Origin: Thiogranum sp.
GTDB taxonomy: Bacteria; Pseudomonadota; Gammaproteobacteria; DSM-19610
Assembly (NCBI GenBank): GCA_030148805.1
Contig: JASBSS010000024.1
Span: 1-64,000 of the forward strand
DNA length: 64,000 bases
Reading direction: 5' to 3'
In this document: piece after piece, positions 1-64,000 of the stretch
Layout of the letters: the number at the start of each line of letters is the position of its first letter
Position numbering within the stretch: the stretch's first letter is position 1
Program-made: the position numbers and the translations under genes
Notes under the pieces: model-generated
What the model saw: only the letters and a program-made list of their open reading frames with translations
What the model was told of the DNA's origin: nothing
The model's database searches: none

Positions 1-702
1 CTGTCGTTTCTGTATATGTGGGTGGGCGCGCATCATTTGCATTGGACCGCGCTGCCGGACTGGACCTCGACCCTCGCCGCCACCTTTTCCATCATGCTCC
101 TGCTGCCGTCCTGGGGCGGCATGATCAACGGCATCATGACCCTCTCCGGGGCCTGGGAAAAACTGCGTACCGACCCGGTGATGCTGTTTCTGATCACCGC
201 CTTGTCTTTCTATGGCATGGCGACCTTCGAGGGGCCGCTGATGTCGCTCAAAAGCGTCAACGCCCTCTCGCACTACACTGACTGGACGATCGGCCATGTG
301 CATTCCGGCGCGTTGGGCTGGGTGGCGATGATCACCTTCGGCTCCTTCTACCACATGGTCCCGCGCCTGTACGACACCCGGCTCTATAGCGTGCGCCTGG
401 TCTACGTGCATTTCTGGCTCGCGACCATCGGTATTCTGTTGTATATCACCGCCATGTGGGTGGCCGGGATTTTCCAGGGGCTGATGCTGCGCAGCTTCGA
501 CGATTACGGGAACCTTGCCTATACCTTCGTCGAGACTGTGGCGTTCCTGCACGAGCCGTACGTGGTGCGCGCTCTGGGTGGGGTGTTCTTCATCTCAGGG
601 GTGGCGATCATGGCCTGGAACATGTACATGACGGTGCGTCAGTCGCGCATCGAAAGCGCTGAAATCGAAGCCCGGATCGCCGCCAAGATGGCCAACGCCT
701 GA
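1..702 (+). CDS. ccoN: cbb3-type cytochrome c oxidase subunit I (5' truncated)
   Basis: The frame is open from base 1 and the start lies upstream of the window, so only about the last 233 residues are present of a protein that is normally about 475. CcoN is the membrane catalytic subunit carrying the low-spin haem b and the haem b3-CuB centre of the high-affinity terminal oxidase. The visible part is strongly hydrophobic with several membrane helices, and has the family segments [10 protein letters not shown] and FYHMVPRLY that contribute conserved histidines. It is followed 23 bases later by ccoO, in the normal ccoNOQP order. The promoter, where an Fnr/Anr site would be expected, is outside the window. 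Confidence 0.96.
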
Positions 703-725
703 TCCGGCGCCGCGGAGACATTGCA

Positions 726-1463
726 GTGATTAAACACGAAAATATCGAAACCAACGCCGGTCTGCTGATTGTGCTGACGCTGATCGTCATCAGTATCGGC
801 GGCTTGGTGGAAATCGTTCCGCTGTTCTATATCAACGACACGGTCGAAAAAGTCTCGGGTGTTCGTCCTTACACGCCGCTCGAACTGCGCGGCCGCGACA
901 TCTATCAGCGCGAAGGCTGCTACCTGTGTCATTCGCAGATGGTGCGTCCTTTCCGCGATGAGTGGTTGCGCTACGGGCATTATTCGCTGGCCGCCGAGTC
1001 GCAGTACGATCATCCGTTCCAGTGGGGCTCCAAGCGTACCGGACCGGATCTGGCGCGTGTCGGTGGCAAGTATTCCAACGCCTGGCATGTCGCCCATCTG
1101 ATCAATCCGCGAGACGTGGTGCCGCAGTCGATCATGCCCAATTATCCCTGGCTGCAAACCACCGATCTGGATTACTCCGATGTCCAGGCGCGCATGCGCG
1201 CGCTGAAGCGAACCGGAGTGCCCTATTCCGAGACCCAGGCCGAGTACGATCACAACGTGGCCACCTTCGGGCCCGAGACCGCGAACAAGCTCGACATCCT
1301 GCACGCCGAGGAGAATCTGATGCAGCAGGCGCTGGCCAACGACTACGACGGTCAGCGCGACCGGGTGACCGAAATGGACGCGCTGGTGGCCTATTTGCAG
1401 GTGCTGGGGACCATGGTGGACTTCAGCCGCTATGACGAAGGGTATTTTGCCGAGTTCCGCTGA
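726..1463 (+). CDS. ccoO: cbb3-type cytochrome c oxidase subunit II, mono-haem
   Basis: CcoO is the membrane-anchored mono-haem cytochrome c subunit that passes electrons from CcoP to CcoN. The sequence has one N-terminal membrane anchor (about residues 15-38) and one haem-c site, CYLCH, near residue 60 in the context [15 protein letters not shown]. Total length is 245 residues, typical of the family. The start is a GTG, the first codon in frame after ccoN and in register with the conserved N-terminus. The gene lies between ccoN and ccoQ and is almost certainly co-transcribed with them. Confidence 0.96.
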
Positions 1464-1496
1464 GCCCGGGCGCAGAGGAAGCAGGAGAATGCCGCT

Positions 1497-1718
1497 ATGC
1501 CGGAATGGTTGCAATGGCTGGGTCGTTTCGAGAACTCCAAGATTCTGGCGCTGCTGATATTCTTCTTCACCTTTTGCGGCATTCTGATTTATGTCTACAC
1601 GGGGAAAAAGCGCACCCGACGGCTTGAGTCGTACAAGTACATTCCCCTGCACGACGACGAACGCGATTTAGACGCCGGCAACGGCGAGGAAAACGACGAT
1701 GAGCGACAAAAAAGCTAG
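1497..1718 (+). CDS. ccoQ: cbb3-type cytochrome c oxidase subunit CcoQ
   Basis: A 73-residue protein with a single transmembrane helix (about residues 15-36) followed by a charged, acidic cytoplasmic tail, which is the standard CcoQ architecture. CcoQ stabilises the core complex and its association with CcoP. The family-typical residues YVYTGKKR follow the helix. A purine-rich AGGAG lies about 10 bases upstream of the ATG. The 3' end overlaps the start of ccoP by 20 bases, which suggests translational coupling. Confidence 0.93.
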   Translation: MPEWLQWLGRFENSKILALLIFFFTFCGILIYVYTGKKRTRRLESYKYIPLHDDERDLDAGNGEENDDERQKS

Positions 1719-2628
1719 ATCACAGGGAGCCGTGCAGACGACCGGACATGCCTGGGACGGCGACATCCAGGAGTTCAACAACCCGTTGCCGACCTGGTGG
1801 TTGTGGGCTTTCTACGCGACCGTGGTGTTCGCCCTGATCTATTGGGTGCTGTATCCCGCCTGGCCGGTGGGGGGCAGTTTCACCAAGGGGCTGTTCAACG
1901 ACATCACCTTCGTCGACAGCGACGGCAGCGTCAAGACCACGCATTGGAACACCCGCGCCCTGCTGATCCGAGACCTGAAGGAGGGTGAGGAAGCGCGCCT
2001 GAGCGCGGAGTACATGTCCAAGGTCGCCGACGCCAGCTATGCCCAGATTCTTGCCGATCCCGAAATGATGGCCTACACCCGCTCGGTCGCCAAGGGGTTG
2101 TTCGGCGACAACTGCGCCGCCTGCCACGGTTCCGGCGGACAGGGAGTGATTGGCCTGTTCCCCAATCTGGCCGACGACGCCTGGCTGTGGGGCGGGAGCA
2201 TAGACCAGATACACAAGACGATCGCCGAAGGACGTTATGGCTTCATGCCGGCGTTCCGCGATACGTTCAATGACAAGCAACTGCGCGACGTGGCCTCCTA
2301 CGTGTTGAGCCTGTCGGGCAATAAGGTCGACAACGCTGCCCGCGCGCGCGGGGAAAAAATCTTCCAGACCCAGGAGGGTGGCTGTCACTACTGCCACACC
2401 CCCGCGGGCACCGGTCTGAAATCCCAGGGTGCGGCCGACTTGACCGACCAGATCTGGACCATCGCCGACGTCAATGGCACGGATGACCCGGCCGTCAAGC
2501 TGGAGCGGGTGGAAAAAGTCATCAGCGGCGGCGTCCAGCGGCAAATGCCCCACTGGTCGGAGCGTCTCACCCCGGCGCAGATCAAGCTGCTGACCGTCTA
2601 TGTCCACGAGCTGGGGGGCGGGCAATAG
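1699..2628 (+). CDS. ccoP: cbb3-type cytochrome c oxidase subunit III, di-haem
   Basis: CcoP is the di-haem cytochrome c subunit that receives electrons from soluble cytochrome c. It has a cytoplasmic N-terminus with the family segment HAWDGDIQEFNNPLPTWW, one membrane helix (about residues 33-52), and two periplasmic cytochrome c domains with haem sites CAACH and CHYCH. Length is 309 residues, as usual. The start lies within the ccoQ 3' end (20-base overlap). It completes the ccoNOQP set and precedes the assembly genes on the same strand. Confidence 0.96.
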   Translation: MSDKKARSQGAVQTTGHAWDGDIQEFNNPLPTWWLWAFYATVVFALIYWVLYPAWPVGGSFTKGLFNDITFVDSDGSVKTTHWNTRALLIRDLKEGEEARLSAEYMSKVADASYAQILADPEMMAYTRSVAKGLFGDNCAACHGSGGQGVIGLFPNLADDAWLWGGSIDQIHKTIAEGRYGFMPAFRDTFNDKQLRDVASYVLSLSGNKVDNAARARGEKIFQTQEGGCHYCHTPAGTGLKSQGAADLTDQIWTIADVNGTDDPAVKLERVEKVISGGVQRQMPHWSERLTPAQIKLLTVYVHELGGGQ

Positions 2629-2661
2629 AGCCGTGCGCCGGCTCTAGGTTCAGGCGAAGGT

Positions 2662-4083
2662 ATGGCTGATGCCGGTGCGCAACCGCTCTACCAGGCACGG
2701 ATCCCTATTTATACGCGCTCCGTCAAGGGACGTTTCCGCAATCTGAAATGGGGCATTCTGGGCCTCGCCTACAGCGTGTATTTTCTTTTGCCCTGGTTGC
2801 GTTGGGAGCGCAACGTCGGTCCCGACCAGGCGGTGCTGTTCGACATTTCGGCGCGTAAATTCTATCTGTTCGATCTCGTGGTGCATGCCCAGGACCTGTT
2901 CTGGCTGGCCGGTTTTCTGGTGATCGCCGCGTTGCTGTTGTTCTTCGTCACCGGCATCGCCGGGCGTGTGTTTTGCGGCTATTTCTGTTTTCAGACCCTG
3001 TGGACCGACCTGTACATGCTCATCGAGCGGCTGGTGCAGGGTGACCGCGTCGCCCGCATCCGTCTGGACAAGGCGCCCTGGAGCGCGGCAAAGCTGCTGC
3101 GCAAGGGCCTGACCCACTTTCTCTGGCTGTTGGCGGCGTTCCTCACCGGCCTGACGTTCACGCTCTATTGGGAAGACGCGCCGCGACTGATCGTCGACTG
3201 GTTCACCGGCAAGGCGCCGTTCGCCGCTTACGCCACCACGTTGTTTCTCACCGCCACCACTTATGTCATGGCGGGCCTGGCGCGCGAACAGGTTTGCACT
3301 TATATGTGCCCCTATGCCCGCTTCCAGTCGGTGATGTTCGACGCCGACACCCGTATCGTCGCCTACGACGTTTCCCGGGGCGAGGCCGGGCGCGGGCGTC
3401 ATCGAGTCACGCGCGAGCTGAAAAGCCGTGAGCAGCGCCAGGCGCAAGGGGTGGGTGAATGCATCGATTGCGGTTACTGTGTGCAGGTCTGCCCCACGGG
3501 GATCGACATTCGCGACGGCTTGCAGGTGCAGTGCATCAGCTGCGCGCTGTGCATCGACGCCTGTGGAACCATCATGGATTCGCTCGGCTGGGGCAAAAGC
3601 CTTATCGGCTACACCTCGGAGAAGCAGGCCGCCGGTCTGCCCAGCCGGCTGTGGAAGCCGCGCACCGTCGCCTACGGTCTGGTGTTGCTCGGTGCCATCG
3701 CCGCGCTGGTCTGGAGCGTCGGCAACCAGGCGCCGCTCGAACTCAGCGTGGTGCAGCTGCGCCAGCCGCTGTTCGTGCGTCTGTCCGACGGGCGGATCCA
3801 GAACAGCTACGAGCTGCACATGGAGAACAAGACCGATGAACCGGTCCAGGTGGCGATCATGATGCGCGGCCTGGCCGGAGCGCAACTCGATCTGGGCAAG
3901 CTGGACTCGGTGGAGCTGCCGCCGCAACGCGCCCTGCACGTGTTGGCACGTGTGCGTTGGGGCTCGAGCCGGGATACCAAAGGCTCGCGCGGTTTCGCTT
4001 TCAATATCGTGCCGCAGCGCCGCGATGAGCTGGGAATGATCAGCGCGCCGGCCACCTTCTATCTGCCAGGGGTGGATTACTGA
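2662..4083 (+). CDS. ccoG: cytochrome c oxidase accessory protein CcoG (FixG/RdxA)
   Basis: A membrane-bound polyferredoxin with several transmembrane helices in the first 240 residues, ferredoxin cysteine clusters CIDCGYCVQVCP and CISCALCIDAC (about residues 268-300), further cysteines in FCGYFCF and CTYMCPYARF, and a C-terminal FixG Ig-like domain. CcoG proteins are thought to reduce Cu(II) to Cu(I) to feed the cbb3 copper site. It follows ccoP by 33 bases and its stop overlaps the fixH start (TGATG), as expected in the ccoGHIS assembly operon. Confidence 0.95.
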   Translation: MADAGAQPLYQARIPIYTRSVKGRFRNLKWGILGLAYSVYFLLPWLRWERNVGPDQAVLFDISARKFYLFDLVVHAQDLFWLAGFLVIAALLLFFVTGIAGRVFCGYFCFQTLWTDLYMLIERLVQGDRVARIRLDKAPWSAAKLLRKGLTHFLWLLAAFLTGLTFTLYWEDAPRLIVDWFTGKAPFAAYATTLFLTATTYVMAGLAREQVCTYMCPYARFQSVMFDADTRIVAYDVSRGEAGRGRHRVTRELKSREQRQAQGVGECIDCGYCVQVCPTGIDIRDGLQVQCISCALCIDACGTIMDSLGWGKSLIGYTSEKQAAGLPSRLWKPRTVAYGLVLLGAIAALVWSVGNQAPLELSVVQLRQPLFVRLSDGRIQNSYELHMENKTDEPVQVAIMMRGLAGAQLDLGKLDSVELPPQRALHVLARVRWGSSRDTKGSRGFAFNIVPQRRDELGMISAPATFYLPGVDY

Positions 4084-4907
4084 TGTTGCAGTCATTGCTG
4101 GCCCTGCCGCTGGGTGCGCTGGCCGAGGTGCTCCTGTTTCTGCTGGTCTATTCGTTCTCGCCGCTCAATGGCAAGCTCACCGCAGCCCTGGTAGCCCTAC
4201 TGTCCGTCGCAGCGGTGGTGCTCTACAGCACGTTTCGCTGGCCCGGCGCCGATGTGCTGGCGATGTATATCGCCGTTCTGGCCGTTGGCGGCTACCTGCT
4301 GGGTATCATCAGCAGCAGTTATGAGGAGCGACGCGCCGAAGGCGGGCCCAGGCGGCGCTGGTTCCACTGGGCCCCGGCGCTCATCGTGGTTTTCTTTCTT
4401 GCCTTGTTCGCCCTCGACGGGGTGCTGGTGACCATTTCCACCCAGGGGCTGCCGGCGTGGCTGGCACAGGTCATTCTGCCGAAGTCCTCTCAGGACGAGC
4501 ATGTGCAATCCCTGTTTCCCGGCACGGTGGCGAACAACTTCCAGAAGAAGGAAGAGCAGTACAATGCCTATCTGGATCAGGTGAAGCGACAGCAGGAGCG
4601 GGGCTGGAAGGTCGACAAGGGCTGGTTGAAAAAGCCGGTGGTCGGCGCTCCCGCGGTTTTTCAGGTGCGGGTGCAGGAAGCCGACGACGCCCCGGTGCGT
4701 TTCGCCGAGGTCAGTGGGATTTTTCTCCGCCCGTCGGACAGCCGCAAGGACATGAGCTTCAGGATGCAGGAAGTCGAGCCCGGCCTGTACCAGGTGATAC
4801 TGCGCTTGCCGGAACCCGGGATGTGGGACCTGCTGTTGAAGATCAAGCGGGGCTCCCAGTTGCATGAAGTGCGCGCCTCGACCTCGGTCGACGCCAAGGG
4901 AGGCTAG
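4083..4907 (+). CDS. ccoH: FixH-family cbb3 oxidase assembly protein, N-terminally extended
   Basis: The C-terminal half (about residues 160-270) has the FixH periplasmic pattern: a basic linker, a segment around [13 protein letters not shown] and a C-terminal beta-rich stretch [15 protein letters not shown]. FixH/CcoH proteins are usually about 150-180 residues with one membrane helix. This one is 274 residues and has about four predicted helices (roughly 9-27, 32-50, 57-77 and 93-117), so about 90 membrane residues are added at the N-terminus. The start ATG overlaps the ccoG stop and ccoI follows, so position supports the call. The role of the extra helices is unknown. Confidence 0.85.
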
Positions 4908-4933
4908 GCGCGCGGCCGGCGCGCTTATCCGGG

Positions 4934-7369
4934 ATGACGGATTTGGCCGAACGCGCAGAACAACCCGCCTGTTTTCATTGTGGTTTGCCGGTACCGGCGG
5001 GTGCCGAGTATTGCGTGACCATCGACGCCAGGGCGCAACCCATGTGTTGCCGCGGTTGCCAGGCGGTGGCGCAGGCGATCGTCGCCGGCGGCTTGAGCGA
5101 TTTCTATCGCCACCGCACGGCAACCTCGCTCCAGGCCCAGGATCTGGTGCCGGCCGAACTGGATAAGCTGGCCCTCTATGACCGCGAAGACCTGCAACAG
5201 AGCTTTGCCGTCGGACAAGGCGAGGAAAGCCGCGAGGCGGCGCTGATCATCGAGGGTATCGTGTGCGCCGCCTGTGTCTGGCTCAACGAGCGCCATGTGC
5301 GCGCCCTGCCGGGGGTGCAGGAATTCTCGGTCAACTATTCCACCCACCGCGCGCGCGTGCGCTGGAACCCGCAACAGATCCGTCTGAGCCAGGTGCTCGA
5401 GGCCATCACTGCCATCGGCTACCGGGCGCACCCCTTCGACCCCGGGCGCCAGGAACAACTGCAGCGCGACGAGCGCAAGGCCGCGCTACGCCGTCTGGCG
5501 GTGGCTGGGCTGGGTATGCTGCAGGTCATGATGTTGGCGGTGGCGCTGTATGCGGGCGACGCGTCCGGGATGGACGCCCCGCTGCGCAGCTTTCTGCGCT
5601 GGGTAAGCCTGGTGCTGACCGTGCCGGTGGTCCTGTATGCGGGCAAAGGCTTCTTTGTCAGCGCCTGGCGGGATTTGCGCCGGCGTCAGCTGGGCATGGA
5701 CGTGCCGGTCGCGCTGGCCATCGGCGGCGCCTTTCTCGCCAGCGCCTGGGCCACCGTGCGCGGCAGCGGTGAGATCTACTACGACTCGGTCACCATGTTC
5801 ATCTTCTTCCTGCTGGCCGGGCGCTTCCTCGAGATGGCCGCCCGTCACCGTGCCGGCCAGGCCGCCGAGGAGCTGGTCAAGCTGTTGCCGGCCACCGCGG
5901 CGCGCCTGGGCGAGGGTGGCGAGCAGCAGGTGCCGGTGGGCGATCTGGCGCCGGGCGACAGGGTCCTGGTGCGCCCGGGGGAAAGTGTGCCCGCCGACGG
6001 CCGGGTGCTGGAGGGCCACAGTTCGGTCGATGAATCGCTGCTCACCGGCGAGAGCGTGCCGTTGCCGCGGGCACCGGGCGACAGGCTCACCGGGGGCACC
6101 GTGAACAATGAAAGCCCGTTGATCATGGAGGTCGAGGCGGTCGGCGAGGGCACGGTGCTGGCCTCGATTATGCGTCTGCTCGACCGGGCGCAGAGCGAAA
6201 AACCCGGGGTCGCGCGCCTGGCCGATCGGGTGGCGGCGTGGTTTGTCGCGGCGCTGCTGCTGGTGGCCGCGGGGGTGGCCTGGTGGTGGTGGCAACACGA
6301 CCCCACCCACGCCTTTGCGGTGACCTTGTCGGTGCTGGTGGTGACCTGTCCTTGTGCGCTTTCCCTGGCTACCCCGGCGGCGGTGACGGCGGCCACCGGG
6401 GCCTTGACGCGGCTCGGGGTGTTGACCACCCGGGGCCACGCGCTGGAAACCCTGGCGCGCGCCACCCACGTCATTTTCGATAAGACCGGTACCCTGACCG
6501 AAGGCCGTTTGCGCCTGGAGCGGGTCGAGTTGTTGGGGCAGCGGGATCGTGGCGCCTGTCTGCAACTGGCCGCCGCTCTGGAGCGGGCCTCGGAACACCC
6601 GATCGCGCGCGCCCTGGAGCTGGCCGGCGCGGCGCCCAGCGCCGCGACGCAGGTCAGCGCCAGCGCCGGACAGGGGATCGAAGGCTGGGTGGCCGACCGG
6701 CGTTATCGTATCGGCACGGCTGATTACGTCGCTCAGCTCAGGGGCGGGCAGGAGCGGGAGGTTGCCCGGACATTGCCCGATGGCGTCTACCTCGGCGACC
6801 AGGACGGTTATCTGGCGCGTTTCATCTTCGCCGATCAAGTGCGCGCACAGGCCGCCGAGGCGCTGCAGGGGCTACGCGACCTGGGCCTGGAGATCGAGCT
6901 GCTCAGTGGCGACCAGTCCGCGGCGGTGGAGGCGGTGGCCGGGCAGCTGGCGATCCGCCGCTATCAGGCGCGCTGCCGTCCCCAGGACAAACTGGCGCGG
7001 ATCACCGAGCTGCAACGCCAGGGCGCTGTAGTGGCCATGGTTGGCGATGGCGTCAACGACGCTCCGGTGCTGGCGGGCGCCCAGGTTTCCCTCGCCATGG
7101 GCGGCGGCACCCAACTGGCGCATGCCAGTGCCGACATGGTGTTGTTGTCGGAGCAATTGCCGCATCTGGTGACGGCGGTGCGCGCCAGCCGCCGCACCTT
7201 GCGCATCATCCGGCAAAATCTGAGCTGGGCGCTGTTATATAATCTCCTGGCCATACCGCTGGCGGCGGGCGGTTGGGTGGCGCCGTGGATGGCCGCGATC
7301 GGCATGTCCGGCAGTTCGCTGGTGGTGGTGCTCAATGCACTGCGGCTGCGCGTCGCGGAGCGGGGGTGA
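4934..7369 (+). CDS. ccoI: P1B-type copper-transporting ATPase for cbb3 assembly (CcoI/FixI)
   Basis: An 811-residue P-type ATPase that exports Cu(I) for insertion into the cbb3 oxidase. Visible elements in order are an N-terminal zinc-ribbon-like CFHCGLPVP with CRGC, a heavy-metal domain [10 protein letters not shown] near residue 110, the actuator motif LTGES, the membrane metal site CPC at residues 472-474, the phosphorylation site DKTGT with Asp516, the nucleotide-binding SEHP, and the hinge GDGVNDAP. The N-terminal CFHCGLPVP block is characteristic of CcoI rather than CopA. It lies between fixH and ccoS. Confidence 0.96.
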
Positions 7370-7372
7370 GCG

Positions 7373-7558
7373 ATGGATATTCTGTATTTGCTGATTCCTA
7401 TCAGCCTGATTATCATGGCAATTGCCATTGCGGTGCTGCTCTGGGCCATTCGCTCAGGTCAGTTTGAGGATCTCGAGGGACCGGCCCACCGGATCCTGAT
7501 GGACGATGACGACCCGCGGATCCCGCGCAAGCCGGCGTTGAAGGATGCGGACGAGTAA
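7373..7558 (+). CDS. ccoS: cbb3-type cytochrome oxidase assembly protein CcoS
   Basis: A 61-residue protein with one N-terminal membrane helix (about residues 4-27) followed by the CcoS signature WAIRSGQFEDLEGPAHRILMD and an acidic tail. CcoS is required for insertion of cofactors (haem b and CuB) into the oxidase. It starts 3 bases after the ccoI stop codon, so it is part of the same operon. Length and position both match the family. Confidence 0.94.
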   Translation: MDILYLLIPISLIIMAIAIAVLLWAIRSGQFEDLEGPAHRILMDDDDPRIPRKPALKDADE

Positions 7559-7591
7559 GATAAGATAACGCTAATATTTAAGGGGTTCGGT

Positions 7592-7684
7592 ATGTTTTCC
7601 TTTCAGAATTTTCCGTTGTCCATCGTGATCGCCTTGGTGGTGCTGGCCTACGCCAGTTTCCTTTCGGTGATCCTGTTCGCCTGA
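7592..7684 (+). CDS. 30-residue hydrophobic peptide at the end of the cco operon
   Basis: A small open frame starts at an ATG preceded by AAGGGG about 7 bases upstream. It encodes 30 residues: a polar start MFSFQNFPLS and then an almost uninterrupted hydrophobic helix ending in phenylalanine-alanine. It begins 33 bases after ccoS and ends 19 bases before a strong terminator, so it is probably the last gene of the oxidase operon. A one-helix accessory peptide of the oxidase (like CcoM of Pseudomonas stutzeri) is plausible by position and size, but I cannot see specific similarity to CcoM. It could also be non-functional. Confidence 0.55.
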   Translation: MFSFQNFPLSIVIALVVLAYASFLSVILFA

Positions 7685-7703
7685 ACCGATAGCTGACCAA
7701 CAA

Positions 7704-7737
7704 AAAACGGCCCCGTTGCTGTCAGCGGGGCCGTTTT
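7704..7737. terminator. bidirectional intrinsic terminator between the cco operon and rpoH
   Basis: A perfect 12-base inverted repeat (AAAACGGCCCCG and its complement) with a 10-base loop. The A-run on one side and T-run on the other make it work in both directions, so it would end the plus-strand cco operon and the minus-strand rpoH transcript. Confidence 0.9.
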
Positions 7738-7777
7738 GCTTGGTGCCGCCGCCGTGGCGGCCAAGTGTGGAAGGCGT

Positions 7778-8641
7778 TCAGGCCATCAGCTTCTTCAATC
7801 GGCCGATGGCGTTTTTCTCCAACTGTCGAATCCGTTCCGCGGAGACACCAAAACGCGCGGCCAGTTCGTGCAAGGTCGCTTTCTGGTCGCTCAGCCAGCG
7901 CTGCTGCAGAATCACCCGATCACGCTCGTCCAGCGCTTCCAGCGCCTGATAGAGACGCTCGCTGGCCTGGCCTTCCCAGTCGCTGCGCTCCAGCAGGAGG
8001 GCCGGGTCGCTACTGGTCGGCGCCTGCAGATACGCCGCGGGTGCCCAGGTGGCCTCGTCGTCCTCGCCGCTGGCCACCGGGTCGAAGGAGACGTCCTGGC
8101 CGTTGAGCCGGGACTCCATTTCCAGAACCGTCTGTGGCGCCACGCCCAGATCCTCGGCCACCGACTCGACCTCTTCGCGGCTGAACCAGCCCAGACGTTT
8201 CTTGCTGCTGCGCAGGTTGAAAAACAACTTGCGCTGGGCCTTGGTGGTGGCGACCTTGACGATGCGCCAGTTGCGCAGAATGAATTCGTGGATTTCGGCC
8301 TTGATCCAGTGGACGGCGAAGGATACCAGACGCACGCCGACATCCGGATCAAAGCGCTTCACGGCCTTCATCAGGCCGATACCGCCCTCCTGGATCAGAT
8401 CGGCCAGCGGCAGGCCGTAGCCGGTATAGCCGCGGGCGATTTTCACCACGAAGCGCAGGTGGGAGACCACCAGTTCGCGCGCCGCGTCCACGTCTTCGTG
8501 CTCGCGCAGTCTGCGTGCCAGCTCGTGCTCCCGCTCTGCGGTCAAAACCGGGATGCTGTAGACGGCCTGGAGGTACCGGTCCAGCTGATCGCTGGGGACC
8601 GGTAGGGCCATTGCGTTGGTGGTGACTAAAGCGTTACTCAT
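7778..8641 (-). CDS. rpoH: RNA polymerase heat-shock sigma factor sigma-32
   Basis: A 287-residue sigma-70-family protein with region 2 ([19 protein letters not shown]), the RpoH box [10 protein letters not shown] (about residues 137-146) that separates sigma-32 from other group members, and region 4 with a helix-turn-helix near the C-terminus ([21 protein letters not shown]). It directs transcription of chaperone and protease genes after heat or envelope stress. It follows ftsY-ftsE-ftsX as in many gammaproteobacteria, but a diguanylate cyclase gene lies between. Its leader carries a perfect CIRCE repeat, implying control by the HrcA repressor in addition to the usual mechanisms. Confidence 0.97.
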
Positions 8642-8679
8642 CGTCCACTTAACCTCTCACATCCTGCCTGGGGATCATT

Positions 8680-8706
8680 TTAGCACTCGATGACTAGGAG
8701 TGCTAA
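8680..8706. promoter_or_regulatory. CIRCE element (HrcA operator) in the rpoH leader
   Basis: The sequence has TTAGCACTC, nine bases, then GAGTGCTAA, an exact match to the 9-9-9 CIRCE consensus. It lies 39-65 bases upstream of the rpoH start codon. On the minus strand a TAAAAT hexamer overlaps its rpoH-proximal edge and could be the -10 box, so bound HrcA would block the promoter. hrcA itself is not in the window. Confidence 0.92.
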
Positions 8707-8765
8707 TCCAGGTCAAAGTTCCCCCGGTTACAGGCGCGCTGGAGATTATTTAAATAGATTAAAAA

Positions 8766-10079
8766 TCAAGCACATACCATATTTCTCCCGCGTGCCTTGG
8801 CGGCATAGAGAGCCTGATCGGCGCTGTTGAGCAGTTGGGTGAGGGTCATCTCGGGCCGGTTCTGGTTGGAGGCAACCCCGATACTCACCGTGATATTCAC
8901 CCCGGCGGGCTTGAGCGCCTCGATTTCGCGGCGCAGGCCTTCGGCACAGGAATGCGCGTTGCTGGACTGGCAGCAGGGTACCAGCACGGCGAACTCCTCG
9001 CCGCCGAAGCGCACCGCCATGGCGTTGTCCGGCAGCCGTTCCAGCAGCAGCTGCCCCAGGCTCTCCAGCACCCGGTCACCCGCGATATGCCCCAGGTTGT
9101 CATTGATCTGCTTGAAGTGGTCGATATCCAGCAGCGCCGCGGCCACCGGATAATTTCCGCGATCGGCAAGGAACTGCTCGCCGTGATCGAGCAAGTAGCG
9201 GCGGTTGTAGACGCGTGTCAGGCTGTCGGTGATGGCCAGGCGGTGCATGCTCTCGGTCTGGCGTTTGAGGGCGGCGAACTGCTGCTTGATCAGCAGCAGC
9301 GAACGGATCCGCGCCATCAGGATTTCCTCGACGATCGGCTTGGCGACGAAGTCGTTGGCGCCTGCGTGGAAGACTTCGATCTGGCGCTCGTCGGCCTCCG
9401 CTCCCGTCAATACCAGGACCGGCATTTCCTGCTGGGAATAATGGAACCGGGTACGGATGGCGTGCAGCAGGTCGCCCCCGGTGAGGCGTCCCTGAAGGAA
9501 GAAATCGGTGATCACGATATCGAAGCCTTCGTCGGCCCGCGGACCGCCGGCGGCGGTATCCTGCAACAGCTCCAGTGCCTCCTCGGCATGGGTGGTGTGG
9601 ATCACCTGGAGGCCGTGATGTTCCATCAGGCGCAGCATCAGGGTGGCGGTAAGCTGGCTATCCTCGACGTAGAGGATGCGCCCGACCAGACCGGAGTTGC
9701 GCTGCATGAAATTCTGGATGAAGCTGGCGAACGCCTGGTAGCCGAGGGATTTGTCGAAGTAGTCGGTCACGCCGGCGGCGAAACCCTCGCGCAGCAACCG
9801 GGTATCGGCATCGCCCGAGACCACGATGATCGGCGTATAGCGATGATGACTGGAGGCGCGGACATGGCGGCTGAATTCCAGGCCGTCCTTGTCGGCCAGC
9901 AGCAGCGCCGTGGTGATGAGATCGAAGCGCTGGCGCTCCAGCCAGGCGCAACCTTCCTGCACACTGCCACAGGTGGTGATTTCGGTCTCCGGCATTTCCT
10001 CGTTGAGCACGCGCACGATGATCGTGCGCGCGACCTCGGAGCTGTCGACTACCAGAATGCGATTAATTTTTCGAGGCAT
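8766..10079 (-). CDS. response regulator with two receiver domains and a GGDEF diguanylate cyclase domain
   Basis: The architecture is REC-REC-GGDEF in 437 residues, like PleD. It would make c-di-GMP from two GTP. The active-site motif is GGEEF at about residues 359-363. The second receiver keeps its phospho-acceptor (Asp192 in VITDFF), but the first has alanine (Ala58 in ITTALL) at the matching position, so it probably cannot be phosphorylated. I do not see an RxxD inhibitory site at the usual distance from GGEEF. The ATG at 10079 is preferred over an upstream GTG at 10091. The gene lies between ftsX and rpoH on the same strand, and no partner kinase is nearby. Confidence 0.93.
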   Translation of the reverse strand: MPRKINRILVVDSSEVARTIIVRVLNEEMPETEITTCGSVQEGCAWLERQRFDLITTALLLADKDGLEFSRHVRASSHHRYTPIIVVSGDADTRLLREGFAAGVTDYFDKSLGYQAFASFIQNFMQRNSGLVGRILYVEDSQLTATLMLRLMEHHGLQVIHTTHAEEALELLQDTAAGGPRADEGFDIVITDFFLQGRLTGGDLLHAIRTRFHYSQQEMPVLVLTGAEADERQIEVFHAGANDFVAKPIVEEILMARIRSLLLIKQQFAALKRQTESMHRLAITDSLTRVYNRRYLLDHGEQFLADRGNYPVAAALLDIDHFKQINDNLGHIAGDRVLESLGQLLLERLPDNAMAVRFGGEEFAVLVPCCQSSNAHSCAEGLRREIEALKPAGVNITVSIGVASNQNRPEMTLTQLLNSADQALYAAKARGRNMVCA

Positions 10080-10219
10080 TGACCCATACACCGATTTCTT
10101 GGCAATTTTTTTTGTGAAGGTACGTTACAGCCACATCCTGGTTATAGCGGCGCCTGGGGGACAGATCTTTAAGCGCTAAAAGTTGGCGTAAGTTACCGCC
10201 GTCAGGAGGTTTTTTGTGT

Positions 10220-11152
10220 TCAGCCGGGTTCGATGGTGGCCAGATGCCGGCTCACTGCTATCCAGGCGCCGACCAGACCCAGCAGTGCGCCGCAAAGCAG
10301 CAGTAGCAGCCATTGGCCGGGCTCGAGCAGATGCAGGCGGAAGCTGCTTTCGTAGAGACCGGCCAGTTCGCGCACCGGCGCGTTGAGTTGCACGAACGCC
10401 AGCGCCAGGAGCAGCGCGGCCAACAGGGCGCCGCCGAAACCATACCACAGGCCGCTGTAGAGAAACGGCCGGCGGATGAACGCCCCGGTGGCGCCGATCA
10501 ACTTGGTGATTTCGATTTCTTCGCGTCGGTTCTGGATTTCCAGCCGGATGGTGTTGCCGGTAATCAATAGCACCGCCAGCGCCAGCAGGGCGGAGAGTAT
10601 CCAGATCGCCCGCTGCACGATATCCACCAGCGCGTTGAAACGCTTCACCCATTGCAAGTCGAGTTGTGCCAGCTCGACTTGCGGCAACGCCTGCAGGCGT
10701 TGTTTCAGCGCCGCCGCGGCCTCCGGCCGCGTGGCCTCGGCGGCGGGCTTGAGCGCCAGAACCGCGGGCAACGGGTTTTCGTCCAGGATATCCAGGGTAT
10801 CCCCGAAGCCCGAGAGTTGACGGAACTCGGCCAGCGCCTCTTGCGGAGTGATCAGGCGCAAACGTTCGATTTCGGGCCACTGCGCGAGTTTTTCCCGCAA
10901 CGCCTCGGCCTGCTCGATACTGACATCGTGGCGCAGAAACAACGACAGATTGGCGCCCCCGTCCCATTGCGAGCCGAGCCGCTGCAAGTTGTCGGTCAGG
11001 ATATACAACCCGGAGGGCAACGCCAGGGCGATGCCGATGACCGCCGCGGTCATCAGCGACGCCAGCGGGGCGCGGTAAAGCCGTCCCAGGCTGTTGAGCG
11101 CCACCTGGACATGACGCAGGAAGTACACCCGCAGCGCCGCCGGCGGCCTCAT
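10220..11152 (-). CDS. ftsX: cell division ABC transporter-like permease FtsX
   Basis: A 310-residue protein with the FtsX layout: a cytoplasmic N-terminus, a first helix around residues 35-55, a large periplasmic loop that would recruit EnvC-type amidase activators, then three helices in the last 130 residues. FtsEX couples ATP hydrolysis to septal peptidoglycan hydrolysis. The start codon overlaps the ftsE stop by 4 bases, which is typical of the ftsEX pair. Confidence 0.95.
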   Translation of the reverse strand: MRPPAALRVYFLRHVQVALNSLGRLYRAPLASLMTAAVIGIALALPSGLYILTDNLQRLGSQWDGGANLSLFLRHDVSIEQAEALREKLAQWPEIERLRLITPQEALAEFRQLSGFGDTLDILDENPLPAVLALKPAAEATRPEAAAALKQRLQALPQVELAQLDLQWVKRFNALVDIVQRAIWILSALLALAVLLITGNTIRLEIQNRREEIEITKLIGATGAFIRRPFLYSGLWYGFGGALLAALLLALAFVQLNAPVRELAGLYESSFRLHLLEPGQWLLLLLCGALLGLVGAWIAVSRHLATIEPG

Positions 11153-11826
11153 TGCGGGGGCGCCAGCACTTCGGGGTTGAGCAGGCGTCCCTGGTGCAGG
11201 CGCAACTGCGGGTGCCCCATGCGGGCGATCAGATCCAGGTCGTGGCTGGCGATCAAAACGGTGACCCCGACGCGATTGAATTCCTCGAACAACCGCATGA
11301 TGTCACGCGAGAGCTCCGGATCGAGATTGCCGGTGGGTTCGTCGGCCAGCAGCAGTGGTGGTTTGTTGACCACGGCGCGCGCGATTCCCACGCGCTGCTG
11401 CTCACCGCCGGAAAGGGTGATGGGCAGGGCCCGCTCTTTGTCCAGCAGACCGACCTTGTCGAGCGCGGCCCGTACGCGCCGGGCGATGTCCTGGTGGCGA
11501 TGTCCGGCGATCACCAACGGCAGGGCGACGTTGTCGAACACCGTACGATCGAACAGCAGGCGGTAGTTCTGGAAGATCATGCCGATTTTGCGGCGCACCA
11601 GCGGAACCTTGCGCTTGCCCGTGCGGGTGAGGTTTTCGCCGTCGAGAAACAGCTGGCCACGGGTGGCGCGCTCGAGCAGCGCGATGAGTTTCAGCAGCGT
11701 GCTCTTGCCGGCACCCGAATGGCCGGTCAGAAAGGCCATCGCGCCCGCCGGCAGGTGGAAACTCACCCCTTGCAGGGCGTCGCGGCCTTCGGGATAGCGT
11801 TTGCTGATATTGTCGAAGCGGATCAT
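11149..11826 (-). CDS. ftsE: cell division ATP-binding protein FtsE
   Basis: A 225-residue ABC ATPase with Walker A GHSGAGKST, Q-loop FQNYRLL, signature LSGGEQQR, Walker B LLLADEPTGNLDP and switch histidine SHD. FtsE pairs with FtsX in the divisome. It lies 29 bases downstream of ftsY and overlaps ftsX by 4 bases, reproducing the conserved ftsY-ftsE-ftsX order. Confidence 0.97.
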   Translation of the reverse strand: MIRFDNISKRYPEGRDALQGVSFHLPAGAMAFLTGHSGAGKSTLLKLIALLERATRGQLFLDGENLTRTGKRKVPLVRRKIGMIFQNYRLLFDRTVFDNVALPLVIAGHRHQDIARRVRAALDKVGLLDKERALPITLSGGEQQRVGIARAVVNKPPLLLADEPTGNLDPELSRDIMRLFEEFNRVGVTVLIASHDLDLIARMGHPQLRLHQGRLLNPEVLAPPQ

Positions 11827-11855
11827 TACCCTGTCAGGCCGGGCGCGAAGCCGGT

Positions 11856-12854
11856 TCAGTCACGAGTTTCAAACAGCGCGTCGACAAATTCACCGGCGTT
11901 GAAGACACGTAGATCCTCCATCGCCTCGCCGACGCCGATAAAACGGATGGGGATGGCCAGTTGTCGGGCGATGGCGAAAATAATGCCGCCTTTGGCGGTG
12001 CCGTCGAGCTTGGTCAAGGTGATGCCACTGACTTTCATGGCCTGGCTGAACTGGCGGGCCTGGTTGAGCGCGTTCTGGCCCGTGCCGGCGTCCACCACCA
12101 GCATCACTTCGTGCGGCGCGCCGGGGTCGAGCTTGCCCAGCACGCGGCCGATCTTCTTCAGTTCTTCCATCAGGTTGGCCTGGGTATGCAGGCGCCCGGC
12201 GGTGTCGGCGATCAAAACATCGACGTTGCGCGACTGGGCCGCCTGCAGGGCGTCGTAGATCACCGAGGCGGAATCCGCGCCCTGCTGTTGGGCGATCACC
12301 GGAACCTGGTTGCGTTCGCCCCAGGTCTGCAACTGTTCCACCGCCGCGGCGCGGAAGGTGTCGCCGGCCGCCAGCATCACCGACAGCCCCTGGTCTTGCA
12401 GGTGGCGCGCGATTTTGCCGATGGTGGTGGTTTTGCCGGCGCCGTTGATGCCGACCATCAGGAGCACGAAGGGTCGGGTCTCGGGCGGGATGCGCAGCGG
12501 AACACCGACCGGTTCGAGCAGGGCGCGCATGTCGTCGCGCAGGGCGGTCATCAACGCCTCGCTATCATTGAGCTGCTTGCGCGCTACCCGTTGGGTGAGG
12601 CTCTGAATAATGCTCTCGGTCGCTTCAATGCCGACATCGGCGCTCAGCAGCTGGGTTTCCAGTTCCTCGAGCAGCTCGTCGTCGATTTGCCTGCGCCCGG
12701 CCACGAGCCCGGCGATGCCCGAGCCCAGGCCCTCGCGGGTCTTCGCCAATCCGGCCTTCAGGCGGCTGAACAGCCCCGGTTTTTTTGCGGTATCCTCCCC
12801 TGGGCCGTCGCCCTCGCGTTTCTCGGGTGGGTTTTTTTTGCCGAAACCAAACAT
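11856..12854 (-). CDS. ftsY: signal recognition particle receptor FtsY
   Basis: A 332-residue SRP-receptor GTPase that docks ribosome-nascent chain complexes at the membrane. After a charged N-terminal linker of about 30 residues come the four-helix N domain and the G domain with GINGAGKTTTIGK, DTAGR, TKLDGTAKGG and the C-terminal GVGEAMEDLRVF segment. The acidic A domain is much shorter than in Escherichia coli (332 against about 497 residues), as is common outside enterics. It is divergent from the M16 peptidase gene, with 73 bases between the starts. Confidence 0.97.
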   Translation of the reverse strand: MFGFGKKNPPEKREGDGPGEDTAKKPGLFSRLKAGLAKTREGLGSGIAGLVAGRRQIDDELLEELETQLLSADVGIEATESIIQSLTQRVARKQLNDSEALMTALRDDMRALLEPVGVPLRIPPETRPFVLLMVGINGAGKTTTIGKIARHLQDQGLSVMLAAGDTFRAAAVEQLQTWGERNQVPVIAQQQGADSASVIYDALQAAQSRNVDVLIADTAGRLHTQANLMEELKKIGRVLGKLDPGAPHEVMLVVDAGTGQNALNQARQFSQAMKVSGITLTKLDGTAKGGIIFAIARQLAIPIRFIGVGEAMEDLRVFNAGEFVDALFETRD

Positions 12855-12927
12855 CGCAGTTGCTGTCTACACAGGTCTGCGTATCCTATCACCCCACCGC
12901 GGGGTACGAAAACAGAAGGAGTAGAGA

Positions 12928-14292
12928 ATGCGGGGATGGCTCGCGCTGGCCGTCGGCCTGTTCACGGCGGTCAGTTATGCCGGTTCGCCGGTACACGAAT
13001 TCAAGCTCGATAATGGCCTCAGGCTGATTGTCAAGGAAGACCACCGGGCGCCGGTCATGGTGTCTCAAGTGTGGTACAAGGTGGGCTCCAGTTACGAACA
13101 TGACGGCATAACGGGGCTGTCGCATGTGCTGGAGCACATGATGTTCAAGGGTACCAAAGCCCATCCCGCCGGAGAGTTCTCGCGGATCATCGCCGAAAAC
13201 GGCGGTCGCGAGAACGCCTTCACCAGCCGCGATTACACCGCGTATTTCCAGACCATGGAGGCCAGCCGTCTACCGGTGAGCTTCGAGCTGGAAGCCGATC
13301 GCATGCGCAACCTGGTGCTGCCTGCCGAGGAGTTCAAAAAAGAAGTGCAGGTGGTGATGGAGGAGCGGCGCATGCGCACCGACGACAACCCTCAGGCGCT
13401 GACTTACGAACAGTTCAACGCCACCGCCTATGCCAGCAGCCCCTATCGTATTCCCACCATCGGTTGGATGGGTGACTTGAAGTTGATGCGGGTGGAGGAT
13501 CTGCGCGACTGGTACGCCAAATGGTACGCGCCCGACAACGCCACGGTGGTGGTGGTCGGCGACGTGGACCCGCAGGCGGTCTATCGGCTGGCAAAAAAAT
13601 ACTTCGGCCCGCTCAAGCCCAGCCATGTCATTGCACCCAAGCCGCGCGAGGAGATCGCGCAATACGGGCCCAAGCGCATTGTCGTCAAGGCGCCGGCCAA
13701 GCTGCCGTCTTTGCTGATGGGCTACAAGGCACCCGTGGTGCTGAACGCGAAAACCGAATGGGAGCCTTACGCCCTGGAGGTCCTGGCCAGTGTGCTCGAC
13801 GGCGGCGACAGCGCGCGACTGGCCAGCCGCCTGGTGCGGGGTGAGGCGGTCGCGGCCAGTGCCGGCGCGGGATACGACGCCTTCGACCGCAAGGAGACGC
13901 TGTTTCTGTTCTCCGGCATACCGTCCAACGGGCATAACGTCGCCGATCTGGAAAAGGCGCTGCGGGCGCAGATCCGCGAGGTGCAGGATGAGCCGGTCAG
14001 CGCCGCCGAGCTGGCGCGGGTCAAGGCACAGATCAAGGCCGACAAAATCTACGAACAGGACTCGATCTTCTATCAGGCGATGCAGATCGGCATGCTCGAG
14101 ACGGTCGGTCTGAGCTGGAAGGACGCGGAGCAGTACTTTTCGCGTATCGACGCGGTAACGGCGCAGCAGGTCCAGGCGGTGGCCAGGAAATACCTGGTCG
14201 ACGACCGCCTGACCGTGGCCGAACTCTCCCCCCAGCCGATCGATCCGAAACACCCGCCACGCGAAGGAGGCGTCGCCGGACATGTTCGCTAG
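12928..14292 (+). CDS. M16-family zinc metallopeptidase, catalytic subunit
   Basis: A 454-residue insulinase-family protein with an N-terminal signal peptide (cleavage likely after SYA, about residue 18), so it acts in the periplasm. The inverted zinc motif HVLEH is present at residues 66-70, and the downstream acidic ligand region is EVQVVMEERR (about 135-144), so it should be active. It is followed, with an 11-base overlap, by a second M16 protein lacking the motif. Active/inactive pairs of this kind form heterodimers. The pair lies next to ftsY, as in Pseudomonas. The substrate is unknown. Confidence 0.93.
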   Translation: MRGWLALAVGLFTAVSYAGSPVHEFKLDNGLRLIVKEDHRAPVMVSQVWYKVGSSYEHDGITGLSHVLEHMMFKGTKAHPAGEFSRIIAENGGRENAFTSRDYTAYFQTMEASRLPVSFELEADRMRNLVLPAEEFKKEVQVVMEERRMRTDDNPQALTYEQFNATAYASSPYRIPTIGWMGDLKLMRVEDLRDWYAKWYAPDNATVVVVGDVDPQAVYRLAKKYFGPLKPSHVIAPKPREEIAQYGPKRIVVKAPAKLPSLLMGYKAPVVLNAKTEWEPYALEVLASVLDGGDSARLASRLVRGEAVAASAGAGYDAFDRKETLFLFSGIPSNGHNVADLEKALRAQIREVQDEPVSAAELARVKAQIKADKIYEQDSIFYQAMQIGMLETVGLSWKDAEQYFSRIDAVTAQQVQAVARKYLVDDRLTVAELSPQPIDPKHPPREGGVAGHVR

Positions 14293-15619
14293 AAAGAATT
14301 CGTTGCTCGCTTATGCCTGGCTGTTCCTGGCGCTGGCGTTCGCCGGCGGCGCGCAGGCGCTGCCCCAGATCCAGAGCTGGAGCACAGCCGGCGGTACCAA
14401 GGTGTTGTTTGTGGCGGCGCACGAGTTGCCGATGCTGGATGTGCGCGTCGTCTTCGACGCCGGTAGTGCTCGCGACGGCTCGCTGCACGGTGTGGCCGCC
14501 TTGACCAACAGCATGCTGGGCAAAGGTGCGGGCGGGAAGAATGCCGACGCCATCGCCGCGGGCTTCGAACAGCGCGGCGCCCAGTTCGGTTCGGGCTCCG
14601 AGCGCGATATGGCCTGGTTGTCGCTGCGCAGCCTCAGCGAACCCGATCTGCTCACGCCTTCGCTGCAATTGTTTCGCAGCATACTCGGGCAGCCGGATTT
14701 CCCCGTCGCCGATTTCAAGCGCGAGCGACAGCTGACGCTGACCGGGCTCGAATACCAACAACAGCAACCCAAGTCGATTGCCGAAAACGCCTTCTATCGT
14801 GCCGTTTACGGCCAGCACCCCTACGCGGCCAACCCCGACGGCAACCCCGAGAGCGTGGCGGCGTTGCGCATCCAGGACCTCAAGGCCTTTTATCGGCGCT
14901 ATTACGTGGCCGGTAACGCGATTCTGGTTTTGGTCGGCGATATCGACCGCAAGCGGGCCGAGGCGGTGGCCGAGGACATCGCTGCGGCCTTGCCGCCGGG
15001 CAAGAAGGCCGCGGCGCTACCCGAAGTGGCGCCGCTGGAAAAGGCGTCCACCGAGTTCATCGAGCATCCTTCTAGCCAAAGTCATGTGTTGATGGGGGCG
15101 CCGGGGATGCGCCGCGGTGACCCGGATTATTTCGCCCTGTACGTCGGCAATCATATTCTCGGCGGCAGCGGCTTGACCTCGCGTATCAGCGAGGAGATCC
15201 GCGAAAAACGCGGTCTCTCGTACAGCGCCTACAGCTACTTCATACCGATGAAGCGCAAAGGGCCGTACACCCTCGGTTTCCAGACGCGAACCAGCAAGCG
15301 CGACGAGGCGTTGTCGGTATTGCGCGAGACGTTGCGTAAATTTGTCGATCAAGGGCCCAGTGCCGAGGAGCTGAAGGCGGCCAAGGATAATATCATCGGC
15401 GGTTTTCCGCTGGCGGTCTCGAGCAATAGCAAAATCACCGAGTACCTGGCCATGATCGGTTTCTACGGTCTGCCCCTGGATTATCTGGCGAGCTTTCCCG
15501 ACAAGGTCGCGGCGGTCACGGCGGAGCAGATCCGCGACGCGTTCCAACGGCGGGTGAAGGTGGACGATATGGTCACCGTGATCGTCGGCACCCAATCCTC
15601 CGGGTCGGCCGCGCCGTGA
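14282..15619 (+). CDS. M16-family peptidase-like protein, non-catalytic partner
   Basis: A 445-residue protein with a signal peptide (about residues 1-25, ending GGAQA) and the two-domain M16 fold, including the RGLSYSAYSYF-like segment (KRGLSYSAYS) that helps form the substrate cavity. At the place of the HxxEH zinc motif the sequence reads HGVAALTNSM, so the zinc-binding residues are absent and it is presumably the non-catalytic half of a heterodimer with the preceding gene. The 11-base overlap implies coupled translation. Confidence 0.91.
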   Translation: MFARKNSLLAYAWLFLALAFAGGAQALPQIQSWSTAGGTKVLFVAAHELPMLDVRVVFDAGSARDGSLHGVAALTNSMLGKGAGGKNADAIAAGFEQRGAQFGSGSERDMAWLSLRSLSEPDLLTPSLQLFRSILGQPDFPVADFKRERQLTLTGLEYQQQQPKSIAENAFYRAVYGQHPYAANPDGNPESVAALRIQDLKAFYRRYYVAGNAILVLVGDIDRKRAEAVAEDIAAALPPGKKAAALPEVAPLEKASTEFIEHPSSQSHVLMGAPGMRRGDPDYFALYVGNHILGGSGLTSRISEEIREKRGLSYSAYSYFIPMKRKGPYTLGFQTRTSKRDEALSVLRETLRKFVDQGPSAEELKAAKDNIIGGFPLAVSSNSKITEYLAMIGFYGLPLDYLASFPDKVAAVTAEQIRDAFQRRVKVDDMVTVIVGTQSSGSAAP

Positions 15620-15790
15620 GCCACCTTGAGCGAAAGGCTTACAGGTTTTTAAGAACAGGCTGACAGTTTTTTCCGAAAATCCCCCTGAGTCACCGGTCCT
15701 CACTGCGCTAGGCTGGGTCTGGCTGGCGCTCCGCCGGCAACCGTCGCCGGGGTATGCCGGCGTGACAATGAAGATTCAGGGAGGAATCTC

Positions 15791-16477
15791 ATGCCTAGAC
15801 AGAATGTTTGCCTGGCGCTGTGCCTGATGGGCGCCGCCCTTGTGTTCTCCGCCCCCGCGGTCGTCGCCGGAACGTTGATCTCCGAGCTTTTCTACGATGC
15901 CAGCGGCAGCGATACCGGCCTGGCCTTCGTCGAACTGTTCGGCATGCCCGGCGAGAGTGTCGACGGCCTGGTGCTCGAGGGGATCAACGGCCAGAATGGG
16001 AGCGTCTACACCAGTCTGGCCTTGGCGGGCGTCATCCCCGCGGACGGCGTGTTCGTCATTGGCGACGACGCTGGCGGCGGTGCGTCCCTGGTGCCGGGAA
16101 GCGATATGGTCGGTGACGTGGACTACCAGAACGGTCCCGACTCGGTGGTGCTGCGCGGCCCCGGCGGTATTCTGGACGCCCTGGGTTATGGCAGTTTCGG
16201 TCCCACGGACACCTTTGCCGGGGAGGGGGCCGCGGCTCCCGATCCGCCCGCGGGCAGTAGCATCGCGCGTCTCAATCCGCTGCTGGACACCGATGACAAC
16301 AGTGTCGATTTCGGTGTACTGGACGTACCCACCCCCGGGACGGTGCCGGCGCTCGCCAGCGTGCCGCTGCCGGCGGCTTTCTGGCTGTTCGGCGCGGGGC
16401 TGTTGGGGATCTGGAGTGTCGCCAGGGGAAGAACACCGATCCCCGGAGGTCGTGTGGCGGCCGTCGCCGGGAGTTGA
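15791..16477 (+). CDS. VPLPA-CTERM sorting-domain protein with lamin-tail-like domain
   Basis: A 228-residue secreted protein. It has an N-terminal signal peptide (about residues 1-26, ending VVAG), a central domain starting LISELFYDASGSDTGLAFVEL that resembles lamin-tail (LTD) domains, and a C-terminal VPLPAAFWLFGAGLLGIWSVAR segment in short: VPLPA motif, hydrophobic helix, then arginines. That tripartite end is the exosortase-type VPLPA-CTERM sorting signal. About 14 extra residues follow the basic cluster, which is unusual. It sits alone between the M16 pair and rsmD, with a good AGGGAGG ribosome site. No exosortase gene is in the window and the function is unknown. Confidence 0.8.
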   Translation: MPRQNVCLALCLMGAALVFSAPAVVAGTLISELFYDASGSDTGLAFVELFGMPGESVDGLVLEGINGQNGSVYTSLALAGVIPADGVFVIGDDAGGGASLVPGSDMVGDVDYQNGPDSVVLRGPGGILDALGYGSFGPTDTFAGEGAAAPDPPAGSSIARLNPLLDTDDNSVDFGVLDVPTPGTVPALASVPLPAAFWLFGAGLLGIWSVARGRTPIPGGRVAAVAGS

Positions 16478-16511
16478 CCTGACGCTTGCCGCTGCGCACC
16501 ATGCGGGGCTT

Positions 16512-17084
16512 ATGGGTGGGCGGGCAGGCAATCAGATCAGGATTATCGGCGGACAGTGGCGCGGGCGGCGGCTGAGTTTTCCGACGGCGGCCGGCTTGCG
16601 TCCCACCTCCGACCGTATGCGCGAAACCCTGTTCAACTGGCTGGCGCCGGTGTTGCCCGGCGCCAGCTGTCTCGACCTGTTCGCCGGCAGCGGTGCGCTT
16701 GGTTTCGAGGCCGCTTCGCGTGGCGCGGCCCGCGTGGTGATGAATGACCGGGAATGCGAGGTCGCCGAGGCATTGCGCGCCGCGCGCGCCGTCCTGGATG
16801 CGCACCAGGTGGAGATTTATTCGCTGGACATGGCCGATTGTCTGGCCCGCTGTGACGAGACCTTCGATATCGTGTTTCTGGACCCTCCGTTCGCCCGACC
16901 GGAGCTGCTCGATGCGGCGCTCGACCGTTTGGTCGGGATGCAGCGGTTGCGCGACGGCGCATTGATTTATGTCGAACAGCCGCGCACGCGGGCTGCAGAT
17001 CCCCTGCCGGCGGGTTGCAGGCTCCATCGCCGGAAGCAGGCCGGAGCGGTCGATTATCGCCTGTACCGCTGCGGCGCTGGCTGA
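16512..17084 (+). CDS. rsmD: 16S rRNA (guanine966-N2)-methyltransferase RsmD
   Basis: A 190-residue SAM-dependent methyltransferase that modifies G966 of 16S rRNA during 30S assembly. It begins with the family pattern IRIIGGQWRGRRL, followed by RPTSDRMRETLFNWL, the SAM-binding DLFAGSGALGFEAASRG and the catalytic DPPF (about residues 125-128). The frame is open far upstream through the preceding gene, but the ATG at 16512 places the conserved N-terminus correctly. It lies upstream of coaD. Confidence 0.95.
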   Translation: MGGRAGNQIRIIGGQWRGRRLSFPTAAGLRPTSDRMRETLFNWLAPVLPGASCLDLFAGSGALGFEAASRGAARVVMNDRECEVAEALRAARAVLDAHQVEIYSLDMADCLARCDETFDIVFLDPPFARPELLDAALDRLVGMQRLRDGALIYVEQPRTRAADPLPAGCRLHRRKQAGAVDYRLYRCGAG

Positions 17085-17163
17085 AGCGCCGCCGCGACGC
17101 TGGGGTTGTGGCCCCGGGCTTTTGTGCGTAGATTTCTCAGCACAGTGATTTCCAAGACGAATC

Positions 17164-17643
17164 ATGACGCAGATTGCGGTTTATCCCGGGACCTTTGATC
17201 CCATCACCAACGGTCATACCGATCTGATCGAGCGTGCCGCGCGACGTTTCGACCGGGTGCTGGTGGCTATTCACCGCAGTGGCTCGAAACAGCCCGCGTT
17301 CACCTGGGAGGAGCGGATCGGGTTGGCGCGTGAAGTCCTGGCCGGAATCGAGGCCGTCGAGGTGCAGGGTTTCGAGGGTTTGCTGGTCGACTTCATGCGC
17401 GCTCGCGGCGCGGGGGTCATTTTACGCGGTTTGCGGGCCGTTTCGGATTTCGAGTACGAGTTTCAGCTTGCCAGCATGAACCGCCAGTTGGCGCCTGAAA
17501 TCGAGACCCTCTTCATGACGCCGGACGAGCATTACGCCTATGTCTCCTCGAGTCTCGTGCGCGAAATTGCAGGACTTGGCGGCGATGTGACGCCATTTGT
17601 CCATAAAAAGGTAGTGGCTGCATTCAATCGGCGTTTGCGATAG
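17164..17643 (+). CDS. coaD: phosphopantetheine adenylyltransferase
   Basis: A 159-residue enzyme of coenzyme A synthesis that joins ATP and 4'-phosphopantetheine to give dephospho-CoA. It has the nucleotidyltransferase motif [10 protein letters not shown] (HxGH-type, residues 9-18), the [12 protein letters not shown] segment and the C-terminal SSSLVREIA motif. Length matches the family. The ferredoxin gene follows 54 bases later, as in Pseudomonas. Confidence 0.97.
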
Positions 17644-17954
<311 letters not shown>

Positions 17955-17955
<1 letters not shown>

Positions 17956-19730
17956 TGTCGGTGGCGAAATGCCTGCACGGCTTTGCCAGGCCACCTTTTG
18001 GGGGTTTTTTGTTGGCTCTGCTGTGGCTGTTGCCAGCGATCGCGGTGCAGGCACAAACGCCGCTCAAACCGCCCGCCCAGGCGATTGCCAGCGCCCACCC
18101 CTTGGCGACCGCCGCGGGACTTCGGGTGCTCGACGCCGGTGGCAACGCCTTTGACGCCGCGGTGGCGGTCAGCGCCGCGCTGGCCGTGGTCGAGCCCTAC
18201 AGTTCCGGCATCGGCGGCGGTGGCTTCTGGCTGTTGCACCGCGCCAGCGACGGGCGCCAGATCATGCTGGATGGTCGCGAGCGGGCCCCGTTGCGCGCGC
18301 GCAGCGATCTTTATCAGGACGCCCAAGGCGAGGTGGTGCCGGGTCTGTCCATGGACGGTGCGCTGGCGGCGGCCATTCCAGGCGAGCCCGCGGCCCTGGT
18401 GCATCTGGCGGAGCGCTACGGAAGACTGTCGTTGGCCGAATCGCTGGCACCCGCCATCGAGTTGGCCGAGAAGGGTTTCTCCGTGGATGAGCACTATCGG
18501 CGCATGGCGGAGTTCCGCCTGGGGGTGTTGCGCCGGCATGCCACCAGCGCGGCGATTTTTCTGCACCGCAACGCCGTGCCGCCGGCCGGCTTCAGGTTGC
18601 GGCAACCGGATCTGGCGGCTACCCTGCGTGCCCTGGCCGACCGGGGTCGTGCGGGTTTCTATGCGGGCGAGGTCGCCGAGCGGCTGGTGCGGGGTGTGCG
18701 CGCCGCCGGCGGTATCTGGACTTCCGAGGATCTGAGCAGCTATCGCGTGGTGGAGCGCGAACCGATCCGTTTCGCTTATCGCGATCTGCGAGTGGTGTCC
18801 GCTTCGCCCCCGTCTTCCGGCGGGATCGCCCTGGCGACGATGCTGCACATTCTCGAGGGTTACGCCCTGAAGGATCTGGACCCGGCCACGCAGGTACACC
18901 TGATCGTGGAGGCCATGCGGCGCGCCTACCGGGATCGCGCGCAGTACCTGGGCGACCCGGATTTCGTCTCGCTCCCGACACGGTTGCTGACCGATCCCGG
19001 CTATGCCGCCGGCCTGCGCGCCTCCATCCGCCTGGACCGCGCCACCCCGAGCGCCGCCTTGCCCGCCAGCGTGGCGGCGGTGGAAGGGCCGGACACCACC
19101 CATTTCTCCATCCTGGACGCCGATGGCAACCGGGTCGCGGCGACGCTGAGTATCAACTATCCCTTCGGCTCGGGCTTCACGGTGCCGGGTACCGGTGTGC
19201 TGCTGAACGATGAAATGGACGATTTCTCGGCCAAACCGGGTGTGCCCAACGCCTACGGATTGGTCGGTGCGCAGGCCAACGCCATCGCACCGGGCAAGCG
19301 CCCGCTTTCCAGCATGAGCCCCACCTTCGTCGAGAGCGAACGTGGGGTGGCGATTCTGGGGACACCGGGCGGCAGTCGTATCATCACCATGGTGCTGCTT
19401 GGAATACTCGACCTGGAACAGGGTAACGGGGTCGCCTCATGGGTGGCCAGGCCGCGGTTCCATCACCAGTATCTGCCGGATGTGATCCAGTACGAGCCGG
19501 AAGCGTTCAGCGACCCGATGCTGGAGGAGCTGCACCGGCGGGGGCACAAACTGCAACTTCTGTCGCGCGACTACGGGAATATGCAGGCGGTGTTCTGGGA
19601 CTTCGCCGACAATCGTGTCGCGGCGGCCTCGGATCCACGCGGCATCGGGCAGGCGAGCGTGGCGCCGCCGTCGAGCCGGCGCGCACCGCGCACCGACGAC
19701 GCGGTCGGTGACAAGGCGGCGATGCGTTGA
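17955..19730 (+). CDS. ggt: gamma-glutamyltransferase (glutathione hydrolase)
   Basis: A 591-residue N-terminal-nucleophile hydrolase, exported by an N-terminal signal peptide (ending AVQAQ, about residue 34). It cleaves the gamma-glutamyl bond of glutathione in the periplasm. The self-processing and catalytic threonine is Thr381 in DTTHFS, and the oxyanion and substrate loop PLSSMSPT and GTPGGSRI are present. The ATG overlapping the ferredoxin stop is chosen because it gives a good signal peptide, although the frame is open further upstream. It is convergent with mutM, 13 bases apart. Confidence 0.94.
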
Positions 19731-19743
19731 CGTCCTCTCGCGC

Positions 19744-20559
19744 TCAGCGCTGGCAGCGGGCGCAGAAATAGCTCGAGCGCTGTCCGATACGGGATTCGCG
19801 GATGACCGCCCCGCAGCGCGGGCAGTCCTGCGCGCCGCGCTGGTAGACCTGCAGGTTGTGGCGGAAATAGCCGGGTCTGCCTTCGCCGTCGACAAAATCG
19901 CGCAAGGTGGTGCCACCCTGGTCGATGGCTTCGCGCAGTACGGTTTTGATGGCCTCGACCAGACGCTCGTAGCGCGCCAGGCTGATGCGCCCGGCGGCGC
20001 GCGCGGGATGGATCCCGGCGCGGAACAGCGCCTCGTTGGCATAGATGTTCCCCACGCCCACCACCACACGGCTGTTCATGATGAAGCTTTTCACCGCGCT
20101 GCGCCGCCGCCGCGCCAGCGCGTGCAGGTGGCCGGCGTTGAAGCCGGTCTCCAGCGGCTCCGGACCCAGGGTGGCCAGCAGCGGGTGTTGCGCGGCTGTC
20201 CCTGCACTCCACAGCCAGGCGCCGAAACGGCGTGGGTCGGTGAAACGCAGACGGGTTTCGTCCTCCAGCAGCAGGTCGATATGATCGTGCGGCCCGGGGG
20301 GATCTGGCCGGCGTAGAATCCGCAGGCTGCCGGACATGCCCAGATGAATGATCAGGGTACCGGTGCCCAGAGACAGCAACAGGTATTTGCCGCGTCGCCC
20401 TACCGCATCGATACGTCGGCCCTCCAGGTGCTGTCCCAGGTCGGCGGGGACCGGCCAGCGCAGCCGGCGCTGACGCACGATCAGGCCATCGATCCGCCTG
20501 CCGCAGACGTGCGGCGCGATGCCGCGGCGAGTGGTTTCCACTTCGGGGAGTTCCGGCAT
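19744..20559 (-). CDS. mutM: formamidopyrimidine-DNA glycosylase
   Basis: A 271-residue base-excision repair glycosylase and AP lyase for 8-oxoguanine and Fapy lesions. The N-terminus MPELPEVETTRRG supplies the catalytic Pro2 and Glu3. The helix-two-turn-helix region NIYANEALFRAGIHP and a C-terminal zinc finger (CPRCG and CARCQ) are intact. It lies 8 bases downstream of the ABC exporter operon on the same strand, so it may be transcribed with it. Confidence 0.97.
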   Translation of the reverse strand: MPELPEVETTRRGIAPHVCGRRIDGLIVRQRRLRWPVPADLGQHLEGRRIDAVGRRGKYLLLSLGTGTLIIHLGMSGSLRILRRPDPPGPHDHIDLLLEDETRLRFTDPRRFGAWLWSAGTAAQHPLLATLGPEPLETGFNAGHLHALARRRRSAVKSFIMNSRVVVGVGNIYANEALFRAGIHPARAAGRISLARYERLVEAIKTVLREAIDQGGTTLRDFVDGEGRPGYFRHNLQVYQRGAQDCPRCGAVIRESRIGQRSSYFCARCQR

Positions 20560-20567
20560 CCGGAAGA

Positions 20568-21425
20568 TCAGTCCTTGAGGTCGGCGCTGGCGGCGTCGAG
20601 GTCCAACAAGGCCTCACTGCGGTTGCCCATGCGGTATTGAATACCCCAGGCTGGCCGGCTGAGGATGAGTTCGGGTTGGCGTTGAATGATCTGGAACTGC
20701 GCCGCGGTGCTTTCGCCCTGGAGCCTGATTTCGACCGGTTCGCCTGCCTGTTCCGGATCGGCGGGCTGGATTCCCAACGCGCTGGCCTCTTCCCAGAGCG
20801 CGACGAATTGACGCAGCACGGCCGCCTCGGGCGCAGGCGTCGCGTCGCTGTGCCAGCCGCCGTCGGCCTGCGCGACGCTCAAGCCCGGTACGCGGATGGC
20901 GGCGATTCTGGCCCCCGGGTCGAACAGTCGCAGGCGCACGAACTGGGTGAAGCCGGCTTCTATCAGCGCCAGGTAGTTAGCGGGAATGAGGTGCACCGTG
21001 TCGTTGACGCGGACATAGCGCAGCTGGTCGATCGGATCGAGGCTGCCGAACTCTATCGCGGTGTCATCGAATATGGCGCTCGCATAGGGCGGGTCGAGGT
21101 GGAGCGCTTCCAGGTCCATCCCGGCGGCGGCATAACTGCGCACCGGTCGCTCTTCGACCAGCCGCGTCAGCATGCCGATTTTCTGCTTGTCGCCCGGCAG
21201 GGGAACGGGGCGCTCGAGGGTCCAGGCGCTGTCACTGTCGCGGCGCAATACCAGGTCGTCGCGAAGCGGACGGTTGAGATGGACGCGGTGTATCCGCGCC
21301 GACTTCAGCGCGGTGATGGGTGCCGCTTCCGGCGTTTTTTCCAGACCCGGTTCGTAACGGGTTATCAGTCCGAGCAGCACGATCCCGGCGACCAGCAGCA
21401 GATTAACGATGACGCGGGATCTCAC
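20568..21425 (-). CDS. DUF4340-domain protein of a Gld-like ABC exporter operon
   Basis: A 285-residue protein with an N-terminal membrane anchor (about residues 6-24) and a periplasmic region with repeated patterns typical of DUF4340 (LVLRRDSDSAWTLERPVPL and PGDKQKIGMLTRLVEERPV). The start is a GTG 6 bases after the preceding gene. DUF4340 proteins commonly sit at the end of operons encoding an ABC-2 ATPase, permease and GldG-like protein, exactly as here. The transported substrate and this protein's role are unknown. Confidence 0.85.
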   Translation of the reverse strand: MRSRVIVNLLLVAGIVLLGLITRYEPGLEKTPEAAPITALKSARIHRVHLNRPLRDDLVLRRDSDSAWTLERPVPLPGDKQKIGMLTRLVEERPVRSYAAAGMDLEALHLDPPYASAIFDDTAIEFGSLDPIDQLRYVRVNDTVHLIPANYLALIEAGFTQFVRLRLFDPGARIAAIRVPGLSVAQADGGWHSDATPAPEAAVLRQFVALWEEASALGIQPADPEQAGEPVEIRLQGESTAAQFQIIQRQPELILSRPAWGIQYRMGNRSEALLDLDAASADLKD

Positions 21426-21431
21426 GGGCTC

Positions 21432-22805
21432 TCAGCGGTTGCGCCGCCGCCACCAGACGAGGCTGCCGCTGGCCAGCAGCAACAGCGGTAGGCCGAAGAG
21501 AAACCCGAAAGCGATGACCGCTTGCGCACCGCGGCCGAGTTCCAGCGTCACGTCGCCGGCGGCGCGCGCACTGATGGCGAGGAACTGGTCATCGTGGTTG
21601 AGCCAGTTGAACAGGCTCAAGCCGAGGTCGGCATTCGCGCCGTTGCCGAGGTAGGTGTTGGAGAGAAAATCGCTGTCGCCGACGACCACCACGCGTTGTT
21701 CGCCTTGACCGTCCTCGGCGGCGCTGTTGCGACTGGCGTGGCTGCGAGTGAGCGCATAGGCAATGTCCAGGGGCCCCATGCGTTCGTCGCTGTCCTCGTC
21801 GAACTTGATAGTGCCGCCAATGGGCCCGATCTCGGTCCATGAGCGGTCCAGCGTCGTGAGCAAAGGCTGAGCCTGCCAGTGTTGCGGGGCTTCAACTTCC
21901 ATGGCGACGGCTTGCGGAAACAACGACAGGCCGTTCAGCTCGCGTGTGATCGGATGCATCGGATAGCTCGGAATGATGGCGAAAGCCGGGTTGTCGATTC
22001 CGAACAGACGTGTCGTCGCATCCACCACCACACCGGGAAGGAACTCGATGCCCAGCGTCTCGGCCAGCGGTTCCAGTCCCGCCGTGCGGCCCGGTTCAGT
22101 CAGCCACAGCAGATTGCCGCCCTGTTTTACGTAATTGTTCAGCAGGTGCACCTCGCCCGGCAACAGCGCGATCCGCGGGGCCGCGATCACCAGCAGGTTG
22201 ATGTCGGTGGCGATCTCGGGCGTCTCGGCCAGGCTCAGAGCGGTGAGTTCTATTCCCTTGCGCGTCAGCAGCTCGCCGAACTGGCCGTAATCATGGTTGC
22301 CCTTGCCGTGTGCGTCGGCTTCGCCATGGCCGCTAAGGAAGGCGACTTTACGTTGGCGCGCCCGGGCGATGCGCAGCAGCGCGTTCGTGAGGCTCTGCTC
22401 GCTCAGACTTTGCAGTTTTTCGCTGCGCCCCTGATAGGCCAGCAGCAACTCGCCGTTCAGGCTGATTCCCAGCTCGCGCGTGCGTTCCGGTTCCGCGTCC
22501 GGATTGACGAAGCTCAATTCGACATCGGCCTTATAGCGTTGATAGCGCCCCACCAGGTCGCGGATATGAGCGCGTACCGGCTCGTCCTCGGTGGCGAACG
22601 CGGTGATGTGAATCGGTTCGGGCATCTCATCGAGCAGCTGGCGGCTGTCCAGCGAGAGCGTGTTGCGCCCGCCCCTGGTCCAGTCCGCCTCCAGGCTGTA
22701 GCGGGTGCTCAGCCACGCCAGCAGACCGGCCACGATCAGCAGTGCGGTGACGAATACCAGATTTTGCAACTGCAGCTGACGGCGTGTGTGGCGGGTGACC
22801 TGCAT
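21432..22805 (-). CDS. GldG-family ABC exporter auxiliary protein
   Basis: A 457-residue protein with one N-terminal helix (about residues 16-36), a large extracytoplasmic domain containing the ABC_transp_aux pattern (KVAFLSGHGEAD and LVIAAPRIALLPGEVHLLNNYV), and a C-terminal helix followed by basic residues WWRRRNR. This is the layout of GldG-like proteins from ABC-2 exporters. It lies 4 bases downstream of the permease gene. GldG is a gliding-motility component in Bacteroidetes, but homologues are widespread in non-gliding bacteria and the function is unassigned. Confidence 0.87.
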   Translation of the reverse strand: MQVTRHTRRQLQLQNLVFVTALLIVAGLLAWLSTRYSLEADWTRGGRNTLSLDSRQLLDEMPEPIHITAFATEDEPVRAHIRDLVGRYQRYKADVELSFVNPDAEPERTRELGISLNGELLLAYQGRSEKLQSLSEQSLTNALLRIARARQRKVAFLSGHGEADAHGKGNHDYGQFGELLTRKGIELTALSLAETPEIATDINLLVIAAPRIALLPGEVHLLNNYVKQGGNLLWLTEPGRTAGLEPLAETLGIEFLPGVVVDATTRLFGIDNPAFAIIPSYPMHPITRELNGLSLFPQAVAMEVEAPQHWQAQPLLTTLDRSWTEIGPIGGTIKFDEDSDERMGPLDIAYALTRSHASRNSAAEDGQGEQRVVVVGDSDFLSNTYLGNGANADLGLSLFNWLNHDDQFLAISARAAGDVTLELGRGAQAVIAFGFLFGLPLLLLASGSLVWWRRRNR

Positions 22806-22809
22806 GTCG

Positions 22810-23562
22810 TCACCCGCTCAGCCGCTGCTGGTCCAGACGCCTGATCGCCAGTATCAGGAACAGGGCGCTTACCAGCAGATAGTAGGCGACGTCGCTGCTA
22901 CTGAACAGCCCCTTCATGAACGACTCCAGATGGGTTTGCAGCGAGAGATAGGCCAGGGCCCCTGACATCTCCCGGCTGCTGTCACCGCTCCAGTCGATGA
23001 TCCATAACAGCAACAACAGACCAAAACTGCTGATGGCGGCGACGACGGGCTGTTCGGTCAGGGTCGACATGAACACGCCCACCGCCGCGAAACTGCTCAG
23101 CAACAACGCCAGGCCCAGCAGACCGGCGAGGAATTTTCCCGTGTCCAGTTCCGTGCCCGCATAAAGCGACAGCGGCATGGCGGCCACCATGGCGAGCATG
23201 GTCAGAAAAAACAGCAGGACACCGAGAAACTTGCCGAGAACAATGTCGCTCATGCGCACGGGTGCGGAGATCAGCAGGCTAAGGGTCCGGTTGCGTCGCT
23301 CGTCGCTGAACGTGCGCATGGTAATCGCGGGCGCCACCAGCAGGAAGACGAAGCCCACGGTTTGCAGCAAAGGCGCGACCACGAAGTCGGTAACCCCGGG
23401 CGCGCCTTCCAGACCGCCGAGGCGCGCCTGAAAGGCCATGTAACGGTCGACCTGGGAAAGAAACAGATAGGCGAGAATCAATTGCAGCACCGCCATGATC
23501 GACCACGCCAGGGGCGAGAGGAAGAGGTTCCTGAATTCGCGGCTGGCGATCGCGAACAGCAT
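22810..23562 (-). CDS. ABC-2 type transporter permease (GldF-like)
   Basis: A 250-residue integral membrane protein with six predicted helices and the ABC-2 permease pattern, including a hydrophilic NRTLSLLISAPVRMSDIVLGK segment after the second helix, which contacts the ATPase. Its start overlaps the ATPase stop by one base. With the upstream ATPase and downstream GldG-like protein it forms one exporter. Confidence 0.9.
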   Translation of the reverse strand: MLFAIASREFRNLFLSPLAWSIMAVLQLILAYLFLSQVDRYMAFQARLGGLEGAPGVTDFVVAPLLQTVGFVFLLVAPAITMRTFSDERRNRTLSLLISAPVRMSDIVLGKFLGVLLFFLTMLAMVAAMPLSLYAGTELDTGKFLAGLLGLALLLSSFAAVGVFMSTLTEQPVVAAISSFGLLLLLWIIDWSGDSSREMSGALAYLSLQTHLESFMKGLFSSSDVAYYLLVSALFLILAIRRLDQQRLSG

Positions 23563-24512
23563 CAGGCGGCCGCCGCCGGCGTGGTTTCGTCTTCATTGCA
23601 GGTCAGTTCGACAAATACCTGCTCCAGGCTCTGCCGGTCGAGCGCCAGCTCCACCAGTCCCCAGCCATGGCTGGCGACGCAGGCGGCGAGCGCGGCGGCC
23701 GGGTTGTCGCCGTCGAACAGCACTCGCGCGCGGCAGGAATTCACCAGCTCCACGGCGGCCACTCCCGCGACTTGGTGCAGCGCGGCCGGGTCCAGGGCCG
23801 TCATCGTCTCCAGTAACAGCGCCTTGCCGCTCAGTCGCTGTTGCAGCGCCTGCATGGACTCGGCGAAAACCAGTCGGCCACGGTGGATGATCTGCACCCG
23901 GGTGCAGGTGGCCTGGACCTCGGGAAGAATGTGGGTGGAGAGAATGATGCCGTGAGACTCTCCCAGTTCACCGATGAGCGCGCGGATATCGCGGATCTGA
24001 TTCGGATCCAGCCCGACCGTGGGTTCGTCGAGAACCACCACGGCGGGATTGTGCAAGATCGCCTGGGCGATGCCGACCCGCTGTTGATAGCCTTTGGAGA
24101 GATTGCCGATCAGACGTGCTTCGACGCCTTGCAGGCCGCAGCGCCGCACCGCCCGACTGATCGCGCCGCCGCGATGCTTTTTACTGACGCGATGCAACCT
24201 GGCGCAATAGGCGAGGTATTCACCCACGGTCAGATCCGGATAGACCGGTGGCTGTTCCGGGAGATAACCGATTTCGGCCTTCGCCAGGCGTGCCTGGTCC
24301 AGAAGGTCGGTGCCGTTGATCGTCACGCGTCCGGCGCTCGGGGCGAGATTTCCGGTAATCATTTGCATGGTGGTGGATTTACCCGCGCCGTTCGGACCGA
24401 GAAAACCCAAAACCTCGCCTTGGGCGAGCTCAAAGCTGATCGAGTCCACGGCGAGATGATGTCCGTAGTAACGACAAAGCTTTTCCACTGCGATGAGAAT
24501 TTTGGTATCCAT
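23562..24512 (-). CDS. ABC transporter ATP-binding protein (GldA-like)
   Basis: A 316-residue ABC ATPase with Walker A GPNGAGKST, signature LSKGYQQRVG, Walker B VVVLDEPTVGLDP and switch histidine STHIL. After about residue 220 there is an extra C-terminal domain of about 95 residues, common in ATPases of ABC-2 exporters. It is the first gene of the four-gene operon and is divergent from the globin-coupled diguanylate cyclase, with 86 bases between the starts. Confidence 0.93.
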   Translation of the reverse strand: MDTKILIAVEKLCRYYGHHLAVDSISFELAQGEVLGFLGPNGAGKSTTMQMITGNLAPSAGRVTINGTDLLDQARLAKAEIGYLPEQPPVYPDLTVGEYLAYCARLHRVSKKHRGGAISRAVRRCGLQGVEARLIGNLSKGYQQRVGIAQAILHNPAVVVLDEPTVGLDPNQIRDIRALIGELGESHGIILSTHILPEVQATCTRVQIIHRGRLVFAESMQALQQRLSGKALLLETMTALDPAALHQVAGVAAVELVNSCRARVLFDGDNPAAALAACVASHGWGLVELALDRQSLEQVFVELTCNEDETTPAAAA

Positions 24513-24540
24513 CTGCTTCTATGGTTAAATCTTAGTCGCT

Positions 24541-24557
24541 CGCCCGCAGATCGGGCG
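24541..24557. repeat. 6-base inverted repeat between the ABC operon and the globin-cyclase gene
   Basis: CGCCCG and its complement CGGGCG are separated by 5 bases in the 86-base region between two divergent starts. It could be an operator or simply a chance hairpin in GC-rich DNA. No T-run follows, so it is not a terminator. Confidence 0.35.
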
Positions 24558-24598
24558 CTTAAGCATAACCGAAAGCGTAGAAAATTGGATAGTCCTTG

Positions 24599-25663
24599 AT
24601 GCCAGCTGCGGAATCCGTGACCCCTTTGTGTGATCAGTTTGGCTTTGACGCCGACTGGCGCGCAGCCCAGCTCAGCCTCATAGGGTTGAACGACTTCAGT
24701 CGGGAACAGGTGCGCCTGCTGGGCGAGCGGGTGCTGGATCGGGAAACCTCGGCGTTGATCATCGAGCGCTTCTATCGCCAGCTCGATCGTCACCCTCCGG
24801 CCCGCGCGTTGTTGTCGAGTTTCGACGTCGTGCACCTGCGCGAGCGGCAGATCGCGGTACTGGAGGAGTTCGGCGACTGGTTCCAGGACGCTGCCTATTT
24901 CGAGAGCCGGGCCCGATTGGGCGTGACGCACGCCAGGGTCGGTCTGCCCTTGAGCCTCTACGTGGCTTCGGTGGGCCTGTTGCAGAGCCTGATCCTGGAG
25001 GTTCTGCTGGAGCGTCTCGACAGCCGCGAGCAACGCCGTATGCTCACGGAATTGGTGGTGAAACTTTCCAGTCTGGACGTTTCCCTGGCAACGGAGGTCT
25101 ACCATCGTGCCCGCACCGACGGCCTCGACCGTTCGCTCAGAAGCCTTGAACTGCAGCGTGAGGAGTTGTGCAAGCAACTTGAGCAGGATTCTCTGACCGG
25201 GGTGTCTAGCCGCACCAGTGTATTGCGGGAAATGGCCCGGGCGATCGAGCGGGCGACCAAGACCGGGCAGCCGCTGGTGGTGATCATGGTCGATCTCGAT
25301 CACTTCAAGTCGGTCAATGATCAGCACGGCCACCTGATCGGCGATCGGGTGTTGAAGGACGTGGCCATGCGTATCAAGGCGGCGTTGCGGGGCTTCGATC
25401 TGGTCGGCCGCTATGGTGGTGAGGAGTTCGTGGTGTTATTGGAGAACACCTCGTTGCACACCGCCCGCCAGGTGGCCGAACGGATCCGGCGGCGGATCGC
25501 CGGCGAACCGGTGCAGATTCAGGGGGTGGCGCTCACCATGTCCCTCAGCCAGGGGTTGGCTCTCTATAGCGAAGGCGAGGATGTGCAGACATTGCTGCGC
25601 CGTGCCGATCAGGCCATGTATCGTGCCAAGGCCGCCGGACGCAATTGCGTGTTCGAGGCTTGA
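24599..25663 (+). CDS. globin-coupled diguanylate cyclase
   Basis: A 354-residue sensor enzyme. Residues about 1-160 resemble sensor globins. The segment ARLGVTHARVGLPLSLYV supplies the likely proximal haem histidine, His111, in the GxxHxxxGLP pattern of globin-coupled sensors. The GGDEF domain follows, with DHFKSVND, RYGGEEF (GGEEF at 273-277) and an RGFD inhibitory site five residues before GGEEF, so both activity and product feedback are expected. Oxygen is the usual ligand of this class. The ATG at 24599 follows an in-frame TTG. hyuA follows 19 bases downstream. Confidence 0.88.
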   Translation: MPAAESVTPLCDQFGFDADWRAAQLSLIGLNDFSREQVRLLGERVLDRETSALIIERFYRQLDRHPPARALLSSFDVVHLRERQIAVLEEFGDWFQDAAYFESRARLGVTHARVGLPLSLYVASVGLLQSLILEVLLERLDSREQRRMLTELVVKLSSLDVSLATEVYHRARTDGLDRSLRSLELQREELCKQLEQDSLTGVSSRTSVLREMARAIERATKTGQPLVVIMVDLDHFKSVNDQHGHLIGDRVLKDVAMRIKAALRGFDLVGRYGGEEFVVLLENTSLHTARQVAERIRRRIAGEPVQIQGVALTMSLSQGLALYSEGEDVQTLLRRADQAMYRAKAAGRNCVFEA

Positions 25664-25682
25664 GCCGCGACCGGCATAGCTG

Positions 25683-27635
25683 ATGCTGCTGGGAGTGGAT
25701 ACGGGGGGTACGTTCACCGATTTCGTCTGTTATGACGGTGGCTCGCTGCGGGTCTGCAAGGTGCTTTCCACGCCCGCTGCCCCGGAACGGGCCATTCTTC
25801 AAGGGATCGCGCAACTCGGGCTGGATGTCGGCAAGCTGCGCCTGGTGCACGGCACGACGGTGGCCACCAACGCGGTGCTGGAAGGGCGCGGAGTCCGCAC
25901 GGCCTATATCGGTAACCGCGGGCTGGCGGATTTGCTGAGCATCGGACGTCAGGCGCGCGCCGCGCTCTACGATCTGCAGCCGTTGCCCGAGCCGCCACCC
26001 GTTCCCGCGGAGCTCTGTCTGCAAGTCGATGCACGGCTGGCGGCGGACGGCCAGGTGGTGGAGCCGCTCGGCGACGCCGAGTTGCAGCGTCTGGGTGCGC
26101 AGATCGAGGCGCTCGACGTCGAAGCGGTCGCCATCAATCTCCTGTTCTCCTACCTTGACGAGCGCTTCGAGCGGCGCATCGAGCAGGCATTGCCGGCGGG
26201 AGTGTTCGTCTCGCGCTCCTCGTGGGTCTTGCCCGAACAGGGGGAATACGAGCGCGGTATCGCGACCTGGTTGAATGCCTGGATCGGCCCGCGTACGCAG
26301 GGTTATCTGCGGCGGCTGGGCGAGGCCCTGAACCCCGCGCCGGTGCACGTGATGCAAAGCTCGGCGCTGACGATCGACGCGCGCACCGCGTCGCGCAGGG
26401 CGGTCAATCTGTTGTTGTCGGGGCCTGCCGGCGGGCTCTCGGGTGCCCTGGCGGTGGGTCGGGCGGCCGGTTGCAGCCGTCTGCTGACTTTCGACATGGG
26501 GGGTACTTCCACCGATGTGGCGCTGCTGGACGGTCGCCTGCGGTTGACTTCGGAAGGCCGTATCGGACGCTACCCGGTGGCCGTGCCCATGGTGGATCTG
26601 CACACCATCGGCGCGGGCGGCGGGTCGTTGGCGCGGCTCGACGCCGGTGGTATGTTGCAGGTAGGGCCCGCCTCGGCCGGCGCCGATCCCGGGCCGGCCT
26701 GCTACGGGCGTGGAGGGACTGAGGCCACGGTCACCGACGCCAACCTGGTGCTGGGGCGTCTGCCGTCTTCGCTGCGTCTGGGTGGCGGGATGGCATTGCG
26801 CCCGGCCGCCGCCCGGGCGGCGCTGGAGCGCCTTGGGGATGCGATGGGCTGCTCGGCCGAGCGCGCGGCCGAAGGCGTCATCGCGCTTGCCAACGAGCAC
26901 ATGGCGCAAGCGCTACGCGTCATTTCCGTACAGCGTGGCTTCGATCCGGCCGACTTCAGCCTGATGGCCTTCGGCGGTGCCGGCGGCTTGCACGTGTGCG
27001 CGCTGGCCGAGGCGCTGGGCATGTCGCGAGCCCTGGTGCCGGCCTACGGTGGGGTGCTCTCCGCGCTGGGTATGATACTCGCGCCTCGCGGCCGCGAGCT
27101 GTCGCAAACCCTGGGCCTGCCCCTACAGACACAGAGCGATGCCGACTTGCGGCGCCACTTGCGCCGGCTCGCGACGCGCGGTCGCAGCGAGTTGCTGGCC
27201 GAAGGGGTGGCGGCCGGGGATATCCGCGAAACCTATAGTCTAGATCTGCGCTATCGCGGGCAGCGCTACACGCTGAACGTGGCGTACGAGACTCCGGCCC
27301 AGGCGGAGGCTGCCTTCCAGCATGCGCATCGGCAACGCTTTGGCCATACCCTGGCCGCGCCGTTGGAACTTGTGAATGTCCGCGTCATGCTGAGCGCGAG
27401 CGACACGCAAGCGCAGCTGGGTTGTGATCCCATCACTTCCGGGGCGCCCCGGGGTACTGCCCGGGTGGTCGGCGTGGACACCCCGGTGGCGGTGTGGGAG
27501 CGCAGCCGGCTGGGCCTGGGGCGACGCCATGCGGGGCCGCTGCTCATCGTCGACAGCGTCTCCACCACCTACGTAAGCCCGGGTTGGAGCGTCAGCATCG
27601 ATGCGCTCGGTTGCCTGTCCCTGGAGCGCGGCTGA
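25683..27635 (+). CDS. hydantoinase/oxoprolinase family protein, HyuA-type subunit
   Basis: A 650-residue actin-fold ATPase-like protein beginning LLGVDTGGTFTDFV, with the second phosphate motif LLTFDMGGTSTDVALLDG and the metal-site region DLHTIGAGGGSLARLD. HyuA-type subunits act in ATP-dependent opening of hydantoins or 5-oxoproline and normally need a HyuB partner, but no hyuB is in the window. It starts 19 bases after the globin-cyclase gene and may share its transcript. The substrate cannot be told from sequence; 5-oxoproline or a hydantoin derivative are candidates. Confidence 0.87.
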   Translation: MLLGVDTGGTFTDFVCYDGGSLRVCKVLSTPAAPERAILQGIAQLGLDVGKLRLVHGTTVATNAVLEGRGVRTAYIGNRGLADLLSIGRQARAALYDLQPLPEPPPVPAELCLQVDARLAADGQVVEPLGDAELQRLGAQIEALDVEAVAINLLFSYLDERFERRIEQALPAGVFVSRSSWVLPEQGEYERGIATWLNAWIGPRTQGYLRRLGEALNPAPVHVMQSSALTIDARTASRRAVNLLLSGPAGGLSGALAVGRAAGCSRLLTFDMGGTSTDVALLDGRLRLTSEGRIGRYPVAVPMVDLHTIGAGGGSLARLDAGGMLQVGPASAGADPGPACYGRGGTEATVTDANLVLGRLPSSLRLGGGMALRPAAARAALERLGDAMGCSAERAAEGVIALANEHMAQALRVISVQRGFDPADFSLMAFGGAGGLHVCALAEALGMSRALVPAYGGVLSALGMILAPRGRELSQTLGLPLQTQSDADLRRHLRRLATRGRSELLAEGVAAGDIRETYSLDLRYRGQRYTLNVAYETPAQAEAAFQHAHRQRFGHTLAAPLELVNVRVMLSASDTQAQLGCDPITSGAPRGTARVVGVDTPVAVWERSRLGLGRRHAGPLLIVDSVSTTYVSPGWSVSIDALGCLSLERG

Positions 27636-27638
27636 AGA

Positions 27639-27658
27639 CCCCCGGGGGCGGGTTTTTT
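27639..27658 (+). terminator. possible intrinsic terminator after hyuA
   Basis: A very GC-rich element (CCCCCGGGGGCGGG) directly after the hyuA stop can form a short CCCG/CGGG stem and is followed by six T residues. The stem is only about 4-5 base pairs, so this is tentative. Confidence 0.4.
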
Positions 27659-27729
27659 GCCAAGGAGCGGGAAAAAACCGCTGTCAGTCGGTTATAGTTG
27701 GGGTTTCAGCGCTTTTCTTTTCGGGGCCC

Positions 27730-29796
27730 ATGGACAGCATCAACCTCTCTCAGCCGGAACTGTATATCAACCGCGAACTCAGTCTTCTGCAGTTCAATCG
27801 GCGGGTATTGGAGCAGGCCAAGGATCCGCACATGCCGTTGCTCGAGCGGCTGCGGTTTTTGTGTATTTCCAGTACCAATCTGGACGAGTTCTTCGAAATC
27901 CGGGTGGCCGGACTGAAACAGAAGATCGCCTCGGGTTCGGTGCAGGCCGGCCCGGACAACTTCTCGCCGGCGGAGGTGATGAGCCAGATCAGCGAGCAGG
28001 CGCATCAGTTGGTCGAAGAGCAGTACCGGGTGCTCAACGATGTGCTGATTCCCGAGCTCGAGACGGTCAACATCCGTTTCGTCCGCCGCACCCATTGGAA
28101 CGCCAAGGCGGAAGCCTGGCTGCACGAATTTTTCAATCAGGAGCTGCTACCGGTGCTCAGCCCGTTGGGGCTCGATCCGGCGCATCCGTTCCCGCGCATA
28201 CTCAACAAGAGCCTGAATTTTGTCGTCTCGCTGGAGGGCAAGGATGCGTTCGGCCGCTCCAGTGGCACCGCTATCGTTCAGGCGCCCCGCTCGCTGCCGC
28301 GGCTGATTCGACTGCCACAGGAGTGCGGCTCGGGCCCCTATGATTTCGTCTTCCTGTCCTCGATCATCCATGCCCATGTGGGCGATCTGTTTCCCGGCAT
28401 GGAAGTGACCGGCTGCTACCAGTTCCGTGTGACCCGTAACAGTGATTTGTTCGTCGATGAAGAGGAAATCGACGATCTGTTGCACGCCGTGGAAGGCGAG
28501 CTGTTGTCGCGTCGCTACGGCGACTGCGTACGCCTGGAAGTGGCGGACAACTGTTCCTCCAGAATGGAAGACTTCCTGTTGAGCAAGTTTCGCCTGGGGC
28601 CGGATGACCTCTATCGCGACAACGGGCCGGTGAATCTCAATCGCTTGCTGGCCATTTACGATCTGGTGGAAATGCCGGAGTTGAAGTATCCGCCGTTCAC
28701 CCCGAGCCGACCTCAGGGTATCGCCAGCGAGCAGAACATTTTCGAGGCGATCCGCGCCGGCGATGTGCTGTTGCACCATCCGTTTGACTCCTTCCTGCCA
28801 GTGATCGATCTGCTCAAGCAGGCAGCGGCCGACGCCGGCGTTCTGGCGATCAAGCAAACGCTGTACCGCACCGGGCCCGATTCGGCCATCGTGACCGCGC
28901 TGGTCGAAGCGGCGCGCGCCGGCAAGGAGGTGACGGTGGTCATCGAGTTGCGCGCGCGTTTTGACGAGGAGGCGAACATCCAGCTCGCCAACCGGCTTCA
29001 GGAGGCCGGCGCGCATGTGGTGTACGGCGTGGTCGGCTACAAGACCCACGCCAAGATGCTGCTGGTCACCCGGCGGGAGTCCAAGCGCCTGCGCCATTAC
29101 GTTCATCTGGGAACCGGCAATTACCATGCCCGTACCGCGCGCCTGTACACGGACTATGGACTGCTGACCTGCGATGCGGCCATGGGCGCCGACGTGCACC
29201 GTATTTTTCAGTTATTGACCAGTCTGGGTAAAGTGAAGGCCTTGACAAAGATTCTTCAGGCGCCCTTTACCCTGCACAAGAAAATGCTGGAAAAAATCGA
29301 GCGCGAGGCCGAAAACGCGCGTGCCGGAAAACCCGCGCGTATCATCGTCAAATGCAACGCCCTGCTCGAAGCCGAGTCGATTCGCGCCTTGTACAGCGCC
29401 TCGCAGGCGGGCGTCAAAATAGATCTGATCATACGCGGTATCTGTTGTCTGCGCCCGGGCATACCCGGCGTCTCCGATAACATCAATGTGCGCTCGATAG
29501 TCGGCCGCTTTCTGGAGCACACACGGGTTTTTTATTTTCATAACGATGGCGATTACGATCTTTATCTCTCCAGTGCCGATTGGATGGATCGCAATTTCTT
29601 CCAGCGGGTGGAGACGGCCTTTCCAATCGAGGACCCGACGCTGCGTAAACGGATCTATAAAGACTTGATGCTGTATCTGGCCGATAACCGCGAGGCCTGG
29701 GTGTTGCAGCGCGACGGGGAGTACAAGCGCTGTCGGTCCACGGGCAAGCAGCGGGTAAAGTGCGCTCAACGCAGTTTGTTGGCGAAGATCAAATAA
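27730..29796 (+). CDS. ppk1: polyphosphate kinase 1
   Basis: A 688-residue enzyme that reversibly builds inorganic polyphosphate from ATP. It starts with the family pattern YINRELSLLQFNRRVLEQA and CISSTNLDEFFEIRVAGLK, and carries the two active-site histidine segments KTHAKMLLVTR (His440, likely autophosphorylated) and HLGTGNYHARTA (His466). The ATG at 27730 fits the conserved N-terminus although the frame is open upstream. It is convergent with ppx, with 18 bases between stop codons. Confidence 0.97.
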   Translation: MDSINLSQPELYINRELSLLQFNRRVLEQAKDPHMPLLERLRFLCISSTNLDEFFEIRVAGLKQKIASGSVQAGPDNFSPAEVMSQISEQAHQLVEEQYRVLNDVLIPELETVNIRFVRRTHWNAKAEAWLHEFFNQELLPVLSPLGLDPAHPFPRILNKSLNFVVSLEGKDAFGRSSGTAIVQAPRSLPRLIRLPQECGSGPYDFVFLSSIIHAHVGDLFPGMEVTGCYQFRVTRNSDLFVDEEEIDDLLHAVEGELLSRRYGDCVRLEVADNCSSRMEDFLLSKFRLGPDDLYRDNGPVNLNRLLAIYDLVEMPELKYPPFTPSRPQGIASEQNIFEAIRAGDVLLHHPFDSFLPVIDLLKQAAADAGVLAIKQTLYRTGPDSAIVTALVEAARAGKEVTVVIELRARFDEEANIQLANRLQEAGAHVVYGVVGYKTHAKMLLVTRRESKRLRHYVHLGTGNYHARTARLYTDYGLLTCDAAMGADVHRIFQLLTSLGKVKALTKILQAPFTLHKKMLEKIEREAENARAGKPARIIVKCNALLEAESIRALYSASQAGVKIDLIIRGICCLRPGIPGVSDNINVRSIVGRFLEHTRVFYFHNDGDYDLYLSSADWMDRNFFQRVETAFPIEDPTLRKRIYKDLMLYLADNREAWVLQRDGEYKRCRSTGKQRVKCAQRSLLAKIK

Positions 29797-29814
29797 GCGC
29801 CGCCTGGGCGCCGG

Positions 29815-31344
29815 TCAGGAGAATTCCAGCGCGATGCCGAAATTCGCCAGCTGCTTGCGCTCGCTTTTCAGGTCGGCGCGCGACAACGGGTGTTCGCTCA
29901 GCCAGTCCGGTGGAAAGCTCAGCTGCAAGCGCTTGTCGGTGCCGCGGGCCTCGATCTCCGGCGCCGGTTTGTCGCTGCGACTGCGATGCAATAACACCGA
30001 CAGGCGCAGGATCACGCAAAGTTTGACGGCGTAATCGCGCATCTCCTCGGGCAGAACCTCTACCATCACAGGTCGGAACTTGCGTCGGTGGCAGCGCACC
30101 AGTACCGAAAGAAACAGCTGGTCGCGCAGCGAGAAGCCGGGCAGGTCGGAATATTTGATCAGATAGGCGCCGTGCTTTTGATATTGACTGTGCGCGATCA
30201 GCAGTCCGATCTCGTGACAAAGCGCTGCCCAGTGCAGCCATTTGGTCGTCTGCGGTTCAGGCAGCTCCCAGTCGTCGGCCAGTTGTTCGGCCAGGGCGAG
30301 GGCGGTCTCTTCGACGCGCAGCACTTGTTCGATGTCGCTGTGATAGCGTTGTGATAGCGAAAGGACGGTGGACTCGCGCATGTCCTGATGTTGCAGGCGG
30401 CCCAGCAGATCGTAGAGCAGCCCTTCGCGCAGCGCGCCGGAGGAGTGCAGCATCCGCTCGATTTTCAGCGCGTGGAAGACGGCGCTCAGGATCGCCACGC
30501 CGCCGGCGAACACCGGTCTGCGGTCGTCGCTGACCGCGGCGAAGGCGATTTTGTCCGCCGAGCCGAAGTCGACCAACGCGCTGCGCAACTTTTTCAATGA
30601 CTCGGGGGTGATGCCATTGTCGCTCCAACCGGCTTCGAGGACCACGTCGCGAACGGTGCGGATAGTGCCGGAGGAGCCGGTTGCCATGGTCCAGCCGGTA
30701 CGCCTGAATCCCTGTTTGCTGGCCTGTAATTCCAGGCGCGCGGCGAGAATGGCTTCTTTCATCGCGGATTTGCTGATCTGTCCGTCGGCGAAAAACCGCT
30801 GACTCATGCTGACGCAGCCCATGTACAGGCTCTCGAGCTTGATCGGCTGGTACCCCTCGCCGATGATCACCTCGGTGCTGCCACCGCCGATGTCCACCAC
30901 CAGCTGGCGTCCGCCCGGATCGGCAAGGCTGTGGGCGACGCCGAGATAGACCAGGCGGGCCTCCTCGATGCCGGAGATCACCTCGATGCTGTGTCCGAGC
31001 GCCTGCTCGGCCTGATCGATGAATCCGCCCGCGGCGTGCGCCCGGCGCAGGGTGTTGGTGCCCACCGCGCGCACGCAGTCGGCGGGCAGATCGCGAATCC
31101 GTTGGCCGAAGCGTTGCAGGCAGTCGATGGCGCGGGCGGCGACCTGCGGTTCGAGCGTATGTTGCCTGGTCAGCCCTGCGGCGAGACGCACGGGTTCGCG
31201 CAGCCGGTCGATCAGCTGGAGCTGATTGTTCTGCAGGCGGCCGACGATCATGTGAAAACTGTTGGAGCCCAGATCGATGGCGGCCAGTGGACGCGGGTCG
31301 TTTGCCTGGCTCAAGAGACGCTGCACTTTGGGGACTGCCGGCAT
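29815..31344 (-). CDS. ppx: exopolyphosphatase (Ppx/GppA family)
   Basis: A 509-residue actin-fold phosphatase that removes terminal phosphates from polyphosphate. It has the first phosphate loop AAIDLGSNSFHMIVGR, the catalytic segment VISGIEEARLVYLGV, the second loop VVDIGGGSTEVIIG, and a C-terminal HD-like helical domain (LHWAALCHEIGLLIAHSQY). The ATG at 31344 with GGAA upstream is preferred over a TTG at 31371. The convergent ppk1-ppx arrangement is the same as I recall for Pseudomonas. Confidence 0.95.
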   Translation of the reverse strand: MPAVPKVQRLLSQANDPRPLAAIDLGSNSFHMIVGRLQNNQLQLIDRLREPVRLAAGLTRQHTLEPQVAARAIDCLQRFGQRIRDLPADCVRAVGTNTLRRAHAAGGFIDQAEQALGHSIEVISGIEEARLVYLGVAHSLADPGGRQLVVDIGGGSTEVIIGEGYQPIKLESLYMGCVSMSQRFFADGQISKSAMKEAILAARLELQASKQGFRRTGWTMATGSSGTIRTVRDVVLEAGWSDNGITPESLKKLRSALVDFGSADKIAFAAVSDDRRPVFAGGVAILSAVFHALKIERMLHSSGALREGLLYDLLGRLQHQDMRESTVLSLSQRYHSDIEQVLRVEETALALAEQLADDWELPEPQTTKWLHWAALCHEIGLLIAHSQYQKHGAYLIKYSDLPGFSLRDQLFLSVLVRCHRRKFRPVMVEVLPEEMRDYAVKLCVILRLSVLLHRSRSDKPAPEIEARGTDKRLQLSFPPDWLSEHPLSRADLKSERKQLANFGIALEFS

Positions 31345-31402
31345 TGTTTCCGATACGTCGGCCGCGCGCAACCGAAAAAACGTCGCGAGTATCGGCGCAG
31401 CG

Positions 31403-32611
31403 CTATCTATCTATCAGTTGCTGATTGACCTGCGCCGACCACTGGAGCGCTTCAAGGAAACAATCGCGCAGTTTATGCGTGCCCAACTGGTTGCAGCCCA
31501 GATTTTCCCAGTGGCCGCGCTCGTAGGCGAGCACGCACTCGAGCACCTCGCCGTGCAGACCGCGTCGGTGCAGTAGGGCCTCGGCGATGTAGTCGGCCAA
31601 TGGCAGCTGGGTGAGAATCTCTTCCATGCTGTTGTCCATCAGGGCGTCCAGCGCCGAGAACAGCCCTACGGTGAAGAAGGTTTCAGGCTGCTTGGCCTGA
31701 ATGGCCTTGGCGATACCCTCGGCCATTTTCCCCCGCACCATGGCGGTGACCACCAGTTCGGCGGGTTTGTTGTCCACCTGGGACATGGCCAGCAAGGTCG
31801 TCCAGCAACGGATGGTTTGCAGGCCGAGGTAGACCACGGCCTGGTTGACGGTTTCGACTTTGCGTGACAGGGCAAGGGCTGCCGAATTGACAAAGCGTAA
31901 TATGCGGTAACTGAAAGCGACGTCCTGTGAGATCAGATCCTCCAGCTCCTGCGGAGTGATGCCGGGGTTCTGTAGGCGGCTCAGTAGCTTGAGGATGGTC
32001 AGCCGGTTGTTCGGCAGGCGTTGGCCGCGGATGATCTTCGGCTGGGCGAAGAAGTATCCCTGAAAATAATCGAAGCCCAGCGACTGACAGAAGTCGAATT
32101 CGTCCTGGGTTTCCACTTTTTCCGCCAACAACCGCAGGGGATAATGACGCAGCTGTCTGACATGTTCGCGTATCCCGTCGCGGTCCAGTTTTGTCAGGTC
32201 GATCTTGACGATATGGGCCAGATCCACCAGCGGACGCAGGGACTCGTGATAGATGAAGTCGTCCAAGGCGATGGTGTAATTGAGATCCGCCAGCCGCTTG
32301 ACCCCGGCGATGACTTCGTCATCGGCCTCGATGTCCTCCAGCAGCTCCAGCACCACCCGGTGCTGGGGCATGGAAATGGTATGCTCGCCTACAAAAAAAG
32401 CGCGGGTCAGGTTAATGAATGCCAGATGTTCGCCGACAATGTTATCGAGACCGATTTCCAGGAAGGTATTGACGATGACATCGGTCGTCGCCTGGTCGCC
32501 GTCGATGAATTCCGCGCGGTTTTCGGACGCTGCGCGAAACAACAGTTCGTAGCCAAAAACCTTGAGTTTCTGGTCGTAGATCGGCTGACGGCCGATAAAA
32601 ATGTCACTCAT
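31403..32611 (-). CDS. EAL-HDOD signalling protein, probably without phosphodiesterase activity
   Basis: A 402-residue YuxH/CdgJ-type protein with an N-terminal EAL-like domain (about 1-200) and a C-terminal HDOD domain (about 200-390). At the EAL site it reads YELLFRA. Some active-site positions are kept (INLTRA, LELLED, DDF, KIDL, AEKVET), but the loop after DDF lacks the GTG residues needed for loop-6 function, so c-di-GMP hydrolysis is unlikely. Family members act in motility and surface behaviour as binding adaptors. It is upstream of ppx on the same strand and divergent from desA. Confidence 0.88.
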   Translation of the reverse strand: MSDIFIGRQPIYDQKLKVFGYELLFRAASENRAEFIDGDQATTDVIVNTFLEIGLDNIVGEHLAFINLTRAFFVGEHTISMPQHRVVLELLEDIEADDEVIAGVKRLADLNYTIALDDFIYHESLRPLVDLAHIVKIDLTKLDRDGIREHVRQLRHYPLRLLAEKVETQDEFDFCQSLGFDYFQGYFFAQPKIIRGQRLPNNRLTILKLLSRLQNPGITPQELEDLISQDVAFSYRILRFVNSAALALSRKVETVNQAVVYLGLQTIRCWTTLLAMSQVDNKPAELVVTAMVRGKMAEGIAKAIQAKQPETFFTVGLFSALDALMDNSMEEILTQLPLADYIAEALLHRRGLHGEVLECVLAYERGHWENLGCNQLGTHKLRDCFLEALQWSAQVNQQLIDR

Positions 32612-32715
32612 GTTTTTCAGCGTAAAAGACTCAGTGGCAACGATTCTAACAGGTTACGCCGGTTGCGGCGTCAGACAATCAAGCCGGCGCGGCGCGTCGG
32701 GCGCCGTGCCTCCTG

Positions 32716-32724
32716 TGATAGAAT
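32716..32724 (+). promoter_or_regulatory. candidate extended -10 promoter of desA
   Basis: TGATAGAAT matches an extended -10 element (TGn-TAGAAT) about 32 bases upstream of the desA start. I see no clear -35 box at the right distance. Confidence 0.4.
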
Positions 32725-32756
32725 AGCGGCGCAGAATTCCATATTTCGAGGTGAAA

Positions 32757-33965
32757 ATGGACCAAATGTTCACGGACTTTTCCTGGTACGCGGGTTTTTA
32801 CAGTCTGCCCTGGTGGGGCTGGTCGTTGACCGCGCTGTGTTTGACCCATGTGACCATTGTCAGCGTCACGATTTATCTCCATCGGCATCAGGCGCACCGG
32901 GCGTTGGACCTGCATCCCGCAGTGAGTCATTTCTTTCGTTTTTGGTTGTGGTTGACAACAGGAATGGTGACGCGTCAATGGGTCGCCATCCATCGCAAGC
33001 ATCATGCTAAATGCGAGACCACCGAGGATCCGCACAGTCCGCAGACCCGGGGTATTTCCACCGTGCTTTGGCAGGGCGCTGAACTGTATCGCAACGAGGC
33101 GGCCAATCACGAGACGCTGGCGAATTACGGCCACAGCACGCCGCAGGACTGGATCGAGCGCAACCTCTACGGCCGCCATCCGCTGTTGGGGGTTTCGCTG
33201 ATGCTGGTGGTCGATTATCTGCTATTCGGTTTCGCTGGCGTGGCGTTGTGGGGCGTGCAGATGTTGTGGATACCTTTCTGGGCGGCGGGGGTGATCAACG
33301 GCCTCGGGCACTGGTGGGGCTACCGGAATTTCGAAACCCCGGATGCCTCGCGCAATATCGCCTGGGTGGGCTTGCTGATCGGCGGCGAGGAGCTGCACAA
33401 CAACCACCATGCTTTCGCCAGTTCGGCCAAGTTCTCCAGCCGGCGCTGGGAATTCGATCTGGGCTGGGGTTATATCCGCTTGCTCCAGGGCCTGGGCTTG
33501 GCGCGGGTGAAGAAGCTCGCCCCGAGAGCGCATATCCACGCCGGCAAGGAGCGCGTGGACATGGATACGCTCCGGGCTGTTATCGCCAACCGCTTGAATG
33601 TGATGTCGAATTACGCTCGGGAGGTGGTCCTGCCGGTATTGCGTCAGGAGTACCGCTGCCACGACGGCGCCTGTCGCCGTCACCTGCGTCGGGCGCGGCG
33701 CCTGCTGGTCCGCCACCCCGCCATTATGGATGCCCATAGTCGAGGTCGCCTGGATCGGGTGTTGGAGCGGTTCGCCAACCTGCGCACGGTCTACCAGTAT
33801 CGGGAGCGTCTGCAGGCAATCTGGAGCCGTTCGGCGGCCAGTCATGACCACTTGCTGGTGGCTTTGCAGGAGTGGTGCCAGCAGGCCGAAGCCACGGGGG
33901 TGCATGCCTTGCAGCAGTTCGCCCGCCGCCTGAAGGGCTACAGCCTGCAGCCAGCGCTGGCCTGA
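32757..33965 (+). CDS. desA: DesA-family fatty acid desaturase with C-terminal helical extension
   Basis: A 402-residue di-iron membrane desaturase that introduces a double bond into membrane-lipid acyl chains. The three histidine boxes are HRHQAH (42-47), HRKHH (79-83) and HNNHH (214-218), with four or more membrane helices between. The ATG at 32757 has GAGG upstream and is preferred over a GTG at 32751. The desaturase core ends near residue 250. The last 140 residues are basic and helical (ending EWCQQAEATGVHALQQFARR) and resemble the C-terminus of ISL3-type transposases. A bidirectional terminator follows. Confidence 0.9.
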   Translation: MDQMFTDFSWYAGFYSLPWWGWSLTALCLTHVTIVSVTIYLHRHQAHRALDLHPAVSHFFRFWLWLTTGMVTRQWVAIHRKHHAKCETTEDPHSPQTRGISTVLWQGAELYRNEAANHETLANYGHSTPQDWIERNLYGRHPLLGVSLMLVVDYLLFGFAGVALWGVQMLWIPFWAAGVINGLGHWWGYRNFETPDASRNIAWVGLLIGGEELHNNHHAFASSAKFSSRRWEFDLGWGYIRLLQGLGLARVKKLAPRAHIHAGKERVDMDTLRAVIANRLNVMSNYAREVVLPVLRQEYRCHDGACRRHLRRARRLLVRHPAIMDAHSRGRLDRVLERFANLRTVYQYRERLQAIWSRSAASHDHLLVALQEWCQQAEATGVHALQQFARRLKGYSLQPALA

Positions 33966-33979
33966 GCCAACCTAAGGCG

Positions 33980-34011
33980 AAAAAAAGCCCGGCGTCGCCG
34001 GGCTTTTTTTT
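33980..34011. terminator. bidirectional terminator between desA and rpmG
   Basis: A perfect hairpin with GCCCGGC and GCCGGGC arms, a 3-base loop, an A-run on the left and a run of eight T on the right. It serves desA on the plus strand and rpmB-rpmG on the minus strand. Confidence 0.92.
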
Positions 34012-34027
34012 CACAACCGACTGCGCC

Positions 34028-34183
34028 CTACTTGATCTTGCCTTCCTTGTAGGTCACATGCTTGCGCACCACTGGGTCGAATTTCTTCATTTCCAGTTTG
34101 TCGGGCGTGGTCCGCTTGTTTTTGGTCGTGGTGTAGAAATGCCCGGTGCCGGCGCTGGAAATCATCTTGATCTTGTCACGCAT
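34028..34183 (-). CDS. rpmG: 50S ribosomal protein L33
   Basis: A 51-residue protein [20 protein letters not shown], continuing with [17 protein letters not shown] and ending in basic residues, which is a full-length L33 without the zinc cysteines (C-minus form). It lies 9 bases downstream of rpmB and shares its promoter. It is too short for many gene callers but clear by sequence and position. Confidence 0.97.
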
Positions 34184-34192
34184 GCCTGTCTC

Positions 34193-34429
34193 CTAGAGTT
34201 TCTCGCCGCGGGCGCGGATATCGGCCAACACGGCGTCGATGCCCTGTTTGTCGATGATACGCATTCCTTTGGAGGAAACGCGCAATTTTACCCAGCGCTT
34301 TTCGCTTTCCACCCAGAAGCGATGCGAATGCAGGTTGGGCAGAAAACGCCGCCGGGTCTTGTTATGCGCATGGGAAACGTTATTGCCCGTGACGGGACGC
34401 TTGCCGGTTACCTGGCACACTCTGGACAT
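34193..34429 (-). CDS. rpmB: 50S ribosomal protein L28
   Basis: A 78-residue basic ribosomal protein with the L28 pattern [35 protein letters not shown] and a C-terminal [15 protein letters not shown]. Length and sequence are standard. It is the first gene of the rpmB-rpmG operon and has a good sigma-70 promoter about 60-85 bases upstream. Confidence 0.98.
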
Positions 34430-34486
34430 GATTCAAATCCTCAAATTCGTCTCGGCCTACCTGTGGACGGGCCGTGGGAATCGCGC

Positions 34487-34515
34487 TTTATACCAGAGAG
34501 GCGTCGCACAGGCAA
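34487..34515 (-). promoter_or_regulatory. sigma-70 promoter of rpmB-rpmG
   Basis: Read on the minus strand, TTGCCT and TATAAA are separated by exactly 17 bases. The -10 box ends about 58 bases upstream of the rpmB start, leaving a leader of roughly 50 bases. Confidence 0.75.
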
Positions 34516-34613
34516 CCAGGGTGCTCCAGGCGGGGGCCCGGCGGACGCTAGAGATTGTTTAATAACGCTTTGTTTTTTAACGGGTTGCCGGTGGGGATGC
34601 CAGGGCTCCCTGG

Positions 34614-35288
34614 TCATAGCCAGCCGCGCTCTGCGAACGAGACAATGGTCCGATCGCCCACGACCAAGTGGTCGAGGACGCGGATTTCGACCAGCCCGAG
34701 CGCCTCGCGCAGGCGTTGGGTGACGCGTTTGTCGGCCTCACTGGGTTCGGCGTCACCGGACGGATGATTGTGGGCCAGGATGACGGCGGCGGCATTCAGC
34801 GCCAGGGCGCGTATCAGGACCTCGCGGGGGTGGACGCTGGCGCTATCGAGGGTCCCGCGAAACAGCTCCTCATAATGGATCAGGCGATGGCGGGTATCGA
34901 GAAACATACAGGCAAACACCTCGCGCTTATAGTCACGCAGCCGCAAATGCAGATAATCCTTTACTAACAAAGGGTTGTCGATTACGACACCGGAGCTCAG
35001 GGATTCTCCCAGGTGCCGTTTGGCCAGCTCGAGGACGGCCTGCAACTGGACGTATTTGGCGGGCCCCAGGCCACGTGTGGCCAGCACCTGGTGGCGCTCG
35101 GCCCGCAGCAGGGCGCGTAGCCCGCCGAACTGCCGGAGCAGCTGGCGTGCCAGGTCGACAGCCGTCTGACCGCGGCTGCCGGTGTGTAGAAAGATTGCCA
35201 ACAACTCGGCGTCAGACAGGGCCCCTGGGCCGCGGGTGAGAAGTTTTTCCCGGGGACGCTCGGTCTCCGGCCATTGTTGGATGGACAT
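34614..35288 (-). CDS. radC: RadC/YeeS-family JAB-domain protein
   Basis: A 224-residue protein with an N-terminal helix-hairpin-helix-like region ([19 protein letters not shown]) and a C-terminal JAB/MPN domain with the JAMM metal motif [14 protein letters not shown]. Despite its name, a role in recombination repair is not established. The ATG at 35288 is chosen because residues upstream in the same frame are not conserved. It is divergent from coaBC. Confidence 0.94.
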
Positions 35289-35418
35289 ACAGCACCTCCT
35301 TGTGCCGATTAGTGCCGCGCGCTGCGCCCGCGCGACGAAGCAATGATCTGTGCGCCGGGCGGGCCTGTAAAGGCTTTTCCCACTTCCCGTGCGCGGCGCT
35401 TCTGGTACACTGCCGGAT

Positions 35419-36657
35419 ATGAATTTTCTTTCGGGAAAACACATCGTTGTCGGCGTTTGTGGGAGTATCGCCGGGTACAAAAGTGCCGAGCTGGTGCGCC
35501 TGGCGCGCGCCGCCGGGGCGCGTGTGCGCGTGGTGATGACGCCGAGTGCCGGCGAGTTCGTCGGTGCGCGTACCTTTCAGGCCCTGAGCGGCGAGCCGGT
35601 ATGGCAGCATTGGTCGGACGACCGTAGCGGCATGGATCATATCGAACTGGCGCGCTGGGCCGACCGTATCCTGGTGGCGCCGGCCACCGCCGATCGGGTG
35701 GCGCGCCTGGCCGAGGGGCGGGCGGACGACCTGTTGGGGGCGATCTGCCTGGCCAGCCAGGCGCCCTTGCTGATCGCCCCGGCGATGAACCAGGCGATGT
35801 GGCAGCACCCCGCGACCCAGGAGAATCTGGCGCGCTTGCGCCAACGCGGTGTGCACATCTGCGGGCCGGCCGAGGGCGAACAGGCCTGCGGCGAGGTCGG
35901 GCCCGGACGCATGTTGGAGCCCGCCACGCTGGTGCAAAGCCTGGTCGACAGCTTCCGTAGCGGGGTGCTCGCCGGTCTGAAAGTGGTGGTGACCGCGGGA
36001 CCGACGCGCGAGGCGATCGACCCGGTGCGCTATCTGAGTAATCGCAGCTCCGGCAAGATGGGGTATGCGGTGGCGGCAGCCGCGCGCGAGGCGGGCGCCG
36101 AGGTGACGCTGGTCAGCGGCCCGGTGGCGCTGGCGCCGCCGCCCGGGGTCGCGCTGCGCCGGGTGGAATCGGCCGAGGAGATGCTCGCGGCGACGCTGCC
36201 GCTGGCGCGTGAGTGCGATATTTTCATCGCCGCGGCCGCCGTGGCCGACTTTCGTCCGAGCACGCCCGCGGCGAGCAAGCTCAAGCGCCAGGCCGGCGGG
36301 CGGAGCCTGGCGCTGGAACCCGCGGCGGACGTGCTCGCGGGTGTGGCGGCCTTGCCGCAAGCGCCGTTTTGCATCGGTTTCGCCGCGGAAACCGACGATC
36401 TTGAACGTCAAGCCCAGATGAAACGCATCAGCAAGGGCGTCGACATGATCGCCGCCAATCTAGTCGGCCCCGGTTTGGGTTTCGACAGCGACGAAAATTC
36501 GCTGCTGCTGGTGTGGGAGGGTGGTCAGACCCGATTGGAAAAAGACACCAAGACGCGTCTGGCCACCCGTTTGATCGAATGCGCCGCGCAACGCTTTCGC
36601 GCCCGCCAGGCAACCAAGGAGTCGCATGCGAAACATACAACTGAAAGTACTCGATAG
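35419..36657 (+). CDS. coaBC: bifunctional phosphopantothenoylcysteine decarboxylase/synthetase
   Basis: A 412-residue fusion enzyme for two consecutive steps of coenzyme A synthesis. The N-terminal CoaC half is a flavoprotein with [13 protein letters not shown] and the substrate-recognition motif PAMNQAMW. The C-terminal CoaB half has the dimer/nucleotide segment [11 protein letters not shown] and the AAVADFRP region. The ATG at 35419 is preceded by TACACT, a plausible -10 box. The 3' end overlaps dut by 32 bases. Confidence 0.97.
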
Positions 36658-37081
36658 CCGTATTGGCACCACCTGGCCGCTGCCCGACTACGCCACGCAG
36701 GGAGCAGCGGGCCTGGATCTGCGCGCCTGCCTGGACACGGCACTGACCCTGGGACCGGGTGAGACCGAATTGCTGCCCACCGGTATTGCGATCCATATCG
36801 GCGACCCGTCATTGGCGGCGGTGTTGCTGCCACGCTCCGGTCTGGGCCACAAACACGGGATCGTACTGGGCAACCTGGTCGGACTGATCGATTCGGATTA
36901 TCAGGGGCAGCTTTTCGTCTCCTGCTGGAATCGCGGCGCGGGGGCTTTCTCCATCGAGCCCGGCGAGCGGATAGCGCAGATGGTGTTCGTGCCGGTGCAA
37001 CGCGTAGGGTTTGAAGTTGTGGATGATTTTGTCGATAGTATCCGGGGAGCGGGCGGTTTCGGCCACACGGGACGTAGCTGA
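36626..37081 (+). CDS. dut: deoxyuridine triphosphate nucleotidohydrolase
   Basis: A 151-residue trimeric dUTPase that converts dUTP to dUMP. All five motifs are visible: [37 protein letters not shown] and the C-terminal [10 protein letters not shown] arm. The start lies 32 bases inside the coaBC 3' end, in a different frame, a common arrangement for this gene pair. Confidence 0.97.
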
Positions 37082-37126
37082 GGAAGAACAAACCGGCGAA
37101 TCACCGATACAGCAGCGGGAACAATC

Positions 37127-40574
<3,448 letters not shown>

Positions 40575-41213
40575 TCAGTTTTCGGCCGCCGCGGCGGCGG
40601 TTTTCAACTCGCGAAAACGTTGGATATCGGCCTCGAATTTGGCACGAATCCTTTCCTGTTCCGCCTTGCGGTTCTCCACGTAGTGGCGGTTCTTTTCGAT
40701 CTGGTGGCGAGAGTCGTCGATTTCGTCGATCAGGCTTTGGGGCACTTTCTGACCTGCCCGCTCGAGGTTGGCCGCGCGCTGTTTCAGCTCCACCAGCCGC
40801 TGTTTGAGTTTTTCGCTGCGGCCGTTGGTCACGCGGATGACCGCCTCGATGGCCTGAATCTTGCCATCGCGGGTCATCACCATCTCGTCTTCGTTGGTGA
40901 AGGTGTCCAGGAGAATGCGATCCTGATAGGCTTTCTCGCGCCGAATGCGTTCGGCCTCTTCGGCGGCGGCCTTGAGGCGCGCCTCCTCGGCCAGCTGGTC
41001 GGGGGTCTTGGCCGCGGCCTTGCGCTCCACCACCACGCCCTGTTGATTCAGCGTCTCGTTGCTCTTGTCGGCATAGCGTGCCGGGATGCTGTCGCCATAG
41101 CGCACGCGGCCGTTCTCGTCCACCCATTTGTACAGCTTGCCGGCGTGGGCGGCGCCGCCAGTGGCCAGGAAAGCACTTAATATCAGCGTTGTGTAAAGAT
41201 TGCGAGTGTTCAT
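40575..41213 (-). CDS. DUF4124-domain periplasmic coiled-coil protein
   Basis: A 212-residue protein with a signal peptide (ending AAHAG, about residue 25), a DUF4124 domain beginning KLYKWVDENGRVRYGDSIP, and a long charged helical region from about residue 70 to the end with many Lys, Glu and Arg residues, probably a coiled coil. DUF4124 is common in gammaproteobacterial envelope proteins of unknown function. It is convergent with argB, with no bases between stop codons, and divergent from the TauE-type gene. Confidence 0.85.
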   Translation of the reverse strand: MNTRNLYTTLILSAFLATGGAAHAGKLYKWVDENGRVRYGDSIPARYADKSNETLNQQGVVVERKAAAKTPDQLAEEARLKAAAEEAERIRREKAYQDRILLDTFTNEDEMVMTRDGKIQAIEAVIRVTNGRSEKLKQRLVELKQRAANLERAGQKVPQSLIDEIDDSRHQIEKNRHYVENRKAEQERIRAKFEADIQRFRELKTAAAAAEN

Positions 41214-41247
41214 ACTGTCACCGACGATCCAGGGTCACGAGCGAACG

Positions 41248-42003
41248 ATGGAATTCATCGATCAACTGCTGTTGTTCATCATTTCACTGGCGGCCAATGT
41301 GCTGTCGGCCTTCTCCGGCGGTGGCGCCGGCCTCATCCAGTTGCCGGCGCTGATCTTTCTCGGGTTGCCGTTCGTGGTCGCGCTGGCGACCCATAAAGTG
41401 GCCAGTGTCGCTCTGGGTATCGGCGCCACGGTGCGTCACTTGAGCGCGGGAGGGCTCGAGAAAAGGCTGTCTTTGTTTATACTTGCCACCGGATTGCCGG
41501 GCGTGGTGCTGGGCGCGCTGGTGATTGTCGATATTCCCGGTCGCAGTGCCGAAATCGCCCTGGGGGTGCTCACCGCGGGTTTGGGCCTGTACTCCTGGCT
41601 GCATCCGGGGCTGGGACAGGAGGAAGTCGTCATTCACCGCGATTCCACCGGTTTGGCCGTGGGCGGACTGGTGCTGTTCGTCATCGGCGCCCTCAACGGC
41701 TCGCTGACCTCGGGGACAGGGTTGTTCGTGACCCTGTGGCTGGTGCGCTGGTTCGGACTCGACTACCGGCGCGCCGTTGCCTATACCCTGGTTCTGGTCG
41801 GTGTCTTCTGGAACGGCACCGGGGCACTGACCCTGGGCTTGCTGGCCGAAATCCGCTGGGAGTGGCTACCCGCGCTCTTGCTGGGTTCGTTGCTCGGCGG
41901 GTACCTCGGTGCCCACTTGGCGATCAAAAAAGGCAGCCGCTGGATCAAGCGCGCCTTTGAATTGCTGACGCTGGTCATCGGGATCAAGCTGATGGCGGGC
42001 TGA
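41248..42003 (+). CDS. TauE/SafE-family (TSUP) membrane transporter
   Basis: A 251-residue protein with about eight membrane helices and the TSUP repeat pattern FSGGGAGLIQLPAL near the N-terminus and the matching GSLTSGTGLF in the second half. Family members export sulfite, sulfoacetate or other organosulfur anions, but the substrate here is not determinable. The ATG at 41248 is chosen for the membrane-protein N-terminus. It is convergent with pyrE, 5 bases apart. Confidence 0.88.
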   Translation: MEFIDQLLLFIISLAANVLSAFSGGGAGLIQLPALIFLGLPFVVALATHKVASVALGIGATVRHLSAGGLEKRLSLFILATGLPGVVLGALVIVDIPGRSAEIALGVLTAGLGLYSWLHPGLGQEEVVIHRDSTGLAVGGLVLFVIGALNGSLTSGTGLFVTLWLVRWFGLDYRRAVAYTLVLVGVFWNGTGALTLGLLAEIRWEWLPALLLGSLLGGYLGAHLAIKKGSRWIKRAFELLTLVIGIKLMAG

Positions 42004-42008
42004 GGCGC

Positions 42009-42650
42009 TCAGACACCGTACTGTTTGCGATAGCTGGCGATCTTCTCCAGCGCCTCCTGATATTCGCCACTTTCCTGCAGAAACTGCTGCAATTCCCCCA
42101 GATTCACGATACTGGTCACCTTGAGGCCGAGATCGCGCTCGACCTCCTGGATGGCCGAGCGCTCGCCCTGGCCGCGCTCCTGCCGGTCGAGCGCGATGAC
42201 CACGCCCACCGCCCTGGCCCCGGCGGCGGCGATGGTGGCCAGCGATTCGCGGATCGCGGTACCCGCGGTGATGACATCGTCGACGATCAATACCCGCCCG
42301 GCGAGCTTGGCGCCCACCAAGTTGCCGCCTTCGCCGTGGTCCTTGGCTTCCTTGCGGTTGAAGCAATAGGGCAGATCGCGTTCGTGCTGGTCGGCAAGGG
42401 CGATGGCGGCGGCGGCGGCCAGCGGAATGCCCTTGTAGGCCGGACCGAAAAGCATGTCGAAATCGACCTCGGCGGCGACGATCGCCTGCGCGTAGAAGCG
42501 CCCCAGGCGGGCCAACTGGCGACCGCTGTTGAACAGCCCGGCGTTGAAGAAATACGGGCTGACCCGGGCCGATTTGAGCGTGAATTCACCGAAGCGCAGC
42601 ACCCCCGCCTCGATGGCGAATTGGAGAAAGTCTTTCTTGTATTGCTGCAT
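42009..42650 (-). CDS. pyrE: orotate phosphoribosyltransferase
   Basis: A 213-residue enzyme that makes orotidine 5'-phosphate from orotate and PRPP. It has [16 protein letters not shown] at the N-terminus, the [11 protein letters not shown] segment, the flexible catalytic loop [13 protein letters not shown] and the PRPP loop [13 protein letters not shown]. It is divergent from the ExoIII/Crc-type gene with a 63-base gap, the same pairing I recall as pyrE-crc in Pseudomonas. Confidence 0.97.
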
Positions 42651-42680
42651 CGGGCTTCCACTCGCGTACCAAAGCTCCGG

Positions 42681-42686
42681 TATGAT
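42681..42686 (+). promoter_or_regulatory. candidate -10 box of the ExoIII/Crc-like gene
   Basis: TATGAT lies 28 bases upstream of the start codon in the 63-base region between divergent genes. A -35 box is not obvious at 17 bases. Confidence 0.35.
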
Positions 42687-42713
42687 ACACGCGATACGCA
42701 ATCAGGAGAACGC

Positions 42714-43487
42714 ATGCGCATTATCACCCTCAACGTAAATGGTATCCGCTCGGCGGCGCGCAAGGGTTTTTTCGGCTGGATGAGCCGCCAGCGCGCGGAC
42801 GTGGTCTGCCTGCAGGAGACCCGTTGCCAGTTCGATCAGCTGCTCGACAAACAGTACCGTCCACGCGCATTTCACGCCTATTTCCATGATGCGGAAAAGA
42901 AAGGCTACAGCGGCGTCGCCATCTACACCCGCCGCAAACCCGACAAAATCATCACCGGCCTGGGCTGGCCGGACGTCGACGCGGAGGGGCGGTATCTGGA
43001 GGTGCGGTTCGGCAGACTCAGCGTCATTTCGCTGTATCTGCAATCGGGTTCCTCCAGCGAGGCGCGCCAGCAGGTCAAGTTCGATATGCTGGCGCGGTTC
43101 ATGCCCTATCTGCGTAAACTCAGACGCAAGCGGCGCGACTACGTGATTTGTGGTGACTGGAATATCGCCCACCGCCAGATAGACCTGAAGAATTGGCGCA
43201 GCAACCAGAAAAATTCCGGATTCCTGCCCGAAGAGCGCGCCTGGATGGACGAACTTTTCGGCGCCGCAGGCTTCGTCGACGCGTTCCGGGTCGTGGATCA
43301 GCGCCCCGAACAATATACCTGGTGGTCGAACCGGGGTCGCGCCTGGGAGAAAAACGTCGGTTGGCGCATCGACTATCAGGTGGTCACTCCGGGCATGGCG
43401 CCGCGAATCCAGGGGGCCAGGATCTACAAACAGAAGCGTTTCTCCGACCACGCGCCGTTGATCATGGACTATGACTATCCGCTGTAG
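42714..43487 (+). CDS. exodeoxyribonuclease III family protein, Crc-like but catalytically intact
   Basis: A 257-residue EEP-superfamily nuclease. Catalytic residues of ExoIII/AP endonucleases are present: LQETR (metal-binding Glu), CGDWNIAH (Asp and Asn) and SDHAPL (Asp-His pair). Overall sequence and the pyrE neighbour recall Pseudomonas Crc, the Hfq partner in catabolite repression. As I remember it, Crc has altered residues at these positions, whereas this protein keeps them. It may therefore be a repair nuclease at the ancestral crc locus. The start has AGGAG 6 bases upstream. Confidence 0.92.
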   Translation: MRIITLNVNGIRSAARKGFFGWMSRQRADVVCLQETRCQFDQLLDKQYRPRAFHAYFHDAEKKGYSGVAIYTRRKPDKIITGLGWPDVDAEGRYLEVRFGRLSVISLYLQSGSSSEARQQVKFDMLARFMPYLRKLRRKRRDYVICGDWNIAHRQIDLKNWRSNQKNSGFLPEERAWMDELFGAAGFVDAFRVVDQRPEQYTWWSNRGRAWEKNVGWRIDYQVVTPGMAPRIQGARIYKQKRFSDHAPLIMDYDYPL

Positions 43488-43505
43488 CGCGCAGAGGGGG
43501 CGGGT

Positions 43506-44738
43506 ATGACGCCGATCCTGCGCAGTCTGCTGTCCGGGCGCATGCTGGTGGCGCTGCTGATGGGGTTTTCCTCGGGCCTGCCGCTGCTGTTGACCGGTTC
43601 GGTATTACAGGCGTGGATGACCGAGGAAAATGTCGATCTCGGCACCATCGGCCTGTTCGCCCTGGTGGGTCTGCCGTATACCCTCAAGTTTCTCTGGGCG
43701 CCGCTGGTGGACCGCTATTGCCTGCCGTTTTTCGGTCGGCGGCGTGGCTGGCTGCTGCTCGTTCAGCTGCTGCTGATGGCGAGTATCGCCGCTCTGGGCT
43801 GGACCCAGCCGGCGACCAGTCCGCTGGTGGTGGCGCTCGCCGCCTGGTTGGTGACCTTCTTTTCCTCCAGCCAGGATATTGTCATCGACGCCTACCGGCG
43901 CGAAGCGCTCAGCGACCGAGAGCTGGGCCTGGGGGCTTCGTTCTACGTCAACGGCTATCGGGTGGGCATGCTGCTGGCATCCGGGGGCGGGCTGATTCTG
44001 GCGGATCTGATCGGCTTTTCGCTGGTCTACCAGGTCATGGCGCTCACCATGCTGGTGGGTATACTGACCACGCTTCTGGCACCGGAACCGCGGATCCATA
44101 CCGCCTTGCCGAGCAGTCTGCGCCAAGCGGTGATCGAGCCCTTCGTGGAGTATTTCCGTCGCCCCGACGCGCTGCTCATCCTGCTGTTCATTCTGCTTTA
44201 CAAGGTGGGCGATACCATGGCCAGTCACATGAGCACCCCCTTCTATCTGCAGTTGGGCTTCAGCAAGACGGAAATCGGCGCGGTGGTCAAGCTGTTCGGA
44301 TTCTGGGCCACCATCCTCGGCAGCGTGCTCGGCGGACTCCTGATCCTGCGCACCGGCATCTACCGGGCGCTATGGGGTTTTGGCGTGCTGCAGGCGGTAT
44401 CCACCGCCGGGTTCGCGCTGTTGGCCCAGATCGGTTACAGCCTTCCCTGGCTGGCTGGCGTGATCGCCTTCGAGAACCTCAGTGCCGGCATGGGCACGGC
44501 GGCCTTTGTCGCGTTCATGGCCAGCCTCACCAACAAGAAATTCACCGCGACGCAGTACGCCTTGCTCAGCAGCCTGATGGGCGTGCCGCGGGTGATTGTC
44601 GCCGCCCCCACCGGGTATCTGGCGGAATGGCTCGGTTGGACGGTGTTCTTTTCCGCCTGCGCGCTGCTGGCCGTGCCCGGCCTGATGTTGTTGAAGCGTT
44701 TTCGTCCCTGGCTGCAACGGCAAGACGATGCCCAGTGA
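43506..44738 (+). CDS. AmpG-like MFS permease
   Basis: A 410-residue major facilitator protein with about 12 helices. The pattern GFSSGLPLLLTGSVLQAWMT at the first helix and FLWAPLVDRY after the second are characteristic of AmpG-type anhydromuropeptide permeases, which import cell-wall fragments for recycling. It is shorter than Escherichia coli AmpG (about 490), lacking the extra C-terminal helices. It starts 18 bases after the nuclease gene and overlaps the next gene by 11 bases. Confidence 0.87.
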   Translation: MTPILRSLLSGRMLVALLMGFSSGLPLLLTGSVLQAWMTEENVDLGTIGLFALVGLPYTLKFLWAPLVDRYCLPFFGRRRGWLLLVQLLLMASIAALGWTQPATSPLVVALAAWLVTFFSSSQDIVIDAYRREALSDRELGLGASFYVNGYRVGMLLASGGGLILADLIGFSLVYQVMALTMLVGILTTLLAPEPRIHTALPSSLRQAVIEPFVEYFRRPDALLILLFILLYKVGDTMASHMSTPFYLQLGFSKTEIGAVVKLFGFWATILGSVLGGLLILRTGIYRALWGFGVLQAVSTAGFALLAQIGYSLPWLAGVIAFENLSAGMGTAAFVAFMASLTNKKFTATQYALLSSLMGVPRVIVAAPTGYLAEWLGWTVFFSACALLAVPGLMLLKRFRPWLQRQDDAQ

Positions 44739-45408
44739 CGTTTCCCTGTTGGCGGCCTTTCTCGTCGGTTTGTTGGGCGGCGTGCATTGCGTCGGCATGT
44801 GTGGCGGAATCGTCGCCGCCTTGTCCTTGCGTCGGCCCGAGGACGCCGGCCGCCGGAAGGCGCGTTGGCCTTTGCTGCTGGCCTATAATCTGGCGCGTAT
44901 TTCCAGCTATACGCTGGCCGGGGCGCTGCTGGGGGGGGTTGGCTGGCTGGCTGCCCACTGGAGCGGGGTGCACCAGATCCAGCTTGGCCTGCAGCTGCTG
45001 GCCGCGCTTTTCATGGTGGGGCTCGGTTTGTATCTGGCCGGCTGGTGGCATGGGCTGGTGTGGTTGGAGCGCGGCGGTGCCCACCTGTGGCGGCATCTCG
45101 AGCCCCTGGGAAGGCGTTTTCTTCCCCTGCGTTCGATAACCGGTGCCTTCGCCCTCGGCCTGATCTGGGGCTGGCTGCCCTGTGGTCTGGTTTACAGCGT
45201 GCTGGTCTGGTCGATCTCCAGTGCCAGCCCTCTTTACGGCGCAGCGCTGCTGTTGAGCTTCGGCCTGGGCACGCTGCCCAATCTGCTGGCGATGGGGATG
45301 TTGGCCGACCGGCTGTCGGCGCGCACGCGCGATCCCCGCGTGCGCCGACTTGCCGGCCTGTTGGTGATGGGTTTTGGCGGTTACGCCTTGTGGCAGATCA
45401 TTCGGTGA
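44728..45408 (+). CDS. SafE-type membrane protein related to cbb3-associated TauE/SafE proteins
   Basis: A 226-residue membrane protein with about six helices. It carries GGVHCVGMCGG in the first helix and WGWLPCGLVYS in the fourth, a cysteine-containing pattern that recalls CcdA/DsbD-type transporters. I recall homologues next to ccoS in Pseudomonas and other proteobacteria, where a role in metal handling for the oxidase is suspected. Here it is 37 kb from ccoS, behind the AmpG-like gene with an 11-base overlap. It overlaps the convergent DUF4426 gene by 11 bases at the 3' ends. Confidence 0.85.
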   Translation: MPSDVSLLAAFLVGLLGGVHCVGMCGGIVAALSLRRPEDAGRRKARWPLLLAYNLARISSYTLAGALLGGVGWLAAHWSGVHQIQLGLQLLAALFMVGLGLYLAGWWHGLVWLERGGAHLWRHLEPLGRRFLPLRSITGAFALGLIWGWLPCGLVYSVLVWSISSASPLYGAALLLSFGLGTLPNLLAMGMLADRLSARTRDPRVRRLAGLLVMGFGGYALWQIIR

Positions 45409-45844
45409 AGAACTGCTGCTTGAACACCACTTCGTAGGTTTCCTTCTGGCCTTCCGGCGTCACGCTGACACGAAAGCGCATCGTCTCCTCGTTGGTGATC
45501 GGGAAATCACCAATGTAGTAAATGGCGGGGCCTTCGTGGATCTCGCGTAGACTGATGTGGCGCGTCTGGCCGGTGAGGTTACTGGCCACCGCGCTGACCC
45601 TGGCGGCGACCGGTTTGCCGGCGGTGCCCAGCGTCTTCGACAGCACGGTGATATTCACCATGCCGCGATTCTTGCTACGCTTGATGTTGTATTCCCGCGT
45701 TGTGTCCGGCGGCAGATAATTGGTGTTGAGGGCATTGAAATGCACCACATAGTCACCGAAGTCCTGCGAGTTCTCCGCAACCGCCGCAGTACTCAGCGCC
45801 ACCAGCAGCATAAAGAAAAAGGGTATGGTGTTTTTCTTATACAT
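45398..45844 (-). CDS. DUF4426-domain exported protein
   Basis: A 148-residue protein with a signal peptide (ending AAVAE, about residue 23) and a beta-rich body with the DUF4426 pattern FGDYVVHFNALNTNYLPPD near the N-terminus. In Pseudomonas a DUF4426 gene lies beside metW. Here metW and metX are absent and a dynamin gene is the neighbour. The function is unknown. Its last 11 bases overlap the 3' end of the SafE-type gene on the opposite strand. Confidence 0.86.
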   Translation of the reverse strand: MYKKNTIPFFFMLLVALSTAAVAENSQDFGDYVVHFNALNTNYLPPDTTREYNIKRSKNRGMVNITVLSKTLGTAGKPVAARVSAVASNLTGQTRHISLREIHEGPAIYYIGDFPITNEETMRFRVSVTPEGQKETYEVVFKQQFFTE

Positions 45845-45982
45845 CCGGTTTCTCCTTTATTCGCTACAGCTGTTCTTCCTACTCACTATAGACCATAGAG
45901 GCGCCGAGGAGTATAGCCGGACGCTTTTAGGCGCCGCCCGCAACCGGCCGACAGGGGATCGATAAGAGCCGTTGGCGGGGCG

Positions 45983-47980
45983 TCAAATGGCGATTTCGGT
46001 GGCGTCGCGCCCTGGCGCTTCTTCGTTTTCGGATGCGACTTTGCGGCCGCTGCCGTTGTTGTGCAACGCGTGGCGCAGCTGCTGCAGGCTATCGAGCTGG
46101 GCCCGTGTGTGGCGCAGGCCGACTTCCAGCTCCTTGATGCGGCTGTCCAGGGTGTCGCGCGATTCGCTGATGCGGCGCAGCGTATCGAGACGCTTTTCCA
46201 TGGTGGCCTTGTGTTCCTTGATCTGGCGCACCAAGGGATTCATCACTTCCTTCAGCCAGGCGTTCGCATCCTGGTTTGCCTTGAAAAACAGACTGCGGGC
46301 ATGGCTTACCAGGGAGATGAAGAATTTCTTGATGACAAACGACTGCTCTGTCATGGTGGTGACCGGGCTGCGCCGGAAGGCTTCGGCTTCCTGGTAGAGG
46401 CGCTCCAGTTCAGAGGCGTAACCGGTGGTGGAGAACTGTTTGGGCGTGAGCTGGGGCAGTCCGTGTTCTTCGTGGAACTTCTTGTAGGTGGCACGGATCA
46501 GCATGCGCGTCTGTTCCGCGTGGCCGCTGACCTGTTCCATGGCATCGCGCGCCCCGTCGAAAAAGGTCTCCATGCCGCGCTTCATGCCGTTGGTGGTCCA
46601 GCTGTGGGTCATGTTGTCGCGGGTTTTGTTGGTCAGTCGATCCAGGCTGTCCATGCTGAGCGCCTCAAGCATGTTGCGCGCCTGGGTCTGCAACAGGCGG
46701 CGACTGTTCTGGAAGCTTTCCACGTTGCGAAGATAGGCCGCCTGCTCCTCGCGGGATTTGGACATCAAATGGACGATCACATCGGCGTTCTTTCCGCGCA
46801 GCGAGCGCAGTTCGGCCAGTTGCTTGGCCGCTTCCTCTTTGCGAGCCTCCAGAAACGCGAGGTTTTCGTCGATCATGCCGCCTATCTGGGAGACCAGATT
46901 CTCGCGCATGATCTCCTGCTTGCGCGGCAGAATGGTGTCGGCCAGGTAGGCCTCCAGCTGGCTCAGGCGGCTTTCGCGCAACAAACGCTCGTCGTCGCGA
47001 ATCTTCGCCAACAGGCCCTTTTGCGCGGAAACGGGGAACACCCGGCTGCGTTCCACCCGCAGTTGCTCGGCGGCATTGTCGCGTTGGGTCTCGATGCTGG
47101 CGTTCACGCGGCCGGGTTCCTTGAGCTCGTCCCACAGCGTGTCGATCTTGTTGAGTGCCACCACCAGGTTGTCGCCCGCGTGCGCGTGGGCGGCGCGTAC
47201 GTGGTGCTCCCACATTTCCATGTCGCTGCGCGTGACCCCGGTGTCCGCGGCCAACAGGAACAATATCGCCTGGGCGGAGGGCAGCATGTTGAGGGTCAGT
47301 TCCGGCTCGTTGCCGATGGCGTTGAGACCCGGTGTGTCGAGGATGACCAACCCCTGTTTGAGCAGAGGGTGCGGGAAACTGATCAGCGCGTGGCGCCAGT
47401 GGGGGATCTCCACCTGCGCCGGCGCGCTTCCATGGGCGCGGAAATAGGGGTCGCTCTGTTCGTCGTAAAGCCCAAGGCTGCGGGCCTGCGCCAGCGGAAC
47501 CTGGCGGGTGCGGATCACCTCGTGCAGCGCCTCGCTGACCTGGGCCGTGTTGCCCACATCCAGCGCGATCTGGGTCCAGTGGATGGGTTCGTGCTTGTAG
47601 TCGGAAACACTTTTTTCCTGCAACCGGCTTTCTATCGGCAGCAGATGAATGTAGGCGCTGTCACTGTCGCTGTCGTAGAACAATTCGGTCGGGCACATGG
47701 TGGTGCGCCCGGCTTCAGAGGGCAGCAGACGCTGTCCGTAGTGGGAGAAGAACAGCGCGTTGATGAGTTCGGTTTTGCCGCGCGAGAACTCAGCCACGAA
47801 TGCCAGCGTCAGTCGATCCTTGCGCAATGCCTCGATGGTCTCGAAAATGCCGAACTCCTGTTCCGGCGACGCCATGTCGTTGTCGGCCAGCCAGGACTGG
47901 TAGTGTTCCACCGTGTGGATGAGCTCGTCGCGCCACCGGCTGTACGACTGGAGGCTTTGGTCAAACTGGTCTTGCTTCAT
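45983..47980 (-). CDS. bacterial dynamin-like GTPase
   Basis: A 665-residue large GTPase of the dynamin superfamily. The G1 loop reads AEFSRGKTEL, with alanine in place of the usual first glycine. G2 threonines are in GRTTMCPTEL, G3 is DTPGLN and G4 is NKID. The region after about residue 330 is long and helical, with heptad-like stretches near 550-640 and short hydrophobic segments that could contact membranes. Bacterial dynamins act in membrane fusion, surveillance or phage tolerance, but this subgroup has no defined role. It lies between yggT and the DUF4426 gene on the same strand. Confidence 0.88.
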   Translation of the reverse strand: MKQDQFDQSLQSYSRWRDELIHTVEHYQSWLADNDMASPEQEFGIFETIEALRKDRLTLAFVAEFSRGKTELINALFFSHYGQRLLPSEAGRTTMCPTELFYDSDSDSAYIHLLPIESRLQEKSVSDYKHEPIHWTQIALDVGNTAQVSEALHEVIRTRQVPLAQARSLGLYDEQSDPYFRAHGSAPAQVEIPHWRHALISFPHPLLKQGLVILDTPGLNAIGNEPELTLNMLPSAQAILFLLAADTGVTRSDMEMWEHHVRAAHAHAGDNLVVALNKIDTLWDELKEPGRVNASIETQRDNAAEQLRVERSRVFPVSAQKGLLAKIRDDERLLRESRLSQLEAYLADTILPRKQEIMRENLVSQIGGMIDENLAFLEARKEEAAKQLAELRSLRGKNADVIVHLMSKSREEQAAYLRNVESFQNSRRLLQTQARNMLEALSMDSLDRLTNKTRDNMTHSWTTNGMKRGMETFFDGARDAMEQVSGHAEQTRMLIRATYKKFHEEHGLPQLTPKQFSTTGYASELERLYQEAEAFRRSPVTTMTEQSFVIKKFFISLVSHARSLFFKANQDANAWLKEVMNPLVRQIKEHKATMEKRLDTLRRISESRDTLDSRIKELEVGLRHTRAQLDSLQQLRHALHNNGSGRKVASENEEAPGRDATEIAI

Positions 47981-48111
47981 GCAATAGTGTCCCGGTCTGT
48001 AGGTCTGCCAGCAAAATGAACGGCTGCCCGCAAGGCGCGCCTCCTCCCCTAGCGGCCGGGGTTGACCGATCTTTAGTCAGGAAATTAGAGGCTTAGCGGA
48101 TCGGCTCCGGA

Positions 48112-48133
48112 CCCCCAGGGGCGCCCCTGGGGG
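48112..48133. repeat. 22-base perfect palindrome in the yggT-dynamin gap
   Basis: CCCCCAGGGGC is followed immediately by its exact complement GCCCCTGGGGG. The surrounding 253-base gene-free stretch (47981-48233) is very GC-rich. No T-run follows on either strand, so it is not a standard terminator. It may be a cruciform-forming site, an operator, or the hairpin of a small extragenic repeat. Confidence 0.75.
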
Positions 48134-48233
48134 CGTCGGCGGTCGTTGTCGGGTGCGCCCCCGGGCCCGCCGTGCAGCAGCTTTTCCATCAGAATCCGTT
48201 CGTTAGGGATCTGAATCCCAGGGCCCGGAAGGC

Positions 48234-48800
48234 TCAGCCGGCCAACGCGTATAACGGCGGCAGCAACAGCATTTTTATCAGCTGGATGCCGATCAGCGCT
48301 ACCAGGGGCGAGAGGTCGATGCCCGAGACGGGGGGCAGCAGCCGCCGGGCCGGGCGCAGGACCGGCTCGGTGAGACTGTACAACAGCGAGACGGCAGGAT
48401 TGTAGGTGCCCGGGTTGATCCAGCTGATGATCACCTGGATGAGGATGGAGAATAACAGCACATTGAGGAACAGGGCGATCAGTTCGGTGGCCGACAGAAT
48501 GAGCAACGTGCCCAGGGCCGGCTGGCCGCCGCGCAACAGAACAATCACGGTGAACGACAACATCTGCAGCGCCAGCATCAACACCAATGCACTGGTGTCG
48601 ATCTTGCCCACGCTGGGAAGCACGCGGCGTAGGGGCTTCAACGGCGGGTTGGTGATCTTGACCAGAAACTGGCTGACCGGATTGTAGAAATCAGCACGCA
48701 CCGCGGCCAGCAGAAAGCGCAGCATCACAGCGAGGATGTAGAGTCCAAACAGGGTGTTGATGAGAAATTCGATTGGTGTGGTCAGGTAGCTGCTGCCCAT
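48234..48800 (-). CDS. yggT: YggT-family membrane protein
   Basis: A 188-residue protein with two YggT repeats, each with two hydrophobic helices and the pattern RADFYNPVSQFLVKITNPPLKPLRRVLP shortened as NPVSQFLVKITNPPLKPLRR in the first and NPAVSLLYSLTEPVLRPARR in the second. YggT proteins are linked to osmotic tolerance and envelope organisation. The ATG at 48800 overlaps the proC stop by one base, supporting the chosen start. Confidence 0.93.
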   Translation of the reverse strand: MGSSYLTTPIEFLINTLFGLYILAVMLRFLLAAVRADFYNPVSQFLVKITNPPLKPLRRVLPSVGKIDTSALVLMLALQMLSFTVIVLLRGGQPALGTLLILSATELIALFLNVLLFSILIQVIISWINPGTYNPAVSLLYSLTEPVLRPARRLLPPVSGIDLSPLVALIGIQLIKMLLLPPLYALAG

Positions 48801-49627
48801 CAGTCGGCTCCGAATTGTTTTGCCAGTGCCTTGGAGCGCTCGCATGCGGCGGTCAGGGCGGTTTTGAAAAGATCTCTGAGTCCACCGGACTCCAGGACGT
48901 TCAGGGCGGCCTCCGTGGTGCCGCCGGGGGACGTCACCCGGCGGCGCAGGCCGGCGGCGTCCTCGCTGCTCTCCAGCGCCATCTTGGCCGCTCCGAAGGC
49001 GGTCTGGACGGCCAGCAGGCGGGCGGATTTGGCATCGAGCCCGAGCCCCTGGGCGGTTTCCTCCAGGGCTTCGATGACGAGAAAAAAATAGGCCGGGCCG
49101 CTGCCCGACAGCGCCGTGACGGTGTCCATCAGGCTTTCATCGTCGACCCACAGCGCCAGTCCGACCGCGCGCAGAATGCTTTCCGCCAGATCCTTCTGTG
49201 CGGCCGAAACCGCGTCATTGGCATACAGCGCGGTCGCGCCACTCTGGACCAGGGCCGGGGTGTTCGGCATGCAGCGCACCAGGGCGCAGCGGCCGCCGAG
49301 CCAGCGTTGCAGATCGACGCTGCGGATGCCGGCGGCGACCGATATCACCAGCGGCTGCTGGCTCTGCACCGCCGCGCGCAGGCCACTGGCGACCGCGCCC
49401 ATGACCTGCGGTTTGACCGCCAGAACCACTACCTCGCGGTGCTCGATAACCCGTTGATTGTCGGTATCGGTATGTACCTGGAAGCGCTTCGCCACCGCCT
49501 CGAGCTGGGCCCGGTCCGGGTCGGCGACGGCAATTCGGCTGCGCTCCCAGCCGTCGGCGATGAGGCCGCCGATCAGACTCCGGGCCATATTTCCCGCACC
49601 GACGAAAGCTACACGTATCTCGTTCAT
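48800..49627 (-). CDS. proC: pyrroline-5-carboxylate reductase
   Basis: A 275-residue NAD(P)H-dependent enzyme that performs the last step of proline synthesis. It starts IRVAFVGAGNMARSLIGGL (Rossmann nucleotide site), and has AVKPQVM, RCMPNTPALVQ and the C-terminal LSGSGPAYFF and TSPGGTTEAAL motifs. It is divergent from pilT. The yggS gene normally found between proC and pilT is missing. Confidence 0.96.
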   Translation of the reverse strand: MNEIRVAFVGAGNMARSLIGGLIADGWERSRIAVADPDRAQLEAVAKRFQVHTDTDNQRVIEHREVVVLAVKPQVMGAVASGLRAAVQSQQPLVISVAAGIRSVDLQRWLGGRCALVRCMPNTPALVQSGATALYANDAVSAAQKDLAESILRAVGLALWVDDESLMDTVTALSGSGPAYFFLVIEALEETAQGLGLDAKSARLLAVQTAFGAAKMALESSEDAAGLRRRVTSPGGTTEAALNVLESGGLRDLFKTALTAACERSKALAKQFGAD

Positions 49628-49683
49628 GGCGCAGACAATACAGGAACCCAAACAGCCGGCACAAGCCGTCGCGCTGGCCGTCG

Positions 49684-49727
49684 CTCGGGGCGCCCGAGGG
49701 CGTCCGGCCGGGGTGCCCGGGCTTTTT
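49684..49727 (+). terminator. tandem hairpins followed by a T-run between proC and pilT
   Basis: CTCGGG-3 bases-CCCGAG (49684-49698) and CCGGG-3 bases-CCCGG (49708-49720) are adjacent, and the second is followed by GC and five T. This looks like a plus-strand intrinsic terminator, but no plus-strand gene lies between it and 45408. It could be an attenuator in the pilT leader or mark the end of a small RNA. Confidence 0.45.
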
Positions 49728-49837
49728 GCGTTGGCGCCTGGATTGCGCTCAAATGGCCCCGCACGGTGGCCGGCGCGGTCAAGTTCCGGGCCCAGCTGAC
49801 GATATGGAAATCCGTAATACGATAAAAGGGAAAGCGC

Positions 49838-50875
49838 ATGGATATTGCCGAGTTACTCGCCTTCAGCGTCAAGAACAACGCCTCCGACCTGCATATCTCC
49901 GCCGGCCTGCCGCCGATGATCCGGGTCGACGGCGACATCCGTCGCATCAATGTTCCGGCACTGGATCACAAAACGGTTCATGGGTTGATCTATGACATCA
50001 TGAACGACAAGCAGCGCAAGGACTACGAGGAGTTCCTGGAGACCGACTTCTCGTTCGAAATACCGAATCTCGCGCGCTTTCGTGTCAACGCCTTCAATCA
50101 CAATCGCGGCGCCGGCGGCGTTTTCCGTACCATCCCGTCGACCATTCTGACCCTGGAAGAGCTCGGCTGCCCGAAGATCTTCAAGGATATCGCCGATCAG
50201 CCGCGCGGCATCGTGCTGGTCACCGGGCCCACCGGCTCGGGCAAGTCGACCACGTTGGCGGCGATGATGGACCACGTCAACAACGAACGCTTCGAGCATA
50301 TTCTGACCATCGAGGATCCCATTGAGTTCGTGCACGAGAGCAAGAAATGTCTGGTCAACCAGCGCGAGGTCCACCGCGACACCCACGGCTTCAACGAAGC
50401 CTTGCGCTCGGCCCTGCGCGAAGACCCCGACATCATTCTGGTGGGTGAAATGCGCGATCTGGAGACCATACGCCTGGCGCTGACCGCCGCCGAAACCGGT
50501 CACCTGGTATTCGGCACGCTGCACACCAGCTCGGCGGCCAAGACCATCGACCGTATCATCGACGTGTTTCCCGCGGCGGAAAAGACCATGGTCCGCTCCA
50601 TGCTCTCGGAGTCGCTGCGCGCGGTCATCTCCCAGACCCTGTTGAAGAAAACCGGCGGCGGCAGAATCGCGGCGCACGAGATCATGATCGGCACCCCGGC
50701 GATCCGCAACCTCATCCGCGAGGACAAGGTGGCGCAGATGTACTCGGCGATCCAGACGGGTCAGGCCGTGGGCATGCAGACACTGGACCAGAACCTGCAG
50801 GATCTGGTCGGACGCGGCCTGGTCAATCGCATCGACGCCAGGTCCAAGGCCATGAACAAAGATTTGTTCCGTTGA
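49838..50875 (+). CDS. pilT: type IV pilus retraction ATPase PilT
   Basis: A 345-residue hexameric secretion-superfamily ATPase powering pilus retraction. Walker A is GPTGSGKSTT near residues 130-139, Walker B is ILVGEMRDLET, and the C-terminal retraction motif AIRNLIRE is intact. The start has AAGGGAAA upstream. It is followed 13 bases later by pilU, as in Pseudomonas. Confidence 0.98.
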   Translation: MDIAELLAFSVKNNASDLHISAGLPPMIRVDGDIRRINVPALDHKTVHGLIYDIMNDKQRKDYEEFLETDFSFEIPNLARFRVNAFNHNRGAGGVFRTIPSTILTLEELGCPKIFKDIADQPRGIVLVTGPTGSGKSTTLAAMMDHVNNERFEHILTIEDPIEFVHESKKCLVNQREVHRDTHGFNEALRSALREDPDIILVGEMRDLETIRLALTAAETGHLVFGTLHTSSAAKTIDRIIDVFPAAEKTMVRSMLSESLRAVISQTLLKKTGGGRIAAHEIMIGTPAIRNLIREDKVAQMYSAIQTGQAVGMQTLDQNLQDLVGRGLVNRIDARSKAMNKDLFR

Positions 50876-50888
50876 GCGGGGAGTTGGG

Positions 50889-52004
50889 ATGGATTTTAAT
50901 TCGTTATTGAAAATGATGGTGCACAAGGGCGCTTCCGATCTGTTCATCACCGCGGGCATGCCGCCGAGCATGAAGGTCAACGGACGTATCAAGCCGGTGA
51001 CCCAGTCCTCCCTGACCCCGGAGCAGGTGCGCGAGACCGTGTTCGGCGTGATGACCGCGGAACAGCGCAAGACTTTCGAAAAGGAACACGAATGCAACTT
51101 CGCGATCAGCGCCACGGGGGTGGGCCGGTTCCGTGTCAGCGCCTTCTACCAGCGCAATCACTGCGGCATGGTGCTGCGTAGAATCGAAACCCAGATCCCG
51201 ACCGTCGATTCGCTCAATCTGCCGCCGATCATCAAGAATCTGGCCATGACCAAGCGCGGATTGATCATTTTCGTCGGCGCCACCGGCACCGGCAAGTCGA
51301 CGTCCTTGGCCTCGATGATCGGCTATCGCAACCACAACAGTACCGGTCACATCATCACCATCGAGGACCCGATCGAGTTCATCTACCAGCACGCCGGTTG
51401 TATAGTCACCCAGCGCGAGGTGGGGATCGACACCGAGTCTTTCGATGTGGCGCTGAAAAACACCCTGCGTCAGGCCCCCGACGTGATTCTGATCGGCGAG
51501 ATCCGGACCCGGGAGACCATGGATCACGCCATCGTTTTCTCCGAGACGGGTCATTTGTGCCTGGCGACGCTGCACGCCAATAATGCCAACCAGGCGATGG
51601 ACCGCATGATCAACTTCTTTCCCGAGGATCGGCGCGACCAGCTGTTGATGGACCTGTCGCTGAACCTTAAGGCTATTGTCGCGCAGCAACTGGTACCGAC
51701 GCCGGATGGCAAGGGCCGACGGGTGGTCGTGGAGGTGTTGATCAATACCCCGCTGGCGGCGGACCTGATCCGCAAGGGCGAGATCCACAAGCTCAAGGAT
51801 CTGATGAAGCGCTCCAACCAGCAGGGCATGAAGACCTTCGATCAGGCCCTCTATGAACTCTATCGCGACGGCGAAATCACCCAGGAAGACGCCATCCATT
51901 ACGCCGATTCGGCCAACGAAGTGCGCCTGATGATCAAGCTCAAAGACAACGAGGTCGACGCCAGTAACGCACTCCAGGGTGTAACGCTGGTGGAGACGCC
52001 GTAA
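50889..52004 (+). CDS. pilU: type IV pilus retraction ATPase PilU
   Basis: A 371-residue PilT paralogue that assists retraction as a PilT-dependent motor. Walker A is GATGTGKSTS and Walker B is ILIGEIRTRET. In place of PilT's AIRNLIRE it has LAADLIRKGE, which together with the longer C-terminus distinguishes PilU. It is co-transcribed with pilT and convergent with the pyrK-like gene. Confidence 0.97.
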   Translation: MDFNSLLKMMVHKGASDLFITAGMPPSMKVNGRIKPVTQSSLTPEQVRETVFGVMTAEQRKTFEKEHECNFAISATGVGRFRVSAFYQRNHCGMVLRRIETQIPTVDSLNLPPIIKNLAMTKRGLIIFVGATGTGKSTSLASMIGYRNHNSTGHIITIEDPIEFIYQHAGCIVTQREVGIDTESFDVALKNTLRQAPDVILIGEIRTRETMDHAIVFSETGHLCLATLHANNANQAMDRMINFFPEDRRDQLLMDLSLNLKAIVAQQLVPTPDGKGRRVVVEVLINTPLAADLIRKGEIHKLKDLMKRSNQQGMKTFDQALYELYRDGEITQEDAIHYADSANEVRLMIKLKDNEVDASNALQGVTLVETP

Positions 52005-52020
52005 GGGGCGTCGTGCTCGG

Positions 52021-52905
52021 CTAGCTGCCCGGGCTGAAAACCGAGTAGGCGTCGAACACCGGCCCGTCGACGCACACGCGTTTCATGCTCGGGCCGCGCT
52101 CGCCGGTCACCTGGACCACGCACCCGGCGCATCCGCCGACGGCGCAGGCCATGTATTCCTCCAGCGATACCTGGCAGGGCAGTCCGTAGTCCGCTCCCAG
52201 TTGCGCCACCGCGCGCAACATGGGGTGCGGGCCACAGGCGTACAGTCCGACCTGTCGGCGAGCGGCGCTGTCCAGGCCGTCCAGCCAGTGGCGCGCCAGG
52301 TCGGTGATGTAGCCGTCGTAACAACCGGGGTAACCCTGGAGGCTGCTCAGCCGGCTGGCGATACCCCAGTCCTCCAGCAGCGGCATGCTCGCGATAACGC
52401 CCGCGGGCATACCCTCGAGCAGAATGCGCGACGGTTGCCGCGCGAAGGGGAAGGGCACTTCCGATCCCAGCAGGACCAGGGGCTGGAAGTCCTGATTGCG
52501 GCGCAGGCTTTCGGCCAGGAAGATCATCGGCGGCATGCCCACCCCGCCACCCAGCAACAGTGTCCGGGGGTGCTCAGGGTCGGGCTCAAAGGGCTTGCCA
52601 ATGGGGCCGAGCAGGCTGAGCGACTCACCGGGCTGGCGCCGCGCCAGCAGCCGGGTGCCGTGGCCCAGCGCCTTGTAAAGCAATTCCACCCAGCCCGCGG
52701 CGGCATCGGCGCGCATGATCGACAGCGGTCGGCGCATGGCCAGCTGCGGATCGCAACTGAGATGGACGAACTGGCCCGGGAGGGCACGCGCGGCACACCC
52801 GGGGGCTTGCAGGCGCAGGACGTATTGGTCGCCGTCGCAGGCCTGATGGGACAGGACCCGGGCGTCCTCCAACTCGATGGTCTGCCGGTGCGCGGGATGT
52901 TTCAC
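52021..52905 (-). CDS. PyrK-like ferredoxin reductase (dihydroorotate dehydrogenase electron-transfer type)
   Basis: A 294-residue iron-sulfur flavoprotein. It has a FAD-binding barrel with MRRPLSI, an NAD-binding domain with LLGGGVGMPPMIFLAE, and a C-terminal [2Fe-2S] site CAVGGCAGC plus a fourth cysteine in KRVCVDGPVF. PyrK in Gram-positives shuttles electrons from class 1B PyrD to NAD. No pyrD is in the window, so the partner is unknown. The start is a GTG one base after the pyrC' stop, the last gene in the pyr operon. Confidence 0.87.
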   Translation of the reverse strand: MKHPAHRQTIELEDARVLSHQACDGDQYVLRLQAPGCAARALPGQFVHLSCDPQLAMRRPLSIMRADAAAGWVELLYKALGHGTRLLARRQPGESLSLLGPIGKPFEPDPEHPRTLLLGGGVGMPPMIFLAESLRRNQDFQPLVLLGSEVPFPFARQPSRILLEGMPAGVIASMPLLEDWGIASRLSSLQGYPGCYDGYITDLARHWLDGLDSAARRQVGLYACGPHPMLRAVAQLGADYGLPCQVSLEEYMACAVGGCAGCVVQVTGERGPSMKRVCVDGPVFDAYSVFSPGS

Positions 52906-52906
52906 T

Positions 52907-54193
52907 TCACTCGCTCGTGTGGATGATGATGCCGTCGCGCAGGGTATAGCGAACCTTGAGCGGCATTTCCCAGCCGCGAAAGGGGGTGTTCTTGCCCTGG
53001 CTGTGCATGCTGGCGGCATCGAGCCGCCAAGCGGCGTCGGCTGCGAAAATGCAGATATCGGCGGTCCGTCCGACGCCCAGCTCGCCATAGGGCAGGTTGA
53101 GAATCCGCGCCGGCCCGCTGGTCAGGCGGGCGATGGCGTCGCTCAAGGGCAGCTGCTGGTCCTGCGCCAGCTTCAGTGTCAGCGGCAGCAGTGAATCCAG
53201 GCCGGAGGCCCCGGGCTGGGTGGCTGGAAACGGCGCCAGCTTGGCGTCGGCCTCGTGGGGTTGGTGGTCGGAACAAATCGCCGCCAGGGCACCGCTGCGC
53301 AAGCCCTCGAGCAGGCCGTCGCGGTCTTCCTGCGTGCGCAAGGGCGGGATGAAATGGTAATCGGCGCCAAAGTCCACCGCGTCGAGATCGCTCAGGTACA
53401 GATAGGGAACGGCGACATCGGCGGTCACCGGCACGCCGTCGTACTGCGCCCGCGCCACCATGCGCACCGCCCGCTGGGTGGTCAGGCGCCCGAAGTGCGC
53501 GCGCACCCCGGTCTGCTGGATCAAGGCGAGGTCGCGGGCGACGGCCACGGTCTCGGCGGCCTCGGGGATGCCGGGCAGGCCCAGCCGGGTGGACACCCGC
53601 CCCTCGTGCAGACAACCGTTGGCCGAGAGTGCGGCATCGTCGGCGTGCAGGTAGACCGTCAGGCCGAAGGTGGCGGCGTACTCGAAAGCGCGGCGCTCAA
53701 TCAATGTCGATGCCAACGGGGCCAGCGCGTTGCTCACCCCGATACAACCGGCTTGTTGGAGCGCGGCCATTTCACTGAGATGAACGCCATCGAGGTTCTG
53801 GGTCAGCGCCCCCAGGCCGACCACCCGCGCGGCGCCCACCTGGCGGGCGCGATGGTGGATCATTTCGATGACCGCCGGCGTGTCGATGACGGGGTTGGTG
53901 TCCGGAGGGCAGCAGAGCGTGGTGATACCGCCCGCGGCGGCGGCCCGACACTCGCTGTCGATACTGGCTTTGTACTCCAGCCCCGGCTCGCGCAGGCGGG
54001 CGCACAGGTCGATCACCCCCGGTATGACGCACAGACCGCCGGCGTCGATTTCCAGGTCGTGGGTGAAATCGTCACTGCCCTGGCCGATCGCCGCGACCCG
54101 GCCTTCGGCGACACACACATCGAGCACCGCGTCGATGCCGTTGTGCGGGTCTATCAGCCGTCCGCCGCTGATCTTGATCCGCGGCTTAGCCAT
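52907..54193 (-). CDS. pyrC': dihydroorotase-like non-catalytic subunit PyrC'
   Basis: A 428-residue dihydroorotase-fold protein. In active enzymes the first zinc ligands are in DxHxHLREPG. Here the same place reads [11 protein letters not shown], with Cys64 and Arg66 instead of the histidines, so catalysis is not expected. This matches the pseudo-dihydroorotase described in Pseudomonas that is needed to assemble aspartate transcarbamoylase with PyrB. The start overlaps the pyrB 3' end by 8 bases. Confidence 0.94.
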
Positions 54194-55166
54194 CGGTTTC
54201 CCGCGAAGGCCGTTGTTGCATCGCCATCGACATCACCGCCATGCGCACGGCAATGCCATAGGTGACCTGCTGCAGGATCACCGAGCGCGACCCGTCGGCG
54301 ACCTGCGAGTCGATTTCGACGCCGCGATTGATTGGTCCGGGGTGCATCACGGTGACGTCCGGTTTTGCCATGGAAAGCTTTTCCTCGGTCAGACCATAGA
54401 GCTGGAAATACTCGTGTTCGCTGGGCAGCATTGCGCCCTTCATGCGCTCGTTCTGCAGGCGCAGCATGATGACTACGTCGACGTCGCGTAGGCCGTCGCG
54501 CAGATCGTGGTGGACCTTGACGCCGAGCGATTCCACATGGGATGGCAGCAGGGTGCGAGGGGCGATGATGCGCACCTCGCCGGTATTGAGCAGGTTCAGG
54601 GCGTGGATCTGCGAGCGCGCAACCCGCGAATGGGCGATGTCGCCCACAATGGCCACGCGCAGGCGCCCGAAGTCGGCGCCTTTCTCGCGGCGGATGGTGA
54701 ACATGTCCAGCATCGCCTGCGTGGGGTGGGCGTGACGACCGTCGCCGGCGTTGATGACGCTGACGTGCGGTTGGACGTGACGGGCGATGAAATGGGCCGT
54801 GCCGCTGTCGCAATGGCGCACCACGAACATGTCGACGTGCATCGCCTCGAGATTGCGCAGCGTGTCGAGCAGTGTTTCCCCCTTGACCGTGGCCGAAGCG
54901 TCGACATTGATATTGAGAACGTCGGCCGACAGGCGTTTGGCGGCCAACTCGAAGGTGGTGCGGGTGCGGGTGCTGGCCTCGAAAAACAGATTCACGATAG
55001 TGCGTCCGCGCAGCAGCGGAACTTTCTTCACCGCTTGTTCGGTGACGCCGGCGAAGGATTCCGCGGTGTCCAGAATCTCGTTGAGCAGGCCATGGGTGAG
55101 GCCTTCGGTGGAGAGAAAATGGCGCAACTTGCCGTCGTCTCGGATTTGCAGATTGGGCCGGCTCAT
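54186..55166 (-). CDS. pyrB: aspartate carbamoyltransferase catalytic subunit
   Basis: A 326-residue enzyme catalysing the first committed pyrimidine step, aspartate plus carbamoyl phosphate. It has the carbamoyl-phosphate loop [10 protein letters not shown], the [14 protein letters not shown] segment and the C-terminal [12 protein letters not shown]. The ATG at 55166 overlaps the pyrR stop by 4 bases. No pyrI is present, consistent with the PyrB-PyrC' dodecamer type. Confidence 0.97.
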
Positions 55167-55663
55167 GTCGCGTTTCTGATCTCGAGAGCCAGCGGGTCCG
55201 GTCCACACAGCTTGACTTGCTCGTTGGCGCCGAGCGACATGGAAACTGCCGCCACGCTCGCCTCGATCGGCAGCTCCCGTCCGTCGCGCTTGATCAGCAC
55301 CGCCAGGGTGATGGAGGCGGGGCGGCCGTAGTCGAACAGCTCGTTCATCGCCGCCCGGATGGTGCGCCCCGTATGCAGCACATCGTCGACCAGAATGATA
55401 TGCCGGCCGTCCAGATTGAAGGGCAGATGCGACGGCCTGACCTGGGGGTTGATGCCGATGCGGGTGAAGTCGTCGCGGTAGAAGGAGATGTCAAGCACGC
55501 CGAGCGGCTCCTGGATACCGAGCTTTTCATGCAGGCTTTTGGCGATCCACACGCCGCCGGTATGGATGCCGACCATGACCGTGCGGGTGTCGATCGGGAG
55601 GCTCTGGCGCAGCCGCTCGGCCATCGCGTCGATCAGCGCCGGTATGTCGTAGGTGTCGGTCAT
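55163..55663 (-). CDS. pyrR: PyrR bifunctional regulator/uracil phosphoribosyltransferase
   Basis: A 166-residue PRTase-fold protein with the PRPP loop [15 protein letters not shown] and the YRDDFTRIG flexible-loop segment. In Gram-positives PyrR attenuates pyr mRNAs, while in gammaproteobacteria with the same pyrR-pyrB-pyrC' order its regulatory role is less clear. It overlaps ruvX and pyrB by 4 bases each, indicating tight coupling. Confidence 0.96.
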
Positions 55664-56094
55664 TGTTGTGTGTGTTGTTGTAGCCAGTCCTGCAGGATGA
55701 GCTGCGCGGCCAGTGCGTCCACGTCATCCCGGTTCGCGTCCACGCCGCTCTCCACGGCGTAGGAACTCAGGCGTTCCTCGGCGGGATGCACCGGCAGGCC
55801 GTAGCGCCCCTCCAGCTGGCGACAAAAGCGACGTGCCGCCTGCGTCATGGGTTGTTCGCTCCCGTCCATATGATACGGGATTCCCACGACCAGCGCGCCC
55901 GGTTTCCACTGCGCGATCAGGTCGCTGATCAGCGGCCAGTCCGGTTTGCCGTCGCGCGCCCCAACGCTGGTGAGCGCGGTGGCGGTGGCGGTCAGGGATT
56001 GTCCGACGGCCACGCCGATGCGCTTGCAGCCATAATCGAACCCGAGCAGCGTAATGGCGCCGGGGTTGCCGGTTTGTTGCTGTTGTTTCGCCAT
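55660..56094 (-). CDS. ruvX: Holliday junction resolvase-like protein RuvX (YqgF)
   Basis: A 144-residue RNase H-fold protein beginning [17 protein letters not shown], with the [16 protein letters not shown] segment and a C-terminal [13 protein letters not shown]. The family is linked to 16S rRNA 5'-end processing. The ATG at 56094 overlaps the algH stop by one base and gives the conserved N-terminus, although the frame is open further upstream. Confidence 0.95.
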
Positions 56095-56657
56095 CAGGCG
56101 TGGCCGGCGTCCCCCGAGAGCAGGTCCAGATTCACGCCAAGCGAGGCGGCCGCGGCCCGCCAACGTTCGTCGTCGGGTGTGCGGAACAGGATTTCCGGAT
56201 CGGCCGGACCGCTGAGCCAGGCGTTGCTGGCCATTTCCTGTTCCAGTTGACCGGCGCCCCAACCGGCGTAGCCGAGGGTGATCAGGGCGCGCTCGGGCCC
56301 TTCGTTACGGGCAATGGCGTGCAGAATGTCGATCGAGGAGGTAATGCCGATGCGGTCGGTCACCTTCAGGGTGGCCTCCCATTCCCCCAGCGGCTCGTGC
56401 AGCACGAAGCCGCGATCCTGCTGCACCGGACCGCCGAGGTGGACCGACATCTGGCGGGCTTCCGGCAGCGCGTCGTCCAGATGGATATGCTGCAGGATTT
56501 CGCCCAGACGCATGTCCAGGGGGCGGTTGACCACCAGGCCGAGCGCGCCCTCGGCGTTGTGCTCGCAGATGTAGGTCACAGAATGATAAAAATTCGGGTC
56601 CTCAAGCCCGGGCATGGCGATGAGGAACTGATTGGTCAGGTACTGCGTCTCTACCAT
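56094..56657 (-). CDS. algH: AlgH/YqgE-family protein
   Basis: A 187-residue cytoplasmic protein with the UPF0301 pattern: YLTNQFLIAMPGLEDPNF at the N-terminus, GALGLVVNRPL, and ALITLGYAGWGAGQLEQE toward the C-terminus. It was named for an effect on alginate production in Pseudomonas but its biochemical role is unknown. It is coupled to ruvX and lies downstream of tonB. Confidence 0.95.
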   Translation of the reverse strand: MVETQYLTNQFLIAMPGLEDPNFYHSVTYICEHNAEGALGLVVNRPLDMRLGEILQHIHLDDALPEARQMSVHLGGPVQQDRGFVLHEPLGEWEATLKVTDRIGITSSIDILHAIARNEGPERALITLGYAGWGAGQLEQEMASNAWLSGPADPEILFRTPDDERWRAAAASLGVNLDLLSGDAGHA

Positions 56658-56714
56658 GATTGATAGTATCTGCGAGCTATCGGAATTTCACAAGCACCGG
56701 GGCCGCGGCAAGTC

Positions 56715-57566
56715 TCAGTTGCTTTGCAGGCGATTACCACTGGTGAATACCCAGGTGCGCGTGATGTACATGATATCCGTATCCTTCTTGATGTCCTCTG
56801 GAAACGGCGCGAAAGGGGCCGCCAGTTTGACGATCCGTACCGCGGCGTCGTCGAGAATCTTGTGCCCGGAGGGTTTGCGGATGGTGATTTCCCGCACCGA
56901 GCCGTCCGGATAGATGGCTACCTGGACAATCAGTTTGCCCGAGAGGTTCCGCCGCCGCGCCGCGTCCGGATAATTGAGGTCGCCGACCCGCTCGACCTTG
57001 GCCACCCAGTCGCGCATATAGTTGGCGTATTTGAACTCCTTGGTGCGCGCGGAAATGAACTTGCTCTTCGGCGCCTTGGAATAAACCCTCAGGTTCTGGT
57101 TGATTTCGCGATTCAACGCCAGCATCTCCATGCTGCGGTTGATCAGTTCCTCGGCGTTGACCGGCTCGGGCTTGGGGTCTTGTTTTGGCGCGGGCTTGGG
57201 GGTCTTTTCCCGCGCCAGCTTGGCGCTCAGCGTCGGCGTGGGCGCCGGCGGATTGGCGGCCGCCGGGGTGGGCGGCGGCGCCTGCTCGACGGCCTGCTGC
57301 CGCGGCTGGACTTTCTCCTCGGTGTTGCCGGCGCCTTCCTGGCTGGTGGCAGCCAGATAATCGGCGTTTTCCACGGCTTTGGTGGGCGGCGTGGTGACTA
57401 CCGTGATGTCGAGTGTCGGCAGCGGGGAGTCGTCCGAGCTGGGGGTGAACATATCGAAGCTGATGCCGAGAATGAGCAGTGCGTGCAGCGCGGTGGCGAT
57501 AAACAGGGCCAGAGCCAGGCGGTCGGCGCCCGGGGTCGAGTAAGGTACTGCGCTCGCGCTGTTCAT
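56715..57566 (-). CDS. tonB: TonB-family energy transducer protein
   Basis: A 283-residue protein with an N-terminal membrane anchor (about residues 15-36), a proline/alanine/lysine-rich spacer (about 75-130) and a C-terminal TonB domain with YPDAARRRNLSGKLIVQ and VAIYPDGSVREITIRKPSG. TonB proteins transmit proton-motive force to outer-membrane receptors, but exbB, exbD and receptors are not nearby. A tonB-like gene between algH and gshB is also found in Pseudomonas. The ATG at 57566 is chosen so that the anchor is close to the N-terminus. Confidence 0.9.
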   Translation of the reverse strand: MNSASAVPYSTPGADRLALALFIATALHALLILGISFDMFTPSSDDSPLPTLDITVVTTPPTKAVENADYLAATSQEGAGNTEEKVQPRQQAVEQAPPPTPAAANPPAPTPTLSAKLAREKTPKPAPKQDPKPEPVNAEELINRSMEMLALNREINQNLRVYSKAPKSKFISARTKEFKYANYMRDWVAKVERVGDLNYPDAARRRNLSGKLIVQVAIYPDGSVREITIRKPSGHKILDDAAVRIVKLAAPFAPFPEDIKKDTDIMYITRTWVFTSGNRLQSN

Positions 57567-57634
57567 GAGTTGTGCCTGCTTAAGCGTCCGTAGCCTGAAA
57601 GCGAGGTTTTCAACATGCACTTATTATACCGTGT

Positions 57635-58693
57635 TCAGTGCCGGGTTGGCCCCTCCAGGTCTACGGTTTCGATGGCCGCGGGCGGACGTTCGAAGTGCAG
57701 CAGCGGTTTCAGCGTCGCGGTGACATGCGCCCCGCCGTCGGCGTCCATCAGCAGGACCTCGCGCACCGACATGTTACGGGCTATTTCGCGCCATTGTGGC
57801 GTTCCGGCCACAAACAGTGCCGTGGCCGCGGCGTCGGCCAGAGCGGCCTCGTCGGCAATCACCGTCACCGAGTGCACGCCGCGGGCGGGTTCGCCGGTGC
57901 GGGGATCGAGAATGTGGGTGTAGCGTTTCCCCTGGTAGACAAAATAGCGTTCATAGTCGCCGGAGGTGAAGACGCAGGCGGCGCCTTCCAGGTCGACACT
58001 GGCCAGCACCCCCTTGCCGTCAGGTGAGCGGATACCGATACGCCACGGCCGGTCACCGTGGCGGCCGCGTAGACAGAGGTCGCCGCCGGCATTGACAATC
58101 AGGTTGCCGATGCCGCGTCGGGTCAACAATTCCACCGCGCTGGCCACGGAGTAGCCCTTGGCGAAGCCGCCGAAGTCCAGCTTCACCGCGCGGTTGCTGC
58201 TGCTGACCCGCCCGTTGTCGACGCGCAGTTGCAGGGTGCTGGGGGCGGCCCGCAGCCAGTGTTCCACGGCCGTTGGGTCGGGGGGCGCGGGGCCGGGTTC
58301 GTCCTTCTGAAAGCCCCATAAGTTCAGCAGATGGCCAATGGCCGGATTGAACAGACCCTGGCTGAGGCGCTCGAAGCGCTGAGCGAGGCCGATCAGGCGC
58401 AGGATTGACGCGTCCGGTTGAAACGTTCCGCCGGTCGCGATCGCCTGATTCAGCGAATCGAGCTCGCCCTTTTGCCAGGCGTGCCAGTCGCGGTTCTGGC
58501 GCTGGAAAAGCGCGTCCACGGCGGCGATCGCCGCGCGCGCGGCCTGCGGCTCGACGCCGTACAGGCTGATGTCGATCAGCGTGCCGAAAGCGAACAATTG
58601 CTCGCGATAGACACCCGGCGGGGCCGGCCCGCAAGCACCGGTCAGCAGCGCCACCAACGCGACGCAAACCAGGCGTAAATGCGGCCGCCTCAC
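57635..58693 (-). CDS. apbE: ApbE-family FAD:protein FMN transferase, lipoprotein
   Basis: A 352-residue protein with a lipobox LLTGAC (lipidated Cys at about residue 21), so it is anchored in the periplasm. ApbE attaches FMN covalently to threonines of Rnf, Nqr or related proteins. Conserved segments include KLDFGGFAKGYSV, NAGGDLCLRG, HILDPRTGEPARG and DAAATALFV. The GTG start overlaps the gshB stop by 4 bases. No flavoprotein substrate gene is nearby. Its place in the gshB-tonB stretch is not one I recall from Pseudomonas. Confidence 0.93.
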   Translation of the reverse strand: MRRPHLRLVCVALVALLTGACGPAPPGVYREQLFAFGTLIDISLYGVEPQAARAAIAAVDALFQRQNRDWHAWQKGELDSLNQAIATGGTFQPDASILRLIGLAQRFERLSQGLFNPAIGHLLNLWGFQKDEPGPAPPDPTAVEHWLRAAPSTLQLRVDNGRVSSSNRAVKLDFGGFAKGYSVASAVELLTRRGIGNLIVNAGGDLCLRGRHGDRPWRIGIRSPDGKGVLASVDLEGAACVFTSGDYERYFVYQGKRYTHILDPRTGEPARGVHSVTVIADEAALADAAATALFVAGTPQWREIARNMSVREVLLMDADGGAHVTATLKPLLHFERPPAAIETVDLEGPTRH

Positions 58694-59649
58694 GGGCTGG
58701 CGGACGCCAATTTGGCCTCGATGCAGTCCAGCAGTTGGCCGGCGATATCGAGCCCGTAGAGCCGGTCCAGCTCGCGAATGCAGGTGGGGCTGGTGACGTT
58801 GATTTCGGTCAGGTAGTCGCCAATGACATCCAGGCCGACGAATATCAGTCCCCGGGCGCGCAGCTCGGGCGCCACCTGGGCGCAGATCCAGCGGTCGCGC
58901 TGGCTCAGTTCGACGCCTTCTCCGCGGCCGCCGGCGGCCAGGTTGCCCCGGGTTTCGCCGGCCGCGGGAATCCTCGCCAGGGCGTAGGGGACCGGGTCGC
59001 CATCGATCATCAGAATGCGCTTGTCGCCGGCGCTGATCTCCGGGATGAAGCGTTGCGCCATCGCGCTGCGTTCGCCCATCTCGGTGAGCGTTTCCAGGAT
59101 GACGCTGATATTGGGATCGTTTTGACGCACCCGAAACACCGAGCTGCCGCCCATGGCGTCTAGGGGCTTGAGGATGATGTCCTGGTGCTCGTCGAGAAAC
59201 GCACGCAATCGCGAGGCCTCGCGGCTGACCAGCGTGGGCGCGCAGCATTGCGGGAATCTGGCGGTGAACAGCTTCTCATTGCTGTTGCGCAATGCCTGCG
59301 GCCGATTGACCACCAGGGTGCCGGCCAGTTCGGCCTGCTCCAGAATGTAGGTGGTGTAGAGGTACTCCAGGTTCAGCGGCGGATCTTTGCGCATCAGGAT
59401 GACATCCAGTTCCGCCAGCGGCCGCTCGATTGCGGCGCCGAGCTGGAACCAGTCCTGCGGGCGGTCCCAGACCTGCAGTGGCCGCAGGCGCCCATAGGCG
59501 TGGCCATCGCGCAGATAAAGATCGCTCTGCTCCAGGTAGAACAGTCGCCAACCCCGCGCCTGCGCGGCCAACAGCATCGCGAAACTGCTGTCTTTGTGGA
59601 CCTTGATCGACTGGATCGGGTCCATGACGATGCCGAGGCTAATGCTCAT
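58690..59649 (-). CDS. gshB: glutathione synthetase
   Basis: A 319-residue ATP-grasp ligase that joins gamma-glutamylcysteine and glycine. It shows GIVMDPIQSIKVHKDSSFAM at the N-terminus, RKDPPLNLEYLY, NEKLFTARF, the ATP-binding KPLDAMGGSSVFR and the C-terminal GDYLTEINVTSPTC. It is the first gene of the minus-strand operon, which continues through apbE, and is divergent from pilG, as in Pseudomonas. Confidence 0.97.
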   Translation of the reverse strand: MSISLGIVMDPIQSIKVHKDSSFAMLLAAQARGWRLFYLEQSDLYLRDGHAYGRLRPLQVWDRPQDWFQLGAAIERPLAELDVILMRKDPPLNLEYLYTTYILEQAELAGTLVVNRPQALRNSNEKLFTARFPQCCAPTLVSREASRLRAFLDEHQDIILKPLDAMGGSSVFRVRQNDPNISVILETLTEMGERSAMAQRFIPEISAGDKRILMIDGDPVPYALARIPAAGETRGNLAAGGRGEGVELSQRDRWICAQVAPELRARGLIFVGLDVIGDYLTEINVTSPTCIRELDRLYGLDIAGQLLDCIEAKLASASP

Positions 59650-59791
59650 GGGCGCGTCTCCGGCGGCATCCTGAGGCCCAGAATGTGAACGATTTCATAA
59701 ATGTAAAGTTTACTGTTGAGCGGACGATAGAAGCCTGTAGCCGCCATTTTAGCGCACCTCCGGCGGCCAACAGCGGGCGCTCGAAATTGCG

Positions 59792-59827
59792 CGCCCACCC
59801 TGCGGTGACAACCGTGTCCGGTGGGCG
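59792..59827. repeat. 8-base inverted repeat upstream of pilG
   Basis: CGCCCACC and its complement GGTGGGCG are separated by 20 bases, 35-70 bases upstream of the pilG start and within the 212-base gshB-pilG divergent region. It may be an operator overlapping the pilG promoter. The GC-rich background makes chance possible. Confidence 0.4.
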
Positions 59828-59861
59828 GGGCGCGAACTAGGATAGCACAAATGGGTCAGGT

Positions 59862-60338
59862 ATGAGCCGTATGCAAACCATTGTAGATCCAGAAGAAATT
59901 GAACCTTCAGAGCCGACGGGAGAGGGCGACGGAGCGACGGGGGACGCGCCGGTATCGCAAGTGGGCAGTCTCAAGGTGATGGTGATCGACGACTCGAAGA
60001 CGATTCGTCGTACCGCCGAGAGCCTGTTGAAAAAGGAAGGCTGCGAGGTGGTGACGGCCACCGACGGTTTCGAGGCGCTGGCGAAAATCGCCGATGAAAA
60101 GCCGGACATCATTTTTGTCGACATCATGATGCCGCGTCTGGATGGCTATCAGACTTGCGCGCTGATCAAGAACAATCAGGTTTTCAAGGATACCCCCGTG
60201 ATCATGCTCTCGAGCAAGGACGGGCTGTTCGACCGTGCGCGCGGGCGCATCGTGGGATCGGACCAGTATCTGACCAAACCCTTTACCAAGGACGAATTGC
60301 TCAGCGCGATCCGCAAGCATGTGCAGACACAGGACTAG
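59862..60338 (+). CDS. pilG: Pil-Chp twitching response regulator PilG
   Basis: A 158-residue single-receiver CheY-like protein with VMVIDDSKTIRR, the phospho-acceptor in DIIFVDIMMPRLDG, conserved VIMLSSKDG and YLTKPF. An acidic N-terminal tail of about 35 residues precedes the receiver, slightly longer than in Pseudomonas. PilG promotes pilus extension under ChpA control. It opens the pilGHIJK cluster. Confidence 0.95.
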   Translation: MSRMQTIVDPEEIEPSEPTGEGDGATGDAPVSQVGSLKVMVIDDSKTIRRTAESLLKKEGCEVVTATDGFEALAKIADEKPDIIFVDIMMPRLDGYQTCALIKNNQVFKDTPVIMLSSKDGLFDRARGRIVGSDQYLTKPFTKDELLSAIRKHVQTQD

Positions 60339-60404
60339 TTTTAGCAGGTATTCCAGTAACAGGTTTTGTCGCTGGACGCAGTAACCCAACAAGAGGTAAG
60401 ACCG

Positions 60405-60773
60405 ATGGCACAGATATTGATCGTTGATGACTCGCCGACAGAAGCGCATGTCCTGAAAGGCATTCTGGAGAAGAATGGCTTCGAGGTCGAGACCGCCGAG
60501 AATGGCACGGAGGGCATCGAGCGGGCCAAGGAGTTGAAACCCGACCTGATCCTCATGGATGTGGTCATGCCCGGGCTCAACGGCTTTCAGGCCACGCGCC
60601 AGCTGACCAAGGATACCGACACCAAGGAGATTCCGGTAATCATCGTCACTACCAAAGATCAGGAGACCGATCGCGTCTGGGGACTGCGCCAGGGCGCCAG
60701 GGATTTTCTGACCAAGCCGGTATCGGAAAAGCTCCTGATGGAGAAGATCAGCAACGCTCTGGAACTCGTATAA
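60405..60773 (+). CDS. pilH: Pil-Chp twitching response regulator PilH
   Basis: A 122-residue stand-alone receiver with ILIVDDSPTEAHVLK, phospho-acceptor in DLILMDVVMPGLNG, the conserved VTTKDQ and LTKPV. PilH counteracts PilG and favours retraction in Pseudomonas. The ATG at 60405 follows AAGAGGTAAG. The gene lies 66 bases after pilG and 14 before pilI. Confidence 0.96.
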   Translation: MAQILIVDDSPTEAHVLKGILEKNGFEVETAENGTEGIERAKELKPDLILMDVVMPGLNGFQATRQLTKDTDTKEIPVIIVTTKDQETDRVWGLRQGARDFLTKPVSEKLLMEKISNALELV

Positions 60774-60787
60774 GAGGATAAACGGAT

Positions 60788-61330
60788 ATGTCCGCCCAGG
60801 CCCCCTCCCCCCTACAGCGGCTCGCCCAACTGGAGAAACTGTGTTTGGCGAACGCCCACGGCTTGCCCCAGCAGCAGCAGACCGAAGACGAATGGATCGG
60901 AATCGGCTTTCGACTGGGCGAGCTGACTTTGGTGGCACCGCTGGGCGAGGTCTCCGAAATACTGACCCCGCCAACGCTCTCGCAGGTGCCCCGTACCAAG
61001 CAATGGGTGTGCGGCATCGCCAACGTGCGCGGCAACCTGATGCCGATTCTGGACCTGCAGGGCTACCTCCACGATCGGGCCCCCTCGCTCAATCGTCGCA
61101 GCCGCATTCTCGTGGTCAACCACCAGGGGGTCTATTCCGGCCTGGTCGTCGACGCTGTGCTCGGTCTGCGGCATTTCCGCGAGGAGCAACGCTGTGATGA
61201 GTTGCCGGGCGAGGATGCACAAGTGCACGAGTACATGGTGCACGGTTTCAGGGTGGGTAACGAGCACTGGGGGGTGTTCAGCATGCATAAGCTTGCCGAG
61301 GCACCACAGTTTTTAAAGGCCGCCGTTTGA
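60788..61330 (+). CDS. pilI: CheW-like coupling protein PilI
   Basis: A 180-residue CheW-domain protein that would link the receptor PilJ to the histidine kinase ChpA. It shows GIGFRLGELTLVAPLGEVSE, VCGIANVRGNLMPILDLQG and a C-terminal segment MHKLAEAPQFL. It is situated between pilH and pilJ, the conserved order. Confidence 0.95.
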   Translation: MSAQAPSPLQRLAQLEKLCLANAHGLPQQQQTEDEWIGIGFRLGELTLVAPLGEVSEILTPPTLSQVPRTKQWVCGIANVRGNLMPILDLQGYLHDRAPSLNRRSRILVVNHQGVYSGLVVDAVLGLRHFREEQRCDELPGEDAQVHEYMVHGFRVGNEHWGVFSMHKLAEAPQFLKAAV

Positions 61331-61402
61331 GGGGGCCGACGAATCTTTGAAGTTGTTGCAAACATCTGGGAAGAAGCAGTCGATTAGGTCAGGAGACGTG
61401 AC

Positions 61403-63424
61403 ATGAGTACAGCAAAGCAACCCCACGCCAAGGTGGGTTCACATAAACGGACGATGTACTTGATCGCAGCTTTGCTGCTGTCATTGAGTTCCATGGTCGG
61501 CGTGTTCTGGTATGTGGGTATCCAGGCCGATCACGACAAGGAATACATCGGTTACACCAGTGAACAGCAGGTATTGTCGCAGCAGGTGGCGAAGTACGCG
61601 CTTGAGGCCTCAAACGGCGTTGCTCCGGCATTCGATCAGCTGACTCTGTATCGCGACCGCTTCGAAGAGGCCCTTTCGCGCGAGCGCAACGGCAACGTGG
61701 CCACCGGTCTGCCGCCGAGCGGCGAGTCGGTGAACGACGACCTGAGCGCCCTGGAGAAGAACTGGGCGAGCTTCCGCAAGAGCGTGGATTTTGTCCTGGG
61801 GTCGAAAGAAACGGTGGCCGTGGCGGTGGCGGAAATCGGCGGCGTCATCAACGAGGTCATACCGAAACTGCAGGCCTATGACGAGGAGATCGTCAATATC
61901 CTTCTGGACAAGAAGGCCGATCGCCACACCATCAATCTGGCCACCCGTCAGCTCATGTTGAGCCAGCGCATCGTCAACAACGTCAACCTGGCCCTGAACG
62001 GCGAGAACGTGGAAATGGCGATCGAGCGCTTTTCCGAGGACGTTCAGGAATACGGCACGGTGCTCGACGGCATGGTGCGCGGCAACGACACCATCGACAT
62101 GATCAAGAACGACGAGGTCCAGGCCAAGCTGTTCGAGACCTCCATGCTGTTTAAGACGGTTTCCGACAACGTCGAAGAACTCCTGGATATGTCCGACGAT
62201 CTGTTGGAAGTTCAGCGCGCGGCGCGCAATATCTCGTCCCAGTCCGACGAGTTGTTCGCCGCCTCCCTGCGCCTGCAGAACGCCTACTCCCTGGCCGCCG
62301 ATTTGCGCGCGGTACAGCCGGAAATGGCCTATATGTTCGGCGGCATCAGTCTGTTGGTTCTGTTCCTATTGGGCATGCAGGTCTACCGGGATCAGGGCAA
62401 CCGTCGCAAGATCGCGGAAATGGAGAACAAGAACAACCAGGAGGCCATTCTGCGCCTGCTCGACGAGATGGGAAATCTGGCCGATGGTGATCTGACCACC
62501 TATGCGACGGTCACCGAGGACTTCACCGGCGCCATCGCCGATTCGGTCAACTACACCATCGACGCGCTGCGTGACATGGTCACCACCATCAACGAAACCT
62601 CCGGTCAGGTATCCTCGGCTGCCAAGCAGACGCAGGAAACCGCTCAGCATCTGACCGAGGCGAGCATGCACCAGGCCGAGGAAATCACCTCGGTGACCAC
62701 CGCCATTAACGAGATGGCGGTGTCCATCGACGAGGTGTCCCGTCATTCGGAAGAGACCGCGGACAAGGCCTTGCGCTCGGTGGAATTCGCCAAGAAGGGT
62801 GGCGACACGGTGCGGCGTAATATCGAGGGTATGGATCGGATCCGTGAGACCATTCAGGAGACTTCGAAGCGTATCAAGCGACTGGGCGAAAGCTCGCAGG
62901 AGATCGGCGACATCGTCGAGCTGATCAACGACATCGCCGAGCAGACCAATATCCTGGCGTTGAACGCCGCTATCCAGGCGGCGATGGCCGGTGAGGCCGG
63001 GCGCGGTTTCGCGGTGGTTGCTGACGAAGTGCAGCGATTGGCCGAGCGCTCTTCCAACGCCACCAAGCAGATCGAGGCGCTGGTGAAAACCATCCAGACC
63101 GATACCAATGAAGCGGTCATCTCCATGGAGCAGAGTACCGCCGGTGTGGTCAACGGTGCCCGTCTGGCCGAGGAATCCGGAGAGGCGCTGGATGAAATCG
63201 TCAACGTGTCCGAGGATCTCTCGGGGCTAATCCAGAACATTTCGTCATCGGCTCGCCAGCAGTCCAAGGCGGCGGCGAATATTTCTGAGACCATGCACAT
63301 CATCCAGGAGATCACCACCCAGACCTCCGCGGGCACCAATGAGACCGCTGCGTCCATCGGTAATCTCGCGGCCTTGGCCGACGAAATGGCTAACTCGGTG
63401 GCCGGCTTCAAGTTGCCGGAGTAG
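61403..63424 (+). CDS. pilJ: methyl-accepting chemoreceptor PilJ
   Basis: A 673-residue transmembrane receptor of the Pil-Chp system. It has a first helix at about residues 18-38, a periplasmic PilJ-type helical sensor region to about 305, a second helix (about 308-326), a HAMP-like segment, and the cytoplasmic signalling domain with hairpin tip [19 protein letters not shown]. That tip has [10 protein letters not shown] where most receptors have AAIEAARAGE, as I recall for PilJ. It is followed by pilK. Confidence 0.96.
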
Positions 63425-63443
63425 CGCGCAGAGACCCGAGCCC

Positions 63444-64000
63444 ATGAGTGACGCCGCCGGAAATGCGCAGGTTTTTCAGCGGGCCAACCTTCCGGTCGGT
63501 ATCGCTGCGCAAATCGATGACGAGCAGTTCGCCGCCTGGACGCGCCTGTTGCGGCAAAAGGCGGGGTTGTTCATCGCTCCCGAACGGCGCTCGTTCCTGC
63601 TCAGCGGCATCCGGGCGAGAATGCGGGCCACGCAATGCGCCAGCGTGGGCGAGTATTACGACCGTCTCATCCAGTGCGATAACGCTGCCGAGTGGCCATT
63701 GTTGATCGACCGGCTGACGGTGCACGAGACCTGCTTTTTCAGGCACGAGTCGTCGCTGCGGTTCGTTGGCTCATGTGTTTTGCCTGACGTGCTAAAACAG
63801 AGCGGTGAGTTTACGGTCTGGAGCGTGGGTTGCGCCACCGGCGAGGAGACCTACAGCCTTGCTATGTTGATCGACGACGGCCTTGAGGGGGAACCCGCGC
63901 CAGCGTCCTGGCGGATCGTCGGTAGCGATATCAGCGAACCGGCGCTCAAGTGCGCGCGCGAGGGCAGATATCTGCGGCGAAGGCTTCGTGATATTCCGTT
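63444..64000 (+). CDS. pilK: CheR-type methyltransferase PilK (3' truncated by the window end)
   Basis: The first 185 residues of a chemoreceptor glutamate methyltransferase that would methylate PilJ. Visible are the CheR N-terminal helical region, LTVHETCFFRHES (in place of the common NETxFFR motif) and the SAM-binding WSVGCATGEETYSLAM. The frame is open to the end of the window. It starts 19 bases after pilJ. Confidence 0.94.
   Translation, partial: MSDAAGNAQVFQRANLPVGIAAQIDDEQFAAWTRLLRQKAGLFIAPERRSFLLSGIRARMRATQCASVGEYYDRLIQCDNAAEWPLLIDRLTVHETCFFRHESSLRFVGSCVLPDVLKQSGEFTVWSVGCATGEETYSLAMLIDDGLEGEPAPASWRIVGSDISEPALKCAREGRYLRRRLRDIP

Follow-up and report, generated by a model that had tools for sequence, protein, structure and literature searches.

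The window analysed in this study is a stretch of DNA of 64,000 nucleotides from the genome of a relative of Thiogranum/Thiohalobacter. The open reading frame at 7778–8641 on the minus strand was identified as rpoH, which encodes a sigma-32 of 287 aa (TIGR02392, 401 bits versus a cut-off of 323), and its ATG is preceded by a likely ribosome-binding site, GAGAGG, at 8653–8658 (-). Upstream of rpoH, with 38 bp between its end and the ATG, pattern matching placed a perfect CIRCE operator at 8680–8706 (-), TTAGCACTC-N9-GAGTGCTAA, with 0 mismatches, and this was the sole match with at most 3 mismatches within the window (mean of shuffled sequences, 0.01). The preliminary description of this DNA had reported an exact CIRCE in the rpoH leader overlapping a likely -10 box, and both parts were confirmed, the second by TTAGCA-18-TAAAAT preceded by TG at 8706–8677 of the minus strand.

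The window carries a gene for a PleD-like response-regulator diguanylate cyclase (two receiver domains and GGDEF; 8766–10091, -) between ftsX and rpoH, unlike E. coli, in which ftsX and rpoH are adjacent. Tails of a similar gene precede rpoH in some relatives of the genus.

hrcA and Other CIRCE Sites in the Genome

The rest of the genome was searched for hrcA, and one intact copy was found (PF01628, E 2e-68), adjoining grpE and dnaK. Four places in the whole genome matched CIRCE with at most 3 mismatches, namely rpoH (0), groES (0), the intergenic region of hrcA and nadK (0), and an orphan site (2), while the reversed control pattern gave 0 matches in the whole genome. The perfect CIRCE of groES lies directly after a TTGACT/TATTAT promoter. 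The CIRCE next to hrcA (G000:C33:8568–8594) lies between hrcA and the divergent nadK, and NAD kinase might share the control by HrcA. The orphan site (G000:C30:233760–233786; L005 1501–1527) precedes two ORFs, one for a small membrane protein and one similar to a peptidase of the ImmA/IrrE type, with no recognised heat-shock gene near it, and a regulon of four CIRCE copies is no more than a possibility.

Survey of rpoH Leaders and hrcA

Among the relatives, CIRCE with 0 or 1 mismatch preceded rpoH in every one of the 17 genus and family members and in 7 of 10 class members outside the family, giving 24 of the 27 leaders scanned. For the class as a whole, 100 rpoH leaders from 84 families were drawn from 369 genomes, which were searched for rpoH and HrcA; leaders were picked among the better-scoring rpoH matches listed and blind to the leader itself, and about four were already known to carry the combination of sites described below. 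CIRCE with at most 3 mismatches was found in 77 of 83 hrcA-positive genomes (39 of them perfect) and in 0 of 2000 shuffled leaders; a clear CIRCE was missing from the other 6 hrcA-positive leaders. The corresponding number for hrcA-negative genomes was 8 of 17, five of those genomes being 72–81% complete, and it was 3 of 12 when only near-complete genomes were counted. At a threshold of 2 mismatches, CIRCE was kept in 72/83 hrcA-positive versus 1/12 near-complete hrcA-negative genomes (p 1e-7), the single case in the latter group being a CIRCE with 1 mismatch. The rpoH CIRCE tracks the presence of hrcA across genomes. The intact hrcA, whose absence would have spoken against it, and this class-wide conservation support the earlier suggestion that rpoH is under HrcA, which would bind the site and repress the gene. 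One relative (L031 2383–2441) has two tandem CIRCE-like sites before rpoH, 32 bases apart.

Predicted Promoters Overlapping CIRCE

When the leaders of the relatives were aligned on CIRCE, GGAACTT stood at a constant distance upstream. This box, at 8716–8722 (-) in the window, is the predicted -35 box of a sigma-E promoter, and it is in register in 64 of the 85 CIRCE-bearing leaders of the class sample, in which GAAC begins 14–16 bases ahead of CIRCE (shuffles: mean 0.8, maximum 5). The predicted sigma-E -10 box, TCCTA (TCNNA), lies 16 bases past it at 8695–8699 (-), where TC closes the left CIRCE arm and CTA opens the spacer. An A at spacer position 3, as TCNNA requires, occurred in 58/64 leaders with the -35 box in register versus 6/21 without it (p 1e-7), and in only 1/20 groES CIRCEs. 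In a pattern scan with the gap left free (4–14), the gap was mostly 9 and in a few leaders 8 or 10. Two leaders had a gap of 5, with TC at spacer positions 3–4 and A at position 7; TCNNA is thus four bases further on, so that the promoter spacing of 16 bases is retained despite the shift of CIRCE. In a dozen other leaders a possible -10 box lies ahead of CIRCE by 7 to 20 bases, and 11 of the 85 yielded no sigma-E-like match, either in CIRCE or near it.

The second predicted promoter belongs to sigma-70. Its extended -10 box (TGCTAAAAT, 8677–8685, -) overlaps the right CIRCE arm and extends slightly beyond it, and a possible -35 box (TTAGCA, 8701–8706, -; TTGGCA in a third of relatives) lies inside the left arm. 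The extended -10 box TGCTAANNT uses the right arm in 93% of leaders, and T at the third position past CIRCE was found in 79/85 rpoH leaders versus 2/20 groES leaders, the latter being a small control set mostly from one genus. The two arms have not varied equally: TTGGCA in the left arm, which is nearer to the sigma-70 -35 consensus, was present in 28 leaders versus 2 with the mirrored change in the right arm (p 2e-7). The leader of the genome's own hrcA has the T after CIRCE and lacks GGAAC.

The composite pattern, in which rpoH itself had no part, gave 148 loci, 145 of which were directly upstream of rpoH. The genome also encodes rpoE (TIGR02939, above the curated cut-off), followed by an rseA-like ORF. 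Exact GGAACTT-N15-17-TCNNA sites in this genome numbered 8, versus 16 for the reversed control, and the rpoE locus had no GGAACT[T/C]-N15-17-TCNNA. Because exact sites show no genome-wide enrichment, it is the conservation at rpoH on which the sigma-E assignment depends.

The absence of enrichment and the 11 leaders without a sigma-E match would suit another reading, in which CIRCE is a real HrcA operator for the sigma-70 promoter only and some other regulator, not sigma-E, contacts the GGAAC box. We consider this improbable, because the -35 and TCNNA -10 boxes co-vary at a spacing of 15–17, because leaders with shifted registers, including those with the -10 box upstream of CIRCE, retain that spacing, and because the sigma-E promoter P3 of E. 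coli rpoH has an identical layout. We therefore favour a sigma-E promoter interleaved with CIRCE. Beyond the preliminary description, this study adds that CIRCE overlaps a conserved predicted sigma-E promoter as well as the sigma-70 -10 box.

rpoH Promoters after the Loss of HrcA

P3 is the sigma-E promoter of E. coli rpoH (PMC8103513). In E. coli K-12, GAACTT-N16-TCTGA is followed by TGATAACCT, and CIRCE is absent. P3 and the adjacent downstream extended -10 box are like the rpoH leaders described above in having GAACTT-N16-TCNNA and then a TGNTANNNT box, and unlike them in lacking CIRCE; E. coli also lacks HrcA. The window has the P3-type arrangement, GGAACTT-N15-17-TCNNA upstream of rpoH. 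Two hrcA-negative genomes, each rated 100% complete (G179 and G095), had a broken CIRCE, yet the boxes for sigma-E were still there, as was the extended -10 box, and in other hrcA-negative leaders both CIRCE and the promoter boxes were gone. Where HrcA has been lost, CIRCE decays and the promoter boxes often persist.

Proposed Control of rpoH by HrcA

In this study, we believe it very probable, judging from the sites and their conservation, that HrcA, aided by GroEL, represses an overlapping pair of sigma-E and sigma-70 promoters of rpoH, with CIRCE written over the core promoter. The -10 box of the sigma-E promoter (GGAACTT-N16-TCNNA) would span the left arm into the spacer, and that of the extended -10 sigma-70 promoter (TGCTAANNT) would start in the right arm; the two -10 boxes, together with the sigma-E start, would be hidden under HrcA bound to CIRCE. 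Studies have shown that GroEL supports the binding of HrcA in B. subtilis, C. trachomatis, and H. pylori (PMC6032397), from which we infer that free GroEL would hold rpoH down: when GroEL is free, HrcA would be active on CIRCE and both promoters blocked, and when GroEL is occupied by misfolded proteins, the activity of HrcA would drop and rpoH would be transcribed, by sigma-E polymerase under envelope or heat stress and by sigma-70 polymerase. The sigma-32 so produced would act on the chaperone genes as a further tier of control, and two of these targets, groES and hrcA-grpE-dnaK, would also be under direct repression by HrcA.

The inverted repeat could also fold in an RNA from an upstream start, and the palindrome might then be a hairpin of the rpoH leader, acting in mRNA stability or thermosensing, instead of a DNA operator. 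This seems to us very unlikely: the arms are kept as the HrcA consensus while the spacers vary, CIRCE decays upon the loss of hrcA, and the predicted starts lie inside or just past CIRCE, which would therefore act as DNA and not as an mRNA hairpin. That the rpoH CIRCE is a relic out of use in this organism is hardly credible either, as no result points that way, it is perfect like the groES and hrcA sites, hrcA is intact, and the arms are kept in relatives whose spacers and flanks have diverged.

Comparison with Known Systems

Repression of rpoH by HrcA would resemble the known HrcA/CIRCE regulon of the groE and dnaK operons. The operator is the same, the repressor gene is present in the genome, the operator overlaps predicted core promoter elements of a heat-shock gene, and it tracks hrcA. 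It differs in that the target is the gene of an alternative sigma factor and that the operator also contains a predicted sigma-E -10 box. Control of rpoH by sigma-E is textbook knowledge. The preliminary description had mentioned possible CIRCE predictions at rpoH elsewhere in proteobacteria, and a prior case does exist: a perfect CIRCE was predicted at -51 of rpoH in Geobacter sulfurreducens, which has hrcA (PMC545781, Table 8). Unlike the present case, it concerns one species of another class, and the part of that source considered here describes neither a sigma-E overlap nor a wider conservation (PMC545781).

The combined element recurs in most of the surveyed hrcA-bearing gamma- and betaproteobacteria, and the textbook model, Escherichia coli, is without it. 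Searches of an open-access library turned up no account of this element or of how widely it occurs in the class; a subscription paper, Permina and Gelfand 2003, is the likeliest place of an earlier one for beta- and gammaproteobacteria. In E. coli, HrcA is absent and control acts mainly through the translation and stability of sigma-32. We lean towards a general scheme for most gammaproteobacteria (in the GTDB sense, including betaproteobacteria): transcription of rpoH from a sigma-E and a sigma-70 promoter, with boxes that serve at once as CIRCE arms, would be gated by HrcA and GroEL, and the arrangement in E. coli would be derived, after the loss of HrcA. If so, HrcA, sigma-E, and sigma-32 would be joined at one 43-bp site across a whole bacterial class, pointing to a layer, retained by most relatives of E. 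coli, that is missing from its textbook circuit. The composite can be tested directly in cultured strains, and those that carry it include Alcanivorax nanhaiticus 19-m-6, Deefgea rivuli DSM 18356, and Arenimonas donghaensis.
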